In this document: one piece after another, positions 1-37,923 of the stretch
Layout of the letters: each line of letters opens with the position of its first letter
Numbering within the stretch: the first letter of the stretch is position 1
Source: Bryobacteraceae bacterium
GTDB taxonomy: Bacteria; Acidobacteriota; Terriglobia; Bryobacterales; Bryobacteraceae
Assembly: GCA_030041985.1 (NCBI GenBank)
Contig: JASIAM010000225.1
Span: forward strand, 1 to 37,923
Direction of reading: 5' to 3'
Length of the DNA: 37,923 nt
Notes under the pieces: generated by a model
The model's input: only the letters and a program-made list of their open reading frames with translations
Database searches by the model: none
Told to the model about the DNA's origin: nothing
Translations under genes and position numbers: made by a program

Positions 1-1
1 T

Positions 2-295
2 TCCGCGCTCCAAAACCGCCAGGTTGATTTGATTGCGGCCAACTCCACGGACGGCCTGATATCAGCCCTTCCGGTAACCGTTCTCGACGATGACCGCCAC
101 TATTTTCCACCGTATCAATGTGCCGTGGTAGTCCGCGAAGCTGCTCTCGCGCGCTATCCGAAACTGCGGGCGGCAATCGAGCAACTTTCCGGCAAAATTT
201 CCGATACCGCCATGCGCCGGCTCAATTTCGAAGTGGATGGCAAGCACCGCCCCGCCGCCGAAGTAGCTGCAGAATTCCTGCGCGGCTTGCATTGA
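2..295 (+). CDS. Glycine betaine/choline ABC transporter substrate-binding protein, C-terminal part (partial)
   Basis: The reading frame is already open at the left edge, so only the last 97 residues are present. They resemble the end of an OpuAC-type substrate-binding domain. Typical stretches are QVDLIAANSTDGLI, LDDDRHYFPPYQ followed by an AVVVRE strand, then a PKLRAAIEQLSGKIS helix and a final MRRLNFEVDGK segment. Proteins of this family capture glycine betaine, choline or related osmoprotectants for an ABC importer, either as separate periplasmic proteins or fused to the permease. Which arrangement applies here cannot be told because the start lies outside the window. The frame ends in TGA and is followed by about 210 bases without a clear gene. 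Confidence 0.8.
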   Translation, partial: SALQNRQVDLIAANSTDGLISALPVTVLDDDRHYFPPYQCAVVVREAALARYPKLRAAIEQLSGKISDTAMRRLNFEVDGKHRPAAEVAAEFLRGLH

Positions 296-509
296 CTCAC
301 GGGCCAGTCACACCGAATTTCGAAAATTGGCAAATTTCGTAAATTCCCGCGACTGTGGAGGATACTCGCAATTTCCAGGGCCGCTTGGCCGGAGATCCGT
401 TCGCCCGCGGGCTACACTGCGGTTGGAAAAGCGTGGGGCAACGCGGCCATGAAAGCCGTGACTGACAAAACCGGCCACTGCGTTTTCGAATTCCCCGCGG
501 AGACAATGG

Positions 510-1094
510 ATGCTGGAAGAAAGAGAAGGAAAATTAGAAGAAACAGTAGATCTGGAAGCGTGGATGGGCAGCCGCGCCGCCGCGCGGTGCTCTGCCGCAG
601 CCGCCCAGTGGCTGCGCGCCATCCGGACCAGGAAGCTCTATCGGGCCTCCCAACTCACGTGGGAAGAATTCTGCAAACAGCGCGTCGGTATCGACCGCTC
701 CAATGCCGACGCGATTATTCGCAGACTCGAAGAATTCGGCCCGGCATATTTTCATCTCGCGGCGCTCGTGCGCATGAGTCCGCAAAGGTTTCGCTTGATT
801 GCGTCCTTTGTGCGCGAGCGGGGCCTCGAGTATAACGGCGAGCTGATTCCTTTCGAAGCTGCGCAGGCCTCGCGTCTCGCTGCGGCAGTCAAGGACCTGG
901 CCGCGCGCCACGCCGCCTCGGCCGATCCAGCACGCCGGCTGCGGCGTGCCCAGATCGCGCTGAAGAGCGCGCTAACCAGCCTGGAGACCGTGAGCAACCT
1001 GCCCATGGACTTGCTTGACCGCCAGAGCCTGCACGCCACCTTCGAGCACGCTATGGAGAAACTCGGCCGCCTCTCTTGTATTGTTCCTCATTGA
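510..1094 (+). CDS. Conserved-looking protein of unknown function (194 aa)
   Basis: I do not recognise this protein as a named family. It is mostly helical and rich in Ala, Arg and Leu, with no signal peptide or membrane segment. Residues about 43-75 (LYRASQLTWEEFCKQRVGI followed by DRSNADAIIRRLEE) recall a short helical motif seen in some phage- and plasmid-type DNA-binding proteins, where a 'W-E-E-F-C' helix precedes a helix-turn-helix. That resemblance is only suggestive. The ATG at 510 is supported by a GGAG at 499-502, seven bases upstream; an overlapping ATG at 506 is out of frame. The gene stands alone, 64 bases before the VWA gene. Confidence 0.6.
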   Translation: MLEEREGKLEETVDLEAWMGSRAAARCSAAAAQWLRAIRTRKLYRASQLTWEEFCKQRVGIDRSNADAIIRRLEEFGPAYFHLAALVRMSPQRFRLIASFVRERGLEYNGELIPFEAAQASRLAAAVKDLAARHAASADPARRLRRAQIALKSALTSLETVSNLPMDLLDRQSLHATFEHAMEKLGRLSCIVPH

Positions 1095-1123
1095 CCTTTG
1101 GGGGCTGCGTTTAGAGGCTGGGT

Positions 1124-1152
1124 TTGGCAGAGGCGCCAAGCTGGTATACAAT
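1124..1152 (+). promoter_or_regulatory. Candidate sigma70-type promoter of the VWA gene
   Basis: TTGGCA (1124-1129) and TACAAT (1147-1152) are separated by exactly 17 bases. The -10 element ends only six bases before the ATG at 1159, so the predicted transcript would start at or next to the start codon. No Shine-Dalgarno sequence lies in between, which points to a leaderless mRNA. Confidence 0.5.
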
Positions 1153-1158
1153 CTCCGC

Positions 1159-2118
1159 ATGATACAGCGCTTGCTGGCCGTCTCGATTATAACGTTCGGC
1201 TCCCTGGCGCTGGCGCAAGACGTGGCGATCGTACCGGCTCTGCCACCTCGCAACCCGGCGCTACCCCCTATTCCACCTGACCCGCTCGTGCGGGTGGATT
1301 CCGCCCTGGTGCTCATCCCGGCGCATGTGACCACTGTTACCGGCGCTCCGGTCACTGACTTGAGCGTTCAGAACTTCCATCTATATGAAGACAATGTCGA
1401 GCAGACGGTGGCTTCGTTCAGCGCCGAGGAGGCTCCGATCTCGGTTGGCCTGCTGTTCGATGCGAGCGGCAGCATGCGCAACAAACTCGCCAAGGCCTCC
1501 GAAGCCGCCTCCCGCTTCTTTTCCACTGCCAACGCGCAGGATGAATTCTTTCTTGTGAAAATCAGCGGCCGCGCAAAACTGGTCGAACCGTTCACTACGG
1601 ATTCGCTTGGTCTCGTACAACAAATTCGCCACTTCCGTCCCGCGGGCCAGACTCCTCTGTTCGATGCCATCCACCTGGCGATGAAGCAGATGAAGACTGC
1701 CCGCAATTCCCGGAAAGCGCTCCTTATTATTTCCGATGGTGGCGATAATTGGAGCACCCACACCTTCCACGAGATTCGCGAAGCTTTGCTCGAGTCCGAC
1801 GTACAACTCTATGCCATCGGCATCTTCGATGAAGACTTCACCCGCAATCATGCCCCGGAGGAAGTGAGGGGGCCGATGCTGCTCCGAGTCCTCGCGGCGC
1901 AAACGGGCGGGCGGCTCTACTCAGTCTCTTCGCTCGAAGACTTACCGGAGATTGGCGCCAGGATCAGCCGTGAGCTACGCCAACAATACGTGCTCGGTTA
2001 CTACTCCACCAATACAACCCGCGATGGCAAGTACCGGCACGTCAAGGTAAGAGTGACCTCCGAGACGCCGGAACTAAGGGTTTCGTTCCGCACCGGATAT
2101 TACGCGCCCAACCAGTGA
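1159..2118 (+). CDS. Secreted VWA-domain protein of the acidobacterial VWFA family
   Basis: The 319-residue protein begins with a signal peptide (MIQRLLAVSIITFGSLALAQ), then a proline-rich linker. A short beta-rich domain follows (about 45-92, with NFHLYEDNVEQ), then a von Willebrand A domain. The metal-ion-dependent adhesion site is complete: DASGS at 101-105, the Thr of GQTPLFDA at 165 and the Asp of ISDGGDN at 193. The C-terminus carries the RELRQQYVLGYY motif and ends with RTGYYAPNQ, typical of the secreted VWFA-related proteins abundant in Acidobacteria. The role is unknown but probably metal-dependent protein binding in the envelope. An upstream in-frame start at 1015 would destroy the signal peptide and overlap the preceding gene, so I chose the ATG at 1159. 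Confidence 0.85.
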   Translation: MIQRLLAVSIITFGSLALAQDVAIVPALPPRNPALPPIPPDPLVRVDSALVLIPAHVTTVTGAPVTDLSVQNFHLYEDNVEQTVASFSAEEAPISVGLLFDASGSMRNKLAKASEAASRFFSTANAQDEFFLVKISGRAKLVEPFTTDSLGLVQQIRHFRPAGQTPLFDAIHLAMKQMKTARNSRKALLIISDGGDNWSTHTFHEIREALLESDVQLYAIGIFDEDFTRNHAPEEVRGPMLLRVLAAQTGGRLYSVSSLEDLPEIGARISRELRQQYVLGYYSTNTTRDGKYRHVKVRVTSETPELRVSFRTGYYAPNQ

Positions 2119-2123
2119 GAGGC

Positions 2124-2176
2124 AGTCGTCAGTTATCAGTTATCAGTGATTAGCTGACAACTGACAACTGACAACT
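2124..2176. repeat. Inverted heptamer repeat (TTATCAG / CTGACAA) between convergent genes
   Basis: The left half contains CAGTTATCAGTTATCAG and the right half CTGACAACTGACAACTG, so the two halves can fold into a long stem. On the minus strand the mismatched positions become G-U pairs, making the RNA stem continuous there. The element fills almost all the space between the stop codons of the VWA gene (plus) and the barrel gene (minus). Similar heptamers recur near 20.2 and 24.3 kb. It may act as a bidirectional terminator or 3'-end stabiliser, but no T-run follows it. Confidence 0.7.
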
Positions 2177-2178
2177 AA

Positions 2179-2805
2179 TTACCAGCGGAATCCGAAAGTG
2201 ACCGGGATGTAGTCTACATGTGAACCAGTCATGTAGATATGGTCGTAGCGCGCTTCGGCAAAGAATTTGCCGTGACCCAATGCTCCAAACGCCATGCCGG
2301 CTCCAATATCAAAGCCCGGCCGATTGACTGAATAAGAAGAGAGAATCTGGGTCGTAGCTACTGCCACCGGAGTAAAGCCAAAGAAGGGATTGTAGCCTGG
2401 CACAACAGCCACACTCGGCGCTGTGAACTGCTGGTACCAGTGAAACAGGCCGCCACCGCCTGTAACGTAAAAATCCACGTGACCGTGTGGGTTTAGATGT
2501 ATGATTGGATCTAATGTGGCGGAGAAAATGTGCACCGATCCACCCGGCACACCGATATTCGCGAGAGCGCTGTTGCTAATGCCCAGATCGTCGAAGCCGA
2601 GGTCGACGTTAGCTCCCAGATGTGAGTTAAAGTTAACACCAGCGCCGCCGCGAACATTCCATCCCGTATTTAAGTTTGATCCCGTTATACCAACTGGTTG
2701 AACAAAACCACCACCGATTGAAAAAGTGAAGGTAGGAACCTCCTGCGCGTTCAGTAAACCCGCGGCTAACAGGCATGCACTCAACAGTAAGTAAAAACTT
2801 TTCAT
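2179..2805 (-). CDS. Small outer-membrane beta-barrel protein (OmpA/OmpW-like size)
   Basis: This 208-residue protein has a signal peptide (MKSFYLLLSACLLAAGLLNAQ). Alternating hydrophobic, Gly- and aromatic-rich strands follow, such as FTFSIGGGFVQPVG, GGAGVNFNSHLGANVDLGF, HVDFYVTGGGGLFHW and KFFAEARYDHIY. It ends with FGFRW, the terminal aromatic residue typical of outer-membrane barrel proteins. An eight-stranded barrel is the likely fold. No periplasmic peptidoglycan-binding domain is present. The substrate or role cannot be read from the sequence. It follows the DUF2911 gene on the same strand after about 100 bases, and its leader contains a small AGCGC-TTCG-GCGCT hairpin near 2840-2853. 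Confidence 0.75.
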   Translation of the reverse strand: MKSFYLLLSACLLAAGLLNAQEVPTFTFSIGGGFVQPVGITGSNLNTGWNVRGGAGVNFNSHLGANVDLGFDDLGISNSALANIGVPGGSVHIFSATLDPIIHLNPHGHVDFYVTGGGGLFHWYQQFTAPSVAVVPGYNPFFGFTPVAVATTQILSSYSVNRPGFDIGAGMAFGALGHGKFFAEARYDHIYMTGSHVDYIPVTFGFRW

Positions 2806-2908
2806 CGTCTGTAATGTCCCCTAAAGATTCGTTAGCGCCGAAGCGCTGCTTAGGCGGATGCAGTTTGCTGCCCAAAGTGACAGCGCTCCCGTATGCCGGG
2901 AACGGCGG

Positions 2909-3424
2909 CTATTTCACCGTGAAGGGGATCGAGGCGTCGTAATTGTCCCAGGCGATTTCCAGCTTACCTTGATTGCTGCCGGCACTCGAAAGAGCAATCT
3001 TCAACGTCTCAATAGGTTTGGCCGGCTTATTCGTAGTCATCGGGACGCGTCCCAGGTCGCGGTCCTGATGGTATTCGAGGCCCCACTGCCCGGTCTGCTT
3101 ATTGACAATTAAGGTCCACTTGTTCGGCTCGGGCAGAACCCACAGCGTGTAGTCGCCCCTGGGCACACGCAAGCCACCAATGTCCAGATCGGCATCCGTG
3201 TGCAAGGCTGTGGCGTCATTGGCGCCGGCCCGCCACACCGGATATGTCGGGTCGTGAGATACCAAGCCGCCCGGTCCGAAAATTTTGCGCCCGCGGACCG
3301 AAGGCGCGCTGTAATGAATGCTGACCGTCTTGCCGCTGATGGTTACGGAAGTCTGCTCCGGCGGGCTGCCCTGCGCATAAGCAATGAAGGCAACAGCGGA
3401 AACGAGTAGCAATCGAAGTATCAT
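2909..3424 (-). CDS. DUF2911 domain protein, exported
   Basis: The 171-residue protein starts with a signal peptide (MILRLLLVSAVAFIAYAQG). The DUF2911 pattern follows: VSIHYSAPSVRGRKIFG, PVWRAGANDATALHTDADL, VPRGDYTLWVLPE, WTLIVNKQTGQWG and a final KLEIAWDNYDASIPF. This domain is common in exported proteins of Acidobacteria and Bacteroidetes; its function is not established. The start at 3424 puts the signal peptide at the N-terminus; the open frame extends 14 codons further upstream but without signal features. A TATACT hexamer at 3439-3444 (minus strand) sits 14 bases upstream and may be its -10 element, although no good -35 is visible. It may be co-transcribed with the barrel gene downstream. 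Confidence 0.85.
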   Translation of the reverse strand: MILRLLLVSAVAFIAYAQGSPPEQTSVTISGKTVSIHYSAPSVRGRKIFGPGGLVSHDPTYPVWRAGANDATALHTDADLDIGGLRVPRGDYTLWVLPEPNKWTLIVNKQTGQWGLEYHQDRDLGRVPMTTNKPAKPIETLKIALSSAGSNQGKLEIAWDNYDASIPFTVK

Positions 3425-3493
3425 TTCTCTCTTTCGAGAGTATACCGCTTGCATCGCGCCCGCCACTGCGTCATGGTTAAGGTGATGGTATCG

Positions 3494-3778
3494 ATGGAGT
3501 TCCTGCGCGGTGTGCTGGGTGTTCTGGCTATCTTCTTTTCACACCTGGCGGGCCGTTCCGGGGCGCGGGTTCGCAGAGGCACGCAAAAAATCACCGGTTT
3601 CTACAGCATGCTCGCCCGCGTGGCCTTATGCGTGACAGGCGTTTCCATCCGGCACCCTTTAGAAGCCATGGATATTATCATCTGGGTCCTCTGCGCGGCA
3701 GCTTTTGCTTTGGGCTGGTGGGATGCCTCCCGCGCGCGGCCGGACGAAGACCTCGCGAAAGAGATGTTCCGGGAGTAG
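3494..3778 (+). CDS. Small membrane protein of unknown function, upstream of the ADOP permease
   Basis: The 94-residue protein has two clear hydrophobic stretches, near residues 3-18 (FLRGVLGVLAIFFSHL) and 61-77 (DIIIWVLCAAAFALGWW). A weaker one lies between them. It ends in a short charged tail. The ATG at 3494 is preceded by AAGGTG at 3479-3484 with a nine-base gap; an in-frame ATG at 3473 is possible. It stops nine bases before the permease gene, so the two are probably one transcript, and it may be an accessory subunit. I do not recognise it as a named family. Confidence 0.6.
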   Translation: MEFLRGVLGVLAIFFSHLAGRSGARVRRGTQKITGFYSMLARVALCVTGVSIRHPLEAMDIIIWVLCAAAFALGWWDASRARPDEDLAKEMFRE

Positions 3779-3787
3779 CATAGAGCG

Positions 3788-6319
3788 ATGACCGCCCCGG
3801 TCTGGTTGGACGCTCTCGGGCACGACTTGCGCTACGGAGCGCGGCAGCTTCGGAGCAGCCCCGGGTTTACTTTGGTGGCTGTGCTTTCGCTGGCATTGGG
3901 CATCGGCGCCAATACCGCCATTTTCCAGCTCGTCGATGCGGTGCGGCTGCGCACCCTCCCGGTGCGCGCACCGCAGGAGTTGGTCTCGATCGACTTTCCC
4001 AAAGAAGCCATGCGCGATGGCTGGCAGATCGGGCGCGGCGCCCGGCTCACCTATCCCCTATTCGATGAAATCCGTAAGCGGCAGCGGGCATTTGCGGGGG
4101 TATTTGCATGGGCGCCAACCCACTTCAATCTTGCCTCCGGCGGCGAACCGCGCCTTGCGGAAGGGATGTTTGTCAGCGGCAGTTTCTTCGAGACTCTGGG
4201 CGTCTCGCCCGTGGTGGGCCGCACAATCACGCCAGCCGATGACCAGCCCGTCTGCGCTTCTCCAGGCGCCGTGATCAGCTATTCGTTTTGGCAGCGGGAA
4301 TTCGGCGGCAATCGCGCGGTGATCGGGCGCAACGTAGCCATCGAGGATCGTCCATTTCCGGTGATCGGCGTTACGCCGGCGTCTTTCTTCGGCGTGGAAG
4401 TGGGTCATCGTTACGAGGCGGCTCTGCCACTGTGTGCAGACACGCTGCTGAACCCGCCGGAGCGGCAAAAGTTTGCAAACCGTACGTTCTGGTGGCTGTC
4501 CATCATGGGCCGCCTGAAGCCCGGATGGACGGTGAAGCGGGCCGCTGCGCACATCGCAGCGTTATCGCCCGCCGTCATGCAGGCGACGCTGCCGCCAGGC
4601 TATCGCCCGGATGCCGCGAAACAATACCTGCAAAATCGGTTGATGGTCTCAGCCAGTGGCACCGGAATATCCGAGTTGCGCCAGCCGTATGAAACACCGC
4701 TCTGGCTGTTGCTGGCAACCACCGGACTGGTGCTGCTCATCGCCTGCGCCAATCTGGCCAATCTGCTGTTGGCGCGCGCCAGTGTACGGGAGCGCGAAAT
4801 CGCCGTCCGGCAGGCCCTGGGCGCGCCGCGTAGACGCTTGATCGGCCAACTGCTCTCCGAAAGCATGCTTCTGGCCATCGCCGGCTCACTCCTCGGCGCG
4901 GCAGTGGCACAAGTGGTCAGCCGCTCGCTGGTGGCCTTCCTGGCAACGCCCAATGACCCGCTGTTTCTCGGCTTGGGTCTCGATTACCGCGTGCTCGCGT
5001 TCACCGCTGCGCTGGGTGTGGGCACCTGTCTTCTGTTTGGTCTGCTGCCCGCATTTCGCGCGACGCGCGTCGCGCCTGCAGTCGCCATGCGCTCGGGCGG
5101 CCGCGGCTCCAGCGCGGGGCCGGAACGATTCAGCTTGCGCCGGGCGCTCGTAGCCACGCAGGTCGCGCTTTCGCTCGTGTTGCTGGTCGGCGCGCTGCTC
5201 TTCGTGGGAAGCCTCCAAAAGCTCCTCGCAATCGATCCCGGTTTTCGGCCGCAGGGCGTAATGGCAGTGGAACTCGATTTCCACCGCATGCACTACAGCA
5301 AACCACAATCGCTGGCAGCCATACGCGATCTGCTGGAGCGCGTTCGCGCCGTGCCAGGCGTGACTTCAGCGGCGGAATCGATTGTCTGGCCTATCAGCGG
5401 CAGCAGTTGGAATGGCTGGGTGCATACCGCCAGCGGCATCCGCCAGCAGGCTAATGCCAGCGAGGCGGGGCCGCGCTTCTTTCAAACCATCGGCACTCCC
5501 CTTATGGCGGGCCGCGATTTCGACGAGCGCGATACGCCGAACTCTCCCAAAGTCGCGATCGTCAATGAAGCGTTTGCGCGCATCTTTTTCGGCGGCGCCA
5601 ATCCTGTCGGCCGCACTTTTTTCAACGAGGGGGATGCCGGCCAGCCTGACACCGCTTACCAAGTCATTGGACTCGCCCGCAATTCCAAGTATCAGGACAT
5701 CCGCGAGGATTTCCGCCCGATCTTCTACATGCCAATGTCGCAGGACGATCGCAGCAATTTCGGATGGGATTTCGCCAGCTTCCTCGTCCACGCGAACTTA
5801 TCCCAGGAGAAAGCCCCATTGCAAGGTGTTCGCAGCGCTGTGAAGAGGGCGATAGCCGGCGTCAGCCCGGGCATCGGAATCGAGTTTTCCGTGCTCTCCG
5901 ACAATATCAAGGAAAGCCTTTTGCGCGACCGCTTGATGGCCACTCTCTCCGGCGCCTTCGGGCTGCTGGCCGGCTTGCTCGCCACGCTGGGCCTCTACGG
6001 CGTGATCGCGTATATGGTGGCGCGGCGGCAAAACGAAATCGGTGTCCGCATGGCTCTCGGAGCGGACCGCGGGCGCGTAATCCGGCTGGTGCTGCGCGAA
6101 GCCTCTTTTCTGTTGGCGGCGGGCCTGCTGATCGGGACGGCCCTCGCGCTCTGGGCAGGCCAAGCAGCCAGTGCGCTGCTCTACGGCCTCAAACCGTACG
6201 ACCCGGCAACGCTTGCGAGCGCCCTCGTGTTGCTCGCCGCTGTCGGTCTCGCCGCCAGCTACCTTCCGGCGCGCCGCGCCGCCCGCATGGATCCCATGGA
6301 CGCTTTGCGCGAGGAGTAA
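3788..6319 (+). CDS. ABC transporter permease of the acidobacterial duplicated type (ADOP)
   Basis: This 843-residue protein has the ADOP layout: one transmembrane segment after a short N-terminus ([20 protein letters not shown], then [20 protein letters not shown]), a MacB-type periplasmic domain, and an FtsX block of three helices (about 300-430, with [20 protein letters not shown]). The whole plan is then repeated: a membrane segment near 455, a second MacB-type domain, and a final FtsX block from about 710 ([20 protein letters not shown]) ending in [17 protein letters not shown]. The protein contains no ATPase, so a partner would have to be encoded elsewhere. Members of this family resemble MacB-type mechanotransmitters or exporters, but substrates are unknown. 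The small membrane protein gene precedes it by nine bases; I see no PadR regulator adjacent. Confidence 0.9.
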
Positions 6320-6686
6320 AGCCAGTAGCCTCTACCCGTGTTATCGAGCGTACCCACAGATCTAGTATCTTCTAATCTTTTGCAGACCCGGTCCGCAATC
6401 TGAACGCAAACATACTGATCGCCGGCGGTGATGGGGCTACTCTAAGCTTTAAGGCTGCGCGATGGAAATGGCCTATGGCCCGGAGTTGATTTTCCCGCGC
6501 TGCCGAACCGCGCGCTTGCGGGTACACATCCCGGCTCGGAACCTTTTGGCCTGTACGGCCCGCTCCCCCGTACGATTTTCAGGCGTCACCCGCACACGAG
6601 ACGGCTGTCTATGAACCGCTCTCGTGGGCTATGACTTCAGACAGCCGGCTGGCGTTTGCGCAATCCGCCAGGAAGAGAGTGGAACT
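6320..6686. other. Intergenic stretch with gene-like fragments
   Basis: No complete gene is visible. Two plus-strand frames read like protein for 30-60 codons. One runs from just after a TAA to a stop (…LNANILIAGGDGATLSFKA…). A second, in another frame, runs on towards 6630 (…GVDFPALPNRALAG…). They could be decayed remains of one gene broken by frameshifts, or chance. I see no convincing promoter. Confidence 0.3.
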
Positions 6687-7724
6687 TTGCTGACAGTGCT
6701 TCAAGTGGCATGTCCTGTGGTGCCAGTCAGTTTCGATGCCGCAGGAGGTCCGGAACAGGTGCTGGCCACTTTGGATCGGGGATTGGTGCACAGTGGCCAC
6801 TGCTCGTTGGTAATTGCTTGCGACGGATCGCACACGGAGGGACACCTGTTGGCCATCCCTTGTCCGGCGGTTGTCAACGATGAAGCGCGCTGCGCGGTTT
6901 GGAACTGTGTGCGAGCCCGGCTCAGGGAGGCCTTGCAGATTTGGGCCATCGATATCGTCCACATGCACGGCGTGGATTTCCATGAGTACCTCCCGCCGCC
7001 TGGCGTTCCGGTTCTGGCGACTTTGCATTTGCCCGTGTCTTTCTATCCGGAGAAAATTTTCGGGCAAACGCGAACGGATACGTATCTGAATTGTGTTTCC
7101 GAATCACAACGCCTCACGTGTCCGCCATCCGGAAACAAACCATTGCTGGTCGAAAATGGCATTCCCGTTAATCTCTTCCCCAGAGAGCCTGCTTCGAAGA
7201 GCGACTATGCTCTCGCGCTAGGTAGAATTTGCCGGGAGAAAGGTTTTCACCTCGCATTGGAGGCAGCGGAACGCGCGAGGGTGCCTCTTTGGATTGGTGG
7301 GGAGGTCTTGCGAAACCAAGAACACCAGGAGTATTTTCAACAGGAGTTGCTTCCCAGGATCAAGCCACCACACCGGTATCTCGGCCCGGTTGGCTTCGAT
7401 CGTAAAGTTACCCTGCTGGCGCACGCGCGCTGCCTGCTGGCGGCAAGTCTTGTGGCCGAGACCAGTTCCCTGGTGGTCATGGAGGCGCTCGCCTGCGGCA
7501 CACCTGTCATCGCCTTCCCGTCAGGCGCGGTGCGCGAATTAGTGGAGCACTCGAAAACCGGGTTTCTCGTTACCAATCCGGCCGAGATGGCTGCGGCGAT
7601 CGCGCATTCGGACGAGATTGACCGGTGGGAATGCCAGCACCAGGCGCGCCTTCGTTTTTCGGACGAGCATATGATCGGCGCCTACTGCGCGCTGTACAAA
7701 AAAATCAGCCTGTCACGCATGTAA
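6687..7724 (+). CDS. Glycosyltransferase family 4 (GT-B fold)
   Basis: The 345-residue protein shows the two Rossmann-like halves of GT4 enzymes. The N-terminal half opens with LTVLQVACPVVPVSFDAAGGPEQV, where the glycine loop meets the acceptor side, and contains DIVHMHGVDFHEYL. The C-terminal half has ALGRICREKGFHLALEAA and the nucleotide-sugar-binding signature ETSSLVVMEALACGTPVIAF followed by GAVRELVEHSKTGFLV. It would transfer a sugar from a nucleotide donor; the acceptor is unknown. I favour the TTG at 6687 because the N-terminal beta strand begins there and AGGAAGAG lies about ten bases upstream. An in-frame GTG at 6624 is an alternative. The gene ends 13 bases from the convergent uvrA stop. 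Confidence 0.85.
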   Translation: MLTVLQVACPVVPVSFDAAGGPEQVLATLDRGLVHSGHCSLVIACDGSHTEGHLLAIPCPAVVNDEARCAVWNCVRARLREALQIWAIDIVHMHGVDFHEYLPPPGVPVLATLHLPVSFYPEKIFGQTRTDTYLNCVSESQRLTCPPSGNKPLLVENGIPVNLFPREPASKSDYALALGRICREKGFHLALEAAERARVPLWIGGEVLRNQEHQEYFQQELLPRIKPPHRYLGPVGFDRKVTLLAHARCLLAASLVAETSSLVVMEALACGTPVIAFPSGAVRELVEHSKTGFLVTNPAEMAAAIAHSDEIDRWECQHQARLRFSDEHMIGAYCALYKKISLSRM

Positions 7725-7737
7725 TTTTGTGAAGGCA

Positions 7738-10542
7738 TCAGTAGCCCGCAGCCAAATACTTGCCCGTGTATGACTCCTTCACTCGAGCCACTTCTTCCGG
7801 CGTCCCTGCCGCCACCACTTCGCCGCCTCCCGCGCCGCCTTCCGGTCCCAGATCGATGATCCAGTCGGCAGCTTGGATCACATCCAGATTATGCTCGATC
7901 ACCATCACGCTGCCCCCGTTGCCGATCAGCCGCTGAAGCGCCGCAAGCAGCTTGGCGATATCATCGAAATGCAGTCCGGTGGTTGGCTCGTCGAGGATGA
8001 AGAGCGTTCCCGCCGAACTTGACGTTGCCAGATGGGCCGCCAGTTTCACCCGTTGCGCTTCGCCGCCGGAAAGCGTGGTCGCCGATTGCCCCAGCCGTAA
8101 ATAACCCAAGCCGACGTCGTCCAGCACCTTCAGCCGGTCGACTAACCTGGGAGTCGCACGGAAAAATTCGATGGCTTCGCGCACCGTCAGTTGCAGCACT
8201 TCATGCACGTTCAGGCCGTTGTAGCGGATCTCGAGAATACCGCTCTTGAAGCGCGTTCCCTTGCATTCGTCGCACACCAGCTCGACATCCGCCAGAAACT
8301 GCATCTCCACGGTGACGGTGCCATCGCCCTGGCAAACCTCGCAGCGCCCACCCGGGATATTGAAGGAGAAGTGACCGGCTGTGTAGCCGCGGCGCTCCGC
8401 TTCGCGCGTGGAGGCAAACAGGGCCCGGATAAGATCGAACGCTTTGATGTAGGTGACGGGGTTGGAGCGCGGTGTGCGGCCGATGGGCGCCTGGTCGATC
8501 ATCACCGTATTCAGCACCCGCTCTGCGCCATCGATTCGCTTGCAGGCGATGCGCGGGGCCGCATCGAGCGCCTCGGCGGCTTCATCGAACTCCGTATCGT
8601 GGTCCATCTCGCGCTCCTTGTGCAGCGCTTCGAGCGAACGGAAGATGACGTCGTACACCAGAGTCGATTTTCCTGACCCGGAAACGCCAGTTACAGCGAC
8701 CAGCATGCCGAGAGGAATCTCCACATCGATGTTCTTCAAATTGTGTACGCGCGCGCCGATGATGCGCAGAACTTTCTTGGGATCCACGGGCCGCCTTTCC
8801 CGGGGGCCGCGCGCGGCCACGCGCAGTTCTCCGCGCAGGTAGCGTGCAGTGAGCGACCCAGCCCCATCGGCAGTCAACGTGGATAGCGGCCCTTCGAAAA
8901 CCACGCGCCCGCCATGCTCGCCCGCGCCCGGCCCGAGATCGACAATATGATCGGCAGCCTGCATCACCTCGGGATCGTGCTCCACCACTACGATGGTGTT
9001 GCCCAGGTCGCGCAACTCGTCCAGAATGCGGATGAGCCGCCCGGTATCGCGGGTGTGCAGGCCAATCGAAGGCTCATCCAACACGTAGCAGGCGCCGACC
9101 AGCCGCGACCCCAGGCAGGTGGCCAGTTGGATACGTTGCGCTTCGCCGCCGGAAAGAGTTGCGGAAAGGCGGTCCAAGGTCAGATAGTCCAAACCCACAT
9201 CGTTCAGAAACTGCAGCCGCTGCCGGATTTCGAGCAGGATCTTTTCGGCAATCGCAGTCTCTTCGGGGGTCAATTCGAGGTTTCCGAAAAAGGCCTGCGC
9301 TTCCGCGAGGTTCATTTTCACGATTTCGGCCAGGTTCTTGCCAGCCACGCGCACGTACAAAGCTTCCTTGCGCAGCCGTGCCCCTTTGCACTCCGGACAC
9401 AGGGCGTACCCCCGGTAGCGGCTCATGAAAACGCGAACGTGCAATTTGTATTTCTTGGTCTCGAGATAATCGAAAAAACGGCGGAGGAACGCTTCCAGGC
9501 TTTCACGCTCGGCCTCGCGTAAATCGCAAACCGGAACATGAAATCGCACCTTGCGGGCGGACTTGCGGAAGTTCTCCAGCCACGAACGGTACTTGGGCTT
9601 TGTCCAGGGATCCACCGCGCCTTGATCGAGCGACAGCGTGGGATCGGGAATCACGCGATTCATGTCGAAATCGATCGTATTGCCGAAGCCCTGGCAGCGC
9701 GGGCAGGCCCCAAAGGGCGAATTGAAACTGAAGAGAATCGGCTCCGGCTGGTTGAACTCCATGCCGCAGGTCTTGCACTGGAATTTTTCGTTGAAGCGCA
9801 AGCGCTCTCCGCCGCCCGGCGGCTCGAAAATTACTTCGCCGCCTTCACGAAAACAGATCTCGATGGTGTCCACCAGCCGTTGATGCAGATCCGGCGCGAT
9901 GGCGAGCCGATCCACCAGCACGAATACGGGCTTCGTAAAATCGATATCCAGCAGTGATTCCGGTGTTGAGAATTCAAACGTGCGCCCGCCCTGGTACAGC
10001 CGGTTGAAGCCTTTCTTGCGCAGGTCGAATAAATGATCGCGCAAACTTTGGGCTTCGGGCGTTTCCGCAGCCTGGGTCACGGGGAACAGCGCATACCAGC
10101 GGGAGCCCGGCGGCTCTGCCAGAAGCCGTGCCGCTACTTCATCTACGGAATCCTTCTTCACGCGGGTGCCGCATTTGGGACAGAAAGTCTGTCCCACCCG
10201 CGCAAATAGCAGGCGCAGAAAATCGTAGCACTCGGTTGAGGTCGCGACGGTCGAGCGCGGATTGCGGCTCGTATTTTTCTGCCGGATCGCCACCGCCGGA
10301 GCGATTCCGTCGATCTCATCCACCTCGGGCTTCTCCATGCGCTCCAAAAACTGCCGCGCATAGGCCGAAAGCGATTCCACATACCGCCGCTGCCCTTCGG
10401 CGTAGATGGTGTCGAACGCCAAAGACGATTTGCCTGAGCCTGAGACCCCGGTGATGACGGTCAGCCGGTTGTGCGGAATCTCGAGCGAGATGTTTTTGAG
10501 ATTGTGGACGCGCGCGCCGCGAATCCGGATGAAATCCTGCAT
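7738..10542 (-). CDS. uvrA: UvrA, excinuclease ABC subunit A
   Basis: UvrA is the damage-recognising ATPase of nucleotide excision repair; a UvrA dimer loads UvrB on DNA. The 934-residue protein has the family's usual length. The first Walker A (GVSGSGKS) is at residues 32-39. Signature motifs [12 protein letters not shown] and [12 protein letters not shown] mark the two ABC modules, and a second Walker A (GVSGSGKS) starts the second module. Zinc-binding cysteine pairs occur in CPKCGTR, CKTCG…[19 protein letters not shown] and CEVCQGDG…[10 protein letters not shown] start it at the ATG at 10542 because UvrA proteins begin just before [13 protein letters not shown]. An in-frame ATG at 10563 overlaps the end of the Uma2 gene by 14 bases. 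It is the last gene of a long minus-strand run. Confidence 0.97.
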
Positions 10543-10549
10543 GGAAAAG

Positions 10550-11122
10550 TTATCGGCTATCATTTTCCGGGAGCGTGATGCCCGAAAAGATTGTGGTGAC
10601 GGGGATCTCGGCCTGTGTACCGAAAAGCGAGAGGCGCAGCGTGTCGCCTACTTTTAGCACGCAATCCGGTTTCTCGGCTTCCAGGTGAACTTCAATAGTA
10701 TTGTCGTCGGGGTAGAGGGTTAGGAAAATCTTGGTGCCATGCGCGAAGCAGAGGCGGCGGTATTGCTTCAAATCGAGCACGGTATTGGAGGGCGACACGA
10801 CCTCAGCGACCAGCTCGGGCGCGCCATTGAGGATTCTGTCCTTGGCCGCTTGCTGGGCGCGCTCTTTCGCCGTCACGCCAACGTCGGCCGACCGTTTGTC
10901 GTTCGTGCTTTCGATTTGGAACGGACACTCGTTTAGAGCGACCGCGTCCACAAATGCCTGTTGCAGCAAAAGACAAACCCGCTGCTGCAACCATTTATGA
11001 ATCCAGCTCGCTAAGGACACTTCAACAATCTCTCCGTTATGCAGTTCCCAATCGCGGTCCTTCGGCAGATCAAGCTTGTCGAACTCTTCGATGGTGATCG
11101 GTCGTGTGGAAACGGCGCCCAT
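10550..11122 (-). CDS. Uma2 family (DUF820) putative endonuclease, copy 2
   Basis: Uma2 proteins have a PD-(D/E)XK nuclease fold; their targets and physiological roles are unknown. The 190-residue protein shows the expected order: [20 protein letters not shown], with the Glu of [10 protein letters not shown]; then the Asp of [10 protein letters not shown]; then the [14 protein letters not shown] core with its Glu; and a following LKQYRR helix carrying the Lys. A C-terminal strand pair ([15 protein letters not shown]) completes the fold. It starts two bases after the stop of a very similar gene and runs into the 5' end of uvrA, so the three genes are probably translationally linked. The near-identical N-termini show that the pair arose by tandem duplication. 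Confidence 0.85.
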
Positions 11123-11124
11123 GT

Positions 11125-11703
11125 CTACTCCGATTGCTCTGCGGTCTCTGGCAGCGTGATGCCGGTGAAGATTGCGGCTACAGGGATGGCGGCTTCTGTC
11201 CCGAACAGAGAAAGCTGGAGGGTGTCTCCCACTCTCAGGACGGACCCCGCTTTGCCGCCTTCGAGGTGCACTTCAACAGTGTTGTCGACGGGATCGAGGG
11301 TTAGGAAGATCCTGGTGCCATGCTGAAAACACAGACGCTGGTATTGCTTTAGCTCAAGCACAGTGTTGGAGGGCGATAAAACTTCCACGACTAGCTCGGG
11401 TGCACCATAAAGGATTCTATCTGTGGCCGCCCGCTGACGCCGCTCCTTTGACGTGGTACCCACATCGGCCCTCCGTTTATCGTTCGTGCTTTCGATTTGA
11501 AACCCGAGTTCAATCATCACAATGGCAAGTGGAAAAACCTGTATCAGCAGATCGCGGACCCGGTGCTGCAACTCATTGTGAATCCAGCTCGCAAAGGACA
11601 CTTCAATAATCTCTCCGTTTTGCAACTCCCAATCGCGGTCTTTCGGCAGATCCAGTTTGTCGAACTCTTCAATGGTGATCGGTCGTGTGGAAACGGCGCC
11701 CAT
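11125..11703 (-). CDS. Uma2 family (DUF820) putative endonuclease, copy 1
   Basis: This 192-residue paralogue is the upstream member of the tandem pair. The first 27 residues match the next gene exactly ([20 protein letters not shown] and on). The catalytic-type residues are conserved: the Glu of WELQNGEIIE, the Asp of RADVGTTSKE, the Glu of APELVVEVLSPSNT and the Lys of LKQYQR. The two differ most in the middle helices (HNELQHRVRDLLIQVFPLA against [19 protein letters not shown]). This pattern suggests that both copies are kept functional while their binding surface diverges. It begins four bases after the NTF2-like gene stops. No strong ribosome site is visible before its ATG. Confidence 0.85.
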   Translation of the reverse strand: MGAVSTRPITIEEFDKLDLPKDRDWELQNGEIIEVSFASWIHNELQHRVRDLLIQVFPLAIVMIELGFQIESTNDKRRADVGTTSKERRQRAATDRILYGAPELVVEVLSPSNTVLELKQYQRLCFQHGTRIFLTLDPVDNTVEVHLEGGKAGSVLRVGDTLQLSLFGTEAAIPVAAIFTGITLPETAEQSE

Positions 11704-11707
11704 ACTT

Positions 11708-12175
11708 CTATTTTAGTGGTCGCAACCACGGATACCGCGCGGTGTCTTTCGCGGCGTAGTCGGGGTCCAGATAAATAAAGCAGCGCTGGATCAGCCAGTC
11801 GCGGATCTCGAAGACGTCGCACCAGCGGCCCGCCGCCCATTCGGGGACGCCGGCGCGCCATGGGCCATCGATGTGTTCGCCATGGCTGGCGCCTTCGCAC
11901 ACTACCAGGTCGGAACCGGAGAAGATCCAGTTGAGGTGCGAGTAATGGTGCGTGATGGATTTGATGGTGGCGCCCACTTCGCCGAACATTTTCCCGATTT
12001 GTTCTCTTCCGGTGGCCAGTCCCCATTTGGGGAACCAGACTTGGGCATCGGAAGCGAACAGGTCGAGAATAGAACCGCCGGTGGAGGTGATACCGCCGTT
12101 ATCGAAAGCTTTCAGATACTCGAGGGCGACTGACTTGCGCTGTTCATCGGTCATGGTTTGCCGGGTGAGGGCCAT
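11708..12175 (-). CDS. NTF2/SnoaL-like protein
   Basis: The 155-residue protein has the helix-sheet pattern of the cone-shaped NTF2-like fold: an N-terminal helix (SVALEYLKAFDNGG), SDAQVWFPKWGLATGREQIG, a central strand pair (HHYSHLNWIFSGSDLVVCEG) and a final RWCDVFEIRDWLIQRCFIYLD. Such proteins are small-molecule isomerases, hydratases or binding proteins; the substrate cannot be deduced. The ATG at 12175 is preceded by AGGAGA seven bases upstream. The esterase gene ends 13 bases before it, so both probably belong to one operon and this protein may act on an intermediate of that pathway. Confidence 0.75.
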   Translation of the reverse strand: MALTRQTMTDEQRKSVALEYLKAFDNGGITSTGGSILDLFASDAQVWFPKWGLATGREQIGKMFGEVGATIKSITHHYSHLNWIFSGSDLVVCEGASHGEHIDGPWRAGVPEWAAGRWCDVFEIRDWLIQRCFIYLDPDYAAKDTARYPWLRPLK

Positions 12176-12188
12176 GGGTTCTCCTAAA

Positions 12189-13751
12189 TCACAACTGCGT
12201 CGATGCGCCGCTAGCCTCAAATGCCCGGCGCTCCTCGCTATGCGGATCGTCAGTCACCTGGCACTCGTTGCCGAAAATCATGGTGGCGCGCCGCTCGGGC
12301 GTGTACGCAGGCCAATCCGGCAGATCCGCGTCAGCCGGTTTCCCGCCGCGGGCGAATTGGCTCCACGCGCCGCTCATTCTGCTAGCCAGCGGGTAGCGGT
12401 CCGTGCCTGTGCCGGTGAAGCCCGACCAGACATCGGGATGATCAAAGACAAACGGAATTTCGAGCGCGTGGGCGGCGCGCAGATAACCGCCCAGAACGGG
12501 CGTCCGCCACGCGAAGTAATACATATACACCGGAGCCGCGGCCTGAGCCGCTTTGCGTTCGGCTTTTCTCTCGGCTTGGCGGATGGAGTTGATCCGCACG
12601 AAGCGGTCGGATTCCAGGGCAAGCCACGTTTCCACGTTGTCTCCATGCGCCTTCTTGTAGACCGCGATTAAGCTCCCCGCGGCGGCATCGCCAAGCTTGA
12701 GCCGTGCTTTGGTCTTCGCAAGCAGCGTGGCGTCATCCATGGCGGTGATGGGTGGGCCCATCAGAGTAAGCTCCGTCGCATTGGAGCCGATTAATAGAGG
12801 CACATGGGCAGAGAGCGCGAGCGAGCTTGCATCCAGCGGGTCGACCGGGAGCGAACGGCCGTCGATCACCGGAGCAATGGCAAGCGGGCTATCGGGAATA
12901 GCGGAAATCGCATCCACCAGACGGTCCATGGAAAGGTTCTGCAGTTCCTCTATCTGTCTGGGCCCGAGGCCCAGATGTGCCAACACTGCGGCGGTAATGC
13001 GGGCGGCGCCTTCGCGCGTCAGCCGGTGATAGGGCCCGCTCTGCGAAATCGCGCGGTGGAACAATCCTTTGGCCGCTGGCATCGCCATAAGCGTGGTGAC
13101 TTTCGAGCCGCCGCCCGATTCTCCGAAAATGGTGACGTTCGCAGGGTCGCCGCCAAATCGGGCGATGTTGTCGCGCACCCACTCGAGCGCCGCAATCAGA
13201 TCGAGCATGCCGGCGTTGCCGGAATCGGCGTACTTTTCGCCGCCTGCCTCCGCCAGATACAGGTAGCCGAACACATTCAGCCGGTGATTCACGGTGACTA
13301 CCACGACATCGCGGCGCGCCGCGAGTTCCGTACCGGCATACACCGGCGCGCCGCCGGAACCGAAGGCAAATGCGCCGCCGTGCAGCCATACCATCACGGG
13401 GCGCTTGCGCGCATCGAGTCCCGGCGACCAGATGTTCAGGCAGAGGCAATCTTCGCTCATAGCGCCTAGTTCCGCCATGACTTCGTACAGGGGCCCGGGC
13501 GGAGGATTGAAGGCGGGGCGCGGCGCTGTCGGCCCGAGTTCGAGCGCATCGCGGACACCGGTCCACGGTTCGGGTTTGCGCGGCGGCAGGAAGCGCGCGG
13601 CACCCGCGGTGGATGCGCCATAGGGGATGCCTCGGAAGACGTTGACTACAGTTTCGCCACGGTGGGCAGTCGGAAGCGCCTGCCCCACGATCTTACCGGC
13701 AGTGGTTTCCACGGTGGCGCTTTGAACGGCAGATGTAGTTTGGGTACTCAT
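12189..13751 (-). CDS. Type B carboxylesterase (alpha/beta hydrolase)
   Basis: This 520-residue enzyme has the classic order of the family: FRGIPYG near residue 40, EDCLCLNIW at 100-108, the oxyanion-hole HGGAF at 124-128, and the nucleophile elbow GESGGG at 210-215 with Ser212. More common family members read GESAGG there. A Glu in GSNATELTLM and the His in AAHALEIPFVF complete the likely triad. There is no signal peptide, so it should act in the cytoplasm on carboxylic esters. Its ATG overlaps the stop of the ligase gene by four bases (ATGA), with AGGAGAAG just upstream, showing tight coupling. Paired with a feruloyl-CoA-synthase-like ligase, it may release aromatic acids from esters; this is inference. 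Confidence 0.9.
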   Translation of the reverse strand: MSTQTTSAVQSATVETTAGKIVGQALPTAHRGETVVNVFRGIPYGASTAGAARFLPPRKPEPWTGVRDALELGPTAPRPAFNPPPGPLYEVMAELGAMSEDCLCLNIWSPGLDARKRPVMVWLHGGAFAFGSGGAPVYAGTELAARRDVVVVTVNHRLNVFGYLYLAEAGGEKYADSGNAGMLDLIAALEWVRDNIARFGGDPANVTIFGESGGGSKVTTLMAMPAAKGLFHRAISQSGPYHRLTREGAARITAAVLAHLGLGPRQIEELQNLSMDRLVDAISAIPDSPLAIAPVIDGRSLPVDPLDASSLALSAHVPLLIGSNATELTLMGPPITAMDDATLLAKTKARLKLGDAAAGSLIAVYKKAHGDNVETWLALESDRFVRINSIRQAERKAERKAAQAAAPVYMYYFAWRTPVLGGYLRAAHALEIPFVFDHPDVWSGFTGTGTDRYPLASRMSGAWSQFARGGKPADADLPDWPAYTPERRATMIFGNECQVTDDPHSEERRAFEASGASTQL

Positions 13752-15604
13752 TGGGCTTCTCCTGAGAGAATGACACGCGGGGAACCGCGATACAGTTCTT
13801 CCACCATTGCAGCGCGACAGCGCAGTACGGCGCCCTGATTCAGCGATCCCTTGTCGGTGATTTCGTGGGCATCGATCGAAGGTGGTGTGTCCAGCAGGAT
13901 AGCGGCGGCGATACGGTTGGAGCTGCCGGTCGCGGTTCGCGCGAATTCTCTGAGCAGGTCTGCGAACACACCGCGGACGGCTGCGCTGGCCAGCAATTCA
14001 GCGGCGGGCGCTCCCGCTGCGGCCGCTGGCGTGATACGGCGGCAGGCATCCACATCCGGGAAGATCAGCGCGGCAACGTAGTCGCGATCGTGGCCCGCGA
14101 TGACCACGTCCTGCACGTAGGGCGCGAAGTGGCGCAGAAATCGGGCACGCAGAGGTCCCACGCTGACCCAGGTGCCGGTCGAAAGCTTGAAATCTTCCGC
14201 GATGCGGCCGTCGAAGACGAAGCCTTTGCGGGGCTGCTCCTCGTCGACAAAGCGCAGCGCGTCGCCCAGCTTGTAAAAACCTTCCTCATCGAAAGCGGCC
14301 CGCGTCAGTGCTTCCTGGCGCCAGTAGCCCGGAGTGATATTCGGCCCGCGCAGCCGTGCTTCGAGCTTGTGTCCTACGGGAACGAGCTTCAGTTCCACGC
14401 CGCGCGCGGGCACGCCCACATGCCCGGCCTGGCTCGCCTGCTCGCGATCGGCGAAAAGAGCATGCGGCGCGGTTTCGGTTGAGCCGAGGCCGGCGAGCAT
14501 CAGAATGCGTTCGCCGCAGGTTTCGATAGAGAGCGTTTCGAGCGCATCCCACACGGGCTGTGAAAGGCCCGCGCCCGCGTAATACATGAGGCGCAGGCGG
14601 CTGAAGAAGGTCTTGCGCAGATCCGCATCTTCGCGCAGCGCTCCCGCGATGGCCTCGAAGCCCTTGGGCACATTGAGGTGGATCGTGGGCCCAATCTCTT
14701 TCAAATTGCGGATGGTCTCATGGAAATGGCTGGGGGTCGGCTTGCCGTCATCAATATAATAGGTGCCGCCGTTATAGAGGACGAGGCCTACATCCGAATT
14801 GCCGGCGAAGGTGTGATTCCAGGGGAGCCAATCGACCAGAACGGGAGGCTCGTCCGCCAGGAATTCCATCATGGCGCGCGCCATTTCCTGGTTGCTGGAC
14901 CACATGCGATGCGTATTGATCACTCCCTTCGGCATGGCCGTTGAGCCGGAGGTAAAGAGAATCTTGGCGATGCTATCGCCGGTTGTGCGCGACTCTGCCG
15001 CGGCGAGTGAAGGTCCCGGAGTGGCTGTGAGGAGATCGGAAAAGAGGGTGGCGCCGGGAAGAGGATCGTCCGTCATTACCAGCTCGGCATCCCGCGGAAT
15101 AGCGGCTTCAATCGCGCGGCGGAACTGGGCGCCGCTTGCAGCGAACACCAGGCCCGGCGTGAGCAGGTGGACGATGTGGCGCAGCTTGGCGAAATCGCCC
15201 GAAACCAGCGAATAGGCCGGCGATATGGGCGCATAGGGAATGCCGGCATATAACGCGCCGAGTCCGAGGAGCGCGTGTTCGAGGTCGTTGCCGGAAAGAA
15301 TGGCAATCGGGCGTTCACAAGAGAGGCCGCGGTTGACGAGCGACTGCGCGATCGCGCGGCCTTGCTGTTGCGCGGCGGCGTAGGTCAAGCGGCGCCACTC
15401 ACCCGTGGAAGCGCGCTTCGCTATGAAGGTGCGATGGGGCGCGGTGGCCGCCCACTCACCCAACCGCTGGGTTAGCTTTTCGGGATAAGGCCCGAGCGGA
15501 TGCGGACAGCGTGCGTAGATAACGCCGCCGGGGCCGCGTTCGATCTCCACTTCGCTCGGGGCGATGCGCACCTGGCGCACCGGAGCTTCAGCGCGCGCCG
15601 GCAC
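13748..15604 (-). CDS. Feruloyl-CoA synthase-like AMP-forming acid:CoA ligase
   Basis: The 618-residue protein belongs to the adenylate-forming superfamily. It shows the P-loop-like ILFTSGSTAMPKG (about 215-227), DWLPWNHTFAGN, the YYAGAGLSQPVW strand, GLGSTETAP, and the C-terminal EITDKGSLNQGAVL with the conserved lysine. The opening VRIAPSEVEIERGPGGVIY and CPHPLGPYPEKLTQRLGEWA match the feruloyl-CoA synthase subgroup rather than ordinary acyl-CoA ligases. It would activate ferulate or a related acid with ATP and CoA. The GTG at 15604 is favoured because GAGGGAAGAG precedes it and homologous sequence starts there. This start overlaps the previous gene by 17 bases, and longer in-frame extensions lie fully within that gene. 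Confidence 0.85.
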   Translation of the reverse strand: MPARAEAPVRQVRIAPSEVEIERGPGGVIYARCPHPLGPYPEKLTQRLGEWAATAPHRTFIAKRASTGEWRRLTYAAAQQQGRAIAQSLVNRGLSCERPIAILSGNDLEHALLGLGALYAGIPYAPISPAYSLVSGDFAKLRHIVHLLTPGLVFAASGAQFRRAIEAAIPRDAELVMTDDPLPGATLFSDLLTATPGPSLAAAESRTTGDSIAKILFTSGSTAMPKGVINTHRMWSSNQEMARAMMEFLADEPPVLVDWLPWNHTFAGNSDVGLVLYNGGTYYIDDGKPTPSHFHETIRNLKEIGPTIHLNVPKGFEAIAGALREDADLRKTFFSRLRLMYYAGAGLSQPVWDALETLSIETCGERILMLAGLGSTETAPHALFADREQASQAGHVGVPARGVELKLVPVGHKLEARLRGPNITPGYWRQEALTRAAFDEEGFYKLGDALRFVDEEQPRKGFVFDGRIAEDFKLSTGTWVSVGPLRARFLRHFAPYVQDVVIAGHDRDYVAALIFPDVDACRRITPAAAAGAPAAELLASAAVRGVFADLLREFARTATGSSNRIAAAILLDTPPSIDAHEITDKGSLNQGAVLRCRAAMVEELYRGSPRVILSGEAQ

Positions 15605-17747
15605 GCTCTTCCCTCGCGCTCTCCACGGATTTCTCCGCATCCAGACTGGCAAAGGTGCGGCCCTCCGCCGCCAGTCGCGCCAGCAGAGGCGCAGGCTCCC
15701 AGAGTTCGCCGAACTGGCGGTGGAAATCCACAACTCGCTCGTAGACCTTCTTCAGGCCGGCCGTGTCCGCGTACCACATGGGGCCGCCGCGATATGCCGG
15801 AAATCCGTAACCGGTCAGGTAAACGGTATCGATATCGGAAGCGCGCAGCGCATAGCCTTCTTCGAGGATACGGGCGCCCTCATTGATCATGGCGTAAATA
15901 CAGCGTTCGATGATTTCTTCAGTGGAGATTACGCGCCGCGGGATGCCAGCCTGGCGCGCAGTTTCGGCGATCAGCGCTTCGATTTCGGGATCGGGAATGG
16001 GCTTGCGGGCCCCATCATAGCGATACCAGCCCGCGCTGGTTTTCTGGCCGAGCCGGCCCATCGCGATCAGTTTTTCGAGCAGGAGCGGTTCGCGCAGACC
16101 CTGTTTTTCCAGGTGTTTGTGCTCTTGCTTGACGCGCCAGCCTACATCGATGCCGGCCATATCATCTACTGCGAAGATGCCCATGGCCATGCCCCAATCG
16201 TAAAGAGCCTGATCCACCTGCGCGGGCGTCGCACCCTCTTCCACCAGAAACTGGGCTTCGCGCATATAGGGGAACATCATGCGGTTCCCCACGAAGCCCC
16301 AGCAATTGCCTACCAGCACACCGACTTTGCGGAGGGTGCGGGTAAGCGCCATGCAGGTGGCGATGATTTGCTTACCGCTCGCTTTGCCGCGCACCACTTC
16401 CACCAATCGCATGACATTGGCGGGGCTGAAGAAGTGCAGCCCAAGGACCATGTGCGGGCGCGCGGTGACAGCGGCGATTTCGTCAATATCCAGCGTGGAG
16501 GTGTTGGAAGCCAGCACGCAATCGGGCTTGGCAATGCGGTCGAGCGCGGTGAAGACCTGCTTTTTGAGCGCCATGTTTTCGAACACGGCTTCGATGATGA
16601 TGCCGGCGGTTTCGAAGCCTTCATAGCCCAGTTGCGTATGAATGAGCGCCATGCGATCGGCCATGGCTTCGGCGGTGAGGCGGCCGCGCTTCACGGAGCT
16701 TTCGTAATTCTTGCGGATGGTGGCCATGCCGCGATCGAGCGCCGGCTGATCGGCGTCTTTGAGCAGCACGGGAATGCCGGCATTGGCGAGAGCCATGGAG
16801 ATGCCGCCGCCCATGGTGCCCGCGCCCACGACAGCCGCCTGGCGGATCGGGAGGGTGGGCGTGTCCTTGGGGACGCCGGGGATCTTGGAGACGGTGCGCT
16901 CGGCGAAAAACGCGTGAATGAGCGCGCGGCATTGATCGGAGGCGAGGCACTCTCTGATTATCTCGCGCTCTCTTTGACAGCCTTGGTCGAAGGGTAGAGC
17001 AACTGCGGCCTCGATCGCATCGACGACGGCGAGCGGGGCGTGCTGGTTGCGGCGGGTTTTGCGGGCCTGCTCGCGGGCTGCGGCGAAGGCGGCAGCATTG
17101 GATTCGAGCGTGCCGAGCTTTTCGTTGCGCTCGCGGGTTTTGCGGTGCGGTCCGCCTTTTGCGGCCACCTCCTTTGCGAAGGCGATGGCGCCCGTGAGCA
17201 GATCGCCTTCGACAATCTGATCAATCAAACCCAATTGGAGCGATTCGCCCGCTTTGATTGCCTGGCCGGAAACGCATAGATTGAGGGCGACTGGCACGCC
17301 CACCAGTCGCGGGAGCCGCTGCGTGCCTTCGGCTCCGGGGATGATGCCCAGGTTCACTTCGGGCTGGCCCATCTGGGCATCGGGCGAAGCCACCCGGTAA
17401 TGGCCCGCCATGGCCACTTCGAGTCCGCCGCCGAGCGCCGTGCCGTGAATGGACATAACGGCAGGCTTGGTGGCGTCTTCGATGGCGCAAAGCAAAGGGT
17501 GCAGCTTGGGAGGATTTGGCGTTGCCCCGGAGGCCGCTGCTTCGAGTTCCTTGATATCGGCGCCCGCGATGAAAGTGCGTCCGCCGCCAATAATGACGAT
17601 CGCCTGAATGGAGCTGTCCAGTTCCGCGGCTTCGATGTGCGCGCGGATCGATTCCGGCACTCCCGGGCTGAGCGCGTTGACAGGCGGGTTGTTCACGGTG
17701 ATGACCGCAACGCCATTGTGTTTGGTAAGACTCGCAAGTTCGTTCAT
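15588..17747 (-). CDS. Bifunctional enoyl-CoA hydratase / 3-hydroxyacyl-CoA dehydrogenase (FadJ/MFE1-like)
   Basis: This 719-residue protein joins two beta-oxidation enzymes. The crotonase domain (about 1-190) has GGGRTFIAGADIKEL at 54-68 and both catalytic glutamates: Glu110 in GGGLEVA and Glu130 in GQPEVNLG. The dehydrogenase part has the NAD loop VGAGTMGGG at 307-315 and the catalytic His438 in GLHFFSP. Two C-terminal 3HCDH segments follow, with GNRMMFPYMREA and LTGYGFPAYRGGPM. It hydrates 2-enoyl-CoA and oxidises the product to 3-ketoacyl-CoA. No thiolase gene is in view. I start it at the ATG at 17747, where the crotonase fold begins. It is the first gene of the minus-strand run and diverges from the FkbM gene. 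Confidence 0.92.
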   Translation of the reverse strand: MNELASLTKHNGVAVITVNNPPVNALSPGVPESIRAHIEAAELDSSIQAIVIIGGGRTFIAGADIKELEAAASGATPNPPKLHPLLCAIEDATKPAVMSIHGTALGGGLEVAMAGHYRVASPDAQMGQPEVNLGIIPGAEGTQRLPRLVGVPVALNLCVSGQAIKAGESLQLGLIDQIVEGDLLTGAIAFAKEVAAKGGPHRKTRERNEKLGTLESNAAAFAAAREQARKTRRNQHAPLAVVDAIEAAVALPFDQGCQREREIIRECLASDQCRALIHAFFAERTVSKIPGVPKDTPTLPIRQAAVVGAGTMGGGISMALANAGIPVLLKDADQPALDRGMATIRKNYESSVKRGRLTAEAMADRMALIHTQLGYEGFETAGIIIEAVFENMALKKQVFTALDRIAKPDCVLASNTSTLDIDEIAAVTARPHMVLGLHFFSPANVMRLVEVVRGKASGKQIIATCMALTRTLRKVGVLVGNCWGFVGNRMMFPYMREAQFLVEEGATPAQVDQALYDWGMAMGIFAVDDMAGIDVGWRVKQEHKHLEKQGLREPLLLEKLIAMGRLGQKTSAGWYRYDGARKPIPDPEIEALIAETARQAGIPRRVISTEEIIERCIYAMINEGARILEEGYALRASDIDTVYLTGYGFPAYRGGPMWYADTAGLKKVYERVVDFHRQFGELWEPAPLLARLAAEGRTFASLDAEKSVESAREERAGAR

Positions 17748-17799
17748 GAGTTCCGTGAGGAGTTTACCATAGAGGAGAAAACAGACGTTGCGGGGTACG

Positions 17800-18693
17800 A
17801 TGCTCTCCCTTGTCAAGCGAACGGCACACACCGTTCATCGCGTGGCGGCAGCCGACCGGAGGATGGCGGGTCCCTATCTGCGGCTTTTTCGAATGGCAAA
17901 GTATCTGCCGGACGGGCGTTGGAAAAACTATGTGATGAACAGCCTGCAATCGGTGGATTGGCCCATGGTGGATCTTCCTCCGGGGCGGGTGCAATCCGGG
18001 CAAAAGGAGTTTTTCCTGGTTCCCCACTTCAAGGAGGAGGACTTTGCGGCGCACCTCTACCAGCGCCTGGAATACGAATCAGAGGTCACCGGCTGGCTTA
18101 GCGGCCGCCAATACGACTTAGTGATTGAGCTCGGGGCGAACGTCGGCGTGCATACCATTTTGTACTCCAAACTTTGGCCCGAGGCTCGCATCTACTCCTT
18201 TGAGCCGTCACGGACGGCATACCGCCGCTTGCTCGAAAACCTGAATTTGAACGGTTGCAAGAATGTGATGGCGTTTAATTGCGCAATTTCATCGGAATCG
18301 GGGCTGGTGGATTTCTATGAGCCCGTGGACCACCTGACGAACGGTTCTTTGAAACGGAGTGTGGCCGAGTATTTCGCGGAGAGGGTGGAAACCAACAAGG
18401 CGGTGGCACTGAACGGGTGCGAGTTGAAGCAGCTCTTTTCCCCTGGCAAGCGGGCGCTGATCAAGATCGATGTGGAAGGCATGGAACCGGCTGTCATACG
18501 GGCGCTCGCGCCGATTCTGACCACAGAGGGCCCGGATGTCATCATCGAAGTGCTGGACATGACCGCCGGGGAATTGAATGGCATTGAATTTCTGCGAGCG
18601 TACCGCCGCTTCCAAATCATGCCCGGCGGGCTGGTGGAGCAGCAGGAATTTATCCCAACCGAGCACCGCGATTACGTGCTGATTCCGCGGTAA
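17800..18693 (+). CDS. FkbM family SAM-dependent methyltransferase
   Basis: The 297-residue protein carries the FkbM methyltransferase domain in its C-terminal two thirds. Motif I is DLVIELGANVGVHTILYSK at about 106-124. FEPSRTAYRRLLENLNLN follows, and IKIDVEGMEPAVIRAL marks the family's D-V-E-G signature. The N-terminal 90 residues are a variable region. Family members methylate hydroxyl groups on sugars or other small molecules, often in surface polysaccharide or natural-product synthesis; the acceptor is unknown here. The start at 17800 is the first ATG; an upstream TTG at 17788 is possible. A perfect 14-base palindrome (CCGGCCATGGCCGG, 18695-18708) follows the stop codon. Confidence 0.88.
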   Translation: MLSLVKRTAHTVHRVAAADRRMAGPYLRLFRMAKYLPDGRWKNYVMNSLQSVDWPMVDLPPGRVQSGQKEFFLVPHFKEEDFAAHLYQRLEYESEVTGWLSGRQYDLVIELGANVGVHTILYSKLWPEARIYSFEPSRTAYRRLLENLNLNGCKNVMAFNCAISSESGLVDFYEPVDHLTNGSLKRSVAEYFAERVETNKAVALNGCELKQLFSPGKRALIKIDVEGMEPAVIRALAPILTTEGPDVIIEVLDMTAGELNGIEFLRAYRRFQIMPGGLVEQQEFIPTEHRDYVLIPR

Positions 18694-18719
18694 ACCGGCC
18701 ATGGCCGGCAACGCAGTGC

Positions 18720-18738
18720 GAACATAGATTCTATGTTC
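18720..18738. promoter_or_regulatory. Inverted repeat overlapping a start codon (possible operator)
   Basis: GAACATAG and CTATGTTC form a perfect eight-base inverted repeat separated by ATT. The right arm contains the ATG at 18733 of the LsrG-like gene. It could be an operator for a dimeric repressor, or an RNA hairpin that hides the start codon. No regulator gene lies adjacent. Confidence 0.4.
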
Positions 18739-19038
18739 ATTCTCATCGTTCACATCCACGTCAAGCCGGAACATGTTGAAGCCTTTCGCCAAGCCACAAT
18801 GGAGAACGCGCGCAATAGCATCCAGGAGGAAGGCATCGCCCGCTTCGATCTGCTCGAACAGACCGACGATCCCACGCGCTTCGTTCTCTATGAGGCGTAT
18901 CGCGATCCGGACGCTCCGGCGAAGCATCGCGAAACCGCGCATTACAACGCCTGGGTGCAGAAGGTGGCGGACATGTTCGTGGAGCCGCGCACCCGCACCA
19001 CCTTCCATAACGTGTTTCCGTCCGATCAGAACTGGTAG
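18733..19038 (+). CDS. LsrG-like antibiotic-biosynthesis-monooxygenase-fold protein
   Basis: The 101-residue protein has the dimeric ferredoxin-like ABM fold: FILIVHIHVKPEHVEAFRQA, then QEEGIARFDLLEQ, FVLYEAYRDPDAPAKH and a C-terminal TTFHNVFP. The order QEEG-RFD-YEAY-H-T-HY resembles LsrG, the isomerase that degrades phosphorylated autoinducer-2. Many relatives are instead quinol monooxygenases or have unknown substrates. No lsr transport or kinase genes are present, so the AI-2 role is unlikely to be the right one without more evidence. It is five bases upstream of the iron-type dehydrogenase gene and probably co-translated with it. Confidence 0.8.
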   Translation: MFILIVHIHVKPEHVEAFRQATMENARNSIQEEGIARFDLLEQTDDPTRFVLYEAYRDPDAPAKHRETAHYNAWVQKVADMFVEPRTRTTFHNVFPSDQNW

Positions 19039-19043
19039 GCGCG

Positions 19044-20180
19044 ATGTGGTTCGAATTCGCTACCGCGGATCGCATTTTGTTCGGCGCGGGCACAGTGAAA
19101 GAGGCGCCTTCCGCAGCCGCCGCTTTGGGGCGCAGAGCGCTTCTGGTAACGGGGCGCACGGGACTCCGCGCTACGCTGGGCGCGTGGGAATCCTGCCCAC
19201 GATTTGCCGTTGCGGGCGAGCCCACGATTGATCTGGTGCGCCGGGGAATCGCGGCTGCGCGTGAAGAAGGCTGCGATCTGGTGATCGCGATCGGCGGCGG
19301 GAGCGCGATGGATGCCGGCAAAGCGATTGCTGCGCTGCTCACCAATCCGGGCGATCCACTCGATTACCTGGAGGTCATCGGGCGGGGCCGGCCGCTGGAG
19401 CGCGATCCAGCGCCGTTTATCGCCATCCCCACTACCGCGGGCACGGGATCGGAAGTGACACGCAATGCTGTGCTGGGATCTCCGGAACAACAGGTGAAAG
19501 CCAGCTTACGCAGCCCGCGCATGCTGCCCACACTGGCAGTGATCGACCCCGAACTGGCGCTCGACCTTCCGCCCGCGATTACTGCGTCGACCGGCCTGGA
19601 CGCCCTGACGCAGTTGATTGAGCCCTACGTTTCGATTCGCGCCAATTGGATGACCGATCTGTTCTGCCGGGAGGGCATGCGGGTGGCGGCCAAGCCGCTA
19701 CGCCTGGCGTTTCACAGCGGAGCGAACAGCGAGGCGCGAACCGGTATGGCGTGGGCAGCGCTACTGGGGGGCCTGGCACTGGCAAACGCAGGTTTGGGCG
19801 CGGTGCATGGTTTCGCCGCACCCATCGGCGGCATGTTTTCGGCGCCGCATGGCGCCATCTGCGCCGCGCTGCTGCCGCATGCCATGGCCATCAATCTCGA
19901 AGCGCTGCGCGCGCGCAACACCGGAAGCACGGCGATCGAGCGCTACCGGCACGTTGCCTGTCTGCTTACGGGAAACCCTGACAGCACAGCCGAAGACGGT
20001 GTGATCTGGGTGGCCACGCTTTGCCGGGAGCTGGAGATTCCGCCTCTGCGCACTTATGGGATTAGTGAGAGCGATATACCAGCGCTGGTGGAAAAGGCTG
20101 GCCGGGCCAGCAGCATGAAAGGGAACCCCATTGCGCTGGAAGAGAAGGAACTGCGGGAAATAGTGGCGCGGGCGATGTAA
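19044..20180 (+). CDS. Iron-containing (group III) alcohol dehydrogenase
   Basis: The 378-residue protein has the two-domain architecture of iron-type dehydrogenases. The NAD(P)-binding GGGS is at 84-87 within IAIGGGSAMDAGKA, and IPTTAGTGSEVTRN is near 128-141. The metal-site region has Asp186 in TGLDALTQ, His255 in AVHGFAAP and His269 in SAPHG. The usual His four residues after the Asp (as in FucO, D-x-L-T-H) is Gln190 here. The protein probably reduces an aldehyde or ketone or oxidises an alcohol; the substrate is unknown. Pairing with the LsrG-like gene suggests a two-step conversion of a small carbonyl compound. The ATG at 19044 is the natural start. Confidence 0.88.
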   Translation: MWFEFATADRILFGAGTVKEAPSAAAALGRRALLVTGRTGLRATLGAWESCPRFAVAGEPTIDLVRRGIAAAREEGCDLVIAIGGGSAMDAGKAIAALLTNPGDPLDYLEVIGRGRPLERDPAPFIAIPTTAGTGSEVTRNAVLGSPEQQVKASLRSPRMLPTLAVIDPELALDLPPAITASTGLDALTQLIEPYVSIRANWMTDLFCREGMRVAAKPLRLAFHSGANSEARTGMAWAALLGGLALANAGLGAVHGFAAPIGGMFSAPHGAICAALLPHAMAINLEALRARNTGSTAIERYRHVACLLTGNPDSTAEDGVIWVATLCRELEIPPLRTYGISESDIPALVEKAGRASSMKGNPIALEEKELREIVARAM

Positions 20181-20186
20181 AAACAA

Positions 20187-20209
20187 AGTTATCAGTTTTC
20201 AGTTATCAG
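20187..20209. repeat. Heptamer repeat (TTATCAG/TTTTCAG) after the dehydrogenase gene
   Basis: GTTATCAG, TTTTCAG and TTATCAG follow each other in register just six bases after the stop codon of the dehydrogenase gene. The unit is the same as in the elements near 2.1 and 24.3 kb, but only one arm is present. Confidence 0.6.
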
Positions 20210-20215
20210 CCCCCC

Positions 20216-20251
20216 AAAAAAATGTGGCGCAGGTTGGGTTGCCTGCGCCAC
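20216..20251 (-). terminator. Intrinsic terminator of TonB-dependent receptor A
   Basis: On the minus strand GTGGCGCAGG and CCTGCGCCAC form a perfect ten-base stem around an eight-base loop. An A and seven T residues follow directly. It lies 25 bases after the stop codon of the receptor gene. The core GGCGCAGG/CCTGCGCC recurs after receptor B at 25730-25752. Confidence 0.85.
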
Positions 20252-20276
20252 GGGGAAAACTACCCTTCAACACAAA

Positions 20277-23200
20277 TCAGAATGAGAAGCGTGCGATGAT
20301 CGTGCCTGTGCGGCCCAACAGGTAGGGCGCCGTGGCATAAACGCTGCCGGTCGGCAAATAGGCGTCGATGACGCCGAACCCGCTGGTGAGAATGGAGCCA
20401 TTGCCCGCGCCCCTGACCACCGGGTTCTGCGGATTCACCGTGCTCGGCGCAGGCATCAACGTACGGTTGAAGATGTTCACAAATTCGGCGCGGACGGAGA
20501 GGTTGTAAGTATGGTCTCCGCGATGCACGCGAAAATTCCGGCCGATATTGGCATTCTCAGAGGGGATCCGCGGAGCGCGGAAATCTTTGTAGTAAACCGT
20601 GGCGGTGGTGGAACCCGCGAAGCCAGGACCGGCTGCCGCGCAAACGCCATTTTGAGGGCATGGCTCCCAGGCGGCTGGATTCAACACCTGCGTGTTGTAG
20701 GGGTTGTAGGTGCCCAGGTCGTTGATGTTGACGCCGGAAGTATACAAGGGCGCGCCCGGAACCCGGATATCCTCGCTGGGGAGGAAATTCAGAGTGGGGC
20801 TGATCGGAGGAGCCAGAAATTGGCCGCTCTGATAATTCGAGAACCAGCCCACCTGCCAATCGCTGACAATCGCGTTGGCAACTTTCGGCAGGAACGAAGC
20901 TTTGGGCACTACGTAGATCAAATTGAAGTTCAGATCGAACGGCGGGATCTGCTGCAATTCCCACCGGGCGCTCTGGTCATTGAAAAAGTCCTGGGGAGCG
21001 GGGCGCAAGAAGCCCTGGGCCCAGGTGAAGGAGCCGCCAGCCTGTAGGCCATGAGAAAGGCGCTTGGTGGTTTTGATCTGTAGCGAATCGTACTTGGAAT
21101 CACCCGTGGGGGAATTGGAGGGCTCGATCGCGCCGTATTGCGGGAAGGGATAAAGAGCGCTCTGCAGCGAGCTGGACATCGGGAACCCGGCATAGGGCAC
21201 CGGCAGTTTGACCCCACGCGAAGCCAGCGCGGCAGAGACTTGCGGGCTGTTGAGCGGCTGCTGCAGCAGTAGATAATCGGCGTAGTTGTTGTAACTCGAG
21301 CTGCTGCAGACGCCACTGCCGCTGGAGCAGGGACCAGTTCCCGGATAGGGGTACAAACCATAGGTGGAGTATTGCTGGGCGGAGGTTTGGCTCAGAAAGC
21401 CTGTAGTGATGCCCTGCAGCCAGGCGGCGCGATTGGCCACATAGGAAGCATCCACGATCCAGTTGCTGGTGATTTCCCGCTCGAAGCCCAAGCTGAATTG
21501 GCTGACGCGGGGGGGGCGGTTCTCGTTGGCATCCGGCACATAAGGATCCGATACTCCCGGAATACCGACCGTCCCCGGAACTGGATAGATATAGGGATCG
21601 GTTACCGGCCAGGTGGGCGCCACAATAGCACCCGGAGTGTTGATGTTGACGTATTGCGCGTTGTTCGGGAGGGGAGCCAGGGGATAAACGCCGTTGGTGC
21701 CAATCGTGGCGCCCGCCGCGTTGGCGACGAACTGATAATTGATTCCCCAGCCGCCGCGAAATACTGTCTTTGGCGTGATCTGATAGGCGGCGGCAATCCG
21801 CGGCCCGATTGCATATGGGTAAGCCGACTGGTAGAACGAGCAGTTGCAGGTGCTGGCGTATTGTACGGCGCCGGGATGGCCACCAGCGTTTGCGTTTGCC
21901 AAAGTCTCATCCAACTGGCCTAAGCGTCCGTACTGCTCATGCTCCGGAGTCGCGTAATCCCAGCGCAGGCCGTAATTCAACGTCAGCTTGCGAGTGACTT
22001 TCCAGGAGTCCTGAATGAACAAACCCCACTCCTGATTACCCTCCCGGGTAAACTCGCCTGGGGTTTGCGTTGTCGACGTATAGTCGCCGAGCAGAAAACT
22101 TGCGTAGCCGTAGCCTTGTGTATATCCATTGAAACTCACAGTGGGCGTGAAGGGCTCCGCGGTCGGACCAACTCCGGTTGCCAAAGTCACTCCCGAGAAG
22201 GCCCCGGTGTAAGCCTGCTCCAGATACATCTCGGCGCCCAGTTTGTAAGTATGATTGCCGTGAACCCACGTCGCGTTGGCGTTATAGGTAGGCTTTTCTT
22301 CATAATTCTGTGACTGGATTTGCCCGGACGTTCCGATATTCTGCATGCCGCCTCCGACGGCACCGTTCAAGCAGCCGACGGCGCCCCCGGCGGCTGGCAC
22401 ACACATGCCGGTCACACTGGGGAACTGGCGGTCCTGTACGAAGCCTGTGAGATCGAAATTGGAGGGGTTGAAGCTTAGGAAGGGCGCCCGGTCGCTGAAA
22501 CTGGTGTGATAGTAGCCCGCGCCCAAATGGAGCAGAAGAGTGGGAGTCAGAGTGCGGTCGTAGTTCAAACGGTAAGTGTCGGTGGGAATAAAGGTACCGC
22601 GATAGCCGCCGATCTCCTGCGGCAGACCGTCCGCATTGCCCAGAGGAGAAGAGATCTGGCTCTCAGTGTTGTTGCGCGACCAGTAGAAGGAGACTTTGTC
22701 CTTGGAAGAAATAATCTGATCGATTTTAACCGCCGGAATCGCCGAATAGCGGTTACCGGCGATGCTCCCGTTATAGTTGTTCACGAGGTTGGCGTTTTGG
22801 GGATTGGGAAACAGGTTCTGAAACGCCACGGAACTCGCGGCGAAGCGGCTTGCGGGAATGACATTGTTGGCAAACGGTAGAGCGTACATCAGACCATTGG
22901 CGGCGGTGGCGCGAGAGAGGGGATCGTAGATTTCGTTGGCGTAGGTCGGATGGCCCGCGGGGTCTGTGTAACCGGCGCCGCCTAGAGGAGTGGTCGGGAT
23001 ACCATACGCCGCGCAGAGGCTGCAATTGCCGTTGACGGAAATAGCGGAGAAATCGCCCGTCCGCATCGCGGCGGTGGGCACGGTATCGCTGAAGTTGTAC
23101 TGCGCGCCTTCCAGGTACTGCTCGTAGGCGAAGAAGAAGAAAGTTTTGTCTCTTCCGTCGTAAATTTTGGGGATGCGGACGGGACCGCCGAAGGTGCCGC

Positions 23201-24113
23201 CGAAATCGTTGCGGCGGTTGCGCGGCCTCGCCTTTCCGCCAACACCGTTGCTGGAGAAAGGATCGCCCGCATTCAAGTCTTCATTGACCCACTCTTCAAA
23301 AGCGGTGCCGTGAAACTGATTGGTGCCGGATTTCATGGTCATGTTGATGACTACGCTGCCGGCCTGTCCGAACTCAGGCATGTAATTACTGGTCTGGTAG
23401 GCGACTTCCTGAACCGCGTCTACGTTCGGCTGGGCCATTTGCGTGTAGTCGTAAGTGCCGAAAATGCGAGACGTGGCATCCTGGCCTTCAATGCGCATGG
23501 TCTCCGTGAGGGGCGCGGCAAAGGGACTGGAAGCCGTTGCAAAGGAACCGCCCAGACCATTAATCACGAATGTGCCGCTGGTGGCATAGTCGCTAACTCC
23601 CGGAAGTGTCTCGAGGGTATTGTATGGATTGCGGTATCCGGAGGTGCCGGAGTTGATGGTGCCGATGCCCATGAAGGGGAGGTCGAGAGTCTGCTCCAGG
23701 GTAACGTTGTGGGCCACGTCACCGCTCTCGGTCTTGAGGAGCGATGCCTCTGCGGCAACGGTTACGGTTTCGGTGGCGGCGCCGATTTCGAGAGTAATGT
23801 CTTCCCTCAAGACCTGTGTCGCCGCAATCACCAGATTGGTGTGCGTGTAAGTTTTGAAACCCTGGGCCGTGGCCGTAATTTCATAGTTGCCCACCGGCAG
23901 GTTCGGAATGGCATAATTGCCTGCCGTGGTCGATGCCGCGGAATAATTGGCTCCTGTATCTATGTTCTTGGCGGATACCGTTACTCCGGGGACCACGAGC
24001 CCAGTCGGATCAGTAACAGTGCCCGTGATAGTTCCTGTCGCTCCCTGGCCGAATGCCAGCGAAACCGCAAGCACCAGCCAAGCTACCAGGCGCAAAGACG
24101 CACCAATGCGCAT
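20277..24113 (-). CDS. TonB-dependent receptor A, Oar-like, with carboxypeptidase-regulatory domain
   Basis: This 1278-residue outer-membrane protein begins with a signal peptide ending near SLAFGQG. A carboxypeptidase-regulatory-like domain (about 25-105: GTITGTVTDPTGLVVPGVTV, GNYAIPNLPVGNYEITATA) follows. A TonB-box-like ETVTVAAEA, a plug domain (TMRIEGQDATSR, MPEFGQAGSVVINMTMKSG) and a long barrel ending in GTIIARFSF complete it. The TonB box and plug predict energy-dependent uptake of a large substrate; the Oar-like group is often linked to glycans, peptides or adhesion. Extracellular loops contain several closely spaced cysteines (CSLCAAYG, CNCSFYQ). The ATG at 24113 has AGGAGG seven bases upstream. 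It is a close paralogue of the receptor at 25784-29605. Confidence 0.92.
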   Translation of the reverse strand: MRIGASLRLVAWLVLAVSLAFGQGATGTITGTVTDPTGLVVPGVTVSAKNIDTGANYSAASTTAGNYAIPNLPVGNYEITATAQGFKTYTHTNLVIAATQVLREDITLEIGAATETVTVAAEASLLKTESGDVAHNVTLEQTLDLPFMGIGTINSGTSGYRNPYNTLETLPGVSDYATSGTFVINGLGGSFATASSPFAAPLTETMRIEGQDATSRIFGTYDYTQMAQPNVDAVQEVAYQTSNYMPEFGQAGSVVINMTMKSGTNQFHGTAFEEWVNEDLNAGDPFSSNGVGGKARPRNRRNDFGGTFGGPVRIPKIYDGRDKTFFFFAYEQYLEGAQYNFSDTVPTAAMRTGDFSAISVNGNCSLCAAYGIPTTPLGGAGYTDPAGHPTYANEIYDPLSRATAANGLMYALPFANNVIPASRFAASSVAFQNLFPNPQNANLVNNYNGSIAGNRYSAIPAVKIDQIISSKDKVSFYWSRNNTESQISSPLGNADGLPQEIGGYRGTFIPTDTYRLNYDRTLTPTLLLHLGAGYYHTSFSDRAPFLSFNPSNFDLTGFVQDRQFPSVTGMCVPAAGGAVGCLNGAVGGGMQNIGTSGQIQSQNYEEKPTYNANATWVHGNHTYKLGAEMYLEQAYTGAFSGVTLATGVGPTAEPFTPTVSFNGYTQGYGYASFLLGDYTSTTQTPGEFTREGNQEWGLFIQDSWKVTRKLTLNYGLRWDYATPEHEQYGRLGQLDETLANANAGGHPGAVQYASTCNCSFYQSAYPYAIGPRIAAAYQITPKTVFRGGWGINYQFVANAAGATIGTNGVYPLAPLPNNAQYVNINTPGAIVAPTWPVTDPYIYPVPGTVGIPGVSDPYVPDANENRPPRVSQFSLGFEREITSNWIVDASYVANRAAWLQGITTGFLSQTSAQQYSTYGLYPYPGTGPCSSGSGVCSSSSYNNYADYLLLQQPLNSPQVSAALASRGVKLPVPYAGFPMSSSLQSALYPFPQYGAIEPSNSPTGDSKYDSLQIKTTKRLSHGLQAGGSFTWAQGFLRPAPQDFFNDQSARWELQQIPPFDLNFNLIYVVPKASFLPKVANAIVSDWQVGWFSNYQSGQFLAPPISPTLNFLPSEDIRVPGAPLYTSGVNINDLGTYNPYNTQVLNPAAWEPCPQNGVCAAAGPGFAGSTTATVYYKDFRAPRIPSENANIGRNFRVHRGDHTYNLSVRAEFVNIFNRTLMPAPSTVNPQNPVVRGAGNGSILTSGFGVIDAYLPTGSVYATAPYLLGRTGTIIARFSF

Positions 24114-24183
24114 CGAAAAACCTCCTGAAAAAATTTTGACCCACCGCCGCGAAAATACGCGGGGGAAGCTATACGTTTGGGTT

Positions 24184-24213
24184 ATGATATCGCCTAGCTT
24201 TGGTGGGTGTCAA
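24184..24213 (-). promoter_or_regulatory. Promoter of TonB-dependent receptor A
   Basis: On the minus strand TTGACA (24208-24213) and TATCAT (24184-24189) are separated by 18 bases. The predicted leader of about 65 bases contains a small CCGCG/CGCGG hairpin at 24147-24162 and the AGGAGG site. The same arrangement precedes receptor B. Confidence 0.65.
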
Positions 24214-24279
24214 GCGCAGGGTTGAGAGTGCAGGGCTGAGAGCGATGGTGTCCGCGGGGCTGGTCCTTGCAATGCTAAG

Positions 24280-24383
24280 AGTTATCGGTTATCAGTTTTC
24301 AGTCGTCAATTTTCAGCTTTACTTTACGGATCGCGTTTGCAGTAGCTGATAACTGACAACTGATAACTCGTAACTGACAACTA
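24280..24383. repeat. Long inverted heptamer repeat overlapping a stop codon
   Basis: The left part (24280-24319) is a run of TTATCGG, TTATCAG, TTTTCAG and TTTTCAG units. The right part (24344-24383) carries the complementary units CTGATAA, CTGACAA and CTGATAA. Together they can form an interrupted stem with a central loop of about 24 bases. The TAG stop of the methyltransferase-like gene (24381-24383, minus) is the first unit's edge. Confidence 0.7.
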
Positions 24384-25763
24384 CTTCCGATACCAGCCCA
24401 CGGCCTGGCGTACGCTCACACCCGGAGCCTCGAAGGGTACTACAGTGACTCCCGCCAGGCGCATGGAACTGCCGTCAGAATCGGGAAGACGGTCATTGCT
24501 GAGCAGGAAACCTCCGGGCTTCAGCATGGCGCCCGCGTTGGCGAGCGCCAAGGCTTGCCGGAAGGCATCGTAGTAGACGAAGATATTCGTGCCAATTATC
24601 AGATCGAAGCCGGAATCGCTGCTGTCTGCGCGGGGCGATGTACGGCGTTCGAGAACGATATTGAGGTCCAGTGGCTGGCAGGCGAGCACTACTTCGGGAC
24701 GGACGCGCACGGCCCTGGTCTCCAGATCGTGAAAGATCGCGGGCGGAGCGATAGGCGCGACGGCGGCGCCTATCTGCTCGCCGAGTGATCGCCAGTACGC
24801 CACAAGATCAGGAGGCCAGGAGGCGGCGATGTCACGCGGCAACTGGAGAACGTAGCCGATGTTTTTGGCAGCGCGCTCCCGGGCGCGTTGGACGTGCCCG
24901 ATCACGCGGGGGCTGATGTCGAAAATCGAGAGCGAAAGCGAGCCGGCCTTGGCGAGGCCGAGGCGGAGCAGCGAATCGTAGAGCGCGAAGGGTTGGAGGG
25001 TCTGGGGAGGGTAATAGTCGAAGGCAGAGTCTTCGTTCTTGTCGATGAAATCAAGGCCAGGCCCGATTACGGCCACGCGAGTCACCTGGCCTTCGCGCAG
25101 CAGGCCGCGGGACTTCAGATCGCGCAAGGTCTGCTCGATCGAGAAAGCGGGAATGATGCTGGTATCGAGCGAGAGGCCGCGATCCTGAAATAGAGACGAG
25201 CGGTCCAAAGGCGCGTTATGAACACGCTGGGCATTGTTGGCGCGCTCCGCCAAAGCCCTTCTCTCTTCAACCACGCGCAGGAGATTATTGAGGAGGAAGC
25301 GGCCCGTCTGAGCCGGATCGCCGGCAACAGGATCAATCCCCTGAGTTCGCAGGAGCTGCTGAAGGAATAGGAGCCGCTCGTTATCGCCCGGATTGCGCAG
25401 CCCGCTAACCAGGTCGTCCACCCGCGCCCGCAACACTCCGGCTTTGGAAGCTTCCGTGAGATGCTCCATCAGGATGCGGGGCTGTTTGGTGAACGAGACG
25501 CCGTAAAGCAAAAAATTTACAAGCGTATCCAGATCGCCCTGAGCGAGGCGGGCCCGAATAGCCTTATCTTCCTGCCGCGCCCAGGCGAGCCATTGGGCTT
25601 CACCGGCATTGCGCAACACAGCAGGTAAGCCGTTCGGTTGTGCCTGTAGGATGGGCCGGATGGCGGCATAGGGAGCGAAGGAGCCATCGGCTGCAGGAAG
25701 GGCAAGGGTAGTGCAGAAAAGCAGAAAAAGGCGCAGGCTTGCGACCTGCGCCTTGATCATCAT
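24381..25763 (-). CDS. Exported protein with a methyltransferase-like Rossmann domain
   Basis: The 460-residue protein begins with a convincing signal peptide (IKAQVASLRLFLLFCTTLAL, then PAADG). A helical region of about 190 residues follows, then a domain that looks like a class I SAM methyltransferase. This has motif I RVAVIGPGLDF at 229-239, an acidic strand end FDISPRV at 281-287, DLIIGTNIFVYYDAF at 387-401 and LKPGGFLLSND at 414-424. The last two resemble CheR-type enzymes. SAM is not expected outside the cytoplasm, so either the domain has lost catalysis or the N-terminus is a membrane anchor. The start ATG (25763, or 25760) is only 20 bases after receptor B's stop. No other Met occurs before residue 99. 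Confidence 0.7.
   Translation of the reverse strand: MMIKAQVASLRLFLLFCTTLALPAADGSFAPYAAIRPILQAQPNGLPAVLRNAGEAQWLAWARQEDKAIRARLAQGDLDTLVNFLLYGVSFTKQPRILMEHLTEASKAGVLRARVDDLVSGLRNPGDNERLLFLQQLLRTQGIDPVAGDPAQTGRFLLNNLLRVVEERRALAERANNAQRVHNAPLDRSSLFQDRGLSLDTSIIPAFSIEQTLRDLKSRGLLREGQVTRVAVIGPGLDFIDKNEDSAFDYYPPQTLQPFALYDSLLRLGLAKAGSLSLSIFDISPRVIGHVQRARERAAKNIGYVLQLPRDIAASWPPDLVAYWRSLGEQIGAAVAPIAPPAIFHDLETRAVRVRPEVVLACQPLDLNIVLERRTSPRADSSDSGFDLIIGTNIFVYYDAFRQALALANAGAMLKPGGFLLSNDRLPDSDGSSMRLAGVTVVPFEAPGVSVRQAVGWYRK
25725..25754 (-). terminator. Terminator-like hairpin of receptor B inside the next gene's signal-peptide codons
   Basis: On the minus strand AAGGCGCAGG and CCTGCGCCTT form a perfect ten-base stem with a seven-base loop; the last bases run into TTTTT. 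It lies 30 bases after receptor B's stop codon but also nine bases into the downstream coding sequence, whose residues KAQVASLRLF it encodes. Its core matches the terminator of receptor A. Confidence 0.65.
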
Positions 25764-25783
25764 TTCAGGCTACACCCGGCATC

Positions 25784-28700
25784 TTAGAAGGTGAAGCGGG
25801 CAATGATGGTGCCCGTGCGGCCCTGCAGATAAGCCGTATTGGCGGTGTAGTAGCTGCCGGGAGTATTGTACGCGTCAATCACGCCGAACCCGCCGGTGAG
25901 AATGGTGCCGTTGCCCGCGCCCCGAATCACCGGGTTCTGGGGATTCGAGGTGCTGGGAGCCGGCAGCAAAGTGCGGTTGAAGATGTTGACGAATTCCGCG
26001 CGGATGTAGAGATTGTAGGTGCGGTCCCCCCGGTGCACACGGAAATTGCGGCCTAGGTTGGCATTCTCCGTGGGCGTGCGCGGCCCTTTGAAATCCTTGT
26101 AGAGCAAGCTGGCCGCCGGGAAGCCCTCGAAGTTGTATGCCGAGGGGCAAGTCGCGTCGGTTGGACAGGACTCCCAAGCGGCGGGGTTCAGCACCTGCGT
26201 GGTTAAGGGACTGAAGGTGCTGTGATCGTTGATATTCACGCCCTGGGTATACAGGGGGGCGCCGGGGACCCGAATGTCCTCGCTCGGGAGGAAATTGAGG
26301 GTGGGGCTGGTGGGCGGCGAGAGGAACATGCCGCTTTGATAATTGGAGTACCAGCCGATCTGCCAATCATTGGTAATCGCATTGGCGACCTTGGGCAAGA
26401 ACGAGGCCTTGGGGACCGTGTAAACGGCCGTCAGGTTGAAGTCAAACGTTGGGATCTGCTGCAGCGTCCACCGGGAGCCGGCCGAATTGAAGATATCCTG
26501 AGGCGTGGGCCGCACGAATCCCTGTGCCCAGGCGAAGTTGCTACCGACCTGGAGACCATGCGAGAGGCGTTTGTTGGCCCGGATTTGGAGAGCGTCATAT
26601 TTGGAATCGCCGGTTGGGGAGGTGCTGGGCTCGAGCGCGCCGAACTGCGGGAAGGGATAGAGCGCGCTCTGCAGCGAGCTGGACAAGGGGAAACCGGTGT
26701 ACGGAATCGGCAGTTTGACCCCACGCGAAGCCAGCGCAGACTGCACCTGGGGGCTGCTGAGCGGCTGCTGCAGCAGCAGATAGTCATTGTAGTTGCTGTA
26801 TGTCGAGCTGGGGCAGACCCCGCCTCCACTGCTGCAGGGGCCGGTCCCTGGATACGGATAGAGTCCAAATGAAGCGTACTCCGCGGGAGAGGTTTGGCTG
26901 AGGTAGCCCAGAGGCCCGCCTCCAACGTTGTTAAGCCACACCGCACGGTTGCCTACATAGGAAGCTTCCACCACGAAGTCCCGGGTCAACTCGCGCTGGA
27001 TACTCACGCTCCATTGATTGATGCGCGGGGGCCGGTTTTCATTGGGATCGGACACAAAGGGATCCGAGACGCCTGGTATGCCAACCACACCTAGGGTGGA
27101 GGGGTAGACGCTCGCGTTGGTGACGGGCCAGACCGGCTGCACGATGGCGCCGGGAGTGGAGATGTTGAGGTACTGCGCATTGTTCGGAAGGGGAGCCAGA
27201 GGGTAAATGCCACTCGTGCCTACCACGGCGCCGGCGGGGTTCGATACGAACTGATAATTGATTCCCCATCCCCCGCGGAATACCGTTTTGGGAGTGAGTT
27301 GATAAGCAGCGCTCACTCGCGGCCCGATGCCGTACGGATAAGCGGGTTGATAAAAGGGGCAATTGCACGTGCTGGCGTACTCCACAGCGCCGGGGTGGCC
27401 GCCGGCATTGGCATTGGGTGCAGTTTCATCTAACTGACCCAGGCGCCCGTAGGTTTCATGCTCCGGCGTATTGTAGTCCCAGCGGAGGCCATAATTGAGG
27501 GTCAGCCTGCGGGTCACTTTCCAGGAGTCCTGAAGGAACAGGCCCCAGGTCTGATTGCCTTCGCGGTAGAACTCATTGGGGGTTTGCGTGGTCGAGCTAT
27601 AGTCGCCGAGCAGAAAACTCGCATAGCCGAAGCCCTGGGTAAATCCATTGAAACTCGCCGTGGGTGTAAAGGGTTCTGAAGTTGGCCCAACGCCGGTAGC
27701 AAGCGTAACTCCGGCGATCGTTCCCGTGAGGTTTTGCTCCAGGTACATCTCGGCGCCTAGTTTGTAGGTGTGGTTGCCGTGGACCCATGTCGCATTGGCA
27801 TTGAAGCTAGGTTTCTCTTCGTAGCTCTGCGACTGGATCTGATCAGCGGTACCGACGGTTTGCATGCCGCCGTAGCCCGCGCATCCAGTGGCGCCGAAGC
27901 CGGGAGGTGGCACGCACATGCCGCTGACTGAGGGAAATTGGCGATCCTGGACAAACCCGGTGAGATCGAACTGGGAGGGCTGGAAATTAAGGAAAGGCGC
28001 GCGGTCGCTGAAACTGGTGTGATAGTAGCCCGCACCCAAGTGCAAAAGTAGCGTGGGCGTCAGCGTGCGGTCGTAGTTCAGGCGGGTCGTCCAGGTGGGG
28101 ATGAAAGTGCCACGATACTGGCCGATTTCCAAGGGGAGACCATCCGCATTACCGTACGGAGAGGCCACCTGACTCTGGGTATTGATTCTCGACCAGTAAA
28201 ACGACAACTTATCCTTCGAGGAGATAATCTGATCCATCTTCAGCGAAGGAATAGAGGTATATCGATGCCCGTAGCTGACTCCTGCATAGTTGCCCGTCAG
28301 GTTGGCATTCTGCGCCTCTGGGAAGAGGTTTTGGAAGGCAATGGAACTGGCTGCGAAGCGGCTCTGGGGAATGACATTGTTAGGAAACGGCAGCGCGTAC
28401 ATCAAGCCGTTAGCGGCAGTAGCGCGGGATTGCGGATCGTAGATTTCATTCGCGAACGTCGGGTTGCCCGCCGGGTCTGTGAAGCCCGCGCCGCCCAAGG
28501 GTGTGGTCGGAATGCCGTAGGCTCCGCAGAGACTGCACGTGCCGTTGGCGGAAATCGCCGAGAAATCGCCCGTCCGCATGGCAGCCGTAGGCACCGTGTC
28601 GGTGAATTGGTATGTATTGTTCTCCAGGTACTCCTCATACGCCCAGAAGAAAAAGGTCTTGTCGTGGCCATTGTAGAGTTTGGGAATCACCACCGGGCCG

Positions 28701-29605
28701 CCTAAGGTGCCGCCAAAATCGTTGCGGCGGTTGATGGGGCGCACTTTTCCCCCCTCACCGTTGCTGGTGAACGGATCAGCGGCGTTCAGGTCTTCATTCA
28801 CGAAGTAGTCGAAAAGGGTGCCATGGTACTGATTGGTGCCGGACTTCATGGTCATGTTAAGGACGGCGCTGCCCGCCTGTCCAAACTCAGGCGCATAATT
28901 GCTGGATTGAACCGCGACTTCCTGAATCGAGTCGGCATTCGGCTGAGCCATCTGCGTGTAAACGTAATTGCCCATCATGCGCGAGGTGGCGTCCTGGCCT
29001 TCGATGCGCATGGTTTCGGTGAGCACGAAGCCCGACCCTCCGCCCAATCCATTCACCACGAATGGATTTCCGGCGCTGTACCCGGTCACGCCGGGGAGCG
29101 TTTCCAGTACGTTGTACGGATTGCGGACTCCGGAGGTGCCGGAATTGACTGTCCCAACGCCCAGCATCGGGAGGTCCTGCATCTGCTCGAGAGTGACATT
29201 GTCGCTCACTTCGCCGCTCTCCGTCTTGAGCTGCGAGGCCTCGGCCTCAACGGTAACGGTTTCCGTGGCGGCGCCGACTTGGAGAGCGATGTCTTCCTTC
29301 AGAACCTGTGTCGCCGCAATCGCCAGATTGGTGTGGGTATAAGTCTTGAATCCTTGGGCCTTGGCAGTGATTGTGTAATTGCCGACCGGCAAGTTGGTAA
29401 CGGCATAATTGCCGGCGGCGGTGGAAGCGCCGGAGTACACCGCTCCGGTGTCCGTGTTCGTGGCTTGTACAGTCACTCCCGGGATCACAAGTCCTGTGGG
29501 ATCGGTAATGGTACCAGTAATCGTACCTGTCGCTCCCTGGCCGAACACCAGCGAAACGGCAAACCCCAGCAACGCTACTAAGCGCAGAGCCGAGCCAATG
29601 CGCAT
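25784..29605 (-). CDS. TonB-dependent receptor B, Oar-like, with carboxypeptidase-regulatory domain
   Basis: This 1273-residue paralogue of receptor A has the same domain order. A signal peptide ends near SLVFGQG. The carboxypeptidase-regulatory-like domain follows (GTITGTITDPTGLVIPGVTV), then an ETVTVEAEA TonB-box-like stretch and a plug with TMRIEGQDATSRMMG and PEFGQAGSAVLNMTMKSG. A large barrel ends in GTIIARFTF. Long barrel stretches are almost identical to receptor A (for example TPTLLLHLGAGYYHTSFSDR), while surface-loop regions differ, suggesting related but not identical ligands. The start at 29605 has AGGAGG seven bases upstream. It is followed within 20 bases by the exported methyltransferase-like gene. 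Confidence 0.92.
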   Translation of the reverse strand: MRIGSALRLVALLGFAVSLVFGQGATGTITGTITDPTGLVIPGVTVQATNTDTGAVYSGASTAAGNYAVTNLPVGNYTITAKAQGFKTYTHTNLAIAATQVLKEDIALQVGAATETVTVEAEASQLKTESGEVSDNVTLEQMQDLPMLGVGTVNSGTSGVRNPYNVLETLPGVTGYSAGNPFVVNGLGGGSGFVLTETMRIEGQDATSRMMGNYVYTQMAQPNADSIQEVAVQSSNYAPEFGQAGSAVLNMTMKSGTNQYHGTLFDYFVNEDLNAADPFTSNGEGGKVRPINRRNDFGGTLGGPVVIPKLYNGHDKTFFFWAYEEYLENNTYQFTDTVPTAAMRTGDFSAISANGTCSLCGAYGIPTTPLGGAGFTDPAGNPTFANEIYDPQSRATAANGLMYALPFPNNVIPQSRFAASSIAFQNLFPEAQNANLTGNYAGVSYGHRYTSIPSLKMDQIISSKDKLSFYWSRINTQSQVASPYGNADGLPLEIGQYRGTFIPTWTTRLNYDRTLTPTLLLHLGAGYYHTSFSDRAPFLNFQPSQFDLTGFVQDRQFPSVSGMCVPPPGFGATGCAGYGGMQTVGTADQIQSQSYEEKPSFNANATWVHGNHTYKLGAEMYLEQNLTGTIAGVTLATGVGPTSEPFTPTASFNGFTQGFGYASFLLGDYSSTTQTPNEFYREGNQTWGLFLQDSWKVTRRLTLNYGLRWDYNTPEHETYGRLGQLDETAPNANAGGHPGAVEYASTCNCPFYQPAYPYGIGPRVSAAYQLTPKTVFRGGWGINYQFVSNPAGAVVGTSGIYPLAPLPNNAQYLNISTPGAIVQPVWPVTNASVYPSTLGVVGIPGVSDPFVSDPNENRPPRINQWSVSIQRELTRDFVVEASYVGNRAVWLNNVGGGPLGYLSQTSPAEYASFGLYPYPGTGPCSSGGGVCPSSTYSNYNDYLLLQQPLSSPQVQSALASRGVKLPIPYTGFPLSSSLQSALYPFPQFGALEPSTSPTGDSKYDALQIRANKRLSHGLQVGSNFAWAQGFVRPTPQDIFNSAGSRWTLQQIPTFDFNLTAVYTVPKASFLPKVANAITNDWQIGWYSNYQSGMFLSPPTSPTLNFLPSEDIRVPGAPLYTQGVNINDHSTFSPLTTQVLNPAAWESCPTDATCPSAYNFEGFPAASLLYKDFKGPRTPTENANLGRNFRVHRGDRTYNLYIRAEFVNIFNRTLLPAPSTSNPQNPVIRGAGNGTILTGGFGVIDAYNTPGSYYTANTAYLQGRTGTIIARFTF

Positions 29606-29682
29606 CAGACTACCTCCTGAAAAATCGAGTTGTACCCCGTATCGCGCAGCAAAAAACGCGTAAAAGCGAATAAGGTGGGAGC

Positions 29683-29711
29683 ATCATATCGTTGTCGTTC
29701 ATCTGTGTCAA
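29683..29711 (-). promoter_or_regulatory. Promoter of TonB-dependent receptor B
   Basis: On the minus strand a consensus TTGACA (29706-29711) and TATGAT (29683-29688) are separated by exactly 17 bases. They lie about 77 bases before the start codon. This is the best sigma70-type promoter in the window. Confidence 0.8.
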
Positions 29712-30005
29712 GCGTCACAAAGGCGTTGTCAATACGCTCAAAATGGTCTTGCAAATTAGAACTGGCAGGTGCTTTAGAATTGGCGGTGCTTGGGAACGCC
29801 GATGACGTCCGATTCCTGCCAGACACGCTGAGCGCGCAGCGCTACAAACAGATCGAAACCGCGCTCCAAACGTTGGAATCGGCAGCCCACAAGGTTGCGG
29901 CAGGCGCAACGGAAATTCCAGGAAATAGGATGCAGCACAGCAGCGAGTGCGAGCGCGTCGATTCGCAGAGGATCGTGCACTGGCAGACGCTGAAAACCTT
30001 TGCCA

Positions 30006-30079
30006 GCCGCAGATAAACGCAGATCAACACGGATAAATTCTCTGTTCTCCATCCGCGTTCCTCTGTGTTCCTCTGCGGC
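30006..30079. repeat. Long imperfect palindrome built from GCAGA/AAC units
   Basis: Two 29-base arms (30006-30034 and 30051-30079) are complementary apart from regularly spaced mismatches. The left arm reads GCCGCAGA, AAC, CAGA, AAC, CGGAT and the right arm mirrors it. The spacer is 16 bases. It lies 24 bases after the stop of the minus-strand gene ending at 30104. There is no T-run, so it is more likely a dispersed repeat or an RNA-stabilising structure than a simple terminator. Confidence 0.75.
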
Positions 30080-30103
30080 CAAACATCTTTCCGCACACAC
30101 GCG

Positions 30104-30721
30104 CTACCGCAGCCGCCGCGCCCGCTCGTAATCCTCTTTTAGTTTGGCGGTGATCTTATCGGCCACGTCCGCGCTCGCGCCGTGGAACTTCGCGCCTTGG
30201 CTTTCCTGTGTCGTCGACCAGATCACGTCGCCATCTTTATTTACCAGCCGCACGGCCGCAATGGCTTCGTGGCGGCGCTCCGCGTCATGATCGGATTCGC
30301 TTTCGCCGAGTCCCAGGCCCCCAGTGGTCTGCCGGCCGTACCTGCCGTCCTGCCGCACACCGAAATTGCTGTGCGTGTTGAGGCTGTCGGAAGAGTTATG
30401 CACCTCGGTAAACACCAGGTCCTCCGCAGCGCCTTTCAGCGTGGCATCGGCGTGGTCCGGGTTTTCCGTGAGGATGTACAGCTTAGCGCCATCGAGCGCC
30501 GCCACCAGAATATCGTGCATCTGGGCTGCGGTTTCTCCGCCGGTCAAGTGGTCTACGTAAATACGGCGAATCGTCGTCAATTGCCGCAATCCGGATTCTT
30601 CTACCGTCATCGGCATTTGCGAAAACGTGAAACCCGGGCCAGGAGACAGGGGCGTCGGCGCACCGCCCGGTTCCGCCGCGAAAATCACTCCACTGAACAC
30701 TAAGATCAAAGCCGTCTTCAT
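30104..30721 (-). CDS. Exported protein of unknown function (205 aa)
   Basis: The protein starts with a signal peptide (MKTALILVFSGVIFAAEPGG). It contains IRRIYVDHLTGGETAAQMHD followed by ILVAALDGAKLYILTE, then DATLKGAAEDLVF and, near the end, AIAAVRLVNKDGDVIWSTTQ. The pattern of a name-like strand, a helix, 'ADA-L-G' and 'VRLV-x-DG-x-x-W' recalls CsgG/LpoB-type periplasmic proteins, but I cannot assign it firmly. A Gly/His/Asp-rich segment with GRYGRQTTGGLGLGESESDH lies in the middle. The ATG at 30721 has AGGAGGG about ten bases upstream. It follows the next gene by 13 bases, so both are probably co-transcribed. Confidence 0.75.
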   Translation of the reverse strand: MKTALILVFSGVIFAAEPGGAPTPLSPGPGFTFSQMPMTVEESGLRQLTTIRRIYVDHLTGGETAAQMHDILVAALDGAKLYILTENPDHADATLKGAAEDLVFTEVHNSSDSLNTHSNFGVRQDGRYGRQTTGGLGLGESESDHDAERRHEAIAAVRLVNKDGDVIWSTTQESQGAKFHGASADVADKITAKLKEDYERARRLR

Positions 30722-30734
30722 CAATCGCACCCTC

Positions 30735-31208
30735 CTATTGCCCGCTTTGGCGTGCATCATTATCCTGGTAGTCCACGCGGCGGCCGGTCCGCGCCTCGAG
30801 ACTGGCGAGGAGCGAACGGACATCGCCTTTGTCCACCCGGAACACCAGTGCCTGCTGTTTATCTTCCGGATCGCTGTAGCCGATCGTCACGAAGTGCTTC
30901 CGCGACTTGGCGAACAAAAACACCGGCGAAATCAGTACCGCCGCTACGTAATGGCGCGATACGTTTTGCCCATATTCCAGGGTGTTTACTTTGCCATAGG
31001 GGATGCGCACTTCTTCCTGGCTGCTGCGCAGGACGAGCGCGCCCATATCGCTAAAATCAAGCTGTGCGCCGGTATTGGCGCTGATTTCGGGAAGAGTGCT
31101 GCCAATCAATTCCGCATGAAAACCCGGCTCGCGAGCCGGGAGGCACTGAGTGAGCAGAAACCCGCCCACCAGCCCAAAACAAAGGCGCAAAGGACAAAGG
31201 CGCAACAT
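30735..31208 (-). CDS. Exported small protein of unknown function (157 aa)
   Basis: The N-terminus is a signal peptide (RLCFGLVGGFLLTQCLPARE). The mature part is beta-rich: QLDFSDMGALVLRSSQEEVR, IPYGKVNTLEYGQNVSRHYV, a hydrophobic AAVLISPVFLFAKSRKHFVT, and QALVFRVDKGDVRSLLASLE, a strand followed by a helix. Seven strands capped by a helix would fit a PH/GRAM-like domain, but this is only a structural guess. The sequence LLTQC is a poor lipobox, so I do not call it a lipoprotein. It is the upstream member of a two-gene unit with the 205-residue exported protein. Confidence 0.7.
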   Translation of the reverse strand: MLRLCPLRLCFGLVGGFLLTQCLPAREPGFHAELIGSTLPEISANTGAQLDFSDMGALVLRSSQEEVRIPYGKVNTLEYGQNVSRHYVAAVLISPVFLFAKSRKHFVTIGYSDPEDKQQALVFRVDKGDVRSLLASLEARTGRRVDYQDNDARQSGQ

Positions 31209-31625
31209 GCTTTTGCAGAGTTAGTGCGCGTGCAAAGTGAGGCTCTCAGGTTTCTTGCGGATAATTACCTCCGATACGCTCTTTTTAAGGGCTCGCTATC
31301 CCGCCAAACGGATCGGATCTCCGGGCCGATAACCGGTCCAGGCCACGGGTGGTTACATTCTCGCCCCAGTGCTCCGGCGCGCTCTGGTTTGGTTGGTCCG
31401 TTCGGGGTGCGAATTGCGGGGTAATCATCGAACGTTGACGGTGAGTGACGTGCTAGACTCAAAGTGGCTTTGGATTCCTCTCGTGTCGTTTGAATCCGCT
31501 TAGCGTGCTCGTAAGGTTCAATGTGACCTCGGCATGACACTCAACCGATAGGCCAGGAAAGCCGCTGGTATCATACATCGGCACGCCTGGAAGAATGTGG
31601 CCGTTTGGGGCCGTAAAGAGGACAT
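31209..31625. other. Divergent intergenic region without a visible gene
   Basis: About 420 bases separate the divergent small genes. No frame on either strand looks like real protein. A TATCAT at 31569-31574 could be a -10 element for the plus-strand genes, but no matching -35 is visible. Confidence 0.4.
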
Positions 31626-31808
31626 TTGGATACTTTTAATAAACGCCAAAAGGAAATGCGGCGGCTGGATCGGCAAAAGGAAAAGGCCGAGCGCCGGCTG
31701 CAGCGAAAACAGAATCGTGCAGGTTCGGCAGGCGATACGCCGCCGGGTGATGCCCCAGAGGCCGATCCCGATTCCTTACCAGCAGTCGAACCAACCACCA
31801 ACGCGTAG
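31626..31808 (+). CDS. Small highly charged helical protein (60 aa)
   Basis: The 60-residue protein has an almost uninterrupted charged helix at its N-terminus (DTFNKRQKEMRRLDRQKEKA, then ERRLQRKQNRA), probably a short coiled coil, and an acidic, proline-rich tail (GDTPPGDAPEADPDSLPAVE). It starts with TTG, preceded by AAGAGG seven bases upstream. The composition suggests binding to nucleic acid or ribosomes through the basic helix, but I know of no established function. It is 54 bases upstream of another small unknown gene on the same strand. Confidence 0.6.
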   Translation: MDTFNKRQKEMRRLDRQKEKAERRLQRKQNRAGSAGDTPPGDAPEADPDSLPAVEPTTNA

Positions 31809-31862
31809 CTGTTGACATTCAGGCTGCCGCGGGCTTGGCTGCCAATTCCGAAAGGAGGCGAA

Positions 31863-32171
31863 ATGGAAGTCAGGTACCAGGGATTTGCACAGCGACAAAG
31901 TGCGCGGGCATACCAGTTCGATGTGGTAAAGAAGGGTGAGCCGTCCCATCGGTTCATCGTTACGGTGGATCTATCCCTGTTCCGCGCCTACGGCGTCCTC
32001 ATCCAGGAAGGGCTATCTCTCTGCTCCAGTAAACTCGTGGCAGACCTGGAAAGAAACTTTGCCGGGCCCCACGAGCTTACCGCCGAGGATTTGCGCGCCT
32101 ACGTGAATGCCCGCTCGCTCGCCGAGGCGAAACGGGCCGAGATGCGCAAGACTCCCCGGCGGCGGATCTGA
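31863..32171 (+). CDS. Small protein of unknown function (102 aa)
   Basis: The protein has a beta-rich N-terminal half (MEVRYQGFAQRQSARAYQFD, then HRFIVTVDLSLFRAYGVLIQ) and a helical, basic C-terminal half (SLAEAKRAEMRKTPRRRI). It has no signal peptide or membrane segment. The ATG at 31863 has an excellent AAAGGAGG site ending six bases upstream, which rules out the in-frame ATG at 31812. I do not recognise a named family. It is probably transcribed together with the 60-residue charged protein. Confidence 0.7.
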   Translation: MEVRYQGFAQRQSARAYQFDVVKKGEPSHRFIVTVDLSLFRAYGVLIQEGLSLCSSKLVADLERNFAGPHELTAEDLRAYVNARSLAEAKRAEMRKTPRRRI

Positions 32172-32230
32172 GAATTCTCCGGTAAGCGCGCGGGATATTT
32201 GCGTTTCTCGACTGGGCGGCAGCCGTGCCT

Positions 32231-33244
32231 CTACGAGTGATCAAGAATAATCTTCAGACGCCGCTCCGCTCCATCGTCAACCAAGGTGAGGGCTTGCTCC
32301 AGCCGGTCGAGTGGCATGCGGTGCGTGACCAGCGGCTCGAGCTGTACGCTGCCGCGCTCCATCAACCTGATGATATCCGCAAAATCCTCGGGTTTGGCGG
32401 CGCGGGCATTGCGGAGGGTCAGTTCTTTGAAATAGAGATCGTAGAAGGGCAAGGCGGCCTCGCGCGCGCTCATGATGCCGAACAGCAGTAACTGGCCTCC
32501 GAAGCGGGCCATCCGAATTGATTCCGCCACGCATGGGAGGACGCCGGTGGATTCGATCACCACATCCGCGCCGCGGCCGCCAGTTGCTGCGAGCACCTGA
32601 GAAACGGCTCCTGCGCCGGCTTCAATCGTGATGTCCGCACCCAGGGCGCGAGCCATTTCGTTTTTGAAGCGGCTGCGGCTGATGCCGATGACTACGCTGG
32701 CGCCGCGCGCCTTTGCGAGTTGGACATGCAACTGGCCGGACACCCCCAGCCCGATCACCGCCACCGATTCGCCGGCAAATACAGGCGTGAGCCGCTGGGC
32801 GTGCAGGCAAGTGGTGGCTACCTGCAGCAGCGGCGCGATGCGATTGGGAATGGAATCGGGCAGACGGAAGGCTTGCGTGGCGGGAACAGCCGCATATTCG
32901 GCGAAGCCCCCATCACAATCGCGGCCGATCAGCTTGCCATGAGGGCACAGATTCGTCTGGCCCTTGCGGCAGTGGAAGCATTGGCCGCAATACAGAACCG
33001 GATCGATGATGACGCGATCGCCGCGCGCCAGTCCGCTTGCCTCGCTCGCTACCACCTCCCCGGCCAACTCATGCCCCATCACCAGCGGATACTGCACGGG
33101 AATGGCGCCGTTAAAAATCTTCCAATCCGTGCCGCAGAGTCCGCTATGGGTGATGCGCACGAGCACATCGCCGGCGCGGGGGGCGGGGCGCGCGATGTCG
33201 TCCGGCGCCAGTTGGCCGGGCGCCCGCAGCACTATGGCATGCAT
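32231..33244 (-). CDS. Zinc-dependent medium-chain alcohol/polyol dehydrogenase
   Basis: The 337-residue protein has the MDR plan. Catalytic zinc ligands are Cys37 in GLCGTD and His58-Glu59 in MGHELAGEV. Four cysteines at 86, 89, 92 and 100 (CGQCFHCRKGQTNLC) bind the structural zinc. The Rossmann loop VIGLGVSGQ follows near 164-172. This resembles sorbitol, threonine or L-iditol dehydrogenases; the substrate cannot be decided. It oxidises a secondary alcohol with NAD(P)+. The ATG at 33244 has no clear ribosome site. It ends 59 bases from the convergent small gene and diverges from zwf. Confidence 0.88.
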   Translation of the reverse strand: MHAIVLRAPGQLAPDDIARPAPRAGDVLVRITHSGLCGTDWKIFNGAIPVQYPLVMGHELAGEVVASEASGLARGDRVIIDPVLYCGQCFHCRKGQTNLCPHGKLIGRDCDGGFAEYAAVPATQAFRLPDSIPNRIAPLLQVATTCLHAQRLTPVFAGESVAVIGLGVSGQLHVQLAKARGASVVIGISRSRFKNEMARALGADITIEAGAGAVSQVLAATGGRGADVVIESTGVLPCVAESIRMARFGGQLLLFGIMSAREAALPFYDLYFKELTLRNARAAKPEDFADIIRLMERGSVQLEPLVTHRMPLDRLEQALTLVDDGAERRLKIILDHS

Positions 33245-33250
33245 GGCAAG

Positions 33251-33285
33251 AAGCTCTCAACTATCTGCAGTCAGCTTTCAGCTAC
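33251..33285. repeat. Degenerate heptamer repeat upstream of the zinc dehydrogenase
   Basis: Units CAACTAT, CTGCAGT, CAGCTTT and CAGCTAC resemble the TTATCAG-type repeats but are more diverged. Unlike the others, this one lies at the 5' side of a gene. Confidence 0.35.
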
Positions 33286-33402
33286 TACGGCGGTGAATGT
33301 TGCAGCTTTATGACTGCTACGGAAATGTTTTTCTTGTAGACTTCTAATATATCGCGCGCGTCCGGGCGAGTCGCGAGGGCCTCGGCGTGCATCTATACGC
33401 AG

Positions 33403-34941
33403 GTGACCGCTCCCAAACCACGTGCGAAGAAACACAGTCCTTGGAGCGAGGCCAAGCCCGCGGGACCTTGCGTGCTGGTGATCTTCGGCATAACGGGCGA
33501 TCTCACCGCCAGGCTGCTTTTTCCCGCGCTCTACAACTTAGTGCACGATAAGTTCGTGCCCGATCAGATTGCGGTCGCCGGATTTGCCCTCGGTGATATC
33601 ACCGAGCAGCAGCTCCGCGATGAGCTGGCACAAAGTTTGCGGCGCCAGTTCGGCCAGCAAGCCGACAACCATCTGATCGAGCGGCTGGCTTCGCGAGTGC
33701 ATTTTGTGGCGTCGGATTTTGAATCGGCCGCCGGATGGCAGCAACTCCACGAGGTGCTCGCGCAAATCGATCGCGATCACAAAACCGGCGGGAATTATCT
33801 GTTTTATCTGGCCACCGCGCCCGAGTTTTTTCTTCCGGTGGTGCAGCGGCTGGCGCGGGAGGGTCTGTTCCAAACCGGAAAGGGCCAGTGGCGGCGGGTG
33901 ATCATCGAAAAGCCTTTCGGCCACGACCTGGAGTCGGCGCACGAGCTAAGCCGCGAGCTCCTCAAAGTCGCGCGGCAAGACCAGATTTATCTGATCGATC
34001 ATTACCTGGGCAAAGAGACCGTGCAGAACATCATGGTGTTTCGCTTTGCCAACGGCATTTTCGAGCCGATCTGGAACCGGCGGTATGTGGATCACGTGCA
34101 AATCACGGTGGCCGAGTCCATCGGTGTGGAACATCGAGGCCGCTATTACGATCACACGGGCGCTTTGCGCGACATGATTCCCAATCACCTGGCCCAGTTA
34201 TTGGCGCTCACGGCCATGGAGCCGCCTTCTTCGTTCTCGGCGATGGCGCTGCAAAATGAGCAGGTGAAGGTGCTCGAATCGGTGCCGCCCCTCGATCCCG
34301 AGGAGTGTGAGTGGTGCGCGGTGCGCGGCCAATACGCGAACGGAAAGATCGCTGGGCAAGCTGTTACGGGCTATCGCGAAGAGAAATATGTCGATCCGCA
34401 ATCCAAGACGGAAACCTATGTGGCCCTGAAGTTCATGGTCGATACGTGGCGCTGGGCCGGAGTGCCGTTTTACCTGCGCACCGGCAAGCGGATGTCGAAA
34501 CGCTATACCGAAATCGCCATTCGCTTTCGCAATCCTCCGCTGACTTTGTTCCGGCGCAGCGGCGCCACGCTACCGCAGCCCAATCATCTGGTGATTGCGG
34601 TGCAACCGCAGGAGCACATTTTGCTGGAGTTTGAAGGCAAAGTTCCCGGGCCGGTGCTGGAAACGCGCAAGGTGAATATGACCTTCGACTACCGCGATTA
34701 TTTTGGCGTGGCCAATCGTACCGGCTACGAAACTCTGTTGTACGATGCCATGATCGGCGACGCCAGCCTTTTTAAACGGGCGGATATGATCGAGGCAGGC
34801 TGGGCCATGGTACAGCCCATCCTGGACGCCTGGGCCGAAAACCGCGGCGGTGAGCTGAACTTGTACCCGGCGGGAAGCGAGGGACCGGAGGCGGCGGAAA
34901 ACCTGCTGCACCACGATCACCGCTCGTGGAGACCACTGTAA
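33403..34941 (+). CDS. zwf: Glucose-6-phosphate 1-dehydrogenase
   Basis: The 512-residue enzyme oxidises glucose 6-phosphate to 6-phosphogluconolactone with NADP+ or NAD+, the first step of the oxidative pentose phosphate pathway. The nucleotide loop GITGDL is at 29-34, EKPFGHD at 169-175 and the substrate signature LIDHYLGKE at 197-205. The conserved RYYDHTGALRDMIPNHLAQL and FYLRTGKRMSKRYTEI are also present. The length is normal. The start appears to be the GTG at 33403, as no alternative precedes VLVIFGITGDL. There is no good ribosome site, so the start is less certain than the gene. It lies 26 bases before transketolase, making a pentose phosphate unit. Confidence 0.95.
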   Translation: MTAPKPRAKKHSPWSEAKPAGPCVLVIFGITGDLTARLLFPALYNLVHDKFVPDQIAVAGFALGDITEQQLRDELAQSLRRQFGQQADNHLIERLASRVHFVASDFESAAGWQQLHEVLAQIDRDHKTGGNYLFYLATAPEFFLPVVQRLAREGLFQTGKGQWRRVIIEKPFGHDLESAHELSRELLKVARQDQIYLIDHYLGKETVQNIMVFRFANGIFEPIWNRRYVDHVQITVAESIGVEHRGRYYDHTGALRDMIPNHLAQLLALTAMEPPSSFSAMALQNEQVKVLESVPPLDPEECEWCAVRGQYANGKIAGQAVTGYREEKYVDPQSKTETYVALKFMVDTWRWAGVPFYLRTGKRMSKRYTEIAIRFRNPPLTLFRRSGATLPQPNHLVIAVQPQEHILLEFEGKVPGPVLETRKVNMTFDYRDYFGVANRTGYETLLYDAMIGDASLFKRADMIEAGWAMVQPILDAWAENRGGELNLYPAGSEGPEAAENLLHHDHRSWRPL

Positions 34942-34967
34942 TCTAGCCAATTTCGAGGAGCGCTACT

Positions 34968-37043
34968 TTGCCCATAACGGAAACCACACTGGAAGAGCTT
35001 TCGATCAATACCATCCGCTTCCTTTCCGCGGATGCGGTGCAGAATGCCAACTCGGGCCATCCGGGCATGCCGATGGGCGCGGCCGCGATGGCCTACACGC
35101 TGTGGACCAGGTTTCTCAAGTGCAACCCGAAAAACCCCAACTGGTTTGACCGGGATCGCTTTGTGCTCTCAGCAGGCCATGGGTCGATGCTTCTCTATAG
35201 CTTGCTGCACCTTACCGGCTACGATTTGCCGCTCGAGGAAATCAAGCGCTTCCGGCAATGGGGTAGCAAGACGCCAGGCCATCCCGAGCGAGGGCTGACG
35301 CCGGGGGTGGAGGTATCGACTGGGCCGCTGGGCCAAGGCTTTGGCAACGGCGTAGGGATGGCGATTGCAGAAGCTTGGCTCGCAGCCCGCTACAATCGGC
35401 CGGGACATAACATCATCGATCACTATACCTACGCGATCTGCAGCGATGGCGACTTGATGGAGGGCATTTCGCATGAGGCCGCCTCGCTGGCGGGACACCT
35501 CAGACTGGGAAAGTTGATTTATCTTTACGATCAGAACCACGTTACCCTTGCCGGCGGAACCCCGTTGATCTTCGACGAAGATGTGGCGGGGCGCTTCGCG
35601 GCCTATGGCTGGCACACGCGGACTATTACCGATGGAAACGATACTGCGGCGATTGCCGAAGCGATCGAACAAGCGCAGGCGGAGACCCGGCGGCCCTCGC
35701 TGATTCTGGTGCACACGCACCTCGGGTATGGCGCACCGCACAAACAGGACACGTTTTCGGCCCACGGCAGCCCGCTCGGCGAAGAGGAACTGAAGGGCGC
35801 CAAGAAAGCGCTGGGCTGGCCTACCATGGACAAGTTCTACCTGCCTCAGGAGGCGGTTGATAATTTTCGTCAAGCGATCCCAAAGGGCGCTAAGGCCGAG
35901 CAGGAGTGGCAGGCGAAATGGGCGGCCTATCGCCAGGAGTTTCCCGCTGAAGCTGCCGAACTGGAGCTTGCGATAAGCGGTAAGTTGCCCGATAACTGGG
36001 CCGCTGACTTGCCGCACTGGAAACCATCGGATAAAGCGATCGCCACGCGTGCGGCCGGAGGGGCTGTAATGAACGCACTCGCCAAGCGAATCCCCAATCT
36101 CATTGGCGGCTCGGCCGATCTGAACCCTTCCACGGATACGGCCCTCAAAGGCATGGGCGATTTTCAACCGCCGGAGCTGGGAGGACCCACGGTACAAGGC
36201 GCAGTGGGCGGCGGGTGGAGTTATGCGGGACGCAACATGGCTTTCGGAGTTCGCGAGCACGCCATGGGAGCGGCGGTGAACGGCATGGCTGCGCACGGCG
36301 GCGTGATCCCCTTTAGCGCGACCTTTCTGGTGTTTTCCGATTACATGCGGCCTGCGATACGGCTGGGCGCAATTAGCGGCCTGAAAGCTAATTACGTGTT
36401 CACGCATGACAGCATTGCTGTAGGCGAAGATGGCCCGACACACGAGCCCGTGGAGCATCTGGCCAGCCTGCGCGCCATTCCTGGTTTGACTGTGCTTCGT
36501 CCCGCCGATCCCACCGAAACGGCCGAGGCGTGGGCGTTCGCGATCGAGCACAACGGCCCTTGCGTGTTTGCGTTGACTCGCCAGGCCGTTCCGCATCTCG
36601 ACCGTTCCAAAGCCCGCGAGCCGGGCGTTGCCAAAGGCGCATATATTCTCTCGGAAGCAGACGGTGGCGCTCCCGATGTGATTCTCATAGGCACGGGCTC
36701 CGAAGTGTCTCTTTGCGTCGAGGCGCAGGAGAAGCTGAAGAGTTCTGGTGTAAAAGCGCGCGTGGTGAGCATGCCGAGTTGGGAAATCTTCGAAAGCCAG
36801 ACGGAGGCATACCGCGAGAGCGTGCTGCCGAAAGCGATTCGCAAACGAGTGACGGTGGAGGCCGGCGCTCCCACTGACTGGCGCAAGTGGGCCGGCGACG
36901 AAGGGGCCATCATCGCGGTCAATCGGTTCGGCGCGTCCGCTCCGGGGGAACAGGTGCTGCAGCATTTGGGGTTCACTGCCGGGCATGTAGTCTCGGAGGC
37001 GTTGCGCGTCCTCGGACGCGAGAGCGAAGCGAAAGGGGAGTAG
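34968..37043 (+). CDS. tkt: Transketolase
   Basis: Transketolase is the thiamine-diphosphate enzyme that moves two-carbon units between sugar phosphates in the non-oxidative pentose phosphate pathway. The 691-residue protein has the full layout. The N-terminal ThDP domain contains [39 protein letters not shown] and [20 protein letters not shown]. The middle pyrimidine domain has [20 protein letters not shown] and [19 protein letters not shown]. The C-terminal domain ends after [20 protein letters not shown]. The start is TTG at 34968, with GAGGAG at 34955-34960 giving a seven-base spacing; no ATG fits. It follows zwf closely and both are likely one operon. Confidence 0.96.
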
Positions 37044-37361
37044 TGTGGTTCGCAGGCGGCAGCGCTGACCCCCCGGGAGATGCAAATCTGGCGTTATGGC
37101 ACCAAAAACGACAGGGCGTTTCTCGTCCAGGTCGCATGCACAAGCACCCGGGAAGCGGAGTTTGATTAGCCGCTGCAGAATCTGATTGAGAACGCACTCG
37201 CGATGGAGACCCTCAATGCGGAGCACATAGGACCAAACCGAATTTCAGAGTTAAACTGTTTGTTGTCCGATTACGGCAGGCAGGCAAACCGCCGATGTCG
37301 TTGCTATCCGGCATGGCCGCTAACGCTGCCGGAATCTTGCCGAGATCCAAGGAGAAGTAAC
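37044..37361. other. Intergenic region with a possible gene remnant
   Basis: No complete gene is visible. An ATG at 37083 opens a 28-codon frame (QIWRYGTKNDRAFLVQVACT) that ends at a TAG (37167-37169). The same frame is then open without a stop into the nuclease-like gene downstream. This could be a truncated gene or a longer N-terminus broken by a stop, but the evidence is thin. Confidence 0.3.
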
Positions 37362-37923
37362 TTGCGTCGCCGTGATGGTTCACCGATTTGGATTGCAGAT
37401 GGCCCAGAGTCCGCGCTCCCTCTGACCCGGACCGATCTGGGCGGAAAGTCTACTTCCGGGCAGTTCGATGAGGCATGGCTCCAGAAACTTCTGCATTGCC
37501 ATCCTGAAATATTCCCGATAGGGCAGATTGAATCGGATTACGGCGACCTGATTCCGTTGTGTAGAGAACTGCCGCTTGCGCTCGGCGGCGGCCGGTCGGG
37601 TTTCCTGGATAATCTGTTCGTCACCCGCGAGGGCAAGCTTGTGCTTGTCGAAGCCAAGCTGTGGCGGAATCCGGAGGCCCGGCGAGCAGTGGTGGCCCAG
37701 GCTCTGGAATATGCTTCCGCAGTTTTCCGGATGGGTTATCAGGAACTCGAAAGTGCTGTGCGGAAGGCGCGAAGTGCGGCGAAGATGCGGGAGGCCACGC
37801 TGTTCGAGATCGTTGCTGCCGGTGCGGAGAGCATCGATGAGGACGAGTTCTTCGATGCTGTGACTCGGAACCTCGAACGTGGGAGAGCAATCGTCGCGGT
37901 CGTTGGAGACGGCATCCGAGAGG
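37362..37923 (+). CDS. PD-(D/E)XK nuclease-like protein, N-terminal part (partial)
   Basis: About 187 residues are visible before the window ends. The conserved block EAWLQKLLHCHPEIFPIGQI is followed by LIPLCRELPL, then a restriction-endonuclease-like core: FLDNLFVTREGKLVLVEAKL, with Asp, Glu and Lys in D…(E)xK order. The helix NPEARRAVVAQALEYASAVF comes next. These match an uncharacterised family with the PD-(D/E)XK fold. The TTG at 37362 is preceded by AAGGAGAA at 37349-37356 and suits the family's N-terminus. An in-frame ATG at 37203 would add an improbable extension. It is a cytoplasmic protein; the target is unknown. Confidence 0.75.
   Translation, partial: MRRRDGSPIWIADGPESALPLTRTDLGGKSTSGQFDEAWLQKLLHCHPEIFPIGQIESDYGDLIPLCRELPLALGGGRSGFLDNLFVTREGKLVLVEAKLWRNPEARRAVVAQALEYASAVFRMGYQELESAVRKARSAAKMREATLFEIVAAGAESIDEDEFFDAVTRNLERGRAIVAVVGDGIRE

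Follow-up and report, generated by a model that had tools for sequence, protein, structure and literature searches.

The window, a stretch of 37,923 nucleotides from a Bryobacteraceae bacterium, carries on its minus strand two paralogous receptor genes, receptor A and receptor B, and directly after receptor B a 460-codon open reading frame, to which we refer as the downstream gene (Table 1). We take receptor B to be Oar-like, and the last 800 nt of receptors A and B are 72.3% identical. The 6.0 Mb genome of the window (G000) has at least 65 OMP_b-brl_4 receptor matches, 65 being scored among 114 first-look candidates. A promoter-like site, recognized by its match to the consensus only, precedes each of the two receptors, and receptor A therefore need not rely on transcription from receptor B. 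Repeats of the type ACTGATAACTGAAAACTGATAACT are dispersed at 20187-20210, 24280-24303, 24345-24368 and 2124-2147 (four matches with at most three mismatches, zero expected), three of which flank receptor A on either side.

Table 1. Coordinates of the genes and sequence elements discussed in the text.
Feature	Position	Strand	Remarks
Receptor B, Oar-like (presumed) TonB-dependent receptor	25784..29605	-	1273 aa; CarboxypepD_reg and OMP_b-brl_4
Promoter-like site 5' of receptor B, TTGACA-17-TATGAT	29683..29711	-	consensus match only
Receptor A, paralogue of receptor B	20277..24113	-	1278 aa
Promoter-like site 5' of receptor A, TTGACA-18-TATCAT	24184..24213	-	consensus match only
Receptor A terminator, GGCGCAGG/CCTGCGCC core	20224..20251	-	non-coding DNA
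Downstream gene	24381..25763	-	460 aa; N-terminus resembles a signal peptide (by eye); fold resembles a class I methyltransferase (CheR-like)
Two adjacent in-frame ATG codons 5' of the hairpin	25758..25763	-	likely start
Intrinsic-terminator-like hairpin	25728..25754	-	11 pairs, loop of 5; in frame with the downstream gene
T-rich tail TTTCTGCTTTTC	25716..25727	-	codes for FLLF, within hydrophobic LFLLF
In-frame CTG in the 3' arm of the hairpin	25734..25736	-	putative alternative start, would give MRLFLLFCTTLALPAADG

The protein encoded by the downstream gene matches nothing in Pfam above the cut-off (best Methyltransf_12, E 0.001) and has a weak profile match to CheR (5ftw, E 0.0071). In its structural model (pLDDT 79.7) the nearest folds are CheR and NNMT, both at high rmsd, and the best match is CheR 1bc5 (E 1.5e-6, TM 0.34 by query and 0.53 by target, rmsd 12.4), for which reason we call the protein methyltransferase-like as a prediction. 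S-adenosylmethionine (SAM) is cytoplasmic, so the combination of such a fold with an N-terminus that we judged by eye to be signal-peptide-like is odd. The motif GPGLDF is invariant among 12 aligned sequences. Eight of 11 named homologue records are metagenome-assembled genomes (MAGs) labelled Bryobacteraceae, Bryobacterales or Terriglobia, and the other three belong to Pyrinomonadaceae, an Acidobacteria groundwater MAG and Bacterium HR08. Matches were found in 34 of 150 genomes of the order at E <= 0.001, and in 30 of 237 genomes of the family at E <= 1e-30, there at 37 places. Further copies of the gene exist in the genome of the window (L053, G000:C175) and in G150 (L052, G150:C200). Immediately 5' of them the sequence at hand shows no receptor match; the gene is thus duplicated and occurs apart from the receptor.

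At the junction, the receptor B stop codon TAA (25786-25784) is followed after 29 bases by a hairpin, AAGGCGCAGG-T-CGCAA-G-CCTGCGCCTT (25754-25728, minus strand), which is preceded by nine bases of the 460-codon frame that opens with the ATG at 25763. The initial annotation had described this hairpin and its T-run, nine bases into the next coding sequence, and we find both sequence and coordinates as given; only its spacing of 30 bases from the receptor stop was one too many. According to a consensus terminator scan, seven of the 11 stem pairs are G-C. The element has two hallmarks of an intrinsic terminator: a stable G+C-rich stem of at least five pairs with a short loop (-19.5 kcal/mol), and directly 3' of it the T-rich tail TTTCTGCTTTTC with five T in the first eight positions and eight in 12. 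The T-tract is interrupted, however, and weaker than the tail of receptor A, ATTTTTTT. A 51-nt segment at the hairpin folds with -23.1 kcal/mol (z -4.15), equalled by one of 200 shuffles. As the scan returned 13 terminator-like sites in 17.9 kb versus 17.0 in shuffled sequence, its bare criteria say little and the strength of the hairpin is decisive.

Two sites in the 6.0 Mb assembly (98% complete) carry the exact core GGCGCAGG N3-10 CCTGCGCC, namely the receptor B junction and, at 20251-20224, the non-coding terminator of receptor A, where the initial annotation had already recognized it; the reversed control pattern occurs at none. With just these two exact sites genome-wide, a widespread repeat as the origin of the hairpin is ruled out, and no RNA family scored above its gathering threshold in the window. 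Among 37 strong terminator-like sites in 0.67 Mb of sampled sequence (window included), two fall in the opening 75 nt of a gene that was called as the longest ORF and has another gene before it: the receptor B junction and a site on contig C162 of the same genome, before what we take, from reading its sequence, to be an Xaa-Pro aminopeptidase-like gene. We dropped the latter as a second embedded case, an artefact, because a better ATG lies 3' of its hairpin. The receptor B hairpin is not due to chance, and the junction likely represents a receptor gene whose terminator extends into the initial codons of its neighbour.

Several comparisons indicate to which of the two genes the hairpin belongs. 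Close to the start of the methyltransferase-like gene, four of nine loci with a receptor upstream have a terminator, versus one of 25 loci without (36 loci minus L081, which has a short flank, and L083, whose receptor match is weak and distant; L041, where a receptor remnant is recognizable by eye only, counts as lacking a receptor). Within the receptor subfamily, nine of 28 members, receptors A and B included, have a terminator within 130 nt, versus seven of 280 shuffles; a 29th locus at a contig end is outside this count. Moreover, the relative G162 has a second copy of the receptor (L162, G162:C658), with 90.5% identity over the last 800 nt. Behind a differing spacer just past its stop codon, this copy carries the 35-nt hairpin without a single change, whereas the downstream gene there is decayed, with gaps and without an in-frame ATG, GTG or TTG 5' of the hairpin. 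From both counts and from the intact hairpin at the decayed gene we conclude that the hairpin serves the receptor. The scanned stretch of the remaining five of the nine receptor-bearing loci held no terminator. In the genome of the window only eight of 62 OMP_b-brl_4 family members with enough 3' flank, receptors A and B included, have a recognizable one within 160 nt (10 of 310 in mononucleotide shuffles), so that hairpin terminators are not the rule for its receptors.

We examined the junction at 36 of the 37 places in the family (G206:C524 yielded no locus; the weaker matches L018-L032 are outside the counts). A receptor-like match lies upstream on the same strand at 10 of the 36 loci, at eight of them within 175 nt. 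Among these eight tight pairs, the scan places a terminator inside the reading frame in two (the window and G162) and before the likely start in two (G028 and G155), and finds none in four. G155 has, in addition, an in-frame GTG inside its hairpin, but it is a GTG 3' of the hairpin that appears, from reading the sequence, to yield a signal peptide like those of the family. The four pairs without a terminator by scan comprise G046 and G154, where none was found at all, as well as G150 and G099, where the terminator search in the first codons was likewise negative and where by eye a hairpin without U-tract (G150) and an imperfect hairpin (G099) can be seen inside the frame; in G150, the receptor stop and the ATG of the next gene share bases (TGATG). 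In G048, a strong terminator (-36.0 kcal/mol) directly follows the receptor, and the downstream gene is 479 nt off. As the scan detects no terminator inside the frame in six of the eight tight pairs, the embedding is not conserved. In G162, the frame offers a single ATG, GTG or TTG after the preceding stop codon and ahead of the hairpin, a GTG located 18 nt 5' of AAGCCGCAAAG...CTTTGCGGCTT; the next in-frame starts are TTG codons 23, 25 and 26, whose use would remove most of the hydrophobic stretch. Relative to the mature domain, the beginning of the hairpin is at -72 nt both in the window and in G162, and position and frame are thus the same. The group that joins the two downstream genes has moderate support (90/84), which does not establish that the embedding arose only once.

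None of 2000 synonymous recodings of the first 30 codons carries a terminator as strong as that of the window, and 24 of 2000 reach the strength of that of G162; consequently, the hairpin is not a by-product of the encoded peptide. The folding of the entire first 90 nt is not significant against synonymous recodings: 337 of 2000 fold as low for the window, 360 for G162, 602 for G150 and 781 for G099. It is the terminator-shaped hairpin alone that stands out, in the window and G162 only. The embedding by itself is weak evidence of design: when the spacer is mononucleotide-shuffled, 39% of the shuffles contain an in-frame ATG, GTG or TTG from which the frame stays open as far as the hairpin (14% if only ATG is counted), and the corresponding figure for G162 is 33%. 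Counted from the outer end, pair 4 of the stem changes from G-C in the window to C-G in G162 without any mismatch, inner pairs change from G-C to A-T, and G162 has one pair more; between receptors A and B the two outermost pairs differ (A-T to G-C and A-T to T-A). These three distinct stems, aligned by eye and open to convergence, suggest that pairing in the stem is preserved as its bases change.

Taken together, we regard it as fairly probable that the hairpin is the own, leaky intrinsic terminator of receptor B, which throttles a downstream gene expressed by read-through. What carries this reading is the hairpin itself, its likeness to the receptor A terminator, the intact reading frame, the matching arrangement in G162 and a hairpin that outlasts a decayed gene; we infer that transcription ends here but leaks, that translation starts from the ATG at 25763 or 25760, and that the protein is exported. 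Receptor B would be transcribed from its own promoter and the transcript mostly halted at the hairpin. The downstream gene abuts the terminator, its frame probably opening before the hairpin and running through it, so that the hairpin would code for the charged end of the signal peptide and the T-tract for part of its hydrophobic core. The fraction of transcripts that leaks through would carry the downstream gene and yield small amounts of its product, coupled to the transcription of the receptor. With a poor Shine-Dalgarno sequence in front of the ATG and a stable hairpin just behind it, a low yield is to be expected.

The alternative that survives best, although we consider it unlikely, is a mis-set start: translation would begin at the CTG at 25736 within the 3' arm to give MRLFLLFCTTLALPAADG, the hairpin would not code for the N-terminus but bury the CTG and its upstream AGG, and the nine open codons before it would be accidental, as the 39% of shuffled spacers with an open in-frame start would allow. 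The Shine-Dalgarno score at the CTG (-5.8) beats that at the ATG (-3.8 kcal/mol, versus -11.6 and -11.0 for the receptors), and several homologues (G028, G046, G032_C28, G073_C25, G003) begin with M/V-R-L. Furthermore, the number of residues before the conserved D/G/E after Ala-Ala is 16 from the CTG and 25 from the ATG (28 from the GTG of G162). In ten homologues in which no embedded hairpin precedes the start it is 16-24, a range that includes the value for the CTG and ends just below that for the ATG. On the other hand, CTG is a rare start codon, and two in-frame ATG codons, at 25763 and 25760, lie just upstream. A MAFFT alignment, which contains gaps, puts the starts of the homologues closer to the ATG of the window; an alignment of their M/V-R-L starts with the CTG is not seen in it, and the length count is neutral. 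Finally, G162 lacks an in-frame CTG in its first 40 codons and keeps its signal peptide only by the GTG 5' of the hairpin.

Expression of the downstream gene by read-through only, as the initial annotation had considered, is probable; against it stands, with little credence on our part, a separate promoter inside the 3' part of receptor B, with the hairpin acting as an attenuator at the beginning of the transcript of the downstream gene, in the manner of frd/ampC of Escherichia coli. The closest upstream candidate on the minus strand matches the promoter consensus weakly, at 9 of 12 positions (26366-26339), and the consensus scan finds none between 26339 and the start of the gene. Matches in the scanned region hardly exceed chance (10 versus 6.3 expected), but Acidobacteriota promoters may not fit the consensus used, and the gene copies of relatives without a receptor match directly upstream must be transcribed otherwise.

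We find similarly little room for the translation-linked attenuation switch proposed in the initial annotation, by which a ribosome re-initiating at the ATG at 25763 or 25760 after receptor B would cover or melt the hairpin and let the polymerase pass. By geometry, a ribosome at one or the other ATG would occupy the greater part of the 5' arm; the two-sided changes of stem pairs between the species of the window and G162 keep hairpin and frame, and the overlapping stop and start in G150 fit coupled translation. The comparison of relatives, which returned the same embedding in G162 and differing arrangements in G028, G155, G046, G154, G150 and G099, weakens the proposal: Neither the position of the hairpin nor the U-tract is conserved. 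Likewise, the Shine-Dalgarno sequence at the ATG is weak, the G162 start would lie beyond covering distance at initiation, and the polymerase would need to wait at the U-tract for re-initiation. The most far-reaching version, a dual-purpose element whose bases would be receptor terminator and signal-peptide codons of an exported, enzyme-like protein at once, kept by paired substitutions between the species of the window and G162, with ribosome entry into the signal peptide deciding on polymerase passage and coupling the protein to receptor translation, is equally improbable.

Leaky termination between genes is familiar: Intercistronic intrinsic terminators with partial read-through occur in bacterial operons. 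The receptor B junction resembles them in its hairpin and T-rich tail between co-directional genes, the second of which has no convincing promoter by scan; unlike theirs, which lie in the gap, the hairpin is inside the frame of the second gene. In Escherichia coli, the frd terminator doubles as the ampC attenuator at the beginning of the next transcription unit; an action of ribosomes on this hairpin has been proposed, and it lies in the untranslated leader of ampC, which has its own promoter. The placement at the beginning of the next unit is shared, whereas the receptor B hairpin is in codons and no convincing promoter of the downstream gene was found. Mutations of the ampC attenuator are described in the literature (PMC8430887). 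Term-seq in E. coli, as far as the accessible part of that report goes, revealed premature 3' ends, some of them at intrinsic terminators, in 5' UTRs and inside reading frames (PMC7815308); these are comparable as stop signals in 5' UTRs or coding sequence, but mostly affect the gene's own transcript, whereas the receptor B hairpin would serve the upstream gene. A literature search at the level of titles and abstract openings, with subscription literature thinly covered, returned no description of this junction.

Overall, the junction looks like a modest, mostly ordinary tight gene junction and not a proven new switch; a translation-linked switch is possible but unsupported. If the start of the frame is right, it is a clear case of one stretch of DNA that serves one gene as terminator and encodes the signal peptide of its neighbour, with a second case in a relative. 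Start-codon calls beside terminators also need care, and as a U-tract is readily read as Phe and Leu codons, terminators may easily be absorbed into signal peptides.
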